From the NCBI GenBank assembly GCA_016865035.1, contig CP018227.1:1768001-1832000 (forward strand): a stretch of DNA of 64,000 nucleotides. The letters are read 5' to 3'. The position numbers and the translations under genes were made by a program. The DNA comes from Kordiimonadales bacterium IMCC3096. Lineage in GTDB: Bacteria > Pseudomonadota > Alphaproteobacteria > Minwuiales > Minwuiaceae. Below are positions 1 to 64,000 of this stretch, one piece after another. The notes under the pieces were generated by a model, which searched no databases, was not told where the DNA came from, and saw only the letters and a program-made list of their open reading frames with translations. Numbering within the stretch: position 1 is the first letter of the stretch; the number at the start of each line of letters is the position of its first letter.

Positions 1-1791
1 CCGCTGGCCCAGCAGATCGCTGCCGACAATCCCGGCGCGCAGGCCTTCGTCGAGGAGTGCCGCCAGATGGGCACCTCGGAGGAGGCGCTGGAGCGCGCGG
101 AAAAGAAGGGTTTCGACACCGGACTGCGCGTGCGTCATCCCCTGGATGACAGCATCACCCTGCCCGTCTACATCGCCAACTTCGTGCTGATGGAATACGG
201 CACGGGTGCCATCTTCGGCTGCCCGGCGCACGACCAGCGCGACCTGGACTTCGCCCGCAAGTACGGGCTGGACGTGACCCCTGTCGTCTGCCCGTCGGAC
301 AGCGATGCGGCGTCGTTTACAGTCGGCGACACCGCGTACACGGGCGACGGGCTGCTGATCAACTCGCGCTTCCTCGACGGTATGACCGTGCCGGATGCGA
401 AGGCGGAGATCATCGACCGGATCGAGAGTGCGAAGACCGGGGAGCGCACCGTGAACTTCCGGCTGCGCGACTGGGGCCTCAGCCGTCAGCGCTACTGGGG
501 CTGTCCGATCCCGGTCATACATTGCGACAGCTGCGGTGTGGTACCGGTTCCGGCCGCCGATCTGCCGGTGGCCCTGCCGATGGACGTGACCTTCGACAGG
601 CCCGGCAACGCGCTGGACCATCATCCGACCTGGCGCGACGTGGCATGCCCGAAATGCGGTGCCGATGCCCGGCGCGAGACCGACACGATGGATACCTTCG
701 TCGATTCATCCTGGTATTTCGCGCGCTTCGCCAGCGCCGACGCGGCGGATGCGCCGGTACGGCCGGAGGAGTTCGACTACTGGCTGCCGGTCGATCAGTA
801 CATCGGCGGCATCGAGCATGCGATCCTGCACCTGCTCTATTCCCGCTTCTTCATGCGGGCGATGAGGCAGAGCGGATACGGCGCGCTGGACGAACCGTTC
901 GACGGGCTGTTCACCCAGGGCATGGTGACCCACCGGACCTATCACGCCGGCCGCGATGCCAACGGCGGCGACATCTGGGTCTATCCACAGGAGGTCGAGA
1001 AGGCCGCCGACGGCAGCCTGATCCAGGCCGGCACCGGTGCCGCAGTGGTCGAGGGGCCGCTGGAGAAGATGAGCAAGTCGAAGAACAATACCGTCGATCC
1101 CGGCGCGATCATCGGCAAGTACGGCGCGGATACCGCGCGCTGGTTCATGCTCTCCGACAGCCCGCCGGAGCGCGATCTGGAGTGGTCGGACGAGGGCGTC
1201 AACGGGGCCTGGCGGTTCCTGCAGCGGGCCTGGCGCGCCGTGCGCCAGACAGTGCAGGACGGTGCGGCAGCCGATGGCGCAGCCGCGCCCGAGGCAGGCT
1301 CCGCCGCGGATGAGCTTCTGCGCACCGCCCATCGCACCATTGCCGGGTTCACCGATGATCTGGAGCGGTTCCACTTCAACAAGGCGGTGGCGCGGCTGCA
1401 TCAGCTGACCAATGCCATCGAGAAGCTGCGTGGCGATTCCGCGGCTGACAGGTCCGTCCGGCGCTTCGCCGTCGAGACCCTGGTCCGCCTGATGGCACCG
1501 CTGACCCCGCACATGGCGGAGGAAGCCTGGGAGATGCTGGACGGTTCCGGCCTGCTGGTCGATGCGCCGTGGCCGGAGGCCGATCCGGCGCTGGTGGCGG
1601 AGGATGTGGTCAGCATCGCCGTCCAGGTACTCGGCAAGAAGCGGGCGGTGATCGAGATCGCGAAGGACAGCGATGAGGCGACCGTGCGCGCCGCCGCGCT
1701 GGAGGCACCGAACGTCGTGCGCGCCATTGACGGCAAGCCCGTGCGCAAGGTCATCGTTGTGCCCAACCGGATCGTCAATATTGTGGTCTGA
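1..1791 (+). CDS. leuS: leucyl-tRNA synthetase, C-terminal part (5' end outside window)
   Basis: Class I aminoacyl-tRNA synthetase that charges tRNA-Leu in the cytoplasm. The frame is open from base 1, so the N-terminal HIGH-motif part lies upstream of the window; 596 residues are visible. The KMSKS signature is encoded at 1066-1080 ([12 protein letters not shown]). Two Cys pairs of a zinc module (CDSCG, CPKCG) lie near 526-660. The C-terminal tRNA-binding domain ends in NRIVNIVV, typical of LeuS. The stop codon overlaps the start of lptE by one base, so the genes are probably co-transcribed. The leuS-lptE-holA order is common in alphaproteobacteria. Confidence 0.97.
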
Positions 1792-2354
1792 TGCCGGATA
1801 GCGAACGCACATGGGGAATCGGACGACAGGCAGGCCGCGCGCGTGCCGGTGCCGGAGGTCTCTCCGCGCTGCTGCGCACGGGCCTCCTGGGTCTGGTGCT
1901 GGTGTGCGCCGCCTGCGGGTTCGAACCGGTCTATGCCCCGGGCGGCGGATCTGTCGCCGACAGCCTGCGCACGGTCAGTGTGGACCAGCCCCCGGGCCGG
2001 ATCGGCCAGGCCATGCGGCTGGCGATACTGTACGGTATCGGCGACCGACAGAGCGGCATCCAGCCGAAGTACCGGCTGCGGTCCCAGATGAGGACCGATA
2101 CCGAACGGGTTGCCATTCAGGCTGACGAGTCAGCCGCGCGGGTGAATGTCATCGTCAATGTGAGCTGGCAGCTGCAGGATGCCGCCGGCCTGACCACCTA
2201 CGAGACCGGCCAGGTCCGGCGCACCGTGGCCTACAATGTCGTCGCCGATACCTTCGCAACGCTGGTCGGCCAGCGCGATGCCGAACGGCTGGCCGGGAAA
2301 CAGGTGGGCGAGGCCATCCGCACGCGGCTGCTTCTGGCACTGCGGGACAGATAG
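1791..2354 (+). CDS. lptE: LPS-assembly lipoprotein LptE
   Basis: Outer-membrane lipoprotein that plugs and assembles the LptD translocon for lipopolysaccharide export. The 187-residue product has a hydrophobic signal segment (about residues 27-41) ending at a lipobox-like site with C42 in CAAC-GFEPVYAP. The motif CGFEPVY just after the lipidated cysteine is characteristic of alphaproteobacterial LptE. It lies between leuS (1-bp overlap) and holA (4-bp gap), the expected context. The residue at -3 of the lipobox is Cys rather than Leu, which is unusual. The family is weakly conserved, so the call rests on the N-terminus plus synteny. Confidence 0.88.
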   Translation: MPDSERTWGIGRQAGRARAGAGGLSALLRTGLLGLVLVCAACGFEPVYAPGGGSVADSLRTVSVDQPPGRIGQAMRLAILYGIGDRQSGIQPKYRLRSQMRTDTERVAIQADESAARVNVIVNVSWQLQDAAGLTTYETGQVRRTVAYNVVADTFATLVGQRDAERLAGKQVGEAIRTRLLLALRDR

Positions 2355-2358
2355 TCCT

Positions 2359-3408
2359 ATGGAGTGGAAGGGACGGGACGCCGACAGCAAGCTGGGCCGC
2401 ATCCATCCCGACATTCGCCTCTATCTCTTCTACGGACCGGATACGGGTCTCGCCGCCGAACGGGCCATGGCGGTGGCGCGCATGCGTCTGGGCGAGCGCG
2501 CCGGGGCCGACGACATCCTGCGGATCGAAGGCGATACCCTGGCGGAGGATCCCGCACGGCTTTCGGACGAGGCGGCCCAGGTCAGCATGTTTGGCGGGGA
2601 GCGCGTCATCCGCGTGGTCAACGCCAGCGGGGCCGGGGCCTCCCGTGCGGTGGAGTCCTGGCTGGACAATCCAGTGGGCTCCCTTGTGACGGTCGAACTG
2701 GGCGATGTGCGCCCTAACCAGAAACTGCGCAGTCGGGTCGCTTCTGCCAAGGTTATCAACGCAGTAGCCATTGGTTGCTACCCCGATGACGCCGGTACGA
2801 TGGACCGTCTCGTCGACGAAATCCTGCGTGAGGAGGATTTTCGCATTCTCGGCGACGCCAGACAGGCTCTTCTGGCCCGTCTGGGGCCGGATCGGCGCAT
2901 GAATCGCGAGACCATCCGCATGCTGACCCTCTACGTCGGCGACCCGAAGCAGGAAATCACGGTGGCCGATGTGGAGGCGGCACTGGGGGACAGTTCAGCC
3001 GTCGGCTTCGAGACCATTGCCTTTGCCTGCCTCGGCGGGGACACGGCGCAGGCCCTGCGCCTGTTCGACAAGAGCATGGCCGAGAAGACCCACCCGATCA
3101 TCACCATCACATCCCTGCTGACCCAGTTCGACCGTTTCGATGCGCTCGATGCCGCACGCCAGGCCGGCAGGCCGGTCGATACCGCCCTGAAGGGCCTGCG
3201 GATCTTTCCCCACTCCCGCCAGGACGCGTTCCGGCGCATGGCGGACTACTGGCCCTCCGACCGTAGGGCCACGGCCCGACGTCTGATCGTGGAGGCGGAC
3301 ATCCGTGGACGATCCGGTCAGCTTTCGGAGAATCTGGTCTATCGGGATCTGCTGCTCCGGCTCGGTACCGCAGCCCAGGGTATGGCAAAGCGCAGTCGCA
3401 GGTTCTAG
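2359..3408 (+). CDS. holA: DNA polymerase III subunit delta
   Basis: Delta subunit of the clamp loader, which opens the beta sliding clamp. The product is 349 residues, normal for the family. N-terminal text IRLYLFYGPD is the degenerate AAA+ beginning of HolA, followed by an MFGGERVIRV segment typical of the clamp-interacting region. The ATG at 2359 is chosen because the frame upstream runs back into lptE. It is the third gene of the leuS-lptE-holA series and converges on parB, with only 72 bp between the stops and no obvious terminator there. Confidence 0.93.
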   Translation: MEWKGRDADSKLGRIHPDIRLYLFYGPDTGLAAERAMAVARMRLGERAGADDILRIEGDTLAEDPARLSDEAAQVSMFGGERVIRVVNASGAGASRAVESWLDNPVGSLVTVELGDVRPNQKLRSRVASAKVINAVAIGCYPDDAGTMDRLVDEILREEDFRILGDARQALLARLGPDRRMNRETIRMLTLYVGDPKQEITVADVEAALGDSSAVGFETIAFACLGGDTAQALRLFDKSMAEKTHPIITITSLLTQFDRFDALDAARQAGRPVDTALKGLRIFPHSRQDAFRRMADYWPSDRRATARRLIVEADIRGRSGQLSENLVYRDLLLRLGTAAQGMAKRSRRF

Positions 3409-3480
3409 TCAGGCATACCGAACCCGGCCCGGATAGAGGGTCCTACCGGTGACAGGCACTACGCCTTCGATTCCAACCGG

Positions 3481-4413
3481 TCAGGTCCGTGTGAGCCGCT
3501 GGCAGACCTCGTCCAGCTGCTCCAGTGTGCGATAGGCAATGCGCACTTCACCCTTCGTGCCCTTGTGCCGGATCTCCACCTTCAGCCCCAGGGCATCGGC
3601 CAGGCTCTGCTCAAGAGCCGCGGTATCCGCGTCCTTGCGGGACTCAGGCTTCGGCCTGCTCTCGCTTCCCTGCTTGAACTGACGCCGGATCGCCTCGACG
3701 TCGCGAACGTTCAGACCACGCTCCACCACTTCCCGCGCAAGGCTCGCCGGGTCGTCGGCGGTGATCACCGCCCGCGCCGCACCTGCCGTCAGTTCGCCCG
3801 ACCGGACGTAGGACTTGACGTCATCCGGTAGGGACAGCAGACGCACTGCGTTGGCCACGTGACTGCGGCTCTTGCCGACCGCTTCGGCAATGTCCGCAGC
3901 GGAATGGCCGAACTCCCGCATCAGCCGCTGGTAGCCCTCCGCCTCTTCCATCGGGTTCAGATCCTGGCGCTGGATGTTCTCGATCAGCGCGATCTGCAGC
4001 GTCTCCGTGTCGCTCAGTTCGCGGATGATCACCGGAACTTCGTGCAGCTGTGCGATCTGTGCCGCGCGCCAGCGCCGCTCACCCGCGACGATCTCGTAGT
4101 TCTCCTCTTCCCCCGGCAGACGCCGGACGATGAGCGGCTGCAGAATGCCCTGGCGGTTGATCGACTGCACCAGGGTCGCAAGCTCGTCCTCGTCGAAGGC
4201 CTGGCGGGGCTGGAACTTGCCGGGGCGCAGGTAGGCCACGGGAACCTGTTTCAGGCCACGGGCGCGGTCGAGGACCCGATCATTCTCGCCGACCTCCTCC
4301 CCCAGCAGGGCGGAAAGGCCGCGACCGAGACCGCGGGAGGACGGGTTGCGACCGCTGTTCACCGCATCCGGCCTGGGTCGCTGCTGATCACCGGAATCGT
4401 CGTTGAAGGTCAT
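3481..4413 (-). CDS. parB: chromosome partitioning protein ParB
   Basis: CTP-dependent DNA-clamp protein that loads at parS and spreads over the origin region for chromosome segregation. The 310-residue product begins MTFNDDSG and has the N-terminal RGLGRGLSALLGE signature, the GERRWRAAQIA box of the CTPase/N domain, and the helix-turn-helix stretch including VGKSRSHVANAVRLL. The C-terminus is the dimerisation domain. The start at 4413 has an AGGGAG-like ribosome binding site. The frame stays open upstream to 4761, but that extension is antisense-like and overlaps parA. Three matching parS sites occur in this window. Confidence 0.96.
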   Translation of the reverse strand: MTFNDDSGDQQRPRPDAVNSGRNPSSRGLGRGLSALLGEEVGENDRVLDRARGLKQVPVAYLRPGKFQPRQAFDEDELATLVQSINRQGILQPLIVRRLPGEEENYEIVAGERRWRAAQIAQLHEVPVIIRELSDTETLQIALIENIQRQDLNPMEEAEGYQRLMREFGHSAADIAEAVGKSRSHVANAVRLLSLPDDVKSYVRSGELTAGAARAVITADDPASLAREVVERGLNVRDVEAIRRQFKQGSESRPKPESRKDADTAALEQSLADALGLKVEIRHKGTKGEVRIAYRTLEQLDEVCQRLTRT

Positions 4414-4573
4414 TTCTCTGCTGGCTCCCTGAACCGCATCGTCGGTCCTATCGACCGGTCCTGCCCGCGCCCGGGCGGACAACTCCTTGAAACAGGACGG
4501 AAATCGGCCTGGCGGGGGTCCACCCCGGCGATACCCGCCTGACCGCCTGCGGAGCCACCAGACATGTCGCCCG

Positions 4574-5377
4574 TCAGGCCGCCGTCCGCTGCCGCTCCCG
4601 TCGCAGCATCTCACCGGCAAGCTGGATATAGGCCTGGCTGCCGGCACAGCGGTGATCATACAACAGGGCGGGGCGTCCATGCGAGGGCGCTTCCGATACC
4701 CGGACATTGCGCGGAATGATCGTGTCATAGACCTTGGCGCCCAGATGGGCGCGGACATCATCGGCCACCTGTTCCGACAGCCGGTTGCGCCGGTCGAACA
4801 TGGTCAGCACGATCCCCTGCACTTCCAGCTTCGGATTCAGGGTGCGCCGGACCCGATCGACGGTGGAGAGCAGTTGCGACAGGCCCTCCAGCGCAAAGAA
4901 CTCGCACTGCAGGGGCACCAGCACCGCATCCGCCGCGACCATGGCGTTGACCGTCACCAGATTCAGGGAGGGCGGGCAGTCGATCAGGATGAAGTCATAA
5001 TCGCGCATCACCGGTCGCAGGGCTTCATCAAGCTGGCGCTGCGGCGGGTTCAGTTCTACCAGTTCCAGCTCCGCACCGGACAGTTCTACCGAGGCCGGAA
5101 TGATGTCCAGATTGGGTATGGCGGACGGTACGATGGTCGCCCCTACCGTCGAGGCCCGGACCAACAGATGGTAGGAAGTGCGGTCGCGTTTCGCCCGGTC
5201 GATCCCCAGTCCGGTGGAGGCGTTGCCCTGCGCGTCCAGATCGACCAGCAGCACCTTGCGTCCGACCGCCGCCAGGGCGGTTCCGAGATTGATCGCGGTG
5301 GTCGTCTTGCCGACGCCGCCCTTCTGGTTCACGACGGCCAGTTTGCGGGCGAGTCTGCTACCGGTTGGCATTTCCAT
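4574..5377 (-). CDS. parA: chromosome partitioning ATPase ParA
   Basis: Walker-type ATPase that binds nucleoid DNA and pulls ParB-parS complexes apart. The 267-residue product has the deviant Walker A motif KGGVGKTTTAINL near the N-terminus, Walker A' FILIDCPPSL, and a C-terminal basic tail. The start at 5377 (MEMPTGSRLARK) fits family length; ATG at 5371 is an alternative. Either overlaps the 3' end of rsmG by 14-20 bp, consistent with an rsmG-parA-parB transcript. A gap of 160 bp separates it from parB. Confidence 0.96.
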   Translation of the reverse strand: MEMPTGSRLARKLAVVNQKGGVGKTTTAINLGTALAAVGRKVLLVDLDAQGNASTGLGIDRAKRDRTSYHLLVRASTVGATIVPSAIPNLDIIPASVELSGAELELVELNPPQRQLDEALRPVMRDYDFILIDCPPSLNLVTVNAMVAADAVLVPLQCEFFALEGLSQLLSTVDRVRRTLNPKLEVQGIVLTMFDRRNRLSEQVADDVRAHLGAKVYDTIIPRNVRVSEAPSHGRPALLYDHRCAGSQAYIQLAGEMLRRERQRTAA

Positions 5378-5978
5378 GGTGTTCAAGCCCCCGAACCAGG
5401 AGTACGGAGCCAGCCCCGTCACTGAGGCTCTGATGACGCTCCCAGGAGAATTTCCAACATTTCGTGGCCGCGGTCAACTCACTCTCAATATCTTGACCCT
5501 TCAGAAAGGCACCAACGCTGTCCGTCTGCATGAAGGGTTCGATCCATTCGAACAGCTTCGGCAGGGGCGCCAGGGCACGGGCACTGACCACATCGGCCCT
5601 GAGATCCGTCACCGTTTCGATCCGGCTTGTGACCACGGTGATGTCGAGGCCCATGGTCCGCGCGGCTTCCCGCAGGAAGGCACACTTGCGGGCATCGGAC
5701 TCGATCAGGGTCACATGCGCGGAATGGGTTGCAGCCACCACAAGTCCGGGAAATCCGCCCCCGCTGCCCAGATCGATCCAGCTTCGGGCCGCAGCCGGAA
5801 CCAGCGGCACGAGCTGCCAGGAATCTAGGACATGGCGGGACCAGAACTGGTTCAGGGTGGAGCGTGCGACCAGATTGATGCGCGGGTTCCAGCGGTTCAG
5901 GAGGGTTTCGAGAGCCTGCAGGCGGGTCACTGTTTCACGTGAAACACCACTCCGCTTCCTGAACCCCTCCGCATCCAT
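5358..5978 (-). CDS. rsmG: 16S rRNA (guanine-N7) methyltransferase RsmG
   Basis: SAM-dependent methyltransferase that modifies G527 of 16S rRNA (formerly GidB). The product is 206 residues from the ATG at 5978, which lies 4 bp after the mnmG stop. The SAM-binding glycine loop is WIDLGSGGGFPGL, and NRWNPRINLVA is the usual N-terminal signature. A perfect parS palindrome is embedded in the coding sequence at 5931-5946 and encodes the SRET segment. The gene belongs to the mnmG-rsmG-parA-parB run. Confidence 0.96.
   Translation of the reverse strand: MDAEGFRKRSGVSRETVTRLQALETLLNRWNPRINLVARSTLNQFWSRHVLDSWQLVPLVPAAARSWIDLGSGGGFPGLVVAATHSAHVTLIESDARKCAFLREAARTMGLDITVVTSRIETVTDLRADVVSARALAPLPKLFEWIEPFMQTDSVGAFLKGQDIESELTAATKCWKFSWERHQSLSDGAGSVLLVRGLEHHGNANR
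5931..5946. promoter_or_regulatory. parS centromere site 1 (perfect palindrome)
   Basis: The 16-bp TGTTTCACGTGAAACA is an exact match to the bacterial parS consensus bound by ParB. It lies inside rsmG, about 0.55 kb from parA and 1.5 kb from the start of parB. Confidence 0.95.
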
Positions 5979-5982
5979 GGCG

Positions 5983-7881
5983 TCAGCCTGCGGGTGTACG
6001 GGCAACACCGACGCCACGCCGCACATGGGCCAGCAACAGGGTCAATGCAGCCGGAGTAACACCCGGGATCCGTCCGGCCTGGCCAAGCGTGGCCGGGCGC
6101 GCGCGCTGCAGCTTCTCAACCATCTCGTTGGACAGGCCACTGATCACAGAGAAATCGAGGTCGGCCGGCAATACCAGCGACTCATCCTTGCGGAAGGCGA
6201 CGATGTCCGCCTGCTGCCGTTCCAGATAGCCGGCGTAGACCGCGTCGATCTCCAACTGTTCCCGCACGTCGGCATCATAGGCGGACAACTGCGGCCAGAC
6301 GCGGATCAGGTCAGACAGGTCGATCCCGGGGTAGCGCAACAGGTCGGCGGCTGTACGACGGGCGCCATCCAGGTTGACCTGCAGGCCGTGGCGGCGGGCT
6401 TCCTGGGGCGTCAGGTTCAGTCCGGCCACCATGTCACGGGCGGCCGCCAAGGTCTCAGCCTTGGCATTGTAGTCACGCGCCCGCGCCTGTCCGACACAGC
6501 CCATCGCCACACCACGGGCTGTCAGACGCTGGTCCGCATTGTCGGCCCGCAGCGACAGGCGGTACTCTGCGCGGGAGGTAAACATGCGATAGGGCTCCGC
6601 CGTACCCCGGGTGACGAGATCATCGATCATGACCCCGATATAGGCTTCGGCCCGATCGAGAATACAGGGTGTCAGACCCCCTGCATCGCGGGCCGCATTC
6701 AGGCCGGCGACCAGACCCTGGGCCGCAGCCTCCTCGTATCCGGTGGTTCCATTGATCTGACCCGCGAGATAGAGACCACCGATCCGCCGCGTCTCCAGAC
6801 TGTGATGCAGCTCTCGCGGATCGACGTAGTCATATTCAATGGCGTAGCCGGGACGGATGATACGGGCGTTGGTCAGACCAGGCATGTGGCGCAGCAGGTC
6901 GTGCTGCACGTCTTCCGGGAGGCTGGTGGAGATCCCGTTGGGATAGACCGTGTCGTCGTCGAGCCCCTCCGGTTCCAGGAACACCTGATGCCGTGTCCGG
7001 TCCGCGAACCGCACCACCTTGTCCTCGATGGAGGGGCAATAGCGCGGCCCGGTGGATTCGATCTGGCCCGAGTACATGGGCGAGCGGGAGAGATTGGCCC
7101 GGATGATGTCATGCACCGCCGGGTTGGTCTCCGTGATGTGGCAGGAGATCTGCGGCGTGGTGATTGCCTTCGTCAGAAAGGAAAACGGCACGGGTGGTTC
7201 ATCACCCTTCTGTTCGTCGAGGGCCGACCAGTCGATGGTGCGGCCATCCAGTCGCGGCGGCGTTCCCGTCTTCAGACGTCCGAGAGCAAAGCCGGCACGT
7301 TCCAGGGTCAGGGCCAGGCCGGTCGCCGGAGCTTCCCCTGCCCGCCCGGCCGGGATGCGTTTTTCACCGATATGGATCAGGCCGCGCAGGAAGGTGCCGG
7401 TGGTCAGGACCACCCGACCGGCGGGTAGGACTTCACCATCGGAGGTGACCACACCGGTCACACGCGGGTGGTCCCCCGACCGGTCAATGACCAGGTCTTC
7501 GGCGGCGGCACCCTTCAGGGTCAGACCACCCTGTTCCGCCAGTATGGCCTGCATGGCAGTGCGATAGAGCTTGCGGTCGGACTGCGCCCGTGGCCCGCGA
7601 ACGGCAGGGCCGCGGGACCGGTTGAGCAGACGGAACTGGATTCCGGCCGCATCGGCGACGCGCCCCATCACCCCGTCCAGCGCATCGATCTCCCTCACCA
7701 GATGGCCCTTGCCCAGTCCGCCGATGGCCGGGTTGCAGGACATCTCGCCAATGGTGTCCAGGCGGTGGGTCAGCAGCAGCGTCCGTGCGCCGGTGCGGGC
7801 CGCCGCCGCTGCGGCTTCACAGCCCGCGTGGCCACCACCGATGACGATGACATCCCAGAATGTGCCGTTGTCGCTGTTCAT
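5983..7881 (-). CDS. mnmG: tRNA uridine-5-carboxymethylaminomethyl modification enzyme MnmG
   Basis: FAD-dependent partner of MnmE in forming (carboxymethyl)aminomethyl-U34 of tRNA wobble uridines. The product is 632 residues, normal for the family. The FAD dinucleotide fold is [14 protein letters not shown] near residue 11. Further signatures are [26 protein letters not shown] and [18 protein letters not shown]. The start at 7881 ([10 protein letters not shown]) is preceded by an AGGAG at longer than usual spacing. It is transcribed towards rsmG with a 4-bp gap; mnmE lies about 100 bp upstream across parS site 2. Confidence 0.97.
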
Positions 7882-7950
7882 GGGCCTGCTTCTACTCCTG
7901 ATGCCGCGCGAGTCAATGCGGTGCGGGCCTGACAAGGGTCGCGGATGTGC

Positions 7951-7966
7951 TGTTTCACGTGAAACA
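7951..7966. promoter_or_regulatory. parS centromere site 2 (perfect palindrome)
   Basis: Second exact TGTTTCACGTGAAACA, in the short gap between mnmE and mnmG, 2,020 bp from site 1. Confidence 0.95.
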
Positions 7967-7978
7967 GGTGTGCGCCGG

Positions 7979-9334
7979 TCACTTGCCGATGCAGAAATCC
8001 CGGAAGATCACATCCAGCAGATCCTCCACATCCACCTTGCCCGTGATCCGGCCGAGCGCGCGGATCGCCATGCGCAGATCCTCCCCCACCAGCTCCAGCG
8101 GCAGCCCGTTGCTCAGGCCCTCCTGCGCGCGGTCCAGCGCCGCCACCGTGTGGGCCAGGCTTTCGCGATGGCGCCAGCGTGTCGGGGGCACCGAGCCCCC
8201 GGTTTCAGTCAGGTCACGTGCCATGTCCGTCAGTCGGCGCAGCAGGACCGGTAGGCCCTCACCGCTCATGACCGAGAGGTCGATGACAGATGATGACACC
8301 ATATCTTGGGGTTCCGGATCGTGTGGGAGGTCCACCTTGCTGCGCACGGAAATGACCGGCGGCGCAGGCTCACCCGGTGCAGCGCGAGCCAGTTCCAGCG
8401 GTGCGGAATGAGTCCCGGCCGCCACCAGATGGACCACCACATCCGCACTACCGGCCCGTTCCCGCGCCCGTCGGATCCCCTCCCGCTCGACGGCATTCTC
8501 CGTTTCCCTGAGACCCGCCGTATCCAGCAGGGTGACGGCGTGGCCGCCGAGGTCGAGCTGCACCTCCAGCACGTCCCGCGTCGTGCCCGGCTCCGCCGTG
8601 ACGATGGCGACGTCCCGTTGTGCCAGGGCGTTCAGCAGAGTCGACTTTCCCGCGTTCGGCGCGCCGACAATGGCGACCTGAAGCCCTGTCCGCACCCTTT
8701 CCCCCTGCCGCGCCTCCGCCAGGTGTCCGGCAATATGGCCGCGCAGCGCCGCCAGCCGGGCCGTGGTTTCGGGCACCAGACTGTCCGGCAGATCCTCGTC
8801 GGGGAAATCCAGCCAGGCCTCCATCCAGGCCAGGACGGCCACCAGATCGGCGCTCCAGCCCTGGTAGAGGTCGGCCAGGTGACCATCCGCCTGCCGCAGG
8901 GCCTGCCGCCGCTGCGCCGCGGTTTCGGCGGCAATCAGGTCACCGATGCCCTCCGCCGCCGTCAGGTCGAGCTTGCCGTTTGCCACCGCGCGGCGGGTGA
9001 ACTCCCCCGCCTCCGCCGTGCGCAGGCCGGGCTGTGCCGCCAGCGCCCGGAAAAGGCCGTCCAGCACCGCCCGTCCACCATGCACGTGCAGCTCGGCCAG
9101 ATCCTCCCCCGTGTAGCTGTTGGGCGCCGGGAACCACAGCACCAGCCCCCGGTCCAGCACCTCCCCCGTCGCGGGATCATTCAGCGTCCGCAGCGCGGCA
9201 CGGCGGGGAGACGGCAGATCCCCGGCAAACGCGATCAGCGCGGCACGGGTTGCCGGCCCGGACAGGCGCACGACTGCAACACCGGCGGGGCCCGGCGCAC
9301 TGGACAGCGCATGGATGGTATCGGCGGAGCTGAT
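7979..9334 (-). CDS. mnmE: tRNA modification GTPase MnmE, apparent non-canonical start
   Basis: GTPase partner of MnmG that provides the formyl/glycine chemistry at tRNA U34. Motifs are the P-loop [22 protein letters not shown], and the C-terminal FCIGK with its catalytic Cys. Homology begins upstream of the first standard start (GTG at 9271): the preceding codons read [20 protein letters not shown], the normal MnmE N-terminus. No ATG, GTG or TTG occurs between the in-frame stop at the end of the neighbouring 82-aa gene and 9271. An ATC at 9334, with a GGGGGA 7 bp upstream, gives a normal 451 residues and is annotated as the probable start. A GTG start would delete about 21 conserved residues. 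Confidence 0.9.
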
Positions 9335-9388
9335 GGCGCGATCCCCCGAAAGGTCAGGTTGCGGGCGGGGTCCGGGAATTCCGGGCGG

Positions 9389-9637
9389 TCATTCCGTCGG
9401 CTTCTTGCCCGCGTTCATCATGGTGGACCACATGGCCTTCTGGATGTTCTCCATGCCCTGCATGCCCAGCGGCAGCCACTTGTTCATCAGCGCCTCCGGT
9501 TCCATGTCCCGCACGTTCTGGCGCAGCCGCTCCTCCAGTTCGGTCAGCAGACGCTGCTGCATCGGCTGCACATCGGGCAGGCCCATGAAGGTCCTGGCTT
9601 CCTCAGGCGTGCAGTCTATGTCGATGGTGACTTTCAT
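9389..9637 (-). CDS. small conserved protein, DUF6489-like
   Basis: 82-residue acidic, methionine-rich protein beginning MKVTIDIDCTPEEARTFMGL and ending in a Met/Lys-rich tail. This N-terminal sentence matches a small alphaproteobacterial family of unknown function; I recall it as DUF6489, which is memory rather than a search. No signal peptide or membrane segment is seen. It sits directly upstream of mnmE on the same strand, 54 bp before the probable mnmE start, so it may lead the mnmE transcript. A link to tRNA modification would be guesswork. Confidence 0.75.
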   Translation of the reverse strand: MKVTIDIDCTPEEARTFMGLPDVQPMQQRLLTELEERLRQNVRDMEPEALMNKWLPLGMQGMENIQKAMWSTMMNAGKKPTE

Positions 9638-9739
9638 GATGGCCGTCCTATGGTCAGGAAGAGACAGACCATATGACCCCATTCCGCCCCCTCGCGGCAA
9701 TGGTGGCCATCGCCAACAGGTTCCGGGAGCAGCCAGCGC

Positions 9740-11785
9740 ATGACCCTCGATTTCGCCCGCAACAACCTCGACCGGGAAACCAGCCCCTATCTGGTGCAGC
9801 ACGCGGACAATCCGGTGCACTGGCAGGGCTGGTCCCAGGCGGCACTGGACGAGGCGGCGCGCACTGGCAAGCCCGTGCTGCTCTCCGTCGGCTATGCGGC
9901 CTGCCACTGGTGCCACGTCATGGCGCACGAAAGCTTCGAGAACCCGGCGGTCGCGGCGCTGATGAACGAGCTGTTCGTGAACATCAAGGTGGATCGGGAG
10001 GAGCGACCGGACATCGACACCATCTACCAGACGGCGCTGGCCATGCTGGGGGAACAGGGCGGCTGGCCGCTGACCATGTTCCTGACGCCGGAGGGCAAGC
10101 CGTTCTGGGGCGGCACCTATTTCCCGCCAGAGACACGCTATGGCCGCCCCGGCTTCCCCGCGGTGCTGGAGCGGGTGCGGGAGGTCTATGAGACCGACCG
10201 CGACACCATCGTGAAGAATGTCGAGGCCCTGACCAACGGCCTGCAGCAGAACGCGAAGCTGCCGGATGCGGAAAGCCGCCCGCAGATCACGGTGGATGTA
10301 CTGGATCGCGCGGCGGAGCGGCTGCTGCAGGAGTTCGATCCGACCCATGGCGGCATCGGCCAGGCCCCGAAGTTCCCGCAGGTGCCGATTCTGGAGATGG
10401 TCTGGCGCGCCCACCTGCGCACCGCCAACCCGCAGATGCGCCACGCGGTGATGAACACCCTGATCCGCATGGCGCAGGGCGGCATCTATGACCATCTGGG
10501 CGGCGGGTTCGCGCGCTATTCGGTCGATGCGGAGTGGCTGGCGCCGCATTTCGAGAAGATGCTCTACGACAATTCCGCCCTGCTGATGCTGATGACCCAG
10601 GTCTGGCGGCGGGAGCGCCATCCCCTGCTGGAACAGCGCATCCGGGAGACGGCGGAGTGGGTGCTGCGCGAGATGGTGGCGGAGAACGGGGCCTTCGCCG
10701 CCACCCTGGACGCGGATTCGGAGGGCGTCGAGGGCAAGTTCTACGTCTGGGACGAGGCCGAGGTGGATGCCGTCCTGGGCGTCGATGCGGCCCTGTTCAA
10801 GAGCCATTACGACGTCACCCCCGACGGCAATTTCGAAGGCCACAACATCCTCAACCGCCGCCTGCAGCCGGACCTGATGGATGCGGAGACGGAGGCCATG
10901 CTGGCCGACTGCCGCACCCGACTGCTGGCCCACCGCGCCGGGCGGGTCCGGCCGGGCTGGGACGACAAGGTGCTGGCCGACTGGAACGGCATGATGATCG
11001 CGGCGCTGGTGGAGGCCGGCACCACCTTCGCCGAGCCGACCTGGATCGACGCCGCGCGCCAGGCCTTCGACGCCGTGGTCCGCGATATGAGCGACGGTGA
11101 GGGCCGCCTGCACCACAGCTTTCGCAAGGGGGAGGCGCGGATCTCCGGCATGCTGGACGATCATGCCGGCATGATCTGCGGCGCGCTGGCGCTGCACGAG
11201 GTCTCCGGCGATGCGCGCTATCTGGATCTCGCCACCACCTGGACCGAAACCCTGGAGCGGCATTTCCTGGAGCCGGGCAGCGGTGCCTATCACTTCACCG
11301 CCGACGATGCGGAGGCGCTGATCGTGCGCAGCCTGGGCCTGGGCGACAATGCCACCCCCAACGGCAATGGCGTGATGATCGGGAACCTGTCGCGGCTCTG
11401 GCGCCTGACCGGCAAGCCCGCCTGGCGGCAGCGGCTGCAGGCCCTGACCGACGTGGTGGCCGATCAGGTGACGCGGAACTTCTTCCCCATCGCCACCGCC
11501 CTGAACGCGGTCGCCTTCGACATGGCGGCGCAGGATGTGGTGGTGGTCGGCCCGCCGGACAGCATGGAGACCGATGCCCTGCTGCGCGCCGTGGCGACCA
11601 GCGCCGGGCCGGACCGCCTGCTGTCCCGCATTGCTCCGGACGCCAGCCTGCCCGATCACCACCCCGCAAGTGGCAAGACCATGGCGCAGGGCACGCCAAC
11701 CGCGTATCTTTGTCGGCAGATGGTCTGCGGCCTGCCCATCACGGACCCGGAACAGCTGGCGCAGGCCCTGACGGAGGCAAGCTGA
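9740..11785 (+). CDS. DUF255 thioredoxin-domain protein (YyaL/SSP411 family)
   Basis: 681-residue cytoplasmic protein with an N-terminal thioredoxin-like domain (DUF255) and a large alpha/alpha-barrel region resembling N-acylglucosamine 2-epimerases and glycosidases. The redox site is C55-H-W-C58 within the conserved stretch AACHWCHVMAHESFE, followed by NIKVDREERPDID. Length and order match bacterial YyaL and mammalian spermatogenesis-associated protein 20. The biochemical role is not established. It is divergent from the 82-aa gene and 31 bp upstream of the methyltransferase gene, so the two may be co-transcribed. Confidence 0.93.
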   Translation: MTLDFARNNLDRETSPYLVQHADNPVHWQGWSQAALDEAARTGKPVLLSVGYAACHWCHVMAHESFENPAVAALMNELFVNIKVDREERPDIDTIYQTALAMLGEQGGWPLTMFLTPEGKPFWGGTYFPPETRYGRPGFPAVLERVREVYETDRDTIVKNVEALTNGLQQNAKLPDAESRPQITVDVLDRAAERLLQEFDPTHGGIGQAPKFPQVPILEMVWRAHLRTANPQMRHAVMNTLIRMAQGGIYDHLGGGFARYSVDAEWLAPHFEKMLYDNSALLMLMTQVWRRERHPLLEQRIRETAEWVLREMVAENGAFAATLDADSEGVEGKFYVWDEAEVDAVLGVDAALFKSHYDVTPDGNFEGHNILNRRLQPDLMDAETEAMLADCRTRLLAHRAGRVRPGWDDKVLADWNGMMIAALVEAGTTFAEPTWIDAARQAFDAVVRDMSDGEGRLHHSFRKGEARISGMLDDHAGMICGALALHEVSGDARYLDLATTWTETLERHFLEPGSGAYHFTADDAEALIVRSLGLGDNATPNGNGVMIGNLSRLWRLTGKPAWRQRLQALTDVVADQVTRNFFPIATALNAVAFDMAAQDVVVVGPPDSMETDALLRAVATSAGPDRLLSRIAPDASLPDHHPASGKTMAQGTPTAYLCRQMVCGLPITDPEQLAQALTEAS

Positions 11786-11816
11786 CGGGAGCCGCAGGGA
11801 CGGGGGAGACAGGCCG

Positions 11817-12293
11817 ATGCTGACAACCATCCTGGACAGCCCGCTGGGGCCGATCCGGCTGCGCATCGATGATGACGCCATCACCGAACTGCGCTGGAAG
11901 GTGGAGGAGCCCGACGATGAGGTCACTCCCACCGAGATCGCCCTGAAACACCCGCTGATCGCGGAGACCGACCGGCAGCTCCGCGCCTATTTCGCGGGCG
12001 AGCTGGACGCCTTCGACCTGTCCGTCCGCCCGGAAGGCACCACCTTCCAGCGCCTGGTCTGGCACATCATGCAACGCATCCCGAAGGGCCACGTCCGCAC
12101 CTATGGCGGCGTCGCCGAGGAACTCGGCGCCTCCGCCCGCGCCGTCGGCACCGCCTGCGGCCACAACCCCATCCCCATCATCATCCCCTGCCACCGCATC
12201 GTCGCCGCCAACGGCAAGATGGGCGGTTTCTCGGCAGCCGGTGGGGTGGAGGACAAGGTGTGGCTGCTGAGGCATGAGGGGGCGTTGTTGTAG
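11817..12293 (+). CDS. ogt: methylated-DNA-[protein]-cysteine S-methyltransferase
   Basis: Suicide DNA-repair protein that moves alkyl groups from O6-alkylguanine to its own cysteine. The 158-residue product has the active-site motif IPCHRIV with C125 and the preceding helix-turn-helix GGVAEELGASARAVGTAC. No AraC-like Ada domain is fused, so it is the Ogt type. It follows the DUF255 gene by 31 bp. Its stop marks a sharp fall in GC content, the left edge of the reverse-transcriptase cassette. Confidence 0.93.
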   Translation: MLTTILDSPLGPIRLRIDDDAITELRWKVEEPDDEVTPTEIALKHPLIAETDRQLRAYFAGELDAFDLSVRPEGTTFQRLVWHIMQRIPKGHVRTYGGVAEELGASARAVGTACGHNPIPIIIPCHRIVAANGKMGGFSAAGGVEDKVWLLRHEGALL

Positions 12294-12296
12294 GAA

Positions 12297-12320
12297 AGAC
12301 GAAATCGCCAAAGATCGTCT
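12297..12320 (+). promoter_or_regulatory. hairpin in the leader of the reverse-transcriptase operon
   Basis: AGACG (12297) pairs with CGTCT (12316) and an inner ATC pairs with GAT around a GCCAAA loop, with an AA bulge. It lies just after the ogt stop and 22 bp before the RT start. It could be a weak terminator for ogt (no T tract), or part of a structured RNA for the RT; the latter is speculation. Confidence 0.35.
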
Positions 12321-12342
12321 GTTCAATTGAGGAACATAAATA

Positions 12343-13980
12343 ATGGTAAAGAAAACAGAATTTGCATCCGCAGCCGAATTATCAGTTCAGAACGTCATTC
12401 GACATGGCGACACGGACATATTCCCTTTTCCGTTCGAGAACCACGCATTCTTCGACAAGCAACCAGAATTAATATCATTGATCAAGAAATATGATGAAAA
12501 TTTCGAAGAATATTTGATCCAATATCCCCCCAAGAACGTCAGTTCATTGACACCGGCAACCTATTCTGGCTTTCGTTGGGCTACGCAGATCGACCCTATT
12601 TGGAACATGCATTTCCTTGCGTCAGTTATAAGTATTGGCACTAAAATTGAAGAAGCGAGAATTGGCCAAGATCATGAGACAATTTTTTCATATCGTTTTA
12701 ATACTAACAAAGAAACTGGCGACATTTTTGATCGCGATACCGGCTGGTTACAATTTATGAGGAGGTCTCTAAAGCTTGCAGAGATTCATCCATTCACAGT
12801 TATATGTGACATATCGGAATTCTATCCTAGACTTGGTCATCACCGGCTCGAGAATGCGCTTAGACAAGTCGCTGGCGATACTCCATATCCGAAAAAAATT
12901 ATGAGCTTTCTTTCCAATTTTTCAAACACCAACTCTTTTGGTTTGCCTATCGGAGGACCTGCTGCTCGCCTCTTGTCCGAAATCACGATAAATCAAGTAG
13001 ACAAGTTGCTAAATTCTAAGGGTATTGTGTTCACAAGATTTGCGGATGACTACCATCTTTTTTCACAGTCCAAGGAAGACGCATATAGGTTTTTAATTTA
13101 TTTATCGGAGAAATTGTTTATAAACCAAGGACTAACTCTACAAAAATCAAAAACTAGAATTATGAGTTCTGCTGAATTCAAAGCTACGAATCCAATCAAA
13201 GGTGAGCAAGAAACTGGGGGCAATCAGATCGTCGATCCGCCAGCAGACCATACTCGCAACACCTTGATGCGCTTTTCACTTAGGTTCGACCCATACTCGC
13301 CGACAGCCGATGACGACTACGAAGCGCTAAAGGCAGAAGTTAAAAAATTTGATATAATTGGTTTGCTAAAGCAAGAACTGGCCAAGAGCCGGGTTCATAC
13401 TTCTCTCGCTCGCAAAATTATATCTGCAATCAAATTTCTTGAAGGAAGTACAAAGCAAGATGCAGTCTTGTCTGTTTTGGAAAATTGTGATGTTCTCTAT
13501 CCCATATTTTCATCCGTATTGATGATGATCGATGACCAATTTGATGATCTAGAAATTGACACTCAAACTTCGGTAATAGATAGGATTCAGCAGCTTATCA
13601 ACCAAGATTCGCACGTTTTTCGCGTAGACATACATCTAAGTTTTGCGATTCGTGTCCTATCTCACAGGAACACTTCAGAAACTCAACTGCTTCTCCAGAA
13701 ACTTTTTGATACACGGCCATCAGAACTCGTTCGTAGAGACATAATTTTGGTCATGGCCAGGTGGGGCGAATGGTATTGGCTGTCTGACCTCAAAAACCGA
13801 TACAGAGAATTAAGCGCGCCAGAGAGGCGCGCCTTTATTGCCTCTTCCTTCATCCTGAGAGATGAGGGAAAACATTGGCGAGATCATATGAAAAAGGAAT
13901 TTGATCCATTTGAGGAATTCATTCTTCAATGGGCAAGTGAAAAGAAAGGTTTACAACAAGAATGGAGCGTCCCATTGTGA
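12343..13980 (+). CDS. reverse transcriptase, defence-type (UG/Abi/DRT-like)
   Basis: 545-residue RNA-directed DNA polymerase. Palm motifs are all present: motif A VICDISEFYPRL (D156), motif B GLPIGGPAARLLSE (residues 200-213), motif C RFADDYHLF (D235, D236), and LQKSKTRIM for the following motif. The N-terminal DIFPFPFENHAF segment and an all-helical C-terminus (about 330-545) without maturase or endonuclease domains resemble the unknown-group/abortive-infection RTs rather than group II intron or retron RTs. An AGGAA lies 8 bp before the ATG. Codon and base usage are strikingly AT-rich compared with the neighbours, a clear sign of transfer. The 3' end overlaps the nuclease-like gene by 19 bp. 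Confidence 0.88.
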   Translation: MVKKTEFASAAELSVQNVIRHGDTDIFPFPFENHAFFDKQPELISLIKKYDENFEEYLIQYPPKNVSSLTPATYSGFRWATQIDPIWNMHFLASVISIGTKIEEARIGQDHETIFSYRFNTNKETGDIFDRDTGWLQFMRRSLKLAEIHPFTVICDISEFYPRLGHHRLENALRQVAGDTPYPKKIMSFLSNFSNTNSFGLPIGGPAARLLSEITINQVDKLLNSKGIVFTRFADDYHLFSQSKEDAYRFLIYLSEKLFINQGLTLQKSKTRIMSSAEFKATNPIKGEQETGGNQIVDPPADHTRNTLMRFSLRFDPYSPTADDDYEALKAEVKKFDIIGLLKQELAKSRVHTSLARKIISAIKFLEGSTKQDAVLSVLENCDVLYPIFSSVLMMIDDQFDDLEIDTQTSVIDRIQQLINQDSHVFRVDIHLSFAIRVLSHRNTSETQLLLQKLFDTRPSELVRRDIILVMARWGEWYWLSDLKNRYRELSAPERRAFIASSFILRDEGKHWRDHMKKEFDPFEEFILQWASEKKGLQQEWSVPL

Positions 13981-14681
13981 TTGACGCTGCAACTTTCTCA
14001 TCATCCTATAACGCCTTTTGGGCTGAGGTTGCTCCGATGTTGGAGCATTTCACGCGTAGGCTCAATTTGGAGTATATTGAAAGGTTTGATGTTCCTATGG
14101 CTTCGGATAAAGAGGGTCGAAAGGCTCTCATAGCAGAACTCGCATTCTCTTTGATGGTGGAGAGACACCAGAGTAAGGGAAGAAGAAGGGGTAGGAGCCA
14201 TCTTTTTGCAGAATCGTGGAATGAGGCCACTCGTAGACTTCGCCCATTCGTCGGGCGCGGAGTTGACCTGGAGCTTCCCCTGCAGAAAGACGAGAAGAAT
14301 GAAGTTCTTGAAATTGAAAAGAGACTTATGGATTTTTTCAATGGAGCAAATTTACCGGTCAGAACCCGCCCTTTGTTCAAAGGTTGCGGTTTCGTAGATG
14401 CTTCCGAAGGCGATATTTTGACAAGGACCACGCTGTTTGAAGTTAAGACAGTCGATCGATCATTTCGAAGTGCAGATCTTAGACAACTCTTAACATATGC
14501 CGCGCTGAATGCTGCGGCTGGTGAAGTTGAAATACCAATGATGGGCTTGGTAAATCCAAGGAGAGGGGTATCGTTTGAGATACCAGTTGGTGAGCTTTGT
14601 AGTGATATTTCTGGACGCACAGCACAGGATCTGTTTGCCCTAATTATTCAGGTTTTCTCAAGCGGTGAACTGTCACGTTAG
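13962..14681 (+). CDS. PD-(D/E)XK nuclease-like protein paired with the reverse transcriptase
   Basis: 239-residue AT-rich gene starting inside the last codons of the RT gene, so the two are translationally coupled. I do not recognise a named family, but residues 145-180 fit a PD-(D/E)XK core: D151 in EGDIL, E160-V-K162 in LFEVKTV, then QLLTYAAL with Q175 and Y179. The conserved Q-x3-Y helix is common in restriction-like folds. Basic patches (KGRRRGR, residues 72-78) suggest nucleic-acid binding. No membrane segment is seen. By context it would be the effector or cDNA-processing partner of the RT; this is inference. Confidence 0.7.
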   Translation: MERPIVIDAATFSSSYNAFWAEVAPMLEHFTRRLNLEYIERFDVPMASDKEGRKALIAELAFSLMVERHQSKGRRRGRSHLFAESWNEATRRLRPFVGRGVDLELPLQKDEKNEVLEIEKRLMDFFNGANLPVRTRPLFKGCGFVDASEGDILTRTTLFEVKTVDRSFRSADLRQLLTYAALNAAAGEVEIPMMGLVNPRRGVSFEIPVGELCSDISGRTAQDLFALIIQVFSSGELSR

Positions 14682-14841
14682 TTTGATCAAAGCGCCGTTT
14701 GGCAATCACATTCTGTACACAACGCTCAATAAGATTTCATGCACCGATAGTTATCGGACCCTGACATCACCAACCTTTCCTCCCCTTGCCCAGACCCCGC
14801 CCCCTGCCTACCATCCCGTCACACATTTCAGGCGTGGACCT

Positions 14842-14857
14842 CGTTTCACGTGAAACA
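14842..14857. promoter_or_regulatory. parS centromere site 3 (one mismatch)
   Basis: CGTTTCACGTGAAACA: the 14-bp core GTTTCACGTGAAAC is perfect and only the first base departs from consensus. It lies in the 5' flank of the dienelactone hydrolase gene, between the AT-rich cassette and the core genes. Confidence 0.88.
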
Positions 14858-14874
14858 GGCGGGAGGAGAGCATC

Positions 14875-15573
14875 ATGGGGCTCAATACGACGATCACCAC
14901 GAAGGCGGGTGAGGAATTCGGGGGTTATCTGGCGATGCCGGCGTCCGGTACCGGGCCGGGGGTTGTGGTCATCCAGGAGATCTTTGGCGTCAATGACGTC
15001 ATGCGGGCAACCGCCGACTGGCTGGCCTCGGAAGGGTTCGTGGCGCTCTGCCCCGACCTGTTCTGGCGCATCGAGCCGGGGATCGAACTGACCGACAAGA
15101 CGGAGGCCGACTGGGGCCGCGCCTTCGAGTGCTTCAAGGCCTTCGACGTGCCCAAGGGCATGGAGGACGTGCAGGCCACCATCGACGCGCTGCGCAAGGT
15201 GGACGGCTGCACCGGCAAGGTCGGCGCCACCGGCTACTGCCTGGGCGGGCTGCTGGCGTACCTCACCATGACGCGGACGGATGCGGACGCGGCGTCGGGC
15301 TATTACGGCGTCGGCATCGCCGACATGCTGGACGAGGCGCAGAGCATCACCGGGCCGCTGATCCTGCATGTGCCGACAGCGGACGGATTCGTGCCGCCGG
15401 AGCAGCAGCAGGCGATGCACTCGGCGCTGGACGGGCATGACCATGTGACGCTCTACGACTACGAGGGCCAGGATCACGCCTTCGCCCGCCAGGGCGGCGA
15501 GCATTTCGACCAGGCCTCCGCCGATCTGGCCAACAGCCGCACGCTGGACCTGTTCCGCAAGGCGCTCGGCTGA
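14875..15573 (+). CDS. dienelactone hydrolase family protein
   Basis: 232-residue alpha/beta hydrolase. The nucleophile elbow is G-Y-C122-L-G-G, with D170 and H201 completing the Cys-Asp-His triad of the dienelactone hydrolase family, which opens 4-carboxymethylenebutenolide-type lactones in aromatic ring degradation. The start at 14875 follows GGGAGGAGAGCATC with good spacing. No other aromatic-degradation genes lie beside it, so the true substrate is uncertain. parS site 3 lies about 20 bp upstream. Confidence 0.9.
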   Translation: MGLNTTITTKAGEEFGGYLAMPASGTGPGVVVIQEIFGVNDVMRATADWLASEGFVALCPDLFWRIEPGIELTDKTEADWGRAFECFKAFDVPKGMEDVQATIDALRKVDGCTGKVGATGYCLGGLLAYLTMTRTDADAASGYYGVGIADMLDEAQSITGPLILHVPTADGFVPPEQQQAMHSALDGHDHVTLYDYEGQDHAFARQGGEHFDQASADLANSRTLDLFRKALG

Positions 15574-16211
15574 GGGGAGCGGGTTCGGTACGTCAGCCCG
15601 CTCGTCGGCATTTGTGCGGCACTGCTGGGTACCCGGGTCAAGCCCGGGCACGTCGGGTTGGGGTGGGGCGGTGGTTCCCAACTTCCCCCCTTTCACGAAG
15701 CTCGCGGACTTGATCCGCGAGCCCAGTCTCCAGCGTCCGCACGGCACTGCTGGGTATCCGGGTCAAGCCCGGGTACGGCGTGGGTTGGGGTGGAGCGGTG
15801 GTTCCCAACTTCCCCCCTTCACGATGCTCGCGGACTTGATCCGCGAGCCCAGTCTCCAGCGTCCGCGCAGCATTGCAGAGTATCCGGGGCAAGCCCGGGC
15901 ACGGCGGGTTGGGGTGGGGCGGCATGTAAACCACCGGCAACGCCCCCTCACCACGGCTCTCGCGGACTTGATCCGCGAGTCCTCTCCCCGGCGTTCGCGC
16001 GGCACTGATGCGTCCCCGAACTGAGCCCGGGCACGGTGCGGTTGGCGGTGGCGAGCAGCGGGCCATGCGGCTAGGCTGCGGCACGATGGGTCAACGGTCG
16101 TTCGGCTGCGCCCACTCACCCCCTTCCCGACCTTCCCCCATCGAGGGGGAAGGAGTGATGCCTGCGCTCTCCGGGCGCTCATGACGTAAAGAACCAAAGG
16201 ACACAGAGAAA
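15574..16211. repeat. gene-free stretch with three tandem degenerate copies of a ~123-bp repeat
   Basis: Copies begin near 15616, 15739 and 15865, with a degenerate fragment after about 15990. Each contains ACCCGGGTCAAGCCCGGG-like and GGTTGGGGTGG segments and the hairpin GCTCGCGGA-CTTGA-TCCGCGAGC. A second hairpin repeat (16109-16153) follows. Open frames here are artefacts of the repeat. No promoter or RNA gene was recognised. Confidence 0.75.
16109..16153. repeat. TTCGGCT/CCTTCCCCC hairpin repeat, copy 1
   Basis: Begins TTCGGCTGCG, then CCTTCCCCC (16131-16139) pairs with GGGGGAAGG (16145-16153). A matching copy lies at 29147-29195 with the same flanking words, so this is a dispersed repeat and not a gene-specific terminator. 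Confidence 0.7.
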
Positions 16212-17189
16212 ATGGTCAAGGCAATCCGCGTTCACGAGGTGGGCGGTCCCGAGCAGATGCGTTTCGAGGATGTCGAGGTCGGCGATCCCGGCCCGGGCGA
16301 GATCCGCATCCGGCATACGGTCATCGGGCTGAACTACATCGATGTCTACTTCCGCACCGGGCTCTATCCGGCCCCGTCGATGCCCATGGGGATCGGCATG
16401 GAGGCCGCCGGGATCGTGGAGGCCGTGGGCGAAGGCGTGACGCACCTGGCCGCCGGGGACCGGGTGGCCTATGCCGGGGGTCCGATCGGGTCCTATGCGG
16501 AGGTGCGGCTGTTCCCGGCGGACAAGGCGGTGAAGGTGCCGGACACGGTCAGCGACGAGCAGGCCGCGGCCATGATGCTGAAGGGCATGACCACCGAATA
16601 TCTGGTGCATCGCACCTACGAATGCCGCTCCGGCGACACGGTGCTGTTCCATGCCGCCGCCGGGGGCGTCGGCCTGATCGCGGGCCAGTGGCTGAAGGCG
16701 CTGGGGGTCCGGGCCATCGGCACCGCCGGCGGGCCGGAGAAATGCGCCCAGGCGAAGCAGTACGGCTATGACGAGGTCATCGACTACAATGCGGAGGACT
16801 TCCAGGCCCGCCTGATGGAGCTGACCGACGGCAAGGGCGTGCCGGTGGTCTATGACTCGGTGGGGGCCACGGTGTGGGAGAAGTCGCTGGACTGCCTGCA
16901 ACCGCGCGGTCTCTACGTCAATTTCGGCAATGCCTCCGGCCCCGTGCCACCGTTCGCGCCGGGGATTCTCTCGGGCAAGGGCTCGCTCTACATGACCCGC
17001 CCGACGCTGATGACCTATACCGCCACCCGCGCCGACCTGGAGCTGTCCTCCAGCCGCCTGTTCGACATGGTGGGATCCGGCAAGGTGAGCATCGAGATCA
17101 ACCAGCGCTACGCCCTCTCCGATGCGGCACAGGCCCATGCGGACCTGGAGGGACGCCGGACCAGCGGCAGCACGGTGCTTCTCCCGTAG
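16212..17189 (+). CDS. NADPH:quinone oxidoreductase (zeta-crystallin type)
   Basis: 325-residue member of the medium-chain dehydrogenase family without the zinc ligands of alcohol dehydrogenases. It has the GroES-like N-terminus (NYIDVYFRTGLY) and a Rossmann nucleotide site FHAAAGGVGLIAGQWLKALG typical of quinone oxidoreductases. It reduces quinones or enals with NADPH in the cytoplasm. It follows the repeat region and precedes the sulfotransferase gene by about 140 bp. The exact substrate cannot be read from the sequence. Confidence 0.93.
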   Translation: MVKAIRVHEVGGPEQMRFEDVEVGDPGPGEIRIRHTVIGLNYIDVYFRTGLYPAPSMPMGIGMEAAGIVEAVGEGVTHLAAGDRVAYAGGPIGSYAEVRLFPADKAVKVPDTVSDEQAAAMMLKGMTTEYLVHRTYECRSGDTVLFHAAAGGVGLIAGQWLKALGVRAIGTAGGPEKCAQAKQYGYDEVIDYNAEDFQARLMELTDGKGVPVVYDSVGATVWEKSLDCLQPRGLYVNFGNASGPVPPFAPGILSGKGSLYMTRPTLMTYTATRADLELSSSRLFDMVGSGKVSIEINQRYALSDAAQAHADLEGRRTSGSTVLLP

Positions 17190-17330
17190 CAGGGGCACGG
17201 AGACTGGCGCGTCTGCGGCCACCGGCGCGCCGTCTCCCCTTCTCCCTTGCGCTGCCAGACATGGTTAACCCCATGTTTACCCCACCGGTTCACTCTCCTC
17301 GGCATGAACAGTCGTGAGAGGAGGCACCCG

Positions 17331-18335
17331 ATGGCGCCGGAACGGATTGATTTCTTCATCGCAGGCTCGGAGCGCAGCGGCACCACGGTGACCTGCGCCA
17401 TGCTGGACCAGTACCCCGAGATCTGTGCCATGCAGGGGACCACGATCCTCACGCGGCTGGCCAACTTCCAGGACCTGATGCGCCATGTGGTCAGCCAGGA
17501 CGGCGATGTGGACGGGCTGAAGCTGGAGGAATGCGAGACCCTGGTGGACTTCGTGACCAAGGCGAAGGTGACGCCATTCCTGCACAAGTCGATCTATCAC
17601 GCGACCTATTACGAGAACATGGTGAACTCGGCCCGCTCCGACGTCACCAAGGACCGTTTCGCACACAAGACCTACCTGCAGAACATGCAGTTCGACCGCT
17701 ACATGGCGCGCTATGACCCGGAGAACCCGACCTGGGCCAACACGATCACCGCGCTCTATGCCGAGTTCGTGCATTCCGTTGGAGCGAAGGGACACATCTA
17801 CGGCGAGCAGACGCCCGACAACGCCATGCGCATCGACGCGATCCTGAAGATGTACCCGGCGGCCAAGATCATCTTCATGGTGCGGCACCCGATCACCGGC
17901 ATTGCCTCCCTGCTGGAGCGCTACGGCGATATTCCGCGCGCCATCAACCAGTACCGCAAGCCGTTCGAGCTCTATCCCTTCGATGATCCGGACGTGGTCA
18001 ACCGCACCCTGTTCGTGAAGTTCGAGGATCTGATCGACAACCGCCAGCCGGTCCTGGCCTCCATCGCCGAATTCCTGGGCGTGATGGAGCCAGGTGCGGC
18101 GCCCGACACCAGCCATGAATCCGCTGTCTTCGCCAAATATGTAGGCAAGAGCCTGACGGCGGAACGCTATTTCCGCTCCATCCAGAAGCACCCGGCGGTG
18201 GAGCGTACGGCGCTGTACCAGAAGAACACCGACATCGCCGACGTCTTCTATTCGCTGGAGGAAACCATGGCGATCATCGGCCATGGCGAGGAACGGGCCG
18301 AAACCGTGACAGAAAACGCAACCGCCGCCGCCTGA
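17331..18335 (+). CDS. sulfotransferase family protein
   Basis: 334-residue protein with the 5'-phosphosulfate loop at its N-terminus (FFIAGSERSGTTV, residues 8-20) and the downstream IIFMVRHPITGIASLLERY 3'-phosphate-binding segment, as in PAPS-dependent sulfotransferases. The ATG at 17331 is chosen because a strong AGGAGG lies 6 bp before it; in-frame ATGs at 17247 and 17304 lack one. The acceptor (lipid, glycan or peptide) is unknown. The C-terminus is Glu/Ala-rich. A VOC-family gene follows after 20 bp. Confidence 0.85.
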   Translation: MAPERIDFFIAGSERSGTTVTCAMLDQYPEICAMQGTTILTRLANFQDLMRHVVSQDGDVDGLKLEECETLVDFVTKAKVTPFLHKSIYHATYYENMVNSARSDVTKDRFAHKTYLQNMQFDRYMARYDPENPTWANTITALYAEFVHSVGAKGHIYGEQTPDNAMRIDAILKMYPAAKIIFMVRHPITGIASLLERYGDIPRAINQYRKPFELYPFDDPDVVNRTLFVKFEDLIDNRQPVLASIAEFLGVMEPGAAPDTSHESAVFAKYVGKSLTAERYFRSIQKHPAVERTALYQKNTDIADVFYSLEETMAIIGHGEERAETVTENATAAA

Positions 18336-18355
18336 TCCCGTGTCATGATGGGCGC

Positions 18356-18709
18356 ATGAGAGATGTCATCAATCACGGCGTGGTGCTGTTCTGCGCCGAC
18401 TATGAAGGCTGCGTCCGCTTCTACCGCGATCTGCTGGAACTGCCGGTCTGGTACGAGAAGCCGACGCTGACCTGTTTCCGCTTCGGTGACAGCTACCTGA
18501 TGGTCGAACGCGACGGCCAGGTCGGGCAGACGCGCGGCATCATGCTGCGCTTCAACGTCATGAACGTGCCGGAGCGCGCGCGGGAGCTGGAGGCGAAGGG
18601 CATCGCCGTCGAGGTCCAGACCCACGACTGGGGCATCACCGCCCGGTTCCGCGACCCGGACGGCAACCTGTGCCAGCTCAAGGACGCGGAAGATCCTTAT
18701 TTCAGTTGA
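18356..18709 (+). CDS. VOC-superfamily (glyoxalase/bleomycin-resistance-like) protein
   Basis: 117-residue single-module VOC protein. It shows the repeated beta-alpha-beta-beta-beta pattern: an N-terminal FCADYEGCVRFYRDLLELPV and a C-terminal ARFRDPDGNLCQL with the typical DPDGN turn. Candidate metal ligands are H6 and a late Glu/Gln, but the family is too broad to name a substrate. It is 20 bp downstream of the sulfotransferase gene and converges with the DUF1330 gene. Confidence 0.85.
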   Translation: MRDVINHGVVLFCADYEGCVRFYRDLLELPVWYEKPTLTCFRFGDSYLMVERDGQVGQTRGIMLRFNVMNVPERARELEAKGIAVEVQTHDWGITARFRDPDGNLCQLKDAEDPYFS

Positions 18710-18761
18710 GGGTCCGGCGCTGGCCCCGCTTCTGACGGCTGCGGCAGCGCAGTCAAAGCCC

Positions 18762-19052
18762 TCAGTCACAGCCCTCCACCAGCACCAGCTTGCTGTCGGT
18801 GGTGCGCAGGCGCACGTCCTTAAGGGTCCGGAACTCCGGATCGGCCAGAAAATCCTCCGCATGCCGACTACTGGGAAACTCCAGGATCACCATGCGCTCC
18901 GGTGACCAGTCCCCCTCCATCACCTTCGGCACGACACCCTTCACGATGTAGCGCCCGCCGTGTTTCGCCAGGAAGGCGGGGACATTGTCGGCATATTCCA
19001 TGAAGCCACGCAGGTCATGGATGGCGAAGTCGAGAACCAGATAGGCGCTCAT
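18762..19052 (-). CDS. DUF1330 family protein
   Basis: 96-residue ferredoxin-like dimeric alpha/beta-barrel protein with the DUF1330 pattern: AYLVLDFAIHDLRGFMEYA, then RYIVKGVVPKVMEGDWSP and ILEFPSSRHAEDFLADPEF. The function of this family is not established. The ATG at 19052 gives family length. It lies 23 bp downstream of the acyl-CoA ligase gene on the same strand and is probably co-transcribed with it. Confidence 0.85.
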   Translation of the reverse strand: MSAYLVLDFAIHDLRGFMEYADNVPAFLAKHGGRYIVKGVVPKVMEGDWSPERMVILEFPSSRHAEDFLADPEFRTLKDVRLRTTDSKLVLVEGCD

Positions 19053-19075
19053 GGGTGCAGGGTCTCCGTCGAGCT

Positions 19076-20695
19076 TCAGCGGCGGCGCTTCTTGGTGTCG
19101 CGCAGGTCGTGCACACCCTCCGCCGCACGGGGATCCGTATCCTTGGGGAAGATCTCCTGCTTCTGCACCTTCTGGGTGCCGGTGACCGGCAGCGCATCGA
19201 GGAAATACAGCCAGCCAGGCGCCTTGTAATAGGCGATCTTCTCCAGGCACCATTCCTGGATTTCCCTTGCGAATTCAGCAGTTGGCGCGATCCCGGCCAT
19301 GGGCACGACGCAGGCCATCACCTCCTCGTCACGCATCTCGTCGGTCACGGGCATGACGGCCACCTGGGCCACCTTGTCCATGGCCTGAATCGTTGCCTCG
19401 ATCTCGGCGGCGGCGATGTTCTCGCCCGAGCGGCGGATGATGTTCTTCTTGCGATCGACGAAGAACAGCATGCCGCTCTCGTCCTGGCGCACCGCATCGC
19501 CGGTGTGGAACCAGCCGCCCTTCCAGGCCTCCGCCGTCGCCTCCGGATTCTTCAGGTAGCCGGAGAAGAACCCGTGCCGTGGCCCTTCCGGCCCGCCCCA
19601 GCGCACCAGCAGTTCGCCTTCCGCGCCGCGCGGAACTTCATTGTCGTCATCATCGACGACCTTCGCCTCCAGCCCGCCAAAGGGCCGCCCGAAGGCGCGG
19701 GTGGTGATCTGCCGTGGATCATGGCAATCGCCGAAGATCCGGCCCGTCTCGGTCATGCCCCAGACTTCCACCAGCCTGGTGCCGAACCGTTCCTCGAACA
19801 GGGGATGCATCTCCGGTTCCATCCCCGCCCCCAGGGCAAAGCGGCAATTGTGCTGCTTCTCCTCCGGGCACTCCGGCTGCTTCAGCAGCACCGGCGCGAC
19901 GATGCCCAGGTAATGGAAGGCCGTGGCCCGCAGGTCCACCAGGTCCTTCCACCAGCGGGTCGGATGAAACCGGTCCGGCACCATCAGGCAGTTGCGGCCC
20001 AGCATCATGCAGACGAAGGTCACCGCGCCGCAGTTCATGTGGAAGACCGGCAGCGGGTTGTAGAGCCGCTCCACCCCCCGCTCCATCGTGAAGTGGCCAC
20101 CCATGTTCCAGTACCACTCCCCGGCGTTCAGGAAGTAGAAATTGGTGATGACGCAGCCCTTGGGGCGCCCCGTGGTGCCGGAGGTATAGAACAGCGCCAC
20201 CTCCGTCTCCGGGCCCGGTTCGCCCGGCGCCGCGCTGGTGGTGGGCCCGGGCAGGGCCGCCGGCAGGTCGTCGGCATTGACCACATGCAGCACCTTCTCC
20301 GGCCGGTCGGCGGCAACCGCCTGCATCCGTTCCACCCGATCTGCGATCACCACCGCCAGATCCGCATCCGAATGCTGCATCTGATAAAGGGTTTCATCGT
20401 GGGTATAGTCCGGGTTCACCGGCACGCAGGATGCGCCGACCGCGTTCAGCGCCAGCAGGTGAAAGAAATGCTCCGGCCGGTTCTCCATCAGCAGCGCCAC
20501 CCGGTGACCCAGGCCATAGCCCGCATCCCGGTAGAGCGCCGTCAGCCGTGCGACCGCATCCCGGACCTGACCATAGGTGAACTCGACGCCGTCAGGATGA
20601 TAGGCGCGCCCCGGATAGGCCGGACAGGCGAGAAAGGCATTGTCCGGCGAATCCGCCGCAGCCTCCTGAAACAGGGCATGGACGGTCTGATGCAT
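19076..20695 (-). CDS. AMP-dependent acyl-CoA synthetase/ligase (crotonobetaine/carnitine-CoA ligase-like)
   Basis: 539-residue adenylate-forming enzyme that activates a carboxylic acid to acyl-AMP and then acyl-CoA. The AMP-binding motif is FYTSGTTGRPKGCV, followed by VEVWGMTETGRIFGD and the hinge GWFHTGDAVRQDESGMLFFVDRKKN (positions around 19430-19530). The C-terminal lysine-bearing domain is complete. The overall pattern is closest to CaiC-like ligases, but no carnitine genes are adjacent; a CaiB-type CoA transferase lies 21 kb away. Substrate unknown. Confidence 0.9.
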   Translation of the reverse strand: MHQTVHALFQEAAADSPDNAFLACPAYPGRAYHPDGVEFTYGQVRDAVARLTALYRDAGYGLGHRVALLMENRPEHFFHLLALNAVGASCVPVNPDYTHDETLYQMQHSDADLAVVIADRVERMQAVAADRPEKVLHVVNADDLPAALPGPTTSAAPGEPGPETEVALFYTSGTTGRPKGCVITNFYFLNAGEWYWNMGGHFTMERGVERLYNPLPVFHMNCGAVTFVCMMLGRNCLMVPDRFHPTRWWKDLVDLRATAFHYLGIVAPVLLKQPECPEEKQHNCRFALGAGMEPEMHPLFEERFGTRLVEVWGMTETGRIFGDCHDPRQITTRAFGRPFGGLEAKVVDDDDNEVPRGAEGELLVRWGGPEGPRHGFFSGYLKNPEATAEAWKGGWFHTGDAVRQDESGMLFFVDRKKNIIRRSGENIAAAEIEATIQAMDKVAQVAVMPVTDEMRDEEVMACVVPMAGIAPTAEFAREIQEWCLEKIAYYKAPGWLYFLDALPVTGTQKVQKQEIFPKDTDPRAAEGVHDLRDTKKRRR

Positions 20696-20766
20696 TGTCG
20701 TGATCCCTCCCCAGGGCGTGAAACCTGCCGAAGCCTATCCCATTCCCGCCAGGGATCACCAGTGCG

Positions 20767-21213
20767 TCAGAAGGGTTTCAGGATCACCATGAAGACGATG
20801 ATGATCATCAGCAGCGTCGGAACCTCGTTCAGGATGCGGAAATAGCGCGTCGAGCGCGTATTCTGGTCCGCCTCGAACTCCCGGCGTCGCTTGCTCAGCA
20901 CCCCGTGCGCCCCCGCCAGCAGGACCACAGCCAGCAGCTTGGTATGCAGCCAGCCGTCCGCCATGGTGAAGATCCCCAGGTCGAAGCCGATCCACAGCAT
21001 CAGCCCGCCGAAGATGAAACTGGCGATCATCGCCGGGTTGATGATCGCCTTCATCAGCCGCCGTTCCATGACCTTGAAGGTCTCCGAGGTGTCGGAACCC
21101 GGCGCCGCATCCACGTGATAGACGAACAGCCGCGGCAGATAGAGCATGCCCACCATCCAGGAGATGACGCTGATGATGTGCAGCGCCTTGAACAGGTCGT
21201 AATATTCACTCAT
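20767..21213 (-). CDS. hemJ: protoporphyrinogen oxidase HemJ
   Basis: 148-residue inner-membrane protein with four hydrophobic segments. It carries the family text YDLFKALHIISVISWMVGM, LPRLFVYH and MERRLMKAIINPAMIASF, with the conserved His and Lys residues. HemJ oxidises protoporphyrinogen IX to protoporphyrin IX in bacteria lacking HemG/HemY. It lies 49 bp downstream of hemE on the same strand, so two late heme steps are encoded together. Confidence 0.95.
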   Translation of the reverse strand: MSEYYDLFKALHIISVISWMVGMLYLPRLFVYHVDAAPGSDTSETFKVMERRLMKAIINPAMIASFIFGGLMLWIGFDLGIFTMADGWLHTKLLAVVLLAGAHGVLSKRRREFEADQNTRSTRYFRILNEVPTLLMIIIVFMVILKPF

Positions 21214-21262
21214 CCGTCTGGCTCCGATGATCCCAATGGAACGGTCAGTCGATGGGTCGCCC

Positions 21263-22291
21263 TCAGACTGCCTTCAGCATCTCCGACAGCTCGGCCACAT
21301 GTTCCGGCGGTGTTTCCGGCACGAACCCGTGGCCCAGGTTGAAGATGAAGTTGCGGTGACCGAAGCAGTCCAGGATGTGCCGGGTGGCCTGGCGCATCGG
21401 CTCGCCGCCGACCATCACCAGACGCGGGTCCAGGTTGCCCTGCACCACCCGGTGCGGCTGCACGTTGGCCGCAACCCATTGCGGGTCCATGCTCCAGTCC
21501 ACGCTCAGTCCGGCGATCCCCGGAATCCGCGCCGCGTGGGCCAGCGAGGTACCGACACCCCGCGGAAAGCCGATCACCGGAATATCCGGATAGTCGGCAT
21601 GGATCAGTGCCGCGATCTGCTGCAGCGGCTGGAACACCAGCGGTTCCAGGTATGCATGCGGCAAGGCACCCGCCCAGGTATCGAAAAGCTGCACGGCCTC
21701 CGCCCCGGCCGCGATCTGCGCCTTCAGATAGGCCGCCGTGCCCTGCACCAGCAGATCCATCAGCTTCCCGAACCCCTCCGGGTCGCTGAAGGCCCATTGC
21801 TTGATGGTCGGATGATCGCGGCTGCCCGATCCCTCCACCATGTAGGTTGCGACAGTCCAGGGCGCACCGGCAAAGCCGATCAGCGCGGTCTCGGCAGGCA
21901 GGGAGCGGCTGAGACGGCTGACGGTCTCATAGACCGGTCCCAGGCCCTCGTGCAGGCGGTCCATGTCCAGGGCGGGAATGTCCGCCGTCCGTCGGATCGG
22001 TTCCAGCACCGGACCCTCACCGACCCTGAACTCCAGATGCTGGCCCAGCGCCTGGGGCAGCAGCAGGATGTCCGCGAACAGGATCGCCGCATCCATGCCG
22101 AAGCGCCGGATCGGCTGCAGGGTGACTTCCTCAGCCAGATCCGGCCGATAGCACAGGTCCAGAAAGTCCCCGGCCTCCGCCCGCGTGGCCCGGTATTCCG
22201 GCAGATAGCGTCCGGCCTGGCGCATGAACCAGAAGGGCGGCCGATCAACGGGTTTGCCGTTCAGTGCCGCAAGAAACCGCTTCTCAGTCAT
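21263..22291 (-). CDS. hemE: uroporphyrinogen decarboxylase
   Basis: 342-residue cytoplasmic enzyme that decarboxylates uroporphyrinogen III to coproporphyrinogen III. The signature RQAGRYLPEYR is at residues 24-34, and FADILLLPQALG and the C-terminal FNLGHG are also present. An AGGAG lies 7 bp before the ATG at 22291. In several alphaproteobacteria hemE borders the replication origin, facing away from DUF299/ppsR; here one extra gene intervenes. Confidence 0.97.
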   Translation of the reverse strand: MTEKRFLAALNGKPVDRPPFWFMRQAGRYLPEYRATRAEAGDFLDLCYRPDLAEEVTLQPIRRFGMDAAILFADILLLPQALGQHLEFRVGEGPVLEPIRRTADIPALDMDRLHEGLGPVYETVSRLSRSLPAETALIGFAGAPWTVATYMVEGSGSRDHPTIKQWAFSDPEGFGKLMDLLVQGTAAYLKAQIAAGAEAVQLFDTWAGALPHAYLEPLVFQPLQQIAALIHADYPDIPVIGFPRGVGTSLAHAARIPGIAGLSVDWSMDPQWVAANVQPHRVVQGNLDPRLVMVGGEPMRQATRHILDCFGHRNFIFNLGHGFVPETPPEHVAELSEMLKAV

Positions 22292-22362
22292 CAGATCTCC
22301 TGGTGGTGATGCTTGTTGCTGACCCCGGCCAGCACGGTCCGCCGAAAAAGCCGCCAACCCGC

Positions 22363-23430
22363 TCAGACAGGTTCCAGAGGCACCGTCAGCCGTGTTCCGT
22401 CAACCAGGATTCCGCCCCGGTCGCCGATCATGGTGGAGCCATAGCGCTCCGCATAGACATCTGGCAAGGGACGTGCCCCCGGAATTGCCAGCCAGAGCCG
22501 CAACAGGTGCCGCTTGCGCTCCGGCTCCGGCCAGTCCTCATAGGCCAGCCGATCGTGCAGGATGGTGTGATTGTGCACGAACTGGATGTCGCCGGGCCGG
22601 AACTCCATCTTCAGATGCATCGCCGGATCATTGGCAAGCGCGTCGAAGCGGTCCAGCGCCGCGACCTCCAGGTCCAAAAGGCGGCGCGGCCCCTCCAGCC
22701 GGGCGGAGGAGGTGATGTAGCGCCGGGCATAGATCACCGACAGATAGCTTGCGTGATGATTGAACACGGGAATGTCGAACCAGGCCTTCTTGCCCGGGGG
22801 AATCTCGCCCCGCCGGTCGGTCGGAAAGCTGCTGAACAAGGCCCGAAGCAGTTCCGGGCAGTCCCGGTGCATTTCATTGTAGATCTGCATCGAGCTGACG
22901 ATCGCCGACTCTCCGCCTGTCCTGGATGTCCTGAGACAGAGCAGCCCCACCACGTCACAGGAATCCGTATGGAACGTCTGACGCTCCGTGGTCTGGTAGA
23001 TCCTGACCTTCGGATCGTCCGTCGACAGCCCCAGGTCCCTGACGTGACCCAGCAGGTGCCCCTGCGCATTCTGACTGCGGGGCACGCCCATCAGCAGGCC
23101 AAGCCCGTACCACACCGCCGCTGTCTTCTGCATGTCCCAGTCATGGATCGGCAGTCCCCGCGCCAGCACGAACCCCCTTCCAGACAAAAGGGTGTCGCAC
23201 CAGTCACTGGTCCTGGCGGTCAGCACCGGGTGGTCCAGATCACTCCGCTCCATCCCTGCCAGTGGCTTTCCGCTTGCCAGAAAATCATCGACCCTCTCCG
23301 AAAGTGCCGTGATGAAGGGCTTGTCCAGCAGATCGATCCAGCTTTCGGGATGCGGTTGCAGGTCCGCGCCACGCCAGGCGGATGCGCCCGTGATCGGTTC
23401 CGGCAGGGCCAGGGTCGCTGTCTCGTTCAT
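22363..23430 (-). CDS. TauD/TfdA-family Fe(II)/2-oxoglutarate dioxygenase-like protein
   Basis: 355-residue protein with the iron-binding facial triad pattern: H-x-D in TFHTDSCDVVG and a distal His in FVHNHTILHDRLAYEDW, followed by the 2-oxoglutarate Arg region ERKRHLLRLWL. It is the TauD/TfdA or gamma-butyrobetaine-hydroxylase-like fold. The substrate is unknown. The start at 23430 (MNETATLALP) is preferred over an in-frame ATG 30 bp upstream. It is wedged between hemE and the putative origin, an unusual location for an accessory enzyme. An 8-3-8 inverted repeat at 23478 lies in its promoter region. Confidence 0.85.
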   Translation of the reverse strand: MNETATLALPEPITGASAWRGADLQPHPESWIDLLDKPFITALSERVDDFLASGKPLAGMERSDLDHPVLTARTSDWCDTLLSGRGFVLARGLPIHDWDMQKTAAVWYGLGLLMGVPRSQNAQGHLLGHVRDLGLSTDDPKVRIYQTTERQTFHTDSCDVVGLLCLRTSRTGGESAIVSSMQIYNEMHRDCPELLRALFSSFPTDRRGEIPPGKKAWFDIPVFNHHASYLSVIYARRYITSSARLEGPRRLLDLEVAALDRFDALANDPAMHLKMEFRPGDIQFVHNHTILHDRLAYEDWPEPERKRHLLRLWLAIPGARPLPDVYAERYGSTMIGDRGGILVDGTRLTVPLEPV

Positions 23431-23872
23431 GGTCTTCTCTCGGTGATGGAATCCACGCACAGGGTCCTCTCTCTTACTCTTATCTTATAGATAAGAATCT
23501 GGAGGTTGTAGCTGGTCGCTGGATAGCGGGGATTGTTTTGTCTCCCGCGGTTGCGCACAGGCTGTTGCCGGATCTTCGGTTTCATCCCCGTATTGCCCGG
23601 AATGCCGGCTCCCGGATTCCCGGCCGTTGTCAGCAGATGTCCACAGGCCGGTCGGGAACCTTCATGGTTTCACCCGTTGTTCACCCCGTCCACTGCTTCC
23701 CTGACCCGTTGCCCGTTTCCTGTGGGGGCAAACAGGCGGTGCGTTTGCGAAACTGCCCTTCTCTTCCCTCGCATCCGATTCCCCCCGACTGTACATTCCC
23801 CTGTGGATCATCTGATCCGGCGGACGGCAGATCGCCCCTCCCGCCCCTATTCCAGCAACGGACGCCAGCACC
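23431..23872. other. putative chromosomal replication origin (oriC)
   Basis: 441-bp gene-free stretch between the hemE side and ppsR (DUF299), which is where oriC lies in Caulobacter and Rickettsia. It contains DnaA-box-like words: TGATCCACA on the minus strand (23802-23810, 8 of 9 to TTATCCACA and equal to the Caulobacter G-box type), ATGTCCACA (23637-23645), TTGTTCACC (23677-23685) and TTGCGCACA (23551-23559). The AT-richest part is 23470-23510. No TTAA-N7-TTAA CtrA sites are seen. Function is inferred from position plus motifs. Confidence 0.65.
23478..23496. promoter_or_regulatory. 8-3-8 inverted repeat, candidate operator
   Basis: TCTTATCT-TAT-AGATAAGA, perfect, 48 bp upstream of the TauD-like gene start. 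It has the size and symmetry of a dimeric repressor site. It might also serve as the AT-rich element of the adjacent origin. Confidence 0.5.
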
Positions 23873-24694
23873 ATGAACAGCTTTCACCTGCATCTGGTCT
23901 CCGATTCCACAGGTGAGACCCTGACCGGAATCCTCAATGCCGCGCTGGTGCAGTTTGCCGATGCCAATGCGGTGAAACACCTCTGGCCGATGATCCGCAA
24001 CCGGGCGCAGATGGAGCTGGTGATTCGCAGCATCCAGGAATCCCCGGGCATCGTGATCTTCACCGTGGTCGATCCCGACCTGCGCCTGTTGCTGGAAGAG
24101 GCCTGCCGTCGGCTTGGCGTGCGCAGTGTGGCGGCGCTGGACCCGGTCATGACGGCGCTGGGCAGCTTCCTCGGCGGGGAAACGCGCGGCCGTCCCGGCA
24201 TCCAGCACGAGATGAACAACGAATATTTCGACCGGATCGAGGCGATGCACTTCACCCTGATCCATGACGACGGCCAGCATGTGGAGGATCTGGATCGTGC
24301 GGACGTTGTCCTGGTCGGCGTTTCCCGCACATCGAAGACCCCGACCTGCATGTACCTGGCAAATCGCGGGCTGAAGGCGGCCAATGTCCCCTTCGTGCCG
24401 TCCGTTCCCCTGCCCGAGCAGCTGCTGAAACTGCGCAAGCCCCTGGTCGTGGGCCTGACCACATCCTCCGAACGGTTGAGCCAGATCCGGCGCAACCGCC
24501 TGCTCAGCCTGCGGGAATCCGGTGACAGCGACTATTCCGACCCGGAGGTCGTCGCCGATGAACTGGCGGAGGCCAAGCGTGTCTTTGCGCGCAATCGCTG
24601 GCCCACGATCGATGTGACCCGCAAGTCGATCGAGGAATCCGCCGCGGCGATCCTGTCGCTGTATCACCGCCGCATGAAAGAACAGGCGGTATGA
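23873..24694 (+). CDS. ppsR: pyruvate, phosphate dikinase / PEP synthase regulatory protein (DUF299)
   Basis: 273-residue bifunctional serine/threonine kinase and Pi-dependent phosphorylase that switches PEP synthase or PPDK on and off. It has the DUF299 N-terminus HLHLVSDSTGETL and the P-loop-like GVSRTSKTPTCMYLANRG, with a C-terminal DVTRKSIEESAAAIL. The ATG at 23873 is the first after the origin-like stretch. The stop overlaps the maf start (ATGA). This gene is the classical right-hand neighbour of alphaproteobacterial oriC (RP001-type gene). Confidence 0.93.
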   Translation: MNSFHLHLVSDSTGETLTGILNAALVQFADANAVKHLWPMIRNRAQMELVIRSIQESPGIVIFTVVDPDLRLLLEEACRRLGVRSVAALDPVMTALGSFLGGETRGRPGIQHEMNNEYFDRIEAMHFTLIHDDGQHVEDLDRADVVLVGVSRTSKTPTCMYLANRGLKAANVPFVPSVPLPEQLLKLRKPLVVGLTTSSERLSQIRRNRLLSLRESGDSDYSDPEVVADELAEAKRVFARNRWPTIDVTRKSIEESAAAILSLYHRRMKEQAV

Positions 24695-25323
24695 CTTCAA
24701 CGGGACCTACCGGGCTTGTTCTGGCGTCGGGAAGTATGACCCGGCGCCGCCTGCTCGCCGGAACGGGGCTTGCGTTCCAGGTCATCCCGGCGGATGTTGA
24801 CGAGGCCTCGATCAAGGTGGCCGCGCAGCGGGAGGGCCAGTCGCCGGACCTGATCGCCCGGGCCCTTGCACGCGAAAAAGCGAATGTGATCAATACTCTG
24901 CATCCGGAACAGCTTGTCCTGGCGGCGGATCAGGTTCTGGTGGCAGGGGACAGCCTGCTGGACAAACCAGTAGGGCGGGAGGGGTTGAAATCCCATATTA
25001 CACTGCTGAGTGGCCGGGTTCATTTTCTGATCAATGGCGTCATCCTGATGCGTGCGGGCTCGGTCATGTGGTCCTACTCCGACCGGTGCGAAATGGAAAT
25101 GCGGCCCCTGTCGGCGGACGAACAGGCCCTCTATGTATCAAACGCACCGGATGCGGTCATGTCGTCGGTTGGCGGTTACAGGATCGAGGCGGAGGGGATA
25201 CACCTGTTTCAGCGCATGACAGGCGACTGGTCCTCGATCCTGGGCCTGCCTCTGCTGCCCGTGCTGGCGGCACTGCGCCAGGCCGGTATCGCATGGCGCG
25301 GGGGAGGCGGGGAGACGGAATGA
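24691..25323 (+). CDS. maf: Maf family nucleoside-triphosphate pyrophosphatase
   Basis: 210-residue house-cleaning pyrophosphatase that hydrolyses non-canonical or regulatory NTPs. The N-terminal LASGSMTRRRLL matches the Maf substrate loop (usual form SxSPRR; here SMTRRR). LAADQVLV carries the catalytic Asp, and VGGYRIEAEG the C-terminal motif. The start overlaps the ppsR stop by 4 bp, and aroE follows after 3 bp. It belongs to the ppsR-maf-aroE-coaE-dnaQ run. Confidence 0.93.
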   Translation: MTSTGPTGLVLASGSMTRRRLLAGTGLAFQVIPADVDEASIKVAAQREGQSPDLIARALAREKANVINTLHPEQLVLAADQVLVAGDSLLDKPVGREGLKSHITLLSGRVHFLINGVILMRAGSVMWSYSDRCEMEMRPLSADEQALYVSNAPDAVMSSVGGYRIEAEGIHLFQRMTGDWSSILGLPLLPVLAALRQAGIAWRGGGGETE

Positions 25324-25326
25324 GAC

Positions 25327-26181
25327 ATGTCTGACGATCACATGCGGACGACCGTGCCGGAAGCCGTCGCGGCAGTGCTTGGCTGGCCTGTGGCACACAG
25401 CCTGTCGCCGCGCCTGCACGGGTTCTGGTTGCGGGAGCAGGGAATTGCGGGAACCTACCTCGGTCTGCCTGTGACGCCCGAGAATTTCGGGACGGCAGTA
25501 CATGGGCTGGCCGCCGCGGGGTTCCGGGGCGCCAATGTGACGGTGCCGCACAAGCTGGCGGCGCTGCGGCTGGCGGATGATGTGGATGATGCCGCCCGGG
25601 CCATCGGTGCGGTGAACACGCTGGTGTTTCAGCCCGACGGGCGGATCCTGGGACGCAACACGGATGCCTATGGCTTCATGGCCAACCTGCAGCAGGCCGG
25701 AGTGGATCCGAAAGTAGGTCCGGGGCTGGTGATCGGGGCCGGCGGGGCCGCGCGTGCCGCTGTCCATGCCCTGCTGGTGGCCGGTTGCCCGCGAATCTAT
25801 CTGACCAACCGGACCGAGGCCACCGGGTATGCCCTGGCCGAGAGTATGGCTGATGACCGAATTGCGGTCTTGCCCTTCAACTGTCTGAAAAAACTGCCTG
25901 ATGACATTGTATTGCTCGGCAATACCACCAGCCTTGGTATGGCGGGCAAGGGCGTACTTGATGTGGATCTGGCCGGTCTGGCGGAGACAGCCTGGGTGCA
26001 TGATATCGTCTATGTGCCGCTGGAAACCCCCTTGTTGCGGTCTGCGCGTCAGCGGGGTCTGAGAACGGTTGACGGGCTGGGCATGCTGTTGCATCAGGCC
26101 GTACCGGCGTTCCGCGCCTTCTTCGGGCGTGACGTCGCGGTGACGGACAGCCTGCGGGCGCATGTTCTGGGGGGGAAGTGA
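25327..26181 (+). CDS. aroE: shikimate dehydrogenase
   Basis: 284-residue NADPH enzyme reducing 3-dehydroshikimate to shikimate in aromatic amino acid synthesis. Signatures are HSLSPRLHG (shikimate binding), GANVTVPHK with the catalytic Lys, NTDAYGF, and the nucleotide loop [13 protein letters not shown]. It starts 3 bp after maf, and its stop overlaps the coaE start by one base. A second in-frame ATG at 25342 is possible. Confidence 0.96.
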
Positions 26182-26789
26182 TGGCATATGTTGTGGCTCT
26201 GACCGGGTCCATCGGCATGGGGAAATCCGCGACGGCGGAAATGTTTCGCGCGGCCGGGGTGCCCGTGTGGGATGCCGATGCGGCGGTGCACGAGATCTAC
26301 GCGAAGGGCGGCCCGGCGGTGGAGCCGGTGCGGGCGCGCTTTCCCGATGCGGTCGTGGACGGTGCCGTTGATCGCGAGCGGCTGAGCGCGGAGGTCGTGG
26401 GCAACGATGCCGCCATCCGTGACCTGGAGAAGATCGTGCACCCGCTGGTGGGCGAACACCGGGCGGCCTTCCGGGCGCAGGCGGATGCCGATGGCGCCGA
26501 CATTGTCGTGGTCGATGTACCGCTGCTGTTCGAGACCGGCGGCGAGAAGAAGGTGGATGCGGTTGTGGTCGTCAGCGCCTCTGCCGAACAGCAGCGCGAG
26601 CGGGTGCTGGCACGACCGGGCATGTCAGTGGCCAAGTTCGAGGCGATCCTGGCCCGCCAGACACCGGATGCGGAGAAGCGCGCCCGTGCCGACCACGTGG
26701 TCGACACCAGCGTCAGCCTGGCGGAAACGGAGGCGCAGGTCCGGGCGCTGGTGGCTGAGATGCGTGCGAAGCTGGCTGCGCAGGGCTGA
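26181..26789 (+). CDS. coaE: dephospho-CoA kinase
   Basis: 202-residue P-loop kinase catalysing the last step of coenzyme A synthesis. The Walker A is [16 protein letters not shown], followed by VWDADAAVH and [15 protein letters not shown]. The ATG at 26181 overlaps the aroE stop (TGATG); a GTG one codon upstream is less likely. dnaQ follows 61 bp downstream. Confidence 0.95.
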
Positions 26790-26850
26790 CAGAAGTCGCG
26801 CCGATATGGTAGGTTCCGCGCTGTTGAACACCAGATGATGGGGTCCCCTG

Positions 26851-27525
26851 ATGCGTGAGATCGTTCTGGATACGGAAACCACGGGACTGGATCCGAAGGA
26901 CGGTCACCGCATCGTCGAGATCGGCTGTCTGGAACTGATCGACCGGGTCTGGAGCGGCGCGACCTACCACCAGTACATCAATCCCGAACGGATGATGGAC
27001 GAGGGCGCATTCAAGGTGCACGGCATCTCCGACGAGATGCTGCAGGACAAGCCGGTCTTTGCCGACATTGCTGAGGGTTTCATCCGCTTCATCGGTGATG
27101 ATCCGCTGGTCATCCACAATGCGGCCTTCGACATGAAGTTCCTGAACTGGGAACTGAAGGCCGCCGGGCACAAGGTGCTGCCGATGGACCAGGCCATCGA
27201 CACGCTGGCCATTGCGCGCAGGAAGTTCCCCGGCTCCCCCGCCAGCCTCGACGCCCTCTGTCGCCGCTTCGACGTCGATACCTCGTCGCGTAACCTGCAT
27301 GGGGCGCTGATCGACTCCCGCCTGCTCGCCGACGTCTATTATCACCTGGTCAGCGCCACCCAGGCCGGGCTGACCTTCGGCTCTTCGGGTTCCGACAGCG
27401 AGGGCGGCACCGTGCGCCGCATTGCACGGGAACCGCGGCCTCACCCGCCCCTGCCGCCGGCGGAGGAGGAAGCGCACCGGGCCTTTCTGCATGCGGCGGT
27501 CAAGGAGCCGATCTGGCAGCGCTGA
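26851..27525 (+). CDS. dnaQ: DNA polymerase III epsilon subunit (proofreading exonuclease)
   Basis: 224-residue DEDDh 3'-5' exonuclease. Exo I is REIVLDTETTGLDPKDGHR, Exo II VIHNAAFDMKFLNWEL, and Exo III RNLHGALIDSRLLADVY. The length is typical of alphaproteobacterial DnaQ, and a short variable C-terminus would bind the alpha subunit. It closes the ppsR-to-dnaQ series. The secB gene often found next is absent, and rho occupies the place instead. Confidence 0.95.
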   Translation: MREIVLDTETTGLDPKDGHRIVEIGCLELIDRVWSGATYHQYINPERMMDEGAFKVHGISDEMLQDKPVFADIAEGFIRFIGDDPLVIHNAAFDMKFLNWELKAAGHKVLPMDQAIDTLAIARRKFPGSPASLDALCRRFDVDTSSRNLHGALIDSRLLADVYYHLVSATQAGLTFGSSGSDSEGGTVRRIAREPRPHPPLPPAEEEAHRAFLHAAVKEPIWQR

Positions 27526-27770
27526 GACCGCTGTCCGCGCCGGAACGGCCCGCGCAAGGGCCTCGCCCGCGTCATTTTCCGTTTGCAGCCCTGCCCGAAC
27601 GGTGTATGGAAAAGGCAGTTACGGCCCTGCCGTGACACCATCCCTTTCCGGAACCCGACACGCGCCGGCCCTTTGCCAGGCGATCCCGGACTTCCGACAT
27701 CCGCTGATGAACAGATACCGGGCCCGAATGCGGTCCCGGACCCTGACCCCTTCCAGATTTGATGGTTGCA

Positions 27771-29027
27771 ATGAATCTAGGTGTACTGAAGGCCAAGACT
27801 CCCACGGAACTGCTCTCCATGGCCGAAGAGCTGGAGATCGAGAACGCGTCCACCATGCGCAAGCAGGACATGCTGTTCGCGATCCTGAAACAGCTTGCCG
27901 AGGACGGTGAGGAAATCACCGGTGTGGGCGTGCTGGAGATCCTTTCCGACGGTTTCGGCTTCCTCCGCTCGCCGGAGGCCAATTACCTGCCCGGTTCCGA
28001 CGACATCTATGTCAGCCCTACGCAGATCCGCCGTTTCTCGCTGCGCACCGGTGACACGGTCGAGGGCGAGATCCGCGCGCCGAAGGACGGGGAGCGCTAT
28101 TTCGCGCTGATGAAGGTCTCCCTGATCAATTTCGAGGATCTGGAAGCCGCCCGCCACAAGGTTGCCTTCGACAATCTGACCCCGCTCTACCCGGACGAGC
28201 GGCTGCACATGGAGCATGATGATCCGACCAAGAAGGATCGTTCCTCCCGCGTCATCGACCTGGTTGCCCCCATCGGCAAGGGCCAGCGCGGTCTGATCGT
28301 CGCGCCGCCGCGTACCGGCAAGACGGTGCTGCTGCAGAACATCGCCCATGCCATCTCCGCCAATCACCCCGACTGCTACCTGATCGTGCTGCTGATCGAC
28401 GAGCGGCCGGAGGAAGTGACCGACATGCAGCGGTCGGTGAACGGTGAGGTGGTCAGCTCCACCTTCGACGAACCGGCGCAGCGCCATGTGCAGGTCGCCG
28501 AGATGGTCATCGAAAAGGCCAAGCGCCTGGTCGAGCACAAGCGTGACGTGGTCATCCTGCTGGATTCCATCACCCGCCTGGCCCGTGCCTACAACACCGT
28601 GGTGCCGTCCTCGGGCAAGGTGCTGACCGGTGGTGTCGATGCCAACGCCCTGCAGCGCCCGAAGCGTTTCTTCGGTGCCGCCCGCAACATCGAGGAAGGC
28701 GGCTCCCTGACCATCGTCGCCACGGCGCTGATCGATACCGGCAGCCGCATGGACGAGGTCATCTTCGAGGAGTTCAAGGGCACCGGCAACTCGGAGCTGA
28801 TCCTGGACCGCAAGCTGGCCGACAAGCGCACCTTCCCCGCCATCGACATCACCAAGTCCGGCACCCGCAAGGAAGAGCTGCTGGTGGACAAGGCGGCCCT
28901 GACAAAGATGTGGGTCCTGCGCCGCATCCTCGCCCCCATGGGCACCACCGATGCGATGGAATTCCTGCTGTCGAAGCTGAAGGACAGCAAGAACAACGCG
29001 GATTTCTTCGATTCCATGAACACCTGA
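27771..29027 (+). CDS. rho: transcription termination factor Rho
   Basis: 418-residue hexameric RNA helicase that terminates transcription. It has the N-terminal Rho domain ([17 protein letters not shown]), the RNA-binding cold-shock-like [16 protein letters not shown], Walker [13 protein letters not shown], Walker [17 protein letters not shown], and the R-loop [18 protein letters not shown]. The ATG at 27771 ([11 protein letters not shown]) matches the usual N-terminus; ATG at 27762 adds three residues. The 245-bp upstream gap holds no recognised gene. Many relatives carry rho beside mnmE or hemJ, so its position here suggests local rearrangement. Confidence 0.97.
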
Positions 29028-29056
29028 CGGTAACGTCCGGTTCCGGTCTTCTCTTG

Positions 29057-29077
29057 CTTCCCCCCTTGCGGGGGAAG
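29057..29077. repeat. G/C hairpin downstream of rho
   Basis: CTTCCCCC (29057-29064) pairs with GGGGGAAG (29070-29077), 29 bp after the rho stop and without a T tract. It is related in sequence to the hairpin repeat at 29147-29195. Confidence 0.5.
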
Positions 29078-29146
29078 TGGCCGCGTAGCGGTCGATGGGG
29101 GGTGGAGCCGAAGGCTGTTGCACCGCGGTGAGATCATGGCGGTTCG

Positions 29147-29195
29147 GCTTCGCTGATTCACCCCCATCCCGGCCTTCCCCCGTCCAGGGGGAAGG
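29147..29195. repeat. TTCGGCT/CCTTCCCCC hairpin repeat, copy 2
   Basis: Same organisation as 16109-16153: TTCGGCTTCGC, then CACCCCCATCCCGG, then CCTTCCCCC (29173-29181) paired with GGGGGAAGG (29187-29195). Confidence 0.7.
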
Positions 29196-29214
29196 GGTTC
29201 AGGCCCGTGTTGCC

Positions 29215-29724
29215 CTATCCCAGAGCGATACCCTTGGGCAGACCTTCGCCCTGCGGGGTTGCCTGGAAAGGTTCAGTTGCGGCCAGCCGGTCCGAGAGGG
29301 CGGTCAGTTTCGGGCAGTCCATGCGGGCAAAGAAGTTGGGGCGCTTCTCGACCCCGAACTGCCAGAACACGGCGACTGTCAGGTCTGCCTGGGTCATGCG
29401 GTTCCCCATGAACCAGTCCCCCTGCAACTGCTGCTCCAGCCACCGGAAGCCGTCCACGGTCTGCCGGTCGCACATCTTCGCCCAGGGCCGATGCACCATT
29501 TCCGGCGGACGCAGGTGATGTTCCTAGAGGGATGAGACCAGCTTGTCGGTGGCACCGGACGCAACGGCCAGAAGGTTCAGCACCCTGCGCCGTTCCGCTC
29601 CCGAAGGCGGTGTCAGCGCCCGCTCCGGACCCGCGAGATCGTCGAGACAGTCGATGATCGTGCTGCTTTCCACGATGGTCTCGCCATCGTCGAGGATCAG
29701 AGCAGGGATGCGGCCCAGCGGATT
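29215..29724 (-). pseudogene. glutathione S-transferase pseudogene (5'-truncated, amber codon)
   Basis: The minus strand reads a GST from the cis-proline loop region (NPLGRIPALILDDGETIVES) through the C-terminal helical domain (MTQADLTVAVFWQFGVE) to a stop at 29215. Two lesions are visible. The codons before NPL are replaced at 29716-29724 by tRNA-Phe sequence, so about 50 N-terminal residues with the glutathione-activating site are missing. An in-frame TAG at 29524-29526 interrupts the remainder, in the text SSL-stop-EHHLRPPE. The two parts are in the same frame, so the TAG is a nonsense change, not a frameshift. Confidence 0.85.
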
Positions 29725-29767
29725 GAAAATCCTCGTGTCGGTGGTTCGATTCCGCCCCTGGGCACCA
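29716..29767 (+). other. 3' fragment of tRNA-Phe(GAA), probable integration junction
   Basis: From CAGCGGATTGAAAATCC onward this equals the anticodon arm, variable loop, T arm (GGTGG-TTCGATT-CCGCC), 3' acceptor strand CCTGGGC, discriminator A and CCA of a typical alphaproteobacterial tRNA-Phe. The 5' half is absent; left of 29716 the sequence is GST code. The 9 bases CAGCGGATT fit both the tRNA and the GST Asn-Pro-Leu codons, so the crossover lies within them. It is not a functional tRNA. Confidence 0.8.
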
Positions 29768-30189
29768 CTTTTAACAATAAAATCGATGGCTTAGCCGAGC
29801 GCAATGCGCGCTAAAGTTGTGTAATTCAAAAACACACGTTAAACACACTTTTTGCCGTGTTGCTGACTATTTTGACTGCGGACTCGCTCTGTTGGACACT
29901 GTGAAGCTGCTCTGTGCTGTGTTGTCGCAAAAACTTGGAACACTGTGTTGCCCGCTATGTTACCAACACTGTGTTCGCAGTTTGTGGTTCAAACACTGTG
30001 TTGGCGGAGTTTTGGGCGGACAGGATTGTGGACATTTATAAGTTGATTGACGACTTTTGGCACATAGCGGGTATTCGCCGCCGATGCGGCTAAGATCAGC
30101 TTAAAGCCCAAATTTTCTACGGATCTAGATGCAGCTAATAGCTGGTATCTTGCCTGGCGCTCCACTTCATTCAGAACAAATGCCCGCTT
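29768..30189. repeat. AT-richer gene-free stretch with iteron-like AACACTGTGTT repeats
   Basis: Three exact copies of AACACTGTGTT (29939-29949, 29965-29975, 29992-30002) are spaced 26 and 27 bp apart. Degenerate partners lie at 29912 and 29895, and ACAC-rich sequence at 29832-29850. Each unit is itself an AACAC-N-GTGTT inverted repeat. Regular spacing suggests an array of protein-binding sites, such as replication iterons or integrase arm sites. The short frame 29817-30041 across it looks fortuitous. Confidence 0.6.
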
Positions 30190-31359
30190 TCACGTAGTCT
30201 TCGCCTTGGAAGGCGGATTTATCTGCTTAGATATGAAGAACAGGAGTGTTGCTAACGCAAGCACAGCAACCGAGGCAATTGGCAAAGCAACCGGGCCATA
30301 AGCTTCGTAAACAGCGCCACCGCCCGCTGCGCCCAGCCCCTGACCTCCGAAAAACGCAGATGCGTTGAGAGCTAGGGCCAGTTGGGCACGTGCGCCCGCT
30401 GTCTCCATCAGCCGCGCCTGCAACGGAGCCAAGCAAAGGGCCCAGCCGACACCAAAGAAAATAAACGCCGGGTATGACAGCCAGTAGAAGTGGGGTGCCG
30501 CCCAGAGGATCTGAAAACAAACTGCCGTGAAAGCGAGGCCACCAAGGATTGTACCATCGCGCCCAAGCAAACGCACCAAATGGGAGGAAAAGGCATTGCC
30601 AATCACTGAAGCGATACCGGCTGCCAATAGGGCCGTTGTCAGCGCTGTGCGTGGTGCCTCCCCCACCTCGATAAGCCAGAATGCGATCATTGCGTAGGTG
30701 ATGAAGCCGCCGCAGATCAACAAAAGCGTGGTGGCGATGGTCAGTGATGTGGCACGGTCAGCCAGGACCGCAAGCATAGCCGTAAATGAGGCTCGAGTGC
30801 CGCGTACGCCACCAGAAACGCCAATCACCACGCCAAATGCGGCAACAAAAGCTGCACCTCCTGCCACGAACCAGGCAGCGCGCCAGCCAGCTGCCTCGGC
30901 CACAGCACTGGAGATTGGCAGGGCCACCACTAATGATGTTGTGAGCCCGCCAAAAACCACAGACATAGCGGCCGGGCGCTGCGCCTCTGTCACCAGTGAT
31001 GCCGCAATGACTGAGGCCGTGGGCATCACTGAAGCGGCACCTAGGGCCATAGCTACCCGAGCTGCCATTGCCTGCTCCCAGTTTTGCGCAAATCCAAGTG
31101 CCATGCCGCCGCAACCTAGCAAGACAAGTGAGACAAATAGCACTGCGCGGCGCTCCCAATGGCCGATCAGAACCTGCGCGACCAAGGCCCCAACCGCAAG
31201 CGAGAATGAAAAGGCCCATACCAGCGCGGCGACATCCTCTGCCGATACCCCCAGGCCGGATCGCATCTCAACCTGTACCGCGATAATGGCAAGCGAGCCC
31301 CAGCTTGCGCAGAACTGACAGAACCCGAGCAGGATGAGAATTGGCCAAGCACGTCCCAT
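30190..31359 (-). CDS. MFS transporter (drug/H+ antiporter-like)
   Basis: 389-residue inner-membrane protein with about 12 hydrophobic segments. It has the MFS loop-2/3 basic motif region (VLIGHWERRAVLFVSLVLLGCG) and a helix-4-type AARVAMALGAASVMPTASVI, suggesting the DHA1 efflux group. The substrate cannot be inferred. It is transcribed divergently from a TetR regulator that shares the intervening operator-like repeats, the usual arrangement of an efflux pump and its repressor. Base composition is lower in GC than the chromosomal backbone, consistent with transfer. Confidence 0.88.
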   Translation of the reverse strand: MGRAWPILILLGFCQFCASWGSLAIIAVQVEMRSGLGVSAEDVAALVWAFSFSLAVGALVAQVLIGHWERRAVLFVSLVLLGCGGMALGFAQNWEQAMAARVAMALGAASVMPTASVIAASLVTEAQRPAAMSVVFGGLTTSLVVALPISSAVAEAAGWRAAWFVAGGAAFVAAFGVVIGVSGGVRGTRASFTAMLAVLADRATSLTIATTLLLICGGFITYAMIAFWLIEVGEAPRTALTTALLAAGIASVIGNAFSSHLVRLLGRDGTILGGLAFTAVCFQILWAAPHFYWLSYPAFIFFGVGWALCLAPLQARLMETAGARAQLALALNASAFFGGQGLGAAGGGAVYEAYGPVALPIASVAVLALATLLFFISKQINPPSKAKTT

Positions 31360-31453
31360 AGTTTTTGATCCCTTCGATCGCTACGCGCATGCTGAAGTCT
31401 AGTTTTCTCTTGCCGAAAGTCGCTGCACGTTGTTGCTAATTTTATACTATAGC

Positions 31454-31497
31454 GTATTTTAATGCCCATGCAAGCTTAAAATACTAACGGGTATTTA
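31454..31497. promoter_or_regulatory. TetR-type operator repeats between divergent genes
   Basis: GTATTTTAA (31454-31462) and TTAAAATAC (31476-31484) form a perfect 9-13-9 inverted repeat, and a third half-site GTATTTA follows at 31491. It lies directly before the regulator start and in the MFS promoter region, so autoregulation and pump repression are likely. Confidence 0.65.
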
Positions 31498-31500
31498 TTT

Positions 31501-32109
31501 ATGAACACAAAAGGAAACAAACCCGCCCGCGGGCGCCCGAAAACCATGAGCCGGGATCATGTGCTTAAAATCGCGGTGGAAAGCTATTGGGCAGATGGGC
31601 CGACGGGCGTTTCGATAAACGAGATTAGCCGCCGCGCTGGTGTGTCCAAGCCTGGCATTTATCGGGAGTTCGGTAACGAAGATGGGCTGAAACAGGCCGC
31701 CCTGATAGCATATCAGGCGACCATCCTGGCGCCATTGGTAGATGTTCTCACGGATGATGTTCCCTTTGGTCAAGCCTTGCAAGCGCTCACTGATTTCGTC
31801 CTTTTGGACCACAAGGCGCACGGTTTGCCGGATGGCTGCCTTCAGGTTACAATGTGCCGCAGCAAAGATGATCTTGGAATGCTCGCGCGGCAAAGTGCCG
31901 ACAAGTTCCGGGAACAGACCTTGTGTGGCCTTGAACAGTGGATCGAAAGGGCGAAGTCAAAAGGACAGTTCGCCTCAAACATACCCTCAAGGACGGCAGC
32001 CCTTTATATTGATGCTCAGATCGCTAGTGCGATGGAGCTACAGAAACAGGGCGCGGCTCAGGATGAATTAGAGCATGTCTTCAAACTTGCCCTGTCAGTA
32101 TTTTCCTGA
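31501..32109 (+). CDS. TetR/AcrR family transcriptional regulator
   Basis: 202-residue repressor. The N-terminal helix-turn-helix is VSINEISRRAGVSKPGIYREFGNEDGL (starting about residue 37), with the characteristic G-(I/L)-Y-x-x-F ending, followed by a helical ligand-binding domain. It is divergent from the MFS gene, with inverted repeats just before its ATG. No clear Shine-Dalgarno is seen, so translation may be weak or near-leaderless. Confidence 0.9.
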   Translation: MNTKGNKPARGRPKTMSRDHVLKIAVESYWADGPTGVSINEISRRAGVSKPGIYREFGNEDGLKQAALIAYQATILAPLVDVLTDDVPFGQALQALTDFVLLDHKAHGLPDGCLQVTMCRSKDDLGMLARQSADKFREQTLCGLEQWIERAKSKGQFASNIPSRTAALYIDAQIASAMELQKQGAAQDELEHVFKLALSVFS

Positions 32110-32422
32110 AAAATGGCACCCCTATTCTCGGCCATAGCTGTATTGATTTCTCGAACCAGTCTGGCGAACTTGCCATTGGTGCGCGGGCGAAGAATGACGG
32201 TTTCGTTCACAAATAGAAATTACATCTCAGGCTGTCTGAAAATATTTGGAATTTTATTAAAAATGCGTACTACCCCTTTATAGGGGTAGCACTGACATTC
32301 ATTGACTTCATCGTATCAATCAAATTAAGTAAGTGGAGTGGCTCCAGTCTCCATGCGAATAATCTGTTGGTTTAATTATTGGATTTCATTAAGAGAGTGA
32401 GGCGCCACAACTTCTCGACAAG
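32110..32422. other. AT-rich gene-free stretch with a CsoR/CstR-like inverted repeat
   Basis: CTACCCC (32270-32276) and GGGGTAG (32283-32289) flank a TTTATA spacer, resembling the TACCC-n-GGGTA operators of the CsoR/FrmR family. A TTGACT at about 32302 could be a -35 element. No gene begins downstream on the plus strand. The stretch may be a relic of a lost metal- or persulfide-responsive promoter. Confidence 0.4.
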
Positions 32423-32809
32423 TCAAAGAACCAAGCCCACATAGAGCAGAGCGGTGCATACGAAGGCCGTTACCCAAGCAGCGGTTCGGAACCAAACGAT
32501 CCCGAGCGCGTAGAGTGCAACATATGCAATTCGAGCGAGCAGAAACGTCAGCATCAGTTGATCAGCCAAATTGTTGGCGGCATCGGACAGGTGGGTCATC
32601 AAAACTGCAGGTGCTACCAAAGCGAGCGCAAGCAGCGAGTTATTCGCGGCGCGTTCCATTCGCCCAGCAAGGCCTGTCAGAACGAGATTTTCTCGATTGC
32701 CGGCAAGCGTCGATAGCCCGACCTGCTGGGCCGCTACCAAGACTTGGGCCAAGATTACAATAACGACAATCAACCCGTAAATTGCCAGATAGAGCACAAA
32801 GTCTTGCAT
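32423..32809 (-). CDS. MAPEG family membrane protein
   Basis: 128-residue four-helix membrane protein of the MAPEG type (microsomal glutathione transferase-like). It starts MQDFVLYLAIYGLIVVIVI and has RMERAANNSLLALAL and ARIAYVALYALG, the family's conserved interior. The start at 32809 has GGAGG about 8 bp upstream; a longer frame to 33244 includes unrelated sequence. It may act in glutathione or lipid-peroxide metabolism. It lies inside the foreign insertion near a truncated GST, but the two need not be functionally related. Confidence 0.85.
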   Translation of the reverse strand: MQDFVLYLAIYGLIVVIVILAQVLVAAQQVGLSTLAGNRENLVLTGLAGRMERAANNSLLALALVAPAVLMTHLSDAANNLADQLMLTFLLARIAYVALYALGIVWFRTAAWVTAFVCTALLYVGLVL

Positions 32810-33066
32810 ATGTTCGTCCTCCAAACGGTAGGTCTTTGCTATTGTTAACCGACATTCCCCATATGGTTTGCCTTCCGCTACGGTAAGGCCACTGAATGCA
32901 ACTTTCCAAGCAATTTTCTCCTCTGGCCCTCGTGGGATGCGGCGTGCCGGCCGCGAAGAGCGGCTGAGCAGGTCGATCCAATCGCTTGAGGCTTCGTTCC
33001 GCCCGGTTTCGGGCATACCTATCCCGCCGCCACCGAAGCGACTTGCGGTTCTGAGGTCGCCGCCGA

Positions 33067-34053
33067 TCATACTGACACCGTTGCGACCGGCGGGTCGCGC
33101 AGGCCGTTGATCAGGCAGAGGATGCCCGCAAAAGTTGCCCGAGGCAGCGCCGCCTCGGCAAACTGGAACACGGCATAGCGGGCGTGGCTCACGAGACGGG
33201 CGCCGGTCTTGATCAGTCTCTCGCGCAGCGAGGTCAGAGACCAAGCTCCAATCTCATCGGGTGTCGCCAGCGTGCGCAGGAAGTTGGCGAGGTTGTAGGC
33301 CAGCGCGTGAAGCTGCAGCCTGACGGCGTTGGCCGCGAAACGCATGCAAGAGAGCCGCGCCTCCGCCGAATATCGCACCAGCACAGGCTTGAGCACATCT
33401 TCCCAGCCATCGGCGCTGTGGACATTGCCCGGCCTCAGAGCGCACCGCTCCAGATCGCCGAACTGGTTGAACACAAACAGCGGGTGCAGGCACTTCTTCT
33501 GGAAGTGGCCGTTCCAGACAGCGCCTTCCTGATCGCCATGCGCAGGGCTTTCGGAACTGTCCATGTCGAGGGTGATGCTCTTCAGTGGCCGCCGTTCATG
33601 CACCGCGTCGATCCAGCGCCCCGGCAAGTCGACCAGGCTGGCGAGGTTCTCCGGCCGCGTCAGCATCTCCGTCTCGAACCGGCCCATGGCGCTGGCCGAC
33701 GCCGCACCGCGCTTGACCGCCCGCCCACCGACAAGCTGGCGCATCACTGGATCGCGGCAAAGCCGGTCGGCATCGTTGACGTCCTCGTACCCGGCGAGTC
33801 GAGAGAAGACGGACTGGCGCAGGAGGCCGTCGAGGCGATGCCGCCCGTTTCTGCCTGTGCGTGGATCGGCGACCAACTCCGCCGCCAGGACGGTCAGACC
33901 GAGGGCGTCATCAAGTTCGCGATGGAGCAGCAGCCCGCCGTCGGAACTGATAGAGGAACTCCGAAACCCCACCTTCACCGAGCGGTCAAATTGCAGCCGC
34001 AGAGGCCCCGATCCCGCTTCACCCGTCGCGTCCACCGCCAAATCCGCCCCCAA
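33067..34053 (-). pseudogene. IS1380-type transposase, internally deleted
   Basis: 328-residue open frame whose N-terminal half (SSDGGLLLHRELDDALGL, RLAGYEDVNDADRL, ITLDMDSSESPAHGDQEGA with a DDE Asp) and C-terminal part (AANAVRLQLHALAYNLANF) are clear IS1380/IS4-group transposase. Between them the family's central block, with the FRGDAAFA and RLPAN motifs and a second catalytic Asp, is missing: the sequence jumps from VLVRYSAEA to RLSCMRFAANAV. About 120-130 residues are gone without loss of frame, so the protein cannot be an active DDE transposase. The insertion sequence ends were not identified. Confidence 0.85.
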
Positions 34054-34133
34054 TCACGTTTAACCTATTGTAGAGGCGAGGTTATCACGCTTCAGACGGC
34101 GGTGGAAATGGCATCCATCTGGGGAATGCGGGA

Positions 34134-34172
34134 TAAGGATAATCCCGTGGGTGGTCGGGAGGGGGAGAGGGG
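34134..34172. repeat. bisected copy of the long palindromic repeat (right half only)
   Basis: The centre TAAGGATAATCCCG (34134-34147) and right arm (34148-34172, starting TGGGTGGTCGGGAG) are identical to the copy at 40430-40509, but the left arm is absent. The sequence to the left belongs to the transposase flank. This marks the probable right edge of the foreign insertion. Confidence 0.75.
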
Positions 34173-34230
34173 TGGCCGGGGACCGCAAACAATTCCCGAG
34201 AGGGGTGGCACGGTCAGCGAACAAGTCCCC

Positions 34231-35457
34231 TCAGCGCCAGACCCGCACGGGGAAGGTGGTCATGCCGCGCGAGACGTAGGAATCCGACCAGGTCTGTACC
34301 GGTTTCACCGCCTCGATCCGGCTGAAGCGGTTCAGCAGGATGGGGAAGGCGACTTCCGCTTCCAGCTTTGCCAGCGGCGCCCCGATGCAGAAGTGGATGC
34401 CGAAGCCGAAGGTGACATGCCGATCGGCGTTGCTGCGGCGCAGGTCCAGCCGGTCGGGATCAGGGAAAACGGTCTCGTCGCGATTGGCGGCGCAGTTCCA
34501 CAGCCAGATCCGCTGTCCCTTGCGGATCGTCTGGCCGTGCAGTTCCACGTCCTCTGCAGCGATGCGCGGGGATGTCAGGCTGGGCCCGTCGAAGCGCAGC
34601 AGTTCCTCCACAGCGTTGCGGGTGAAGCCGATATCGCCGCCATTGGCGCGGAAATCGGCCAACTGGTCGGGATGGTGCAGCAGGGAATGCAGCCCGTTGG
34701 CCAGCAACTGTGTCGTGGTTTCATGCCCGGCGAACAGCAGCAGGATGCAACTGGCCACCAGTTCGTCCGCCGTCAGCCGGTCGCCTTCATCGCTGGCGTC
34801 GATCATGCCGTCGGTCACCAGCTCACCGGGGTTGGCGCGGCGGTCGTCCAGGAAGCCCTCGAAATAGCTGTTCATCTCCGCCAGCGCCGCCGCCGCGACC
34901 TTGTACTTGTCCGGGTTGGTCTTCGACGTCAGGACGAACTGCGCCAGGGCGTCGGACCAGCGTTTCAGGTGCTCCACATCCGGTTGCGGCACGCCGAGCA
35001 ACAGCGCGATCACGGTCGCGGGCAGGGGATAGGCGAAGGCCTGGTGGAAGTCGATTTCCTCCCCGTCCTTCCAGTCGGCGATCAGCCCCTCCACCATCTC
35101 CGCCACCTGTCCGCGCAGGCTCTCGACCCGGCGGCTGGTGAAGGCCTTGTTCATCAGGCCGCGCAGATGGCCGTGGCGCGGCGGATCGTTGAACACGGCC
35201 CAATGGCCGATGTGATCGCCGAGAAAGCCGATCTGCTCCCCGTCCGGGCCGTTGCGCATTGCCTCGACAAAGGGGCGGATGCGGTCCGCCGACATGCGCT
35301 TGTCGCGGAACCCGTCCCGGACGTCGCCGTAGCGGGTGATGTACCAGGCCCGGCTGACCGGGCTCCAGTGCAGTGGTTCCTGCGCCCGCAGGCCGGCAAG
35401 CCCCGGATAGGGATCGACGATGGACTCGGGTGCGTTTGGATCGAAGATGATGCTCAT
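34231..35457 (-). CDS. cytochrome P450
   Basis: 408-residue soluble bacterial P450. The I-helix oxygen-activation motif is LLFAGHETTTQL, the ExxR region follows, and the heme loop FGFGIHFCIGAPLAKLE has the thiolate ligand C357. The N-terminus has no membrane anchor. No ferredoxin or reductase gene is adjacent, so electrons must come from elsewhere. The substrate is unknown. It lies immediately right of the insertion boundary and is divergent from the Nudix gene. Confidence 0.94.
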   Translation of the reverse strand: MSIIFDPNAPESIVDPYPGLAGLRAQEPLHWSPVSRAWYITRYGDVRDGFRDKRMSADRIRPFVEAMRNGPDGEQIGFLGDHIGHWAVFNDPPRHGHLRGLMNKAFTSRRVESLRGQVAEMVEGLIADWKDGEEIDFHQAFAYPLPATVIALLLGVPQPDVEHLKRWSDALAQFVLTSKTNPDKYKVAAAALAEMNSYFEGFLDDRRANPGELVTDGMIDASDEGDRLTADELVASCILLLFAGHETTTQLLANGLHSLLHHPDQLADFRANGGDIGFTRNAVEELLRFDGPSLTSPRIAAEDVELHGQTIRKGQRIWLWNCAANRDETVFPDPDRLDLRRSNADRHVTFGFGIHFCIGAPLAKLEAEVAFPILLNRFSRIEAVKPVQTWSDSYVSRGMTTFPVRVWR

Positions 35458-35589
35458 GATGGTCCTCCCCGGCCTGGCAACCCTCCCCGGCTGCCTGCCT
35501 CACCAAGCTCTACCGAAATTCCGCCGTTTGTGCCAGTACAGGAACGGCAGGGCGCGCGGCCTGGCGCGGGACGGAGGCAACGGGCGGGC

Positions 35590-36024
35590 ATGATGAAGAA
35601 ACCCGAAATCGGTATCGGCGCCGTGATCTTTCGCGGTAACGAGGTGTTGATGATCCGGCGCGGCAAGGCGCCACGCAAGGGCGAATGGGCGATTCCGGGC
35701 GGGCGTCAGGAGCTCGGCGAGACGGTGGCGGAAGGGGCCATGCGGGAGGTGCTGGAGGAAACCGGCGTCACTTGCCGCATCGCCGGACTGATCGACGTGG
35801 TGGACGGGATCAGCCGCCATGAGGACGGGTCACTGATCTATCACTACACCCTGATCGACATGTGGGGCGAATGGCAGGCCGGCGAGGCGGTCGCGGCCAG
35901 TGACGCCATGGCGGCCTGCTTCATGCCGCTGAGCGACGTGGCAACGCTGAATCTCTGGCCGGAGACCAGCCGAATCATTGCCATGGCGCAGGATCTGCGG
36001 GCCGGAGGAGGTCTGACGCGCTGA
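35590..36024 (+). CDS. NUDIX hydrolase
   Basis: 144-residue nucleoside-diphosphate-X hydrolase. The Nudix box is GGRQELGETVAEGAMREVLEETG (split here as GGRQELGETVAEGAM and REVLEETG, about residues 36-58), complete with the REVLEE metal-binding helix. The N-terminal KPEIGIGAVIFRGNEVLMIRR suggests the ADP-ribose pyrophosphatase/MutT-like group. A second ATG lies one codon downstream. It is divergent from the P450 gene and followed by a palindromic repeat. Confidence 0.92.
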   Translation: MMKKPEIGIGAVIFRGNEVLMIRRGKAPRKGEWAIPGGRQELGETVAEGAMREVLEETGVTCRIAGLIDVVDGISRHEDGSLIYHYTLIDMWGEWQAGEAVAASDAMAACFMPLSDVATLNLWPETSRIIAMAQDLRAGGGLTR

Positions 36025-36053
36025 GTGCGTCGAGATGTTTGTGGGCCGCACCA

Positions 36054-36118
36054 CCCCTCTCCCCCTCCCGACCACCCACGGGAGTATCCTGAATGGGTGG
36101 TCGGGAGGGGGAGAGGGG
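36054..36118. repeat. long palindromic repeat, copy after the Nudix gene
   Basis: 25-bp arms at 36054-36078 and 36094-36118 flank a 15-bp centre (CGGGAGTATCCTGAA). The arms share the CTCCCGACCACCCA / TGGGTGGTCGGGAG cores with the other copies. Confidence 0.85.
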
Positions 36119-36261
36119 AGGTCCGGTCGATCGACAGACCGGTGCCACCCACCGGGAACCCGGTTGTGATCCGTGTCACTTGGGTTCCGGGACCAACACC
36201 CCATCTATCAGACACACAGGCATTACAGGAAAGACGCACTCCTCCGCCTGAGACGAACAGG

Positions 36262-36291
36262 ACGCCGCCGGTCCCTCCCCGGCGGCGTTTT
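36262..36291 (+). terminator. intrinsic terminator with no assigned upstream gene
   Basis: A perfect 10-7-10 hairpin (ACGCCGCCGG, 36262-36271; CCGGCGGCGT, 36279-36288) is followed by a T run. It lies 238 bp after the Nudix stop and 53 bp before hspQ, beyond a palindromic repeat. It could end a small RNA starting near 36200 or the Nudix transcript. Confidence 0.75.
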
Positions 36292-36343
36292 CGTGTGCGC
36301 CGCCCATCTCCGGCATTGACCTGATGGCCTGAAATTCGCATCA

Positions 36344-36718
36344 ATGATGGCCGAAACCAACCAGCACAGATGGCGGAGCGTTCACTTGATCCAGTTGCCC
36401 GAGGCGAAGTTCAGGATTGGCGACATCGTGCGTCACCGCCTCTTTCCGTTCCGGGGCGTGATCTACGACGTTGATCCCCAGTTCAACAATACGGAGGAAT
36501 GGTGGGAATCCATTCCGGCCGACGTGCGGCCGCGCAAGGACCAGCCGTTCTATCATCTGCTGGCGGAGAACGACGAGACCACCTACATCGCCTATGTCTC
36601 GGAACAGAACCTGCTCTGGGATGAATCCGGCGACCCGGTGGAACATCCGCAGGTGAACGAGTTCTTCGACAGCATTGAAGACGGACGCTACGTCCCCTTC
36701 AGCTCCCGCGCCAACTGA
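36344..36718 (+). CDS. hspQ: heat shock protein HspQ / YccV-like
   Basis: 124-residue protein of the YccV/HspQ family, described as hemimethylated-DNA binding and as a specificity enhancer of the Lon protease. Family text: KFRIGDIVRHRLFPFRGVIYDVDP, NNTEEWWESIP, QPFYHLLAENDETTYIAYVS EQNL (spaced as in homologues). The C-terminal extension is modest. It is preceded by the intrinsic terminator and converges with the GNAT gene. Confidence 0.93.
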   Translation: MMAETNQHRWRSVHLIQLPEAKFRIGDIVRHRLFPFRGVIYDVDPQFNNTEEWWESIPADVRPRKDQPFYHLLAENDETTYIAYVSEQNLLWDESGDPVEHPQVNEFFDSIEDGRYVPFSSRAN

Positions 36719-36742
36719 ACCGACGCGGCCAGCACCGCCGGG

Positions 36743-37228
36743 TCAGCGCCTTCCCGGGCTGCGGCCATGCAGCCGGAAGCGGACGAAGGCTGCGCCGTCG
36801 ATCGCGACCAACCCTTCCTCGACGAAGCCCAGGCGCAGGATCGCTCTCCGGTTCGACCGGTCCGGGGGCAGCAGGGCGGTGATGCTGTCGAGACCCATGG
36901 ATCCGAAGGCCGCGTCACGAAACAGCCGGAAGATGCGCAGGCCCGCGCCCCAGTGATCCGGGTGCAGCACCAGCGCGAAGTCCGCTTCCCCGTCCTGCGG
37001 CTGCAACCCGCCCCAGCCCGCGAACCGGCCGTCGATCAGGATGGCGTGGGGGCCGAACCCGTGACGATCCCACATGGCCTGCTTCGCGGCACGGAAGGCC
37101 CGGCAGTCCGGCGCCGAGAACCCGGCAGCCAGCAGGGGCATGTGCCGCCCCACCGCCGGGTCGTTCATCAGGTCGATGATGGCATCTTCGTCGATGTCGG
37201 AAAGTCGGGTCAGGCTGATGTCAGCCAT
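36743..37228 (-). CDS. GNAT family N-acetyltransferase
   Basis: 161-residue acyltransferase of the RimJ/RimL-like group. Features are [27 protein letters not shown] at the N-terminus, the acetyl-CoA-binding beta4-alpha3 region [15 protein letters not shown], and the C-terminal [14 protein letters not shown] typical of GNATs. The start at 37228 has a GAGG about 9 bp upstream; an ATG at 37237 is the alternative. It lies 14 bp downstream of the ABC-F gene on the same strand. The substrate is unknown. Confidence 0.88.
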
Positions 37229-37242
37229 CTGCCTCACCTCTC

Positions 37243-39150
37243 TCAGGCCGCGTCGGCTTCCTGCTGCGCCTGTTCCAGTGCTTCCTCCGCCATCATCCAG
37301 GCGGCTTCGGCATTGGCCAGGGCACGTTCGCCATCGGCCTTGGCGCGGGTCAGGCGGGCGACCTCTTCCTGCGGTCCGGCATAGATTTCCGGATCGCGCA
37401 GCCGCACCTCGACGCGGGCCAGCATGGCGGAGATCTTCTCCATCTCCTGCTCCGCCGCCTTGACCGCCTTGCGATAGGGCACCAGCCGCTTGCGGGCGTC
37501 CGCCGCGGCCTTGCGGGCTTCCTTGCGGTCCGACTTGGATTCGGTCGGGGCGGCCTCGGTCCCCTTGCGGGATTTCCGCTCCTCCGCCGCGTCGCCCAGC
37601 GCCTTGCGGCGATAGTCGCTCATGTCGCCGTCGAACGCGGTGACGGTGCCGCCATCCACCAGCCAGAGCCGGTCGGCCACCGCCTCCACCAGATGCGCGT
37701 CATGGCTGACCAGGATCACCGCGCCGGGAAAGTCGTTCAGCGACTGGACCAGCGCCTCCCGGCTGTCGATATCCAGATGGTTGGTCGGCTCGTCGAGGAT
37801 CAGCATGTGCGGTTCGCTCTGCGCCATCAGGCAAAGCGCCAGCCGGGACTTCTCGCCGCCCGAGAGTTCCCCCGCCGGGGTATCCACCCGCTTGGCGTCC
37901 AGCCCGAAGCTGTCCAGCCGGGTGCGCAGCCGCTGCTCGGGGTCGTGGGGCCGCACGTCGCGCATGTGCGCCAGGGCGGAGCGGTCGGGCGACAGATCCT
38001 CGATCTGATGCTGGGCGAAGAAGCCGATCTTCAGTTTCGACGACCGGCGCACCTCTCCCGATTCCGCCTGCAGCCGTCCGGCGATCAGCTTCGACAGGGT
38101 GGACTTGCCGTTGCCATTGGCCCCCAGCAGACCGATGCGGTCATCCTCGTCGATCCTGAGACCCAGACGGCGCAGTACGGGCTTGCCGGGCTCATAGCCG
38201 ACCGCGGCCCCGTCCATATGCACCACCGGCGGCGACAGTTTCGTCGGTTCCGCGAAGGGAAAACGCGGTGCGCGGTTCTCCATCATGGCGGCCACCGGCT
38301 GCATCTTGGCCAGCATCTTCAGGCGGCTCTGTGCCTGCCGCGCCTTGGAGGCCTTGTAGCGGAAGCGGTCGACGAAGGCCTGGATGCGCTCGCGCTCCGC
38401 CGACTGGCGGTTGGCCAGCGCCACCTGATGGCGCTGCGCCATGCGGCGGCGTTCCTCGAAGGTGTCATAGCCGCCGGGATAGAGGGTCAGCTTCTGATCG
38501 TCCAGGTGCAGGATGTCGGTGACGGCGCGGTTCAGCAGGTCACGGTCATGGCTGACGATGACGATGGTGTGGGGATAGCTCGCCAGGAACCCCTCCAGCC
38601 ACAGCGCCGCCTCCAGATCCAGATGGTTCGTCGGTTCGTCCAGCAGCAGGATTTCCGGCTCCGAGAACAGGGCTGCCGCCAGCGCGACACGCATCCGCCA
38701 GCCGCCGGAGAAGGAATTGCAGGGCAGGTTCTGGCGATCCTCCAGGATGCCGAGACCGGCCAGGATCGTTGCTGCCTTGGCCGGGGCGGCATAGGCACCG
38801 ATGTCGGCCAGCCGGGTCTGGATCTCCGCGATCCGGTGACCGTCCGTTGCCGTTTCCGCTTCCTGCAGCAGGGTATGGCGCTCGGTATCGGCGGCCAGCA
38901 CCGCATCGATGGCCGGCAGGTTGCCGCCCGGTGCCTCCTGCGCCACAGCCCCGATGCGCGACCCGCGCGGCACCTCGATCGCGCCACCTTCCAGCCCGAT
39001 CTCCCCCAGTATCGCGCGCAGCAGGGTGGTCTTGCCGGTGCCGTTGGGTCCGACCAGCCCGACCCGATGCCCGGTGGGCAGCCGCACGCTGGCATTCTGC
39101 AGCAGGGTGCGCCCGGCAATACGGATGGTGATGTCGTCCAGGATCAGCAT
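37243..39150 (-). CDS. ABC-F family ATP-binding protein (YheS/Uup-like)
   Basis: 635-residue soluble protein with two ABC ATPase domains and no membrane segments, the ABC-F plan of ribosome-associated translation factors. The first cassette has [19 protein letters not shown] and [13 protein letters not shown]; the second has [22 protein letters not shown] and [13 protein letters not shown]. The interdomain P-site linker lies near residues 240-300. The C-terminus (from about 530) is a charged Ala/Lys/Glu coiled coil, as in YheS and Uup. It is divergent from ndk across a palindromic repeat. Confidence 0.94.
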
Positions 39151-39195
39151 GAAGGGGCTCTCGGGATCGGGTGTGTGTGTGGGAGTCGCTCGCGG

Positions 39196-39281
39196 GCCGT
39201 TCCACCCCTCTTCCCCTCCCGGCCACCCATTTCAGGATACTTGCGTGGGGGGCCGGGAGGGGAAGAGGTGTGGAACGGTCC
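39196..39281. repeat. long palindromic repeat, diverged copy between ABC-F and ndk
   Basis: The arms read CCGTTCCACCCCTCTTCCCC... and its complement, around the centre TTTCAGGATACTTGCG. Several substitutions occur relative to the other copies (CCGGCCACCCA instead of CCGACCACCCA) and are partly compensated in the opposite arm. Confidence 0.8.
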
Positions 39282-39474
39282 ACAGCCGGACTCCACCGAT
39301 AGTGCCTCGCGTTATAAGGGCTCAGGCCTGCTGTGCAAGGCGCTCCGCGACAATGGGTGTCACAGGGGGACCCTGCAGGATGGTTGCAGTATCCCCGGGG
39401 CCAAGCTATGCAGCGGCGAATCTTCGGAACGGCGCGTCCTGCGCCTTCACCCATCAGACGCAAGGACCAGCACA

Positions 39475-39897
39475 ATGGCTCTGGAACGCACCTTCTCGAT
39501 CATCAAGCCCGACGCGACCCGCCGCAACCTGACCGGCAAGATCAATGCCCTGATCGAGGATGCCGGCCTGCGCATCGTCGCCCAGCGCCGCATGCAGCTC
39601 ACCCGCGCCCAGGCGGAAGGCTTCTACGCCGTCCATGCCGAGCGTCCGTTCTTCGGTTCGCTGTGCGAATTCATGACCTCCGGCCCCGTCGTCGTGCAGG
39701 TTCTGGAAGGCGAGAATGCCATTGCGAAGTACCGCGAAGTCATGGGCGCAACCAACCCGGAGAATGCCGACGCCGGTACCATCCGCAAGGAATTCGCCGA
39801 GTCCATCGAGGCCAACTCCGCGCACGGCTCCGACAGCCCGGAGAACGCCGCCATCGAGATCGCCTACTTCTTCTCGGCCCTCGACATCGTTGGCTGA
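39475..39897 (+). CDS. ndk: nucleoside diphosphate kinase
   Basis: 140-residue hexameric kinase that equilibrates NTP pools through a phosphohistidine. The N-terminus is [21 protein letters not shown]. The phosphorylated His sits in [11 protein letters not shown], and [17 protein letters not shown] is the nucleotide-binding region. The ATG at 39475 gives the standard length. It is flanked on both sides by palindromic repeats. Confidence 0.97.
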
Positions 39898-39915
39898 TGA
39901 GGCGTTTGTCTGACT

Positions 39916-39999
39916 GACCGTTCCGCCCCTCTCCCCCTCCCGACCACCCACGGGATTATCCTATTGGGTGGTCGGGAGGGGGAGAGGGGCGGAACGGTC
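39916..39999. repeat. long palindromic repeat, copy after ndk (35-bp perfect arms)
   Basis: Arms at 39916-39950 and 39965-39999 are fully complementary, starting GACCGTTCCGCCCCTC and ending with its complement, around the centre CGGGATTATCCTAT. It is the most complete copy in the window. Confidence 0.9.
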
Positions 40000-40022
40000 G
40001 ACAGATCAGCCGGGAGGCAACC

Positions 40023-40412
40023 ATGGTCAAACCCATCGAATATGCGGACGCCAATGCTGAGGTCCGCGCCGTGTTCGACGAGATCATGGCCGCCCGTGGC
40101 GTCCAGGACGTCAACAACTTCTGGAAATACCTGGCGCATGACCCGGTGGAGCTGCGCTCCGTCTGGGACACGCTGCGCGATGTGATGGCCGATGGTGCGC
40201 TCAGCCCGGAGGTGAAGGAGCTGATCTACGTCGCCGTCTCCATCGCCAACGGCTGCGACTATTGCGTCGCCAGCCACTCCGCCGTCGCCGCGGCCAAGGG
40301 CGCGACACCGGACATGCTGAACGAGATGCGCCGCATCGTCGCCATGGCCTCCCGCACCAACGCCCTCGCCGTCGGCCTGCGCGTCCCCGTGGACCCGCAG
40401 TTCGAGGGTTGA
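40023..40412 (+). CDS. carboxymuconolactone decarboxylase / AhpD-like protein
   Basis: 129-residue alpha-helical protein with the AhpD-type redox signature CDYCVASHS, in which two Cys and a His form the peroxidase/disulfide centre, preceded by KELIYVAVSIANG. Such proteins act as alkylhydroperoxidases or peroxidase reductants; without a catB/pcaC neighbourhood a decarboxylase role is unlikely. It lies between two palindromic repeats. Confidence 0.9.
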   Translation: MVKPIEYADANAEVRAVFDEIMAARGVQDVNNFWKYLAHDPVELRSVWDTLRDVMADGALSPEVKELIYVAVSIANGCDYCVASHSAVAAAKGATPDMLNEMRRIVAMASRTNALAVGLRVPVDPQFEG

Positions 40413-40429
40413 GGCGTCTTATTTGTTGA

Positions 40430-40509
40430 CCGGACCTCCCCTCTCCCCCTCCCGACCACCCATAAGGATAATCCCGTGGGTGGTCGGGAGGGGGAGAGGG
40501 GAGGTCCGG
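40430..40509. repeat. long palindromic repeat, copy after the AhpD-like gene
   Basis: 33-bp arms at 40430-40462 and 40477-40509 flank the centre TAAGGATAATCCCG. The centre and right arm are identical to the bisected copy at 34134. Confidence 0.9.
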
Positions 40510-40660
40510 CCCACAGACAATCCTGTTTGTGCCCCACTGAACCCTCCCACCGTGCGCCTGCGCACCCGCTTTTGGCGTCTGACGCGCAAGCTGCCGTCTT
40601 ACCCCGCCCCGCTCCCTCTGCCATGATCGTCTGATCAGACGCCACGCTGGAGGGATCGCC

Positions 40661-41689
40661 ATGAAATTCTCGCTGATGTACAGCTTCGTGGTGGAGCCGG
40701 GCGGGCCGATGAGTCACCTGGAGACCTTCCGGGAGATGGACCGGCTGCTGCCGCTGGCGGAACAGCTCGGCTTTCACGCCTTCCACACCACCGAGCATCA
40801 TTTCCAGAACAACGGCTGGGCGCCCAACCCGCTGCTGGTGCTGGCCAAGGCCGCCGGTCTGACGACACGGATGCGGCTGGCCACCAACATCATGGTGGTC
40901 ACCCTATGCCAGCCGCTGCGCCTGCTGGAGGATCTGCTGACGCTGGACAATCTCTCCGGCGGGCGGGTCACGCTGGGCACCTCGCCGGGCTATGTGTCGG
41001 AGGAATTCTCCGCCTATGGGGTCACCTACGAGGACCGGTTCCGCCTGCATGAGGAGATCATCGACTTCCTGCAGCAGGGCTGGGCCAATCCGTCGGATGT
41101 CGGCTTCGACGGCAAGCTGTTCCAGGTCCCGCCGGTGGCCCTGATGCCGACCCCGGTGCAGCGGGAACTGCCGATCTGGTACGGCGTTTCGGGTCCGAAA
41201 CTGCTGGCCCGCGCCGCCCGCCGCCGGGTGCCGGTCACGGCCTCCCCGCGTCATGCGCTGGGGGAACTGGTGGAGCATTTCGCGCGCTATGAACAGGTGG
41301 CGGCGGAAGTCGGCTATGTGCCGGAGGAGCGTCCCGTGATCCGGGAGGCCTTCGTTGCGCCGACGGTCGCCGAGGCCGAACGGCTGGCCGGTCCGGCGCT
41401 GGAGCAGATGTTCAGCCTCTATGCCCGCAAGTCGGCGGAGGGGGAGCGCGGCCTGCGCAACGACAATGGCGATCTGGTGACCGAAGCCTCCGCCGTGAAG
41501 TTCCAGAACTTCGCCTCCCGCTACATGGTTGGCGACCCGGAGGTCATGCGCCGCGACATCCAGGAACTCATCGACCGCCTCGCCCCCACCGAGATCGTGC
41601 TCCGCATGCAACTCCCCGGCATCCCGACGGACGCCCTGGAACAGTCGCTCCGCCTGTTCGCGAAGGAAGTGATGCCGGCGTTCCGGTAA
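40661..41689 (+). CDS. LLM-class flavin-dependent oxidoreductase
   Basis: 342-residue bacterial-luciferase-like monooxygenase using reduced flavin. The TIM-barrel signatures are FHAFHTTEHHFQNNGW at the substrate/flavin mouth, LATNIMVVTLCQPLRLLEDLLTLDNLSGGRV, and GTSPGYVSEEF. The physiological substrate is unknown. It is preceded by the palindromic repeat and a ribosome binding site (TGGAGGGATCGCC), and converges with the CoA-transferase gene. Confidence 0.92.
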   Translation: MKFSLMYSFVVEPGGPMSHLETFREMDRLLPLAEQLGFHAFHTTEHHFQNNGWAPNPLLVLAKAAGLTTRMRLATNIMVVTLCQPLRLLEDLLTLDNLSGGRVTLGTSPGYVSEEFSAYGVTYEDRFRLHEEIIDFLQQGWANPSDVGFDGKLFQVPPVALMPTPVQRELPIWYGVSGPKLLARAARRRVPVTASPRHALGELVEHFARYEQVAAEVGYVPEERPVIREAFVAPTVAEAERLAGPALEQMFSLYARKSAEGERGLRNDNGDLVTEASAVKFQNFASRYMVGDPEVMRRDIQELIDRLAPTEIVLRMQLPGIPTDALEQSLRLFAKEVMPAFR

Positions 41690-41714
41690 GGGGTGACAGG
41701 ATGGCGGACTGGCG

Positions 41715-42905
41715 TCAGGGCAGCTTCACCGCTCCCGCTTCCGCCAGCGCCGCGATCTCCGCCTCGCCGTAGCCCAGCCCTGCCAGGATCTCCGCGCCCT
41801 GTTCGCCGATCTCCGGGGCGTCGGAGATGTCGGCGGGGGACTGCGGGGCGCCGGGGACGCGGACCAGGGGGCTTGGGCCGAAGCCGGGCTGGTCGGCGAC
41901 CGGGGCGGTATCGGTGGCCTGCACATGCGGGTGGGCCAGCCAGCCGGGCAGGTCCATCACGGGATCGCAGAGGATGTTGCGGGCCTTCAGGATCTCCAGC
42001 CATTCGGCGGAGGTCTTCTCCCGGAAGCGGGGCAGGAAGCTGTCACGGATGACGTCCAGATGCTGTCCCCGTTCGGCGAAGGTCTTCAGGCGCGGGTCGG
42101 CGCCGATCTCCGGCAGGCCGACGGCGTCGCAGATGATCGGGAACTCGGCATCGCGCACCAGGGTGACGGCGATCCAGCCGTCCGACGTCTGATAGTTGCC
42201 GGCGGGCGGGTTGAAGGCCTTCGGCGTCTCCCCGGCGATCGCGGCCTCCAGCACCTTCGGGGCCAGCAGCGCGGCGGCACCGCCCATCAGGCTGATGTCC
42301 AGATGCCGTCCCGCGCCGCCGTTGCGGCGGGCGTAGATCGCGGTGGCCACGGCCTGATAGGCGAACAGCCCGGTCAGCGTGTCGATGATGACCGCGCCGA
42401 CCTTCACCGGGGAGCCGTCCGGCGCGGTGTTCAGGCTCATCAGGCCGGAGAAGGCCTGCGCCACGGTGTCGGTGCAGGCGCGCTCCCGAAAGGGGCCGGT
42501 CTGGCCGAAACCGGAGATCGAGGCATAGAGCAGGCCGGGGTTCAGGTCCCGCATCGCGGCATAGCCGACGCCCAGCCGGTCGGCGACTCCGGGGCGAAAG
42601 CTCTCCAGCATCACATCGGCCTCCGCCGCCAGCCTGTGCACGATGGCCAGCCCGTCGGCGTGCTTCAGGTCCAGCGCGATGGAGCGCTTGCCGCGGCTGT
42701 AGTAGACGCTGTGGGCCGAGTGCTCCCCCCTGTGCACGCCGATGGGGCGGATCCAGTCCCCGGCAAAGGGCTCCACCTTCACCACCTCCGCTCCATAGAG
42801 CGCCAGCAGCATGCCGCAGTGCGGGGCCGCGACCCCCTGCGACAGGTCCAGGACCTTCAGGCCCCGGAACGGTGTGGCGTAGTCGGGCGTCTGTTCGGTG
42901 TTCAT
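41715..42905 (-). CDS. CaiB/BaiF family (family III) CoA transferase
   Basis: 396-residue class III CoA transferase. N-terminal FRGLKVLDLSQGVAAPHCGMLLALYGAEVVKVE is the family hallmark. The catalytic Asp is expected in the IIDTLTGLFAYQAVATAIYAR region, and RPGVADRLGVGYAAM is also conserved. It transfers CoA between carboxylic acids. It lies 63 bp upstream of the DMT gene's end on the same strand. Substrate unknown; it could complement the acyl-CoA ligase at 19076, but that is a guess. Confidence 0.93.
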   Translation of the reverse strand: MNTEQTPDYATPFRGLKVLDLSQGVAAPHCGMLLALYGAEVVKVEPFAGDWIRPIGVHRGEHSAHSVYYSRGKRSIALDLKHADGLAIVHRLAAEADVMLESFRPGVADRLGVGYAAMRDLNPGLLYASISGFGQTGPFRERACTDTVAQAFSGLMSLNTAPDGSPVKVGAVIIDTLTGLFAYQAVATAIYARRNGGAGRHLDISLMGGAAALLAPKVLEAAIAGETPKAFNPPAGNYQTSDGWIAVTLVRDAEFPIICDAVGLPEIGADPRLKTFAERGQHLDVIRDSFLPRFREKTSAEWLEILKARNILCDPVMDLPGWLAHPHVQATDTAPVADQPGFGPSPLVRVPGAPQSPADISDAPEIGEQGAEILAGLGYGEAEIAALAEAGAVKLP

Positions 42906-42968
42906 GGTTCTTCCCCCCGCGTGCGGATCATTGCTTGTTCTGTCTCGGGCCTCTATCCGGCCCCACCC

Positions 42969-43874
42969 TCAGGCAGGCCGGGCCGGGTCCGGTTGTACGG
43001 TCTCGACGACCCCCTTCACCTTGCGCTCCCGCCAGGTGATGTAGAAGCCGCCGAAGAAGATCAGGGCGCCGCCGACCCAGACCCAGATGTCCAGCACCTG
43101 TGCGAACAGGAAATAGCCCAGCAGGGCGGAGAAGATCAGCTTGCCGAAATCGAACGGCAGCACGGCCGTGGCATCGGCCAGCCGGAAGGCCTGGGTGAAG
43201 CTGAGCTGTGCGACGGTACCGACAATGCCGATGGCGACAAGCCACGGCCATTGCTCCGGCGTCGGCCAGGTCCAGACGAAGGCGGCGGCGATGCCGGAGA
43301 TCGGCCCCATCATCAGCACCATGTAGAGCGCCACCGTGACGGCGGAATCCGTGGCTGTCAGACGCTTGATGATGATCATGGCCACGCCCCAGACCATGGC
43401 GGAGCAGAGAATGTAGATCGCGCCGGTGGGGATTTCGGCCACGCCCGGGCGCAGGATGATCAGGGCGCCGACGAAGCCGATGACCAGGGCGGTGGTGCGG
43501 TGCACCCGGAACCGCTCCCCCAGGAACAGCACGGCCAGCACGGAGACGAACAGGGGTGCCGTGAAGGTCAGCGCCTGCACCAGCCCCAGCGCGATCCCGG
43601 TGGTGATGCCATAGAAGAACAGCAGCATCGCCACCGAATTCACGACAGCGCGCAGCCCGTGCAGCGGCAGCCGCGTGGTGCGGAACGGTGCCAGCCCGTG
43701 CCGCATCAGGATCGGCAGCAGGGCGAAGAAGCCGAAGAAATTGCGGAAGAATGCGATCTCGAACCCGTGCATTCCGGTGTTGCCCAGGTACTGGATCATG
43801 GCGTGCATGACACTGAAGCACAGTGTCGAGAACAACATGAAGCCGGCACCGGCAAGGGTATTGGACTGGTTCAA
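42969..43874 (-). CDS. DMT superfamily (EamA) transporter
   Basis: 301-residue inner-membrane protein with ten predicted helices as two EamA repeats (about residues 8-140 and 155-285). Typical text includes FFRNFFGFFALLPIL, ALTFTAPLFVSVLAVLFLGE and the repeat-2 counterpart VLPFDFGKLIFSALLGYFLF. These carriers export amino acids, purines or drugs; the substrate is not deducible. It precedes the CoA-transferase gene on the same strand. Confidence 0.92.
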   Translation of the reverse strand: MNQSNTLAGAGFMLFSTLCFSVMHAMIQYLGNTGMHGFEIAFFRNFFGFFALLPILMRHGLAPFRTTRLPLHGLRAVVNSVAMLLFFYGITTGIALGLVQALTFTAPLFVSVLAVLFLGERFRVHRTTALVIGFVGALIILRPGVAEIPTGAIYILCSAMVWGVAMIIIKRLTATDSAVTVALYMVLMMGPISGIAAAFVWTWPTPEQWPWLVAIGIVGTVAQLSFTQAFRLADATAVLPFDFGKLIFSALLGYFLFAQVLDIWVWVGGALIFFGGFYITWRERKVKGVVETVQPDPARPA

Positions 43875-44029
43875 GCTGATGTTCCTGAAGGGGGAGGCAG
43901 TTCAGACAGATGTATTAGTCCGAAACGGCGCAGGGCAGAAGGGGCAACAGCGCAGGGCTGGCCCCCACTGAAACACCCGGTTCAGCGATCACCCGCGCCG
44001 GCCCGGCCGCCACCGTCGCCTCGGACCCC

Positions 44030-44866
44030 TCAGGCCGGGCGGTCTCCGGCCAGGGTGATGCGATGCATGATGCGGCGGTAGCCGTGATAGTCGTTGACCG
44101 GATTGTGCTGGGCGCAGCGGTTGTCCCAGAAGGCGATGGCCCCGGGCGACCAGGTGAAGCGGCAGGTGAATTCGGGCCGGATCTGGTGCTGGAACAGATA
44201 GTCCAGGATCGGCTTGCTCTCGGCCTCCGTCATGCCGTCGAAACGCACCGTGTGGGCGACATTGACGAACAGCGCCTTGCGACCGGTTTCGGGATGGGTC
44301 CGGACTGCCGGATGGCAGGACAGGTAATCCTTGCCCGCCTCCGCCGTGCCGCCGGACCTGATGCGGTCCTCCCGCGTCTTTGAAACATCTGCCTTGGCGG
44401 AGCTGTGAATGGCCGTCAGCCCGTCCAACAGACCCTGGAAGGTCGGACTGAGCGCCTCGTAGGCCAGATACTGGTTGGCGAACAGGGTGTCGCCGCCCTG
44501 GGGCGGGATCTCGCGGGCGAGCAGCATGCTGCCCATCGGAGGTTCGTCCAGATAGACCGTGTCGGAATGCCAGATGCCGCCGAAGTTGGTGGTCTCCCCC
44601 TCCAGCTTCGCCACCTCGATGATCTGCGGGAATGCGTCCAGCCCCTTCACGAAGGGATATTCGACCGGGTCGCCGAAGGCCCTGGCAAAGGCCAGAAAGC
44701 GCGCCGGTTCGATCGGCTGGTCCCGCAGGAAGATCACCAGATGATCCAGCAGGGCCTGTCGCAACGCCGCGATGGTGTCGGTGGCGAGGTCGCGCGAAAG
44801 GTCGACGCCGGAAATTTCCGCGCCGAGGGCTCCGGCAACCCGCCGGACCACAAGGGGTTCACTCAT
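44030..44866 (-). CDS. TauD/TfdA-family dioxygenase
   Basis: 278-residue Fe(II)/2-oxoglutarate dioxygenase of the taurine/2,4-D dioxygenase type. The iron triad is HSD in IWHSDTVYLDEPP and a distal His in CAQHNPVNDYHGYRRIMHR, whose Arg would bind 2-oxoglutarate. MEPPMGSML-like text (DEPPMGSMLLAREIPPQGGDTLF) matches TauD closely. No tauABC transporter is adjacent, so the alkylsulfonate role is only a family suggestion. It is 4 bp downstream of the TPR gene's stop. Confidence 0.92.
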   Translation of the reverse strand: MSEPLVVRRVAGALGAEISGVDLSRDLATDTIAALRQALLDHLVIFLRDQPIEPARFLAFARAFGDPVEYPFVKGLDAFPQIIEVAKLEGETTNFGGIWHSDTVYLDEPPMGSMLLAREIPPQGGDTLFANQYLAYEALSPTFQGLLDGLTAIHSSAKADVSKTREDRIRSGGTAEAGKDYLSCHPAVRTHPETGRKALFVNVAHTVRFDGMTEAESKPILDYLFQHQIRPEFTCRFTWSPGAIAFWDNRCAQHNPVNDYHGYRRIMHRITLAGDRPA

Positions 44867-44870
44867 TGGT

Positions 44871-45431
44871 TCAGATTTCCCTGTCCTTCAGTGCCTTCTC
44901 GATTTCCTCGGCACGCTTGCGGACCTCCGCCATGTGCGGGTTGATCAGCAGGGCCTCGCGGAAGGCCTGCAGCGCCGCCTCCGGCTGTTCGATCCGATCA
45001 TAGATCATGCCCAGGCCGGAAAGGGCACCGAAATGGCGCGGCTCCAGATCCAGCACCTTCTGGATATCCTCGATGGAGCCGACGTAGTTCTTGCGCATGA
45101 ACCGCAGGGTGGCCCGGCGGTTCCAGCCCTCCGCGAACTCCGGCGCCAGTTCGACCGCGGCATCAAGCTGTTCCTCCGCCTGGCCATAGAGACCCATCTG
45201 CATGGCTTCGCGGGAATCCACAAGCAGCAGGTCCACCATGTCGCTGCCGGACTCGAACCAGACCTCCCAGATCCGGTTCTGCACCAGCATCGCCGACTTG
45301 CCCTGTGCGGCCTGAAGATCGGCAAACAGACTGTCCAGCACCGGATCGCGCTGATCGGCCTTCACCCCCGCCCCCAGGGCGAGGCCGAAAGCGATGATCA
45401 GGCAGGTGAGCAGGCTCTGAATTCGGAACAT
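44871..45431 (-). CDS. secreted tetratricopeptide-repeat protein
   Basis: 186-residue protein with an N-terminal signal peptide (MFRIQSLLTCLIIAFGLALG AGVKA, cleavage near residue 24) and two or three TPR units: GQAEEQLDAAVELAPEFAEGWNRRA, NYVGSIEDIQKVLDLEPRHFG and PEAALQAFREALLINPHM. It would act in the periplasm as a binding scaffold. The start at 45431 is chosen because of the signal peptide; the frame stays open upstream through a palindromic repeat. It is probably co-transcribed with the downstream tauD-like gene. Confidence 0.85.
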   Translation of the reverse strand: MFRIQSLLTCLIIAFGLALGAGVKADQRDPVLDSLFADLQAAQGKSAMLVQNRIWEVWFESGSDMVDLLLVDSREAMQMGLYGQAEEQLDAAVELAPEFAEGWNRRATLRFMRKNYVGSIEDIQKVLDLEPRHFGALSGLGMIYDRIEQPEAALQAFREALLINPHMAEVRKRAEEIEKALKDREI

Positions 45432-45496
45432 GAAGATATTTTGCCACGATCCGCCCCCGATCAGAAGACCCGTCGGTTCACAAGCCCGTATCATCT

Positions 45497-45587
45497 GTGG
45501 ACCGTGCCACCCCTCTCCCCCTCCCGACCACCCATCAGGATACTCGCGTGGGTGGTCGGGAGGGGGAGAGGGGAGGAACGGCCCACA
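45497..45587. repeat. long palindromic repeat, copy between TPR and SDR genes
   Basis: Core arms at 45510-45534 and 45549-45573 flank the centre TCAGGATACTCGCG; outer bases are partly complementary (GTGGACCGTGCC versus GGAACGGCCCAC). Confidence 0.85.
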
Positions 45588-45632
45588 AAGCAAAGACTTC
45601 AGCGCCGCACGGTCGGCAAGCAGTTTCCCGCC

Positions 45633-46421
45633 CTAGAAGACCCAGTATCCGCCGTCGATCAGGAAGCTCTGTGCGGTGTGGAAGCTGGAGGCCTCGCTCA
45701 TCAGATAGACCGCGACACCGCCGAAATCCTCCGGCTTGCCCCAGCGGCGCATCGGCATGCGCGGCATGACATTGCCGTGGAAACGCGGATCGGCGAAGGC
45801 GCTTTCGGTCATCTCGGTCTCGATCCAGCCGGGCAGGATGGAGTTGGCGGTGATGCCATAGCGCGCGAACTCGATGGCCATGGCGTTGGTCATGGAGATC
45901 AGGCCGCCCTTGGACGCGGCATAGTGCTCGTTGCGGGCGGGGCCGGAGATCGCGGCCAGGGACGCGGTGCCGACCAGACGCCCGAAGGGGTCACCGTTCT
46001 TCGCGCGCTCCACCATGTGCCGGGCGGCGGCGCGGAAGGTCAGGAAGGCGCCGTCGAGATTGACCGACATGACCTTGTGCCATTCATCCAGCGTCATGTC
46101 GGTGAAGGAGGTGCCGCGCGCCGACATGCCGGCATTGGCGAAGCAGCCGTCGACCCGGCCATGCGCCTCCAGCGTCTCGGCGAAGCGCCTGTCGACCTCT
46201 GCCTCGTTGCTGACATCGCAGAGGAAGGACGTGTAGGTACCGCCGTCGCCGACTTCCTTCAGCCGCGCCAGCGCCTCGGCGTTCTTCTCCGCGCTGCGGC
46301 CCCAGATGCAGACATCGCCGCCCGCCATGGCGATGGCCTCGCCAAAGCCCAGGCCGATGCCGCCATTGCCGCCGGTGACGAGGGCAACCTTGCCGCTCAG
46401 ATCGAAGGGTTTGTAGGTCAT
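45633..46421 (-). CDS. short-chain dehydrogenase/reductase
   Basis: 262-residue classical SDR. The NAD(P) loop is TGGNGGIGLGFGEA (about residues 16-29), the NAG motif is FANAGMS, the active site is Ser near TASLAAISG and Y-x3-K in HYAASKGGLI. SDRs of this form are often annotated as 3-oxoacyl or gluconate reductases, but the substrate is unknown. It is divergent from pyrE with about 180 bp between starts. Confidence 0.92.
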   Translation of the reverse strand: MTYKPFDLSGKVALVTGGNGGIGLGFGEAIAMAGGDVCIWGRSAEKNAEALARLKEVGDGGTYTSFLCDVSNEAEVDRRFAETLEAHGRVDGCFANAGMSARGTSFTDMTLDEWHKVMSVNLDGAFLTFRAAARHMVERAKNGDPFGRLVGTASLAAISGPARNEHYAASKGGLISMTNAMAIEFARYGITANSILPGWIETEMTESAFADPRFHGNVMPRMPMRRWGKPEDFGGVAVYLMSEASSFHTAQSFLIDGGYWVF

Positions 46422-46600
46422 GGAAATCCTCCCCAGGGTGTTTCAGGCGGTTTTGATAGCCCATTCCGGCGCGGTTTGCATCGGCTTGCGACCGCATGGC
46501 GCGGATTTCACGGAGGCCCGGGAGATCCGGTGCGATTCCATCAGGCGATGGACTGCTATATAAGGCGCGCATGTTCGACGGAAATCAGGGGCTGGGTCAC

Positions 46601-47299
46601 ATGGCGGTCAACAGGAACCATCCGGAATCACAGGAGGCCGCGCGCCTTGTCAGCCGGATGCTGATCGAGACGGAGGCGGTGCGTTTCAATGCGGAGACAC
46701 CGTTCATCTTCACCGCCGGCTGGGCCAGCCCGGTCTATATCGACTGCCGCAAGCTGATCGCCTTCCCGCGGGTCCGCATGAAGATCACCGAACTGGCCGC
46801 CGACATGCTGGGCCGCGAAGTGGGGTTCGAGGCCTTTGACAGTGTCGCGGGCGGCGAGACGGCGGGCATTCCCTACGCCGCATGGATCGCTGACAAGCTG
46901 ATGCTGCCGATGCAGTACGTGCGCAAGAAGCCCAAGGGCTTCGGTCGCATGGCGCAGATCGAGGGCAATCTGCAGGAAGGCGAGCGCGTGCTGCTGGTGG
47001 AGGACCTGACCTCCGACGGCGGCTCGAAGATCAACTTCTGCGATGCCATCCGCGCCGCCGGTGCCCATGTCGATCATGCCTTCGTCGTCTTCTATTACGA
47101 CATCTTCCCCCATGCCCCGGCGAACTTCGCCCGGGCGGCGATCGAACTGCATTACCTGGCCACATGGCGGGATGTGCTGGTTGCCGCGCGGGAGAGCGGG
47201 TACTTCGAATCCGCGACCCTGGACGAGGTGGAGAAGTTCCTGGACGATCCGGTGACCTGGTCCGGCGAACACGGCGGGCGTTCCGACATTCCGGAATGA
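46601..47299 (+). CDS. pyrE: orotate phosphoribosyltransferase
   Basis: 232-residue enzyme that joins orotate to PRPP in UMP synthesis. The PRPP-binding loop is [14 protein letters not shown], and [11 protein letters not shown] carries the catalytic lysine loop. The start at 46601 ([10 protein letters not shown]) is preferred because a TATATAAG box at 46557-46564 would place transcription start near 46570, too close to the in-frame ATG at 46571. A GGGGC lies before 46601. Confidence 0.92.
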
Positions 47300-47355
47300 G
47301 GCGTGTGGCCCGCAGGCCGCAGCCAGCAACATTTCGCCGCACCGCACACAAGCTA

Positions 47356-47370
47356 TTGTGCAATGCAACA
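47356..47370. promoter_or_regulatory. GCAATGCA-type site upstream of the phasin gene (candidate PhaR box)
   Basis: TTGTGCAATGCAACA, 66 bp before phaP. The GCAATGCA word recurs before phaC and phbA and between metC and aapJ, in line with the TGC/GCA-rich sites described for PhaR. Confidence 0.5.
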
Positions 47371-47435
47371 TGAGTTGTTATCTGTGCTTCAGGTTCCAGA
47401 GCGTCTGCTGACGCGCGTGAATACGGAGAATTCAG

Positions 47436-48215
47436 ATGACAGACAACAAGACGGACGAAACGCCGAAGGTCGCCGAAGCGGCACCGAAGGCGGAAGCCGC
47501 CCCGAAGACCGAGGCTGCGGCCCCTGCAGAGACTGAAGCCAAGGCGGCCCCGGTCGCGGAAGCGGCTGCGCCTGCGAAGGCAGCAGCGCGCAGGGCGACG
47601 GCAGCGAAGAAGGCTCCGGCCAAGGCCCCGGCAAAGGCTGCGACCCCCAAGGCTGCAGCGACCAAGGCAACGACGACCAAGGCCGCCCCGGCGAAGAAGA
47701 CCCCGGCCCGGAAGGCTGCGCCTGCGAAGGCAGCGGCCAAGCCGGCCGCGAAGAAGGCCGCGCCTGCAAGGACCACGGTCAAGGCAGCGACCGCCAGCAA
47801 GCCCGCAGCCGCCCCGAAGGCGGCCGCGAAGAAGGTCGCTGCGACCGCCGAAGCCGTGGCAGGTACCTTCCAGCCGGACATGTTCGCCGCGCTGCAGGAG
47901 AGCATCGAGATGGTTGTCGAGACCAACCGTACCGCCGTCGAGTCGGCCATGGAGCTGCAGGAGACCACCACCAGCTTCGTGCAGAGCCGTCTGGCCGCGA
48001 GCGCCGCGGTCGTGGATCGCATGGGCAGCGCCGAGGGCCTGACCGAGATTGCGGATCTGCAGCGTGAATATGCCGAGTCGGCCTTCGAAGCCTGGACGAC
48101 CCACTTCGGTGTGGTCAGCACGACCTATCAGGACGTCCTGGCACGCGGTGTCGAACTGGCCACCCAGCGCGTCAATGCCGCCTCGGAGCAGGTCCGCGAG
48201 GCACGCTGGTTCTGA
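47436..48215 (+). CDS. phaP: phasin with N-terminal histone H1-like Lys/Ala/Pro tail
   Basis: 259-residue granule-associated protein. The C-terminal part (about 140-259) is a phasin-type amphipathic helical domain (FQPDMFAALQESIEMVVETN, FGVVSTTYQDVLARGVELAT) that coats polyhydroxybutyrate granules. The first ~135 residues are low-complexity Ala/Lys/Pro with many AAKKAPAKA-type repeats, like histone H1 or the PhaF tail of Pseudomonas (there at the C-terminus). The tail could tether granules to DNA; that role is inference. A strong terminator follows, and a putative PhaR box precedes. Confidence 0.9.
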   Translation: MTDNKTDETPKVAEAAPKAEAAPKTEAAAPAETEAKAAPVAEAAAPAKAAARRATAAKKAPAKAPAKAATPKAAATKATTTKAAPAKKTPARKAAPAKAAAKPAAKKAAPARTTVKAATASKPAAAPKAAAKKVAATAEAVAGTFQPDMFAALQESIEMVVETNRTAVESAMELQETTTSFVQSRLAASAAVVDRMGSAEGLTEIADLQREYAESAFEAWTTHFGVVSTTYQDVLARGVELATQRVNAASEQVREARWF

Positions 48216-48275
48216 TACCGGAACATTCCGATCTCGGGAGAGGCCTTCGGGTCATGTAGCGTTCCCGATCAAGAA

Positions 48276-48304
48276 GGGGGTCACCGTCGCGGTGGCCCCC
48301 TTTT
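48276..48304 (+). terminator. intrinsic terminator after phaP
   Basis: GGGGGTCACC (48276-48285) pairs with GGTGGCCCCC (48291-48300; one G-U) around GTCGC, followed by TTTT. It is 61 bp after the phasin stop. Confidence 0.9.
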
Positions 48305-48332
48305 GTGTTCCGGAAGGCTTCGGCGTCCCGGC

Positions 48333-49505
48333 TCAGCCCGCCAGACGCTCCAGTCCCGCCTGCAGATCGGCCTTCAGGTCGTCCGTGTCCTCCAGCCCGA
48401 TGTGCAGCCGCACCAGCAGGCCGGGGCCGCTCCAGGGGGTGGCGGTACGGAACTGTTCCGGTTTCTGGTGAATGACGAGGCTTTCGTAGCCGCCCCATGA
48501 CGCGCCGAGGCCGAAGAGCTTGAGCCCGTCGATCATGCGGGCCAGATCGTCGTCGCTGTAGCCGTCGCGGAGGATGATGGAGAACAGGCCGGACGATCCG
48601 AGGAAATCGCGCTTCCAGATGGCGTGGCCCGGGTGGCTTGGCAGGCCGGGGTGCAGCACGCGATCGACCTCCGGCCGGGTCTCCAGCCAGGCGGCGACGT
48701 CCAGCGCATTGACCATGTGCTGGCGCAGCCGCACGGCCAGGGTGCGCAGCCCCCGCAGGCCGAGATAGACGTCGTCCGGCCCGACGCACTGGCCCATCGC
48801 CTGCGCGGTCTGGCGCAACGGCTGCCAGGCGGCTTCATTGGTCACGACCACCCCCAGCATCGCGTCCGAATGGCCGACGATGTACTTGGTGGCGGCGTGG
48901 ATCGAGACATCGACGCCATGCTCGAAGGGGCGGAAGAACAGCGGGCTGGCCCAGGTATTGTCCATCAGCACCATGGCCCCGGCCTTCTTCGCCTCCGCCG
49001 CGATGGCAGGAATGTCCTGCATCTCGAAGGTGTGGGAGCCGGGGGCCTCCACATAGACGATCTTCGTGTTCGGACGGATCAGGTCGGCGATGCCGGCGCC
49101 GATCAGGGGATCGTAGTAGGTCGTCTCCACCCCGAACCGCTTCAGCACCCCGTCGCAATAGCTGCGGGTGGGGCGGTAGGCGGAATCGCTGACCAGGATG
49201 TGGTCACCGGCGGCGACATAGGACGTGAGCGCCGCCGCGATGGCCGCGAGGCCCGAGGGGAAGGCAAAGGCGCTGTAGCCGCCCTCCACCTGCGCCATCG
49301 CCTCCTCGAAGGCCAGCGATGTCGGGTGACCGATGCGCCCGTACATGGTGACGGTCTCGCCCTTCTCGCGCCGCGCGCCGTTGGCCTTCATCGTCGCCAT
49401 CGACGGGTTGAGGATGGTGGAGGTGTGATAGACGGGCGGGTTCACCACGCCGAGATTGCTTTCCGGGTCGCGCCCGGCGGTGACGATGGTGGTGTCCTGC
49501 TTCAT
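48333..49505 (-). CDS. metC: cystathionine beta-lyase
   Basis: 390-residue PLP enzyme of the Cys/Met metabolism family. The phosphate-binding tyrosine segment is TMYGRIGHPTSLAFEEAMA, the PLP Asp is in VLMDNTWASPLFFRPFEHGVD, and the Schiff-base lysine in IHAATKYIVGHSDAMLG. NTWASP(L) and the overall length favour beta-lyase (MetC) over gamma-synthase. The frame is open further upstream, but the start at 49505 is where homology begins. It is divergent from aapJ. Confidence 0.92.
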   Translation of the reverse strand: MKQDTTIVTAGRDPESNLGVVNPPVYHTSTILNPSMATMKANGARREKGETVTMYGRIGHPTSLAFEEAMAQVEGGYSAFAFPSGLAAIAAALTSYVAAGDHILVSDSAYRPTRSYCDGVLKRFGVETTYYDPLIGAGIADLIRPNTKIVYVEAPGSHTFEMQDIPAIAAEAKKAGAMVLMDNTWASPLFFRPFEHGVDVSIHAATKYIVGHSDAMLGVVVTNEAAWQPLRQTAQAMGQCVGPDDVYLGLRGLRTLAVRLRQHMVNALDVAAWLETRPEVDRVLHPGLPSHPGHAIWKRDFLGSSGLFSIILRDGYSDDDLARMIDGLKLFGLGASWGGYESLVIHQKPEQFRTATPWSGPGLLVRLHIGLEDTDDLKADLQAGLERLAG

Positions 49506-49817
49506 GGTTGTCTGGCTTTCCCCTGATTGCGTCCGCATTCCCGAATGCGGCCGGTCTCGCGCAAGATGCTGACCGAATACTGACAACGATACTGACAGAG
49601 CTTTGACGGTCAGGCCAAGTGCTGCATTGCGGCAAGCGCCACCTTGCAATGCAGAAACCCTGTTGTGTTGTCGGAAACCCGGGCATAGGCTGCGCGGGTT
49701 AAACGCACCTCGGACACAAGTGGTGCTTCCGGACCGGTGGGGCATCGACCCTGCTGGCCACATACAGGACGGCACTGCAAATATCCGGGGATCGGATGAA
49801 ACAGGGAGTTTTCCAAT
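49506..49817. promoter_or_regulatory. metC-aapJ divergent intergenic region with CTGCATTGC/GCAATGCAG inverted repeat
   Basis: CTGCATTGC (49622-49630) and GCAATGCAG (49646-49654) form a perfect 9-15-9 inverted repeat made of the same words as the candidate PhaR boxes. A possible aapJ promoter is TTGTGT-N17-TAGGCT at about 49664-49692. No gene is seen in the 312 bp. Confidence 0.55.
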
Positions 49818-50837
49818 ATGAAAGTTAAAGGCGCAATCATTGCTGCCGCTGCCGTGATGGCAGTGTCGACAGCGGCGAACGCGGCCACGCTCGACGACGT
49901 CAAAGCCAAGGGCTTCGTCCAGTGTGGTGTGTCGACCGGTCTTGCCGGTTTTGCCTTCACGGATGCCAATGGCGTCTGGGACGGCTTTGATGTCACCTTC
50001 TGCCGCGCGACGGCTGCGGCCATCTTCGGTGACGCGAATGCCATCAAGTTCACGCCGACCACGGGCAAGACCCGTTTCACGGCGCTGGCTTCCGGTGAGG
50101 TCGATATCCTGTATCGCAACACCACCTGGACGCTGAGCCGCGACGTCGACCTGGGTTTCACCTTCACCGGTGTGAACTACTACGACGGTCAGGGCTTCAT
50201 GGTCCGCAAGAGCCTGGGCGTGAAGTCTGCCAAGGAACTCGACGGCGCCACCGTCTGCATCCAGACCGGCACCACGACCGAGCTGAACCTGGCCGACTTC
50301 TTCCGTGCCAATGGCATGAGCTACGAGCCGGTTCCGATCGAGACCAATGCCGAGGCGCAGCAGAAGTACCTGTCCAACGCCTGTGACGTGTACACCACGG
50401 ACGCTTCCGGTCTGGCCGCGACGCGCGCAACCTTCGAGAAGCCGGGCGAGCATGTGCTGCTGCCGGAGATCATCTCCAAGGAACCGCTGGGTCCGCTGGT
50501 TCGCCAGGGTGACGACCAGTGGGCGGACATCAGCGCCTGGGTGCTGAATGCCCTGATCATCGCCGAGGAAAAGGGCGTGACCAAGGCCAACGTCGCCAAG
50601 CTGGCTGCGGATGGTTCCGCTGATCCGGAAGTCAACCGCCTGCTGGGCAAGGAAGGCAGCTACGGCGAAATGCTGGGCCTGCCTGCCGACTGGGCCGTGC
50701 ATGCGATTTCCGCCGGTGGCAACTACGGCGAGATCTTCGAGCGCAATGTGGGCGAAAGCACCGCGATTGGTCTGGCCCGTGGCCTGAACCAGCTCTGGAG
50801 CAAGGGCGGCATCCTCTACGCACCGCCGTTCCGTTGA
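49818..50837 (+). CDS. aapJ: general L-amino acid ABC transporter, periplasmic binding protein
   Basis: 339-residue binding protein with a Sec signal peptide (MKVKGAIIAAAAVMAVSTAANA, cleavage after residue 22). The mature start TLDDVKAKGFVQCGVSTGL and CIQTGTTTELNLADFF are typical of AapJ/BztA, which bind a broad range of L-amino acids. It is the first gene of aapJQMP. A hairpin right after the stop probably gives extra expression of the binding protein relative to the permeases. Confidence 0.95.
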   Translation: MKVKGAIIAAAAVMAVSTAANAATLDDVKAKGFVQCGVSTGLAGFAFTDANGVWDGFDVTFCRATAAAIFGDANAIKFTPTTGKTRFTALASGEVDILYRNTTWTLSRDVDLGFTFTGVNYYDGQGFMVRKSLGVKSAKELDGATVCIQTGTTTELNLADFFRANGMSYEPVPIETNAEAQQKYLSNACDVYTTDASGLAATRATFEKPGEHVLLPEIISKEPLGPLVRQGDDQWADISAWVLNALIIAEEKGVTKANVAKLAADGSADPEVNRLLGKEGSYGEMLGLPADWAVHAISAGGNYGEIFERNVGESTAIGLARGLNQLWSKGGILYAPPFR

Positions 50838-50847
50838 TCTGAATATC

Positions 50848-50880
50848 GGGCGCGTCATCCCAGGGTGACGCGCCCGACTT
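50848..50880 (+). terminator. attenuating hairpin between aapJ and aapQ
   Basis: Perfect 10-bp stem GGGCGCGTCA (50848-50857) / TGACGCGCCC (50866-50875) followed by a weak T-rich tail (GACTTCTTTC). Such partial terminators are common after binding-protein genes. Confidence 0.75.
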
Positions 50881-50951
50881 CTTTCTGACGGGGAGGCGAC
50901 TGGCCGGACTGTTATTCTGTCCGGCGCCGTAGTACGAGGGGGCTCTGTGCC

Positions 50952-52169
50952 ATGGCCACGATCTCCACTTCCGGAGACACGAATTTCCGTATCGGGATGT
51001 TGATCTACGACACCCGTTACCGGTCCTACACCATCCAGATTATTGCTTTGATCGTTTTCATGCTGGCTGCCGCATGGCTGCTGAACAACGTGATCCAGAA
51101 CCTGGCAGATCTGGGCAAGACATTCGGGTTCAGCTTTCTCGGCGAAACCGCTTCCTACGACATCAACCAGCGCCTCATCGACTATTCGTCGACCTCGACA
51201 CATGCACGGGCGGCCGTTGTCGGCATTCTGAACACGCTGCTCGTCGCCATTCTGGGCTGTATCACGGCCACCGTCGTCGGCGTGATCGCGGGCGTGCTTC
51301 GCCTGTCGAACAACTGGCTGATCGCCCGCCTGATGACGATCTATGTCGAAGGTTTCCGCAACATCCCGGTGCTGATCTGGATCCTGATCACCGTCGCGGT
51401 GATCAACGAGACCCTGCCGGCACCGAACCAGTTCCGCGGCGCGGACCCCGATGCCTCACCACTGCTTGGTGGCATGCTGGTCCTGACCAACCGCGGTTTC
51501 TACATTCCCGCGCCGGTCATGGGCGACATGTCGATGGCCGTGGTCATCGTCTTCCTGCTCTCCATCGGCGTGATGATCGGTTTCCGACGCTGGGCGAAGA
51601 AGCGCCAGGAAGCGACGGGCGAGATCCTGCCGATGTTCCCGATCTCGCTGGCGATCCTGTTCCTGCCGACGATACTGGTCTTCTTCCTTCTCGGGATGCC
51701 GATAACGCTCGAGTACCCGGAACTGAAGGGTTTCAACTTCAGGGGCGGCGTCTTCATGCGCGACAGTCTGATCGGCCTCTGGCTGGCGCTGTCGCTCTAT
51801 ACCGGTGCCTTCACGGCGGAAATTGTCCGCTCCGGCATCCTGGCCGTCAGCAAGGGCCAGTCCGAAGCGGCGTTCGCTCTCGGCCTGCGGCCCGGACGGA
51901 CCATGAACCTGGTGATCCTGCCGCAGGCGCTGCGGGTGATCGTGCCGCCGCTGATCAGCCAGTACCTGAACCTGACCAAGAACTCCTCCCTCGCCATTGC
52001 CGTTGGCTACATGGACGCCACCGGCACGCTGGGCGGCATCACGCTGAACCAGACGGGGCGCGAAATGGAGTGTCTGATGCTGCTGATGGGCTTCTATCTG
52101 GTGACCTCGCTCAGCATCTCGGTGGTGATGAACTGGTACAATGAACGCGTCAAGCTGAGGGAGAGGTAA
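50952..52169 (+). CDS. aapQ: general L-amino acid ABC transporter, permease AapQ
   Basis: 405-residue inner-membrane permease with about eight hydrophobic segments and the long periplasmic insert of AapQ/BztB. The C-terminal EAA loop is SEAAFALGLRPGRTMNLVILPQALRVIVPP, which couples to the ATPase. It starts 114 bp after aapJ and ends 1 bp before aapM. Confidence 0.95.
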   Translation: MATISTSGDTNFRIGMLIYDTRYRSYTIQIIALIVFMLAAAWLLNNVIQNLADLGKTFGFSFLGETASYDINQRLIDYSSTSTHARAAVVGILNTLLVAILGCITATVVGVIAGVLRLSNNWLIARLMTIYVEGFRNIPVLIWILITVAVINETLPAPNQFRGADPDASPLLGGMLVLTNRGFYIPAPVMGDMSMAVVIVFLLSIGVMIGFRRWAKKRQEATGEILPMFPISLAILFLPTILVFFLLGMPITLEYPELKGFNFRGGVFMRDSLIGLWLALSLYTGAFTAEIVRSGILAVSKGQSEAAFALGLRPGRTMNLVILPQALRVIVPPLISQYLNLTKNSSLAIAVGYMDATGTLGGITLNQTGREMECLMLLMGFYLVTSLSISVVMNWYNERVKLRER

Positions 52170-52170
52170 G

Positions 52171-53484
52171 ATGAACGACAGCCACAAGCCGTTCGTCGCG
52201 GCGGGCGACATTCCGCCGTCTCCGCCGCCCTCCAGCGTGGTCGGTCCTGTCGCATGGATGCGGGAGAACCTGTTCTCCAGCATTCCCAATGCAATCATGA
52301 CCCTGGTCGGGGCCTTCATCATCTACAGCCTGCTGGCATCGGTCATTCCTTGGCTGTTCCTGGATTCTGTCTGGAACGCCACCTCTCTGGGCAACTGCCG
52401 GGAGATCGACGAGGGTGCCTGCCTCGCGGTCATCAAGGAACGCTACCTGCAGTTCATCTATGGCTTCTATCCGGAAGAGGAACGCTGGCGTTCGATCGTG
52501 GCCTTCGTGCTGATGATCGTTGCCGTCTGGCCGGTGCTGTTCGCCGGGGCGCCACGCAAGATGCTGTATGTCTCTGCCCTCTACCCGGCCGTCGCCTACT
52601 GGCTGATCTGGGGCGGCACGATCTGGGGACCGGTCGGTGTCATGCTTGGCCCGGTCATCGCGATCATTGCCTACCGGATACTGAATCCCGTGCTGCGCGG
52701 CACGTCGATGGAGGAGGGGATAGCCGGTATCCTCGCCATTCTGCTTGCGGGTCTCGTGCTCGTCCTGTGGTGGCTGTTCGGCGTCGAGGTCTTCGACGGT
52801 ATCCTGAGCAGCGTCGTCTTCATCGGGCTGCCGGTTGTTGAATCCAGCAAGATCGGCGGCTTCCTGCTCTCGCTCATCATCGGCGTCAGCGGCATTGCAG
52901 GATCGTTCCCGCTGGGCATTGCGCTCGCGCTCGGACGACGCTCCAACCTGCTCTTCATCAAGGCGATGAGCACGGGGTTCATCGAGTTCGTCCGTGGCGT
53001 GCCGCTCATCACCCTGCTGTTCGTGGCCTCCACCCTGCTGAACTACTTCCTGCCGCCGGGTACCAGCTTCGACATCATCCTGCGGGTGGTGATCATGGTG
53101 ACGCTCTTCGCCGCGGCCTACATGGCGGAGGTGATCCGGGGCGGTCTGGCGGCCCTGCCGAAGGGACAGTACGAGGCAGCCGATGCGCTGGGCCTGGACT
53201 ACTGGAAGTCCATGCGCCTGATCATCCTGCCTCAGGCGCTGAAGATCTCCATTCCGGGCATCGTCAATACCTTCATCGGTCTGTTCAAGGACACGACGCT
53301 CGTGTCGGTGATCGGTCTGCTGGATCCGGTGGGTATCCTCAACCCGATCCGCGCCGACCAGAACTGGAACGGCATTGTCTGGGAGCTGTATGGCTTCATC
53401 GCCATCTTCTTCTTCATCTTCTGCTTCGGCATGTCCCGCTATTCGATGTATCTGGAGCGCAAGCTTCAGACCGGGCACCGTTGA
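52171..53484 (+). CDS. aapM: general L-amino acid ABC transporter, permease AapM
   Basis: 437-residue second permease with the extended N-terminal helices of AapM/BztC and the EAA loop GQYEAADALGLDYWKSMRLIILPQALKISIPG. The N-terminal 20 residues are Pro-rich and cytoplasmic. It lies between aapQ (1-bp gap) and aapP (24-bp gap). Confidence 0.95.
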   Translation: MNDSHKPFVAAGDIPPSPPPSSVVGPVAWMRENLFSSIPNAIMTLVGAFIIYSLLASVIPWLFLDSVWNATSLGNCREIDEGACLAVIKERYLQFIYGFYPEEERWRSIVAFVLMIVAVWPVLFAGAPRKMLYVSALYPAVAYWLIWGGTIWGPVGVMLGPVIAIIAYRILNPVLRGTSMEEGIAGILAILLAGLVLVLWWLFGVEVFDGILSSVVFIGLPVVESSKIGGFLLSLIIGVSGIAGSFPLGIALALGRRSNLLFIKAMSTGFIEFVRGVPLITLLFVASTLLNYFLPPGTSFDIILRVVIMVTLFAAAYMAEVIRGGLAALPKGQYEAADALGLDYWKSMRLIILPQALKISIPGIVNTFIGLFKDTTLVSVIGLLDPVGILNPIRADQNWNGIVWELYGFIAIFFFIFCFGMSRYSMYLERKLQTGHR

Positions 53485-53508
53485 TCGCGTAAAGGAAAGG
53501 TCTTACCC

Positions 53509-54300
53509 ATGAGCGAAGTGGCAATTGATCGCGAAGTCGATCGTTCCAAGCTTTCGGTGTCCGACGAAGTGGCCATCGAGATCACCGCGATGAACAAGTG
53601 GTACGGTGACTTCCACGTGCTGCGTGACATCAGCCTGACCGTGAACCGGGGGGAGCGGATCGTGGTCTGCGGCCCGTCCGGTTCCGGCAAGTCCACCCTG
53701 ATCCGCTGCATCAACCGGCTGGAGGAACACCAGAAGGGCACGATCGTCGTGGACGGGATCGAGCTGTCGTCGGATCTGAAGAACATCGACAAGATCCGGT
53801 CCGAAGTCGGCATGTGCTTTCAGCACTTCAACCTGTTCCCGCACCTGTCCGTGCTGGACAACTGCACCCTGGCGCCGATCTGGGTCCGCAAGGAACCGCG
53901 CAAGGAAGCGGAAGACCGCGCCATGCACTACCTGGAGCGGGTGAAGATCGCCGATCAGGCGCAGAAGTTCCCCGGCCAGCTTTCCGGTGGTCAGCAGCAG
54001 CGTGTGGCCATCGCACGCTCGCTCTGCATGAACCCGCGCATCATGCTGTTCGATGAGCCGACATCGGCCCTCGATCCGGAAATGATCAAGGAAGTGCTGG
54101 ACGTCATGGTCGACCTGGCGGAGACCGGCATGACCATGATCTGCGTCACCCATGAAATGGGCTTTGCCCGTCAGGTGGCGAACCGGGTCATCTTCATGGA
54201 CCAGGGCCAGATCATCGAGCAGAACGAGCCGGAAGAGTTCTTCAACAATCCGCAGAGCGACCGGACCAAGCTGTTCCTGAGCCAGATCCTCAGCCACTGA
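53509..54300 (+). CDS. aapP: general L-amino acid ABC transporter, ATP-binding protein AapP
   Basis: 263-residue ABC ATPase. Walker [17 protein letters not shown]-loop [14 protein letters not shown], signature [15 protein letters not shown], Walker [15 protein letters not shown] and switch His VTHEMGF are all intact. It has a 20-residue N-terminal extension before the domain. It ends the aapJQMP operon, with a GC hairpin about 114 bp downstream. Confidence 0.96.
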
Positions 54301-54413
54301 TACTGATCCGGCGCGGTCGTCCCTGCCGGCGGTCTGTTCCCTCGCGGTGTTCGTTGCCGGACCTGGTCCGGTAGCCGGTGCGGTCGTCTGACGGATCACC
54401 CCAAAATAATGAC

Positions 54414-54435
54414 GCGGCCGGATTGCTCCGGCCGC
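54414..54435. terminator. GC hairpin between convergent aapP and monooxygenase genes
   Basis: GCGGCCGGA (54414-54422) and TCCGGCCGC (54427-54435) flank TTGC. On the minus strand it is followed by a T-rich stretch (CATTATTTTGG), so it fits best as terminator of the monooxygenase gene; it may also serve aapP. Confidence 0.6.
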
Positions 54436-54499
54436 GCCATCCTCCCCTTCCCGGCCTCCTCCCCAGTAGGCCCGGCGGAAAAGCTGGTATTCGCTGCTG

Positions 54500-55597
54500 T
54501 CAGGCGGCGGACCTTGCCAGACGCTCGGCGGCAGGTGCGGCCTTCTTCAGCTCCGGCATGACCTCGCGCGCGAACAGTTCGGCGTTGCGCATCGATTCGT
54601 CGTGCGGCATCCCGGCGTAGGAGAAGACACCGTTGAAGCCATCGGCGCCGATGGTGTCAGCGGTCTTCATGATCTTCTCGAGGCACATCTCCGGCGTGCC
54701 CCAGACCTGCAGGTTCATGAAGAATTCCGTTGCCGCGTCGGGACCGTTCTTCAGCAGGTTGTCACGGAACTGGGCGTAATATTCATAGCCCTTCATGTTC
54801 TGCATGTGCTCGCCGTCGAACTGGTAGTGGTCCATGACCGTCTTCCAGTAGCCACCGATGTACTTCAGCGCCATCTCGTAGGCGCGGTCGCGGTTCTCGT
54901 CACAGAACACCCAGCCGCCGGCGATCGGGGCAGGGGCTTCGGCATTGTTCACTTCCCGGTAGATCGTGCGGTATTCGTCCAGTTCCTTGCGCACCGCGGC
55001 CCAGGGTTTCTGCGGAATGATCAGGATGCCGACCCCCAGCCGCGCCATGATGCGGGCAGACTCGGGGCTGACCGCGGCGGCATAGGTGCGCCCGCGGAAA
55101 CTGCCGCGCGGGTTCGGGCGGATCTCGACGCGGGGCTGCCTGTAGTGTTCCCCGTCGAACTCGGCGTAGCCCGTCTCCAGGCTGTCGAGCACCATGGTCG
55201 CGGCCTCGACGAAACGTTCCCGGCTTTCCCCCATGTCCAGACGGAAGCCGTCGAACTCGACCTTCCCCGCACCGCGACCGATACCGAGGATGAAACGACC
55301 GCCCGACATGTTGTCGAGCATGGAGATCTGTTCGGCCGCCCGCAGCGGGTCATGCCAGGGCAGCACCACCACCATGGAACCGATCTGGATGGTCTTCGAG
55401 CGCCCGGCCATGTAGCTGAGGAACATCAGCGGGTCAGGGCACATGGTGTAGTCGGTGAAGTGATGTTCGACCGTCCAGACACTGTCGAAACCCAGGGGCT
55501 CCGCCGCCTCCGCCAGGGCCATGTCAGCCTCATAGACCTCCCGGTCCGTGCGTTCCTTGCCCGGGTTCTGGAAGATCACGCCCATACCGACATGCAT
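54500..55597 (-). CDS. LLM-class flavin-dependent oxidoreductase
   Basis: 365-residue luciferase-like monooxygenase. Key segments are FDSVWTVEHHFTDYTMCPDPL, IQIGSMVVVLPWHDPLRAAEQI and FILGIGRGAGKVEFDGF. The start at 55597 (MHVGMGVIFQ) has GGAG about 9 bp upstream; the open frame continues to 55897 without family similarity. It is only distantly similar to the one at 40661. No reductase or sulfonate transporter genes are adjacent, so the substrate is open. Confidence 0.92.
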   Translation of the reverse strand: MHVGMGVIFQNPGKERTDREVYEADMALAEAAEPLGFDSVWTVEHHFTDYTMCPDPLMFLSYMAGRSKTIQIGSMVVVLPWHDPLRAAEQISMLDNMSGGRFILGIGRGAGKVEFDGFRLDMGESRERFVEAATMVLDSLETGYAEFDGEHYRQPRVEIRPNPRGSFRGRTYAAAVSPESARIMARLGVGILIIPQKPWAAVRKELDEYRTIYREVNNAEAPAPIAGGWVFCDENRDRAYEMALKYIGGYWKTVMDHYQFDGEHMQNMKGYEYYAQFRDNLLKNGPDAATEFFMNLQVWGTPEMCLEKIMKTADTIGADGFNGVFSYAGMPHDESMRNAELFAREVMPELKKAAPAAERLARSAA

Positions 55598-55832
55598 TGG
55601 CCTACTCCTTCGTGTCGTAGTGCTACTCGCGGGTATCCTTGTGCCGGAAACATCCGATTGGGTCAAGTGGTCGCAGTCGAAAATGACGAGATTTTCGGCA
55701 CAGGGGCGTGCAGGAGCCCAGTTATCCGGCAGTTCGGGATGGCAGTGACCGGGGAATTGCTGCTGAAGGGGCTGACGGGCCGGTCGGGCTGACGGGCCGG
55801 TCAGGCGGAGGGGACTGGCCGTCGCGTGATGT

Positions 55833-56238
55833 TCAGACCCGGAAGGGCTGGCGCAGACCGCCACCGTCGGGGCGCAGGACCATGGCGGACAGGTCACCCG
55901 CCGCGCGATAGGCGATCACGGCGTCCGAAGCGCGATCCGCCGTTGCCGCCTGTCCGCCGTCCGTCTGCGCCTGGCGCTGGACTTCATAGAGCAGGCGATG
56001 TCCGACGAGACCGGAAAGGGTCGGTACCGGCCAGTGGGCCGCGGTCCCTGATACGGAGTGCGTTGCATCGCGACCCGAAAGCGGATTGGGCGGTGCATCC
56101 TGCTGCCCACGGGTATCACTGATCCGTTCGGTCGGGGTGACGGGTCGGTCGGCGGCACTGCCACGGTCCCTCGGCGACACGCCCGCAGCCATCGCGCGCG
56201 GGACCAACCCGGTACTGGCGCTGACCCCGTTCACACGC
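55833..56238 (-). CDS. hypothetical protein
   Basis: Possible 134-residue protein from the ATG at 56238 (MRVNGVSASTGLVPRAMAAG); an in-frame ATG at 56273 adds 12 residues. I do not recognise it. The middle is Pro/Thr/Arg-rich and probably disordered, and the C-terminal half (GHRLLYEVQRQAQ, SDAVIAYRAAGDL) is predicted helical. An AT-rich 130-bp region with promoter character lies upstream. It is on the same strand as phaR, which lies further upstream. Codon use fits the genome, but no homology supports it. Confidence 0.45.
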
Positions 56239-56368
56239 ATGTCGGAACCGTGAAAAACTGTCGCATTCCCCAAATATACGGCGATGGGGAAATCTTTACA
56301 AATAGTTAATCAGAAATCTTGGTTAATTTCTGTCGAATTTGTTTACAATTTTATTCAAACAGCGGCCA

Positions 56369-56995
56369 TCAGCCCTTTGGCTTCATCATCTTCTCAAGTT
56401 GCCGCTGCATGGCATCGAGCTGATCCTTCATCTGCTCGATATCCCCCGGGGTACTGGCGGCCTTTGGCTTCTCGGGCTCCGCCGCTGCCGGCCTGGGCGT
56501 GGGTGCTTCGCCGGCGGAGGGTGCCCCGTCCTGCAGCACGGCAAAGGGGTTGAACATGCTCATGGCCTGGTCGAACAGCGCCATGTTGCGCTTCGTGGCC
56601 TCCTCGAAATGCAGCAGGGGCGAGCCCAGACTGCCGCCAAAGCGGGTACGCATCTCGTCCTGGTTCTTCGAGAAGGCATCCATCGACATGTCGAGATAGC
56701 TGGGCAGCAGGCCCTGCAGACTGTCGCCATAGAAGCTGATGAGCTGGCGGAGGAAGTTCACCGGCAGCACGTTCTGCCCCTTGCCTTCCGCCTCGAAGAT
56801 GATCTGCGTCAGGACGGAACGGGTGATGTCCTCCCCCGACTTGGCATCGAACACCACGAAATCGATATCGTCGCGCACCATCTCGGCCAGATGGTCCAGC
56901 GTCACGTAGGAAGAGGTTGAGGTATTGTAGAGCCGCCGGTTCGCATACTTCTTGATGGTTACCGGACCCTCTCCGGCCTTGTCTCGACGGGACAT
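56369..56995 (-). CDS. phaR: polyhydroxyalkanoate synthesis repressor PhaR
   Basis: 208-residue DNA- and polymer-binding repressor. The N-terminal PHB/PHA accumulation regulator domain is VTIKKYANRRLYNTSTSSYV, followed by TLDHLAEMVRDDIDFVVFDA and FLRQLISFYGDSLQGLLPSYLD. The C-terminus is Pro/Ala-rich. PhaR senses PHB and represses phasin and biosynthetic genes; candidate target sites occur before phaC, phbA and phaP. It is divergent from the small ORF and phaC. Confidence 0.95.
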   Translation of the reverse strand: MSRRDKAGEGPVTIKKYANRRLYNTSTSSYVTLDHLAEMVRDDIDFVVFDAKSGEDITRSVLTQIIFEAEGKGQNVLPVNFLRQLISFYGDSLQGLLPSYLDMSMDAFSKNQDEMRTRFGGSLGSPLLHFEEATKRNMALFDQAMSMFNPFAVLQDGAPSAGEAPTPRPAAAEPEKPKAASTPGDIEQMKDQLDAMQRQLEKMMKPKG

Positions 56996-57071
56996 TCAGC
57001 AACTCCGACCAGGTTTGCGCGCCACCCTGACAGGTCAGGACGCGTGGACCTTGAACTATCGCCGTTTCATG

Positions 57072-57104
57072 CTGCATTGCGCAAGGCGTATTCGCTCTTG
57101 CAGC
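57072..57104. promoter_or_regulatory. CTGCATTGCGCAA / TTGCAG sites between phaR and phaC (candidate PhaR box)
   Basis: CTGCATTGCGCAA at 57072 and CTTGCAG near 57097 lie in the divergent region before the phaC unit; they share the TGCATTGC word with the other candidate sites. Confidence 0.5.
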
Positions 57105-57162
57105 GAAGTCGGATCGGGCTCCGCGATTTCCCGTTCACGGGAAATGCTGTAGATTGGACGTG

Positions 57163-57483
57163 ATGACAGCGCCAGCATCTGATCCCTCTGACCTTGACCG
57201 CCTCGCCCGACAGTTCGTCGACCTCTGGCAGGAGCAGGCTGCCCGGGCCTCCGCCGATCCCCGGCTGAGGGAGAGCTGGAAAGCCTTGAGCGGATTCCTG
57301 CATGACCGCAACGCCGAACAGCAAGGACCCGGGACCGACCCGCAGGGACCCGGGAACGACACCGCGCCGACGCATCGGACCGCGACCGCTGGCGCTGCAT
57401 CTGGCGACAGCGGGGGCGACGCTGACCGGGGCGATGGCGGCACTGCCACTGGCGCAGGCGGGCGGGATACCCTGGCACCCTGA
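57163..57483 (+). CDS. small ORF preceding phaC (conserved N-terminal segment)
   Basis: Frame of 106 residues from ATG 57163. The first ~48 residues (PSDLDRLARQFVDLWQEQ...) look like the short acidic helical proteins that precede PHA synthase genes in some Rhodospirillales (from memory). After about residue 48 the text becomes Gly/Asp/Thr-rich and overlaps the phaC coding region by 182 bp, so it is probably fortuitous there. Either a short functional protein has lost its stop, or the annotation of phaC's start is too early. Confidence 0.5.
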   Translation: MTAPASDPSDLDRLARQFVDLWQEQAARASADPRLRESWKALSGFLHDRNAEQQGPGTDPQGPGNDTAPTHRTATAGAASGDSGGDADRGDGGTATGAGGRDTLAP

Positions 57484-58582
57484 CATCAGGGACAGGGCCA
57501 CCGACCTGCTGGCCGCAATGGCCGCCGAGGACGCTACCAGGCTGGGGGGCGCGATCGCCGCCGAATGCGCCCGAAGGATGCAGGCCACCCTGGCGGGCAT
57601 CGAACAGTACCAGACCCATCCCTGGCACAGGATCGCCGATGACCCGCCCGCGGTCTGGCGGCAGGGTGCGGTGCGGCTGCTCGACTATGGCCTGCCCGAC
57701 CGGCCGGACGCCCCGGTGGTGATGTTCGTGCCGTCGCAGATCAACCGCGCCTGGGTGCTGGACCTGTTGCCCGGCAACAGCATGCTGCGCTGGCTGGCGG
57801 CGGAAGCCGGGCTGCGCCCCCTGCTGCTTGACTGGGGTACGCCGGGGAAGCCGGAACGCCGCTATGATGTTGCCGCCTACCTTGGCGGTCCCCTGTCGTC
57901 GGCGCTGGATGCAGCGGTCAGCCTGAATGGCGGCCGGCCGGCCCCCGTCGTCGGCTATTGCATGGGCGGCACCCTTTCCGTCGCCCTTGGCCTGTTGCGC
58001 AGCGATGCCGTGTCCGCCCTGGCGCTGCTCGCCTCCCCCTGGGACTTTCATGCGGACCTGAGCCCCCAGGCGGAAGCATTCGCCGCGTCCCTGCCCATGT
58101 GGCAGCCGGTGCTGGCGGCCTTCGGCGAGATGCCGATAGACCTGATCCAGGCCTTCTTCGCCGCGCTGGATCCCAACCTGGCGCAACGCAAGTTCGCCCG
58201 CTTTGCCGGCATGGATCCGGACAGTGAGAAGGCCCGGCAGTTCGTCGCGCTGGAGGACTGGCTGAACGACGGACCGGCCCTGCCGCCCAGGGTCGCGCAT
58301 GACTGCCTTGTCGGCTGGTACAACGAGAACCTGCCGGGCACGGGCCGCTGGCGGATCGGCGATACGGCTATACGTCCCGGTGATCTGCCGATGCCGGTGT
58401 TCGCCGCCATTCCGGCACAGGACAGGATCGTCCCGCCCGCATCCGCCCGTGGCGCGGTGGCTGACCTGCCGGATGCAACCGTGATCGAGCCGGCAGCGGG
58501 GCACATCGGCATGGTCGTCGGCTCCCGCGCCCGGCGCAGCCTCTGGGAGCCGCTCGCCACATGGCTGGGGAAGGTGACATGA
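57302..58582 (+). CDS. phaC: PhaC-like polyhydroxyalkanoate synthase / alpha/beta hydrolase
   Basis: 426-residue alpha/beta-fold enzyme. The synthase-type lipase box is G-Y-C220-M-G-G (Cys nucleophile), with D374 (PAQDRIVPP) and H401 (AAGHIGMVVG) completing the triad; LLLDWGTPG is the conserved PhaC segment. At 426 residues it is much shorter than class I PhaC (about 590), lacking most of the N-terminal domain, as in the short synthase-like proteins of some alphaproteobacteria. It would polymerise (R)-3-hydroxybutyryl-CoA. The start at 57302 is uncertain. Confidence 0.85.
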   Translation: MTATPNSKDPGPTRRDPGTTPRRRIGPRPLALHLATAGATLTGAMAALPLAQAGGIPWHPDIRDRATDLLAAMAAEDATRLGGAIAAECARRMQATLAGIEQYQTHPWHRIADDPPAVWRQGAVRLLDYGLPDRPDAPVVMFVPSQINRAWVLDLLPGNSMLRWLAAEAGLRPLLLDWGTPGKPERRYDVAAYLGGPLSSALDAAVSLNGGRPAPVVGYCMGGTLSVALGLLRSDAVSALALLASPWDFHADLSPQAEAFAASLPMWQPVLAAFGEMPIDLIQAFFAALDPNLAQRKFARFAGMDPDSEKARQFVALEDWLNDGPALPPRVAHDCLVGWYNENLPGTGRWRIGDTAIRPGDLPMPVFAAIPAQDRIVPPASARGAVADLPDATVIEPAAGHIGMVVGSRARRSLWEPLATWLGKVT

Positions 58583-58595
58583 GACACTGGCTGCT

Positions 58596-58728
58596 TCATG
58601 TTGCGCCGCAGCAAGAATGCGCCATGGCGGTCGCGACATACCGACACATTAACCAATCCACAGTTGCCGGAACCATGAGGAACCGGCACTCTTTTCGCAA
58701 TGCAGCAATCTTATGCTGCGTCGCAGCA
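58596..58728. promoter_or_regulatory. TGC/GCA-rich sites upstream of phbA (candidate PhaR boxes)
   Basis: TGTTGCGCCGCAGCA (from about 58600) and, at 58696-58728, CGCAATGCAGCAATC followed by ATGCTGCGTCGCAGCA. These alternating TGC and GCA triplets are the kind of sequence PhaR is reported to bind. Confidence 0.55.
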
Positions 58729-58794
58729 TCGTCTGTATGACGCGACGTGAGGCATGATACGCTGTCCGAGAAACCACCAAGGAGGAAATCCTGA

Positions 58795-59970
58795 ATGTCC
58801 GATATCGTCATCGCATCCGCCGCCCGTACGCCGGTCGGCTCCTTCAACGGCGCGTTCGGGTCCGTTCCCGCACATGATCTCGGCACGGTCGCCATCAAGG
58901 GCGCGCTGGAGCGTGCCGGGGTGGACGCCGCCGAAGTCTCGGAAGTCATCATGGGTCAGATCCTGACTGCCGGTCAGGGCCAGAACCCCGCCCGCCAGGC
59001 CTCGATCAATGCGGGTGTGCCGCAGGAAAGCCCGGCCTGGGGCGTGAACATGCTGTGCGGCTCCGGCCTGCGCACGGTCGCGCTCGGCTGGCAGGCGATC
59101 CGCAACGGCGACAGCAAGATCGTCGTCGCCGGTGGCCAGGAAAGCATGTCCATGGCCCCGCACGCGCAGCATCTGCGTGCCGGTGCCCGCATGGGCGACA
59201 TGAAGTTCATCGACACGATGATCCGCGACGGACTCTGGGATGCCTTCAACGGCTATCACATGGGCAACACGGCGGAGAACATCGCCCAGCAGTGGCAGAT
59301 CACGCGGGAGCAGCAGGACGAGTTCGCTCTCGCCTCCCAGAACAAGGCCGAGGCGGCGCAGAAGGCCGGCCGGTTCAGCGACGAGATCGTGCCCGTCACC
59401 ATCAAGGGCCGCAAGGGCGACACGGTGGTTTCGGAGGACGAGTACATCCGCCATGGCGCGACGATGGACATGATGACGAAGCTGCGTCCCGCCTTCACCA
59501 AGGATGGTTCCGTGACCGCCGGCAATGCTTCCGGCATCAACGATGGTGCCGGTGCGGTCGTGCTGATGACCGCCGACGAGGCGGCGAAGCGCGGCATCAC
59601 CCCGATGGCCCGCATCGTTTCCTGGGCCCAGGCCGGTGTCGACCCTGCGATCATGGGCATCGGCCCGGTCCCGGCGACCCGCAGCGCGCTGGAGAAGGCC
59701 GGCTGGACCGTCGATGATCTGGACCTCATCGAGGCCAATGAGGCCTTTGCCGCGCAGGCCTGTGCCGTCGGCAAGGAACTGGGCATCGACCCGGAGAAGC
59801 TGAACGTCAATGGCGGCGCGATCGCCATCGGCCATCCGATCGGTGCCTCCGGTACCCGCGTCCTCAATACCCTGCTGTTCGAGATGCAGAAGCGTGATGC
59901 CAAGAAGGGTCTGGCCACCCTGTGCATCGGCGGCGGCATGGGTATCGCCATGTGCGTCGAGCGCGACTGA
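58795..59970 (+). CDS. phbA: acetyl-CoA acetyltransferase (beta-ketothiolase)
   Basis: 391-residue thiolase that condenses two acetyl-CoA to acetoacetyl-CoA. The acyl-enzyme C88 is in [11 protein letters not shown], the His is in [14 protein letters not shown], and the second Cys in [15 protein letters not shown]. The N-terminus [16 protein letters not shown] is typical of PhbA. The AAGGAGGAAATCCTGA ribosome binding site precedes the ATG. phbB follows after 97 bp. Confidence 0.97.
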
Positions 59971-60067
59971 TCCGAACGCCTGACGAACCGTTCCGACCCG
60001 CGACGCGGCCCCGGCGCCGCGGGTCAGGGACGACCGTCGCACCAACCTCCCCCAAGAAGAAGAAACC

Positions 60068-60805
60068 ATGGAGTCCAATCAGATGGCACGAGTTGCACTC
60101 GTCACCGGTGGTACGCGCGGTATCGGCGCGGCCATTTCCACCACCCTGCGTGATGCCGGGATCAGCGTTGCCGCGAACTACGCCGGCAATGACGCGGCCG
60201 CCAAGGCCTTCACGGCCGAGACCGGCATCCCCGCCTACAAGTTCGACGTCTCCGATTTCGATGCGGTGCATGCTGCCGTGGCGAAGATCACCGCGGAAGT
60301 CGGCGACATCGACATCGTGGTCAACAATGCCGGCATCACCCGCGACGGCACCCTGGCGCGCATGAGCAAGGAAGACTGGCAGGCGGTGCTCGACACCAAT
60401 CTGGGCGGTTGCTTCAACCTGGCCAAGGCGACCTTCGACGGCATGAAGTCCCGCAGCTTCGGCCGCATCGTCAACATCGGCTCCATCAACGGTCAGGCCG
60501 GCCAGTACGGTCAGGTGAACTATGCGGCTGCCAAGTCCGGCATTCACGGCTTCACCAAGGCGCTGGCGCAGGAAGGCGCGCGATTCAACATCACCGTCAA
60601 TGCCATCGCACCGGGCTACATCGACACCGACATGGTTGCTGCGGTTCCCGCCAACGTGCTGGAGAAGATCGTGGCCAAGATTCCGATCGGTCGCCTGGGT
60701 CACGCCGACGAGATCGCACGCGGCGTCCTGTTCCTGGTTTCCGACGACGCGACCTTCGTCACCGGTTCCACAATGTCCATCAACGGTGGCCAGCACATGT
60801 ACTGA
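60068..60805 (+). CDS. phbB: acetoacetyl-CoA reductase
   Basis: 245-residue SDR reducing acetoacetyl-CoA to (R)-3-hydroxybutyryl-CoA with NADPH. The nucleotide loop is VTGGTRGIGAAIS, followed by VNNAGITRDGTLARM and the Y-x3-K active site in VNYAAAKSGIHGFTKALAQE. An in-frame ATG at 60083 would remove five residues. Its order after phbA identifies the PHB role over FabG. Confidence 0.95.
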   Translation: MESNQMARVALVTGGTRGIGAAISTTLRDAGISVAANYAGNDAAAKAFTAETGIPAYKFDVSDFDAVHAAVAKITAEVGDIDIVVNNAGITRDGTLARMSKEDWQAVLDTNLGGCFNLAKATFDGMKSRSFGRIVNIGSINGQAGQYGQVNYAAAKSGIHGFTKALAQEGARFNITVNAIAPGYIDTDMVAAVPANVLEKIVAKIPIGRLGHADEIARGVLFLVSDDATFVTGSTMSINGGQHMY

Positions 60806-60891
60806 CGGCCCGACCGGCGTTCAGACACTGTTTCATGCAGGGGGCGGTATCCGGGATGCGGATGCCGCCCTTTCTGTTCGCGGCGCCGGGA

Positions 60892-62994
60892 TCAGGGCGC
60901 GGTATGGCGCGCCGAGATGCCCAGGGCTTCAATGATGCTGGCGGGCGGCTGGCGTTGCAGGCCCATGAGCTGGATGATCGGCAGCGGGGTCTGAAGGTCG
61001 GTCGAAACCTCAAGCATGCCGCCCTGCGTGATGAAGGCCGCAAGCTGCTGCCCGATGGCGCGGCTGGCATCCGTGCCCATGCTTGCGCCCATCTGCTCCG
61101 CCATTGCGCTGAACTGGGTACCGATCATCTCCGCGGTCGCACCGGGGCGTTCGGCGGCCTGTGACTCCAGGAACAACATGCGCAGTCCCTGATCGACGAC
61201 CGTGAGCTGCGCGCGGGCAAGCCGGGATGACAGGGCGATCATGTTGCGCTGTGGCCCCGGTGTCTGGCGCAGCTTCTCGAAATCGAGCGCCGTCAGGTCG
61301 ATCTCCACCCGTGACTCGGCCAGATCGGCACCGGAAATCCCGACGGCCAGCGCGCCGGTGTTGTCGGCCAGCCCGGCCCTCAGCGCAATGGCGCCGCCAA
61401 GCACCAGGTCCTCCACTCCGTTCGCCTTCAGCATCTGCAGCAGCATGGCCGCCTGGGGCTGTCTGCCGGCGGCGCTGTCCAGCGGTGCCGAGATACCCTC
61501 CAGGCGGAAGGCCAGCTCCACCGATGCATCCTCCCCGATCCGCATGCTGTCGATGGCGAAGAGATCCATCCGCACCGGCTTCCCGTCCGGACCAACGGCG
61601 TTCAATCCCTCCATGCTGAACGTGCCGAGATCGACCATGGGTACCAGTTCCGCCAGGCTCTTGCCCTCCGCCCAGGCCCGGGCCTTCGCCAGACTGTCCG
61701 CCGCCAGGGGCCTGCCGAAGACCGTACGCAGCCACTCCGGCAGCGCCGACAGGTCGCCGATTTCCCCGCGATAGCGTTCGATGCCGCCGCTGACATTGCC
61801 CGCGACCTTCTGGGTGATGCCGGAGACCTCGAAGCTGCCGCTCTTCAGGCCAAACATGTCGCTGATCTCCAGCCGCTCCAGTGTCATGGACGAGGCGTCG
61901 CCGAAACTGACCTGCATGCCGGTCAGCTCGGCACTGCCGATCCCTGTCCCCAGGTCACGCGCCCGCTCCAAGATGACCAGATAGTCCTCAAGAAAGCCCA
62001 CAAGAATGCCGAGATCCGGCTTCCCGTCCTCATCCTGCGCCTCCAGAACCTGCATCAGCGACTGCCAGAGGGACAGCAACTGCGGGTCGTAGCGCAGGTC
62101 AGACAACTCATAGCGTTCCACAGAGATCCGGACCGGACCCTGCAGCCCCGCCATGCGGGCGACTTCGGGGTCCTGTGCCGCGATCACGCTGGCGGGAAGC
62201 TGGAGCATCTCGGACAGGCCGGTCACACTGACCCTGCCCACCTTGCCGGGTTCCCCCTTCCGCCAGTCGGTGAGCGAGAGTTCCTCGAAGCCAAGTTCGA
62301 CGACGCCGCCGGAGTCGGCGACCGCCGTGGCTGCGAGCCCGGCCAGCATGATGCTGTCCGCGCCCTCATCGCCCCAGCCGGTGACCACCACCGAAGGCAG
62401 TGCCACCCGGATCTCCGCGCCCTGCCCGGTATTCTCCACCGCACCCAGATAGGCAGGTGTCGGGGTCATGATCATGTCCCGCAGGCTCAGTGCATCGAAG
62501 CCGAGGGAGGTCACGGCGCCGTCCTCCGGACTGAAGGCGACGGCGTTCAGCCCGTCCAGCGTTCCGGCGCCGACCGTACCCAGCGGCTCGCCGTTCGCCT
62601 GCCCCTTCAGCGCGACGCCGCCCCAGGTCACCTGGCGCACCAGCGGTGACGCACCGGCGGAGGCGGACCCGGCCTGGAAGGCGGCCTCCAGGGCCGGCCA
62701 GTCATATCCATCGACCAGGATGTCCCGCACCGTCACCAGCGCCGTGAACGGTCGACCGTCGGGCCGGGTCAGATCGACCGGCAGCCGCAGTTCCTGCAGC
62801 CGCACCTGATCGTTCCAGTAGTCGAGCGACAGCCCCGCATATCCGGCCCCGGTGGCATCCGGCAGGCCCGCGACATGCGCATCCAGCGCGGCGGCGACCT
62901 GTCGCTCGACCAGCAGGGGCAGGCCGAAACGACCACCAAGCAGCCCCAGTACCGCAATGAGGAAAAGGCCAATCGCGACTTTCGTGCGGTTCAT
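60892..62994 (-). CDS. large membrane-anchored protein of unknown function
   Basis: 700-residue protein from ATG 62994 (MNRTKVAIGLFLIAVLGLLGG) with one N-terminal hydrophobic anchor (about residues 5-22) and the remainder predicted periplasmic and rich in alternating hydrophobic beta-type segments. The architecture recalls YdgA/DUF945 or AsmA-like proteins, but I cannot assign it. Repeated short phrases around SLRDMIMTP, ELSLTDWR, RLEISDMF suggest internal repetition. It is convergent with phbB and has no recognised operon partner. Confidence 0.75.
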   Translation of the reverse strand: MNRTKVAIGLFLIAVLGLLGGRFGLPLLVERQVAAALDAHVAGLPDATGAGYAGLSLDYWNDQVRLQELRLPVDLTRPDGRPFTALVTVRDILVDGYDWPALEAAFQAGSASAGASPLVRQVTWGGVALKGQANGEPLGTVGAGTLDGLNAVAFSPEDGAVTSLGFDALSLRDMIMTPTPAYLGAVENTGQGAEIRVALPSVVVTGWGDEGADSIMLAGLAATAVADSGGVVELGFEELSLTDWRKGEPGKVGRVSVTGLSEMLQLPASVIAAQDPEVARMAGLQGPVRISVERYELSDLRYDPQLLSLWQSLMQVLEAQDEDGKPDLGILVGFLEDYLVILERARDLGTGIGSAELTGMQVSFGDASSMTLERLEISDMFGLKSGSFEVSGITQKVAGNVSGGIERYRGEIGDLSALPEWLRTVFGRPLAADSLAKARAWAEGKSLAELVPMVDLGTFSMEGLNAVGPDGKPVRMDLFAIDSMRIGEDASVELAFRLEGISAPLDSAAGRQPQAAMLLQMLKANGVEDLVLGGAIALRAGLADNTGALAVGISGADLAESRVEIDLTALDFEKLRQTPGPQRNMIALSSRLARAQLTVVDQGLRMLFLESQAAERPGATAEMIGTQFSAMAEQMGASMGTDASRAIGQQLAAFITQGGMLEVSTDLQTPLPIIQLMGLQRQPPASIIEALGISARHTAP

Positions 62995-63117
62995 CGGGCA
63001 GCTCCAGCAAGGGGACGAAACGATCACGGCAGCATCACGGCGGCCCATGGCCCGGACCGTGGCACGCGACCCCGCTATCGACGGTCATTGGAGAGGAGCG
63101 GACTTCGGATCGCAACG

Positions 63118-63151
63118 AAAAAAGGGCGCCTGCCATCGCTGGCAGACGCCC
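63118..63151 (-). terminator. intrinsic terminator of the OmpA-family gene
   Basis: On the minus strand GGGCGTCTGCCA and TGGCAGGCGCCC (one G-U) form a stem around GCGA, followed by six Ts (63118-63123 read as AAAAAA on plus). It lies about 64 bp downstream of the gene's stop. Confidence 0.9.
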
Positions 63152-63214
63152 TGATCTTCGGTCGTTCCCGACGCCCGGACCCCTGCGGGTCAGCGCCGGA
63201 AGCGGGTCAGCCGC

Positions 63215-64000
63215 TTACTGGCCGCTGACCACCAGAACCGCACGACGGTTCTTGGCGTTCTTCACGCCGTCACCCGTCTTCACGGCAGGCTGGCTCTCGC
63301 CGACGCCGGATGCGGTGATGGCAGAGGCTGCAACACCGTTGCTCACCAGGAACTCGACGACCTGACGTGCACGCTGGTTGGACAGCGCCAGATTGTACTG
63401 GTCAGAACCGCTGGTATCCGTGTGTGCGGTGACGGAAACAGCTCCGGCCTTGCGCTTGCCAAGGTTGCCGATGACGCTCTGCAGCCGACCCTTGGACAGG
63501 TTGGTCAGATTGGCCTGATCAAACCGGAAGTAGATCACCTGTGTCAGGTCAGACATCTTGGCGACCGGCTTCGGTGCCGCGGCAGGTGCCGGGGCCGGCT
63601 TCATCTTGGCCATTGCGGCCTCGAAACCATCGCGGCAACGGAAGATGTGCAGCAGCTGCCAGCCTTCTTCCTGTTCCTGGATCCAGCAATCCCACTGGGT
63701 CTGGGCCATGGCCAGATCGGCAGGCTGCGACTCGGCATAGCCTTCCGCATACTTCTGCATCAGGCGGACACGGGCCTCGCTCAACTCCGAAACCTTGCCG
63801 GCGTCCAGCGCGCGGGAAGCCACGGTGTCGGGCAGCACTTCAAAGCCTGCCGCCGCATCGGCGGACTTGGCGGAGTAATAGGCCGCATCCGCAGAGTCGC
63901 CCTCTTCCGCCTCATTGGCGGACAATACCGCGTACATCGGTGCCAACTGCGAATTCAGCGCCGGATACTTCGTGGCGACCTTGCCTGCATTCGGATCCGA
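63215..64000 (-). CDS. OmpA family protein, C-terminal part (5' end outside window)
   Basis: The frame is open to the window edge, so the signal peptide and start lie beyond 64000; 261 residues are visible. An N-terminal helical region (Ala/Glu-rich) is followed by a PAPAPAAAPKP linker and an OmpA-like peptidoglycan-binding domain: VIYFRFDQANL, VSVTAHTDTSGSDQYNLALSNQRARQVVEFL and NRRAVLVVSG, with the diaminopimelate-binding Asp and Arg. Expected in the outer membrane or periplasm, tethering the cell wall. A clear intrinsic terminator follows. Confidence 0.92.
   Translation of the reverse strand, partial: SDPNAGKVATKYPALNSQLAPMYAVLSANEAEEGDSADAAYYSAKSADAAAGFEVLPDTVASRALDAGKVSELSEARVRLMQKYAEGYAESQPADLAMAQTQWDCWIQEQEEGWQLLHIFRCRDGFEAAMAKMKPAPAPAAAPKPVAKMSDLTQVIYFRFDQANLTNLSKGRLQSVIGNLGKRKAGAVSVTAHTDTSGSDQYNLALSNQRARQVVEFLVSNGVAASAITASGVGESQPAVKTGDGVKNAKNRRAVLVVSGQ

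Follow-up and report, generated by a model that had tools for sequence, protein, structure and literature searches.

The locus described here raises the question of where the chromosome of Kordiimonadales bacterium IMCC3096 starts to replicate. The stretch analysed, called the window throughout, comprises 64,000 nucleotides (1,768,001-1,832,000) of one 4,291,441-base contig (G000:C1; 100% complete), and the closest named relatives of its ppsR gene are Minwuia records, 96% and 90% identical, on which ground the organism is treated as a Minwuia (Alphaproteobacteria). A sequence-only reading had proposed a chromosomal origin in a gene-free gap between the flanking genes, which it put at 441 bp and which measures 442 bp by coordinates (23431-23872; 1,791,431-1,791,872 on the chromosome). 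The parS sites, the skew switch and the synteny of the class agree with this proposal, and the gap is very probably the chromosomal origin (oriC), of a type with weak DnaA boxes.

The gap, its neighbours and its counterparts in the class

The gap and the genes and sites around it are:

3481-4761, minus strand: parB (Pfam ParB_N, HTH_ParB and ParB_C)
5931-5946, plus strand: parS site 1, about 17.5 kb from the gap
7951-7966, plus strand: parS site 2, about 15.5 kb from the gap
14842-14857, plus strand: parS site 3, with 1 mismatch, about 8.6 kb from the gap
21263-22357, minus strand: hemE (TIGR01464, 7.8e-116)
22363-23430, minus strand: TauD/TfdA-family dioxygenase gene, left flank (Pfam TauD, 9.7e-37)
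23431-23872, no strand: candidate oriC, the whole intergenic gap (parS, skew, class-wide synteny, DnaA-word enrichment)
23873-24694, plus strand: ppsR (DUF299/COG1806), right flank, with maf, aroE, coaE and dnaQ next

The gap is bounded by the ATG of the minus-strand TauD gene (tauD, ending at 23430) and that of ppsR (23873); hemJ, hemE and tauD are read on the minus strand, and ppsR, maf, aroE, coaE and dnaQ on the plus strand. At both loci of the family that belong to other genera (L052 and L053), no tauD stands between hemE and the gap. The sequence-only reading had invoked the order hemE, oriC, DUF299 known from Caulobacter and Rickettsia. Here ppsR does adjoin the gap, but since tauD intervenes on the other side the order is not literally true, and the earlier description of the gap had missed both this dioxygenase gene next to hemE and a conserved unwinding-like block at 23471-23535. 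In 7/7 Minwuia sequences, window included, tauD separates hemE from the gap, and the gene was apparently gained right at the oriC edge in Minwuia. A patch of lower G+C (49-57%) at 30001-33000 carries genes for an MFS transporter and a TetR-type regulator and a MAPEG-domain gene.

The distance of 9-18 kb previously given for the three parS sites holds. They are the genome's only parS sites at up to two mismatches, all of them within the window, where 0.08 sites are expected by chance at up to three mismatches. Between sites 2 and 3, an island of low G+C (41-50%) contains, at 12343-14681 on the plus strand, an RT similar to PADLOC Drt8 (1.6e-161) and after it a PDDEXK nuclease of the RT-associated kind (1.1e-65), the two being predicted to form a DRT-type anti-phage defence pair.

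The same arrangement extends over the class: ppsR diverges from hemE (from tauD in Minwuia) in 92/99 loci, the window's own locus excluded, the ppsR-relative loci being the best 80 of 223. The seven loci not counted (L062, L063, L064, L069, L090, L112 and L129) include some at a contig or flank end; the 92 gaps include 4 second copies of Minwuia loci with identical gaps, and later counts use 88, window included. Against dinucleotide shuffles, in tests that treat the loci as unrelated and ignore kinship, the 92 gaps hold 31 copies of TTATCCACA (0.3 in shuffles), 146 of TCCACA (19.0), 197 of ATCCCC (48.1) and 554 of GANTC (361), and TNATCCACA is present in 37/92. TGTGGA and GGGGAT are concentrated in the half next to hemE; for TCCACA and ATCCCC the commonest place is the final fifth, beside ppsR, and A+T peaks in the second tenth. 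These shared signs of synteny, DnaA words and polarity suggest that the gap is the origin in much of the class.

As the sequence-only reading had noted, the gap has no CtrA motif (TTAA-N7-TTAA), with 0 matches at up to one mismatch compared with 5 elsewhere in the window. The departure from Caulobacter that it deduced from this absence is real but not unusual: the exact motif occurs in 32 copies in 15/92 class gaps (2.9 in shuffles) and is lacking from 77/92. A box-poor, CtrA-free gap is common in the class.

Caulobacter has an established origin of the hemE/COG1806 type, and Rickettsia and its relatives have predicted ones; the type is recognised by an intergenic region of >300 bp beside a hemE or COG1806 ortholog; CtrA sites are absent in several members, and the IHF site is missing or diverged in some (PMC1914354, excerpts). 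The Minwuia gap appears to be a new case of this type: it spans 442 bp beside ppsR with hemE one gene away, and the A+T and the skew shift also agree with the type, the latter at a resolution of about 50 kb either side. Cori of Caulobacter crescentus is alike in its ppsR/COG1806 flank, nearby hemE, AT-rich patch and lack of a strong DnaA box (PMC1914354, PMC4468827, excerpts). It differs from the Minwuia gap, which is without CtrA sites, has a TauD-family gene before hemE and contains a single G-box-like site where Cori has two. The TGATCCACA type of G-box and weak boxes of the CCCC type are presumably also common to both. The predicted origins of Rickettsia and Wolbachia likewise occupy gaps of ~380-460 bp by hemE and/or COG1806 with A+T above average, and in Wolbachia three DnaA boxes are accompanied by an IHF box and, in all strains except one, by CtrA sites (PMC1914354, excerpts), whereas the Minwuia gap has one near-consensus box and, by the patterns tried, no IHF or CtrA site.

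DnaA words and conserved blocks in the gap

The elements discussed below are:

23474-23499, no strand: AT-rich patch with the palindrome TCTTATAGATAAGA, candidate first-opening site; lowest G+C of the gap, conserved
23500-23514, plus strand: trinucleotide tract TGG AGG TTG TAG CTG (NNG in 5/5 steps, T-N-G in 3/5; p = 0.044)
23518-23526, minus strand: degenerate DnaA box GCTGGATAG, 3 mismatches to TGTGGATAA (TGTGGATAT in two genomes of the genus; alignment; profile match at 23520-23534)
23527-23533, minus strand: CGGGGAT, predicted weak W-box-like DnaA site (GGGGA kept in 7/7 Minwuia)
23584-23589, plus strand: ATCCCC, second W-box-like word, in the orientation opposite to CGGGGAT (word count, Minwuia alignment)
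23640-23645, plus strand: TCCACA, weak DnaA-like word inside GTCCACAGG at 23639-23647
23786-23815, no strand: second conserved block, containing TGTACATTCCCCTGTGGATCA (23790-23810); a ppsR promoter is an alternative reading
23802-23810, minus strand: TGATCCACA box, G-box-like (word match; 59 copies in the genome)

The TGATCCACA box and the weaker DnaA-like words reported earlier were thus recovered, at 23802-23810 on the minus strand and at 23639-23647. The gap holds two TCCACA, two ATCCCC and one TNATCCACA; each of these counts is matched by about 1-2% of 442-bp windows in the surrounding 715 kb, and the sum of four DnaA-like words by 0.67%. Words within one mismatch of TTATCCACA are not in excess in the window (4 found, 4.35 expected), and the exact word is absent from the gap, the genome's three copies lying at 1.585, 1.732 and 1.761 Mb. 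Genome-wide, TGATCCACA occurs 59 times, its reversed spelling twice and exact TTATCCACA three times; DnaA or codon usage may account for the excess of TGATCCACA. DnaA-like words by themselves would not single the gap out; it is singled out by the comparison across genomes together with the replichore signal.

In base composition, the gap has 40.7% A+T compared with 34.8% in the surrounding 715 kb. The one short AT-rich patch of the earlier description is borne out by a 25-mer of 20% G+C at 23474, a value equally low in 1.7% of 442-bp windows of the 715 kb. Exact matches to an IHF consensus number 0 in the whole window, where 0.98 are expected by chance, and a search for repeats within the gap gave nothing iteron-like.

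In the 7 Minwuia sequences, the top-conserved 25-mers fall in 23471-23535 (best 0.76, mean 0.52), where the AT-rich TTACTCTTATCTTATAGATAAGAATC, the tract TGGAGGTTGTAGCTG, the degenerate DnaA box and CGGGGAT follow one another from left to right. The same order of AT-rich DNA, tract, TGTGGATATC and GGGGATT is found at the matching gap end in many loci of other orders. In G006, a genome of the same genus, the tract reads TTGAAGATGATGTTGTTG and the box TGTGGATAT, and G003 is nearly the same. The degenerate box and CGGGGAT of the window agree with the class anchor TGTGGATATCGGGGATT in 14/17 letters, and this anchor, with at least 13 of its 17 letters matched, occurs in 36/81 non-Minwuia loci, against 0.56 in shuffles (at most 3); it was chosen after the sequences had been read, and for the controls the gaps were shuffled or other positions within them were used.

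A profile of the block was trained on 32 loci with at least 13/17 anchor letters within the first 200 nt, leaving out L056, L075 and L136 (by eye), Minwuia, L052 and L053. On the window this full-length class profile gives 5.2 bits, ranking fourth and level with the fifth match in 1.995 Mb of the genome's own DNA (E 45; about 0.01 in a gap-only search), which is not a significant match to the window's block in own DNA. Among the Minwuia loci, the block scores 9.6 bits in L050, 9.9 in L051, 6.7 in L046 and 3.4 in L047, with no match at the block in L048 and L049, the values of 9.6-9.9 bits being those of G006 and G003. The sister-genus locus L052 scores 22.3 bits (E 3e-6), and L053, from another genus, 4.7 bits. 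In the Minwuia sequences near the window, the DnaA box has decayed, leaving the tract and the weak box.

The second block is conserved mainly among close relatives: at 23786-23810 the five nearest sequences show their highest 25-mer identity (0.864; mean 0.61), but with all 7 Minwuia sequences the block is outside the ten best 25-mers. The position of the TGATCCACA box is occupied by TGTGGATCA in 3 of the 7, by TGTGGATGA in 2 and by the inverted TATCCACA in 2.

A GANTC, which we take to be a CcrM-type site, lies at 23495-23499 within the AT-rich patch. In the class, GANTC falls in the AT-rich element of 32/76 loci, compared with 8.9 in single-letter shuffles. This placement hints at a control of opening by methylation.

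The replichore switch and other possible positions of the origin

The octamer GGGNAGGG, presumably KOPS, was counted on 20-kb pieces, 27 from the left arm and 29 from the right. Its forward:reverse counts are 40:120 left of the region and 113:22 right of it, and the GC skew is -0.023 on the left and +0.020 on the right; the skew stretches tested cover 46% of the chromosome. The switch was then scanned for on a contiguous 715 kb, with training solely on DNA outside those 715 kb. The minimum of 6-mer asymmetry, at 1,791,844, is inside the gap (gap 3.8 units above the minimum, dnaA 252), a base-pair agreement that is partly expected because the genes diverge at the gap and that should not be over-read. 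The 5-mer minimum lies at 1,744,834 (gap 7.6 units above, dnaA 188) and the 4-mer minimum at 1,837,777 (gap 22.4, dnaA 198). With GGGNAGGG only, the change point falls 50 kb rightward of the gap, at 1.842 Mb, the gap being 9.5 and dnaA 17.6 log-likelihood units worse. The check that the sequence-only reading had named, a skew switch at the gap or beside dnaA, came out for the gap: the switch lies at ~1.79 Mb, placed around the gap to about 50 kb either way and away from dnaA, a single gene at 1,529,347-1,530,945, ~260 kb from the gap. GGGNAGGG reverses again at 3.97-4.05 Mb, and 3.94 Mb is the position opposite the gap; as a dif-site pattern (up to 3 mismatches) gave 0 matches, the terminus is placed by this flip only.

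G006 is a single contig of 4,700,671 bases with ppsR at 239,277-240,092 and parS at 260,118, 264,638 and 266,652 (1-2 mismatches), 20-26 kb from the gap; its dnaA, at 1,139,297, is 0.9 Mb from the gap and from parS. GGGNAGGG counts are 24:13 at 0.267-1.1 Mb, 29:8 at 1.1-2.5 Mb, 16:47 at 2.5-4.7 Mb and an undecided 12:13 over four pieces starting at 0.06-0.227 Mb, a piece at 247,001 (6:4) being counted in none of the four sums. Although the signal of 24:13 is weak, the counts place the switch of G006 on the gap's side and away from dnaA. In G003 parS lies 19-26 kb from the gap on the same contig; G008 has parS and gap on separate contigs and is hence uninformative. In three other genomes of the class, two parS-like sites each were found about 6-9 kb from ppsR in G020 (both with 2 mismatches), 13-16 kb in G017 and 15-17 kb in G022; a third weak match of G017 lies at a different place, and in this genome a reversed-letter control gives as many matches as the parS pattern. 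In these genomes dnaA is about 0.1 (G017), 1.2 (G020) and 0.2 Mb (G022) from ppsR, with G017 and G020 taken as circular. In Rhodospirillales and Sphingomonadales, dnaA is described as not retained in the vicinity of ori (PMC8116508, excerpts).

An origin next to dnaA (1.53 Mb), the arrangement of many other bacteria, would have one exact TTATCCACA at 54 kb from the single dnaA gene to its credit. Its score falls 188-252 log units short of the best change point, however, no parS lies near dnaA, and in G006 the distant dnaA has GGGNAGGG of equal sign on both sides; on the strand-asymmetry change-point scores this candidate was rejected, and we give it next to no chance. Another gap within about 50 kb, for instance at 1.745 or 1.84 Mb, is very unlikely, if somewhat less so: three of the four asymmetry measures peak 46-51 kb away, but to either side, so that their directions conflict and the gap lies between them. 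It is also the hemE/ppsR gap that is the class-wide place of DnaA words, and with 5 words it is among the six best four-word DnaA clusters in the 715 kb; two others have 6, and at least three of the other five are contained entirely within stop-free frames 367-982 codons long.

The conserved blocks might instead be mere promoters of tauD and ppsR. These genes diverge, and the blocks are suitably placed, 23471-23535 at 41-105 bp from tauD and 23786-23815 at 58-87 bp from ppsR. A like left block is present, however, also where the neighbour is hemE and not tauD, its words are DnaA words, and promoters leave parS and skew unexplained, which makes this reading most improbable as well. An origin in the gap remains by far the preferred interpretation.

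The T-N-G tract and its possible reader in DnaA

A run test on the tract before the first GGGGA gave p < 0.05 in 25/77 loci, compared with 0/54 at later GGGGA sites and 3/143 on the opposite strand; its score table was set after the sequences had been read, and 11/88 gaps without a GGGGA anchor were left out. Among the Minwuia sequences, 6/7 are below 0.05 (window 0.044), and L048 has 0.074. In 35 tightly anchored loci, T-N-G makes up 2.83 of 5 steps (1.61 in shuffles, sd 0.10) and TAG 1.23 (0.73 in shuffles), while steps with a middle A show no enrichment (2.89 versus 3.05). The 21 loci with at least 4/5 T-N-G steps have A in the middle 37 times, G 30, T 23 and C 0, and their tracts end 12-19 nt before GGGGA; the window, with 3/5 T-N-G steps, is outside the 21 and has 13 nt.

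The DnaA-trio is 5'-TAG-3' (PMC6669920, excerpts), and a published criterion for it requires a DnaA box to have three or more 5'-NAN-3' steps no further than 16 bp away (PMC8287927, excerpts). When the box is allowed up to 3 mismatches, the window's gap has no plus-strand match to this criterion, and the minus strand matches at two other gap boxes (2 and 3 mismatches), at a shuffle-like level. At 3 mismatches the criterion discriminates poorly, since shuffles pass in 46.6 of 88 gaps; with a 1-mismatch box, real gaps pass in 10/88 and 12/88 on the two strands against 1.5 in shuffles. The basal unwinding system of Bacillus subtilis and other bacteria also has its tract on the TGTGGAT-reading strand, with AT-rich DNA beyond (PMC8287927, PMC6669920, excerpts). 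In place and strand, the block resembles this DnaA-trio unwinding module without its middle A: T and G are kept and the middle A is not, and Asn187 of the B. subtilis initiator is replaced by Tyr or Phe.

In B. subtilis DnaA, Arg202 and Glu228 hold the G and Asn187 holds the A; a middle G or T weakens opening and C does not, and none of the trio-contact residues is universally conserved, although their properties generally are (PMC10721633, excerpts). Aligned to 8btg, the genome's own DnaA carries Tyr, Lys and Glu at positions 187, 202 and 228, respectively. In 30 other DnaAs of the class (the 29 best matches besides our own, from 57 genomes searched and 55 with a match, and that of G006), residue 187 is Tyr in 28 and Phe in 2, residue 202 is Lys in 30/30 and residue 228 is Glu in 30/30. 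The exchange of Asn for Tyr or Phe seems a larger change than a property-preserving substitution. Domain IV, which binds the box, aligns along its length to E. coli 1j1v.

A lost adenine reader fits a free middle base, which is suggestive; separate inheritance of both traits within the class would also account for them. Given that Asn187 is replaced, the Lys/Glu guanine pocket kept and the fixed middle A of the tract lost, we put forward, tentatively and as less probable than its negation, that alphaproteobacterial origins open by a variant trio, in which DnaA would read T-N-G (3'-GNT-5') rather than T-A-G; in Minwuia the strong box would have decayed in addition, and the tract would be loaded from weak boxes. 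Among the open-access titles and abstract openings listed for the DnaA-trio together with hemE or with alphaproteobacteria/Caulobacter, none describes a T-N-G tract or the change at residue 187. An earlier description is possible, as the survey in PMC8287927 covers Proteobacteria classes in a figure and supplementary tables (excerpts).

From the location and conservation of the elements, the replichore switch and the enrichment of words and tract, we infer the following course of DnaA binding and opening. DnaA would first sit on the weak sites: TGATCCACA at 23802, CGGGGAT and ATCCCC at 23527 and 23584, and the degenerate box (23518). Starting at the 23518-23533 end, it would polymerise leftward onto the T-N-G strand (23500-23514) and open the AT-rich patch at 23474-23499, where the helicase would be loaded. 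ParB bound at parS, 9-18 kb leftward, would then carry the new origin away.

Taken together, the probable origin of a barely studied lineage can be placed in a 442-bp gap, and this origin stays linked to ppsR and parS and not to dnaA. The variant trio, if correct, amounts to a paired, testable prediction that links a residue of the initiator to the letters of the opening tract, and this pairing would bear on whether one unwinding code serves all bacteria.
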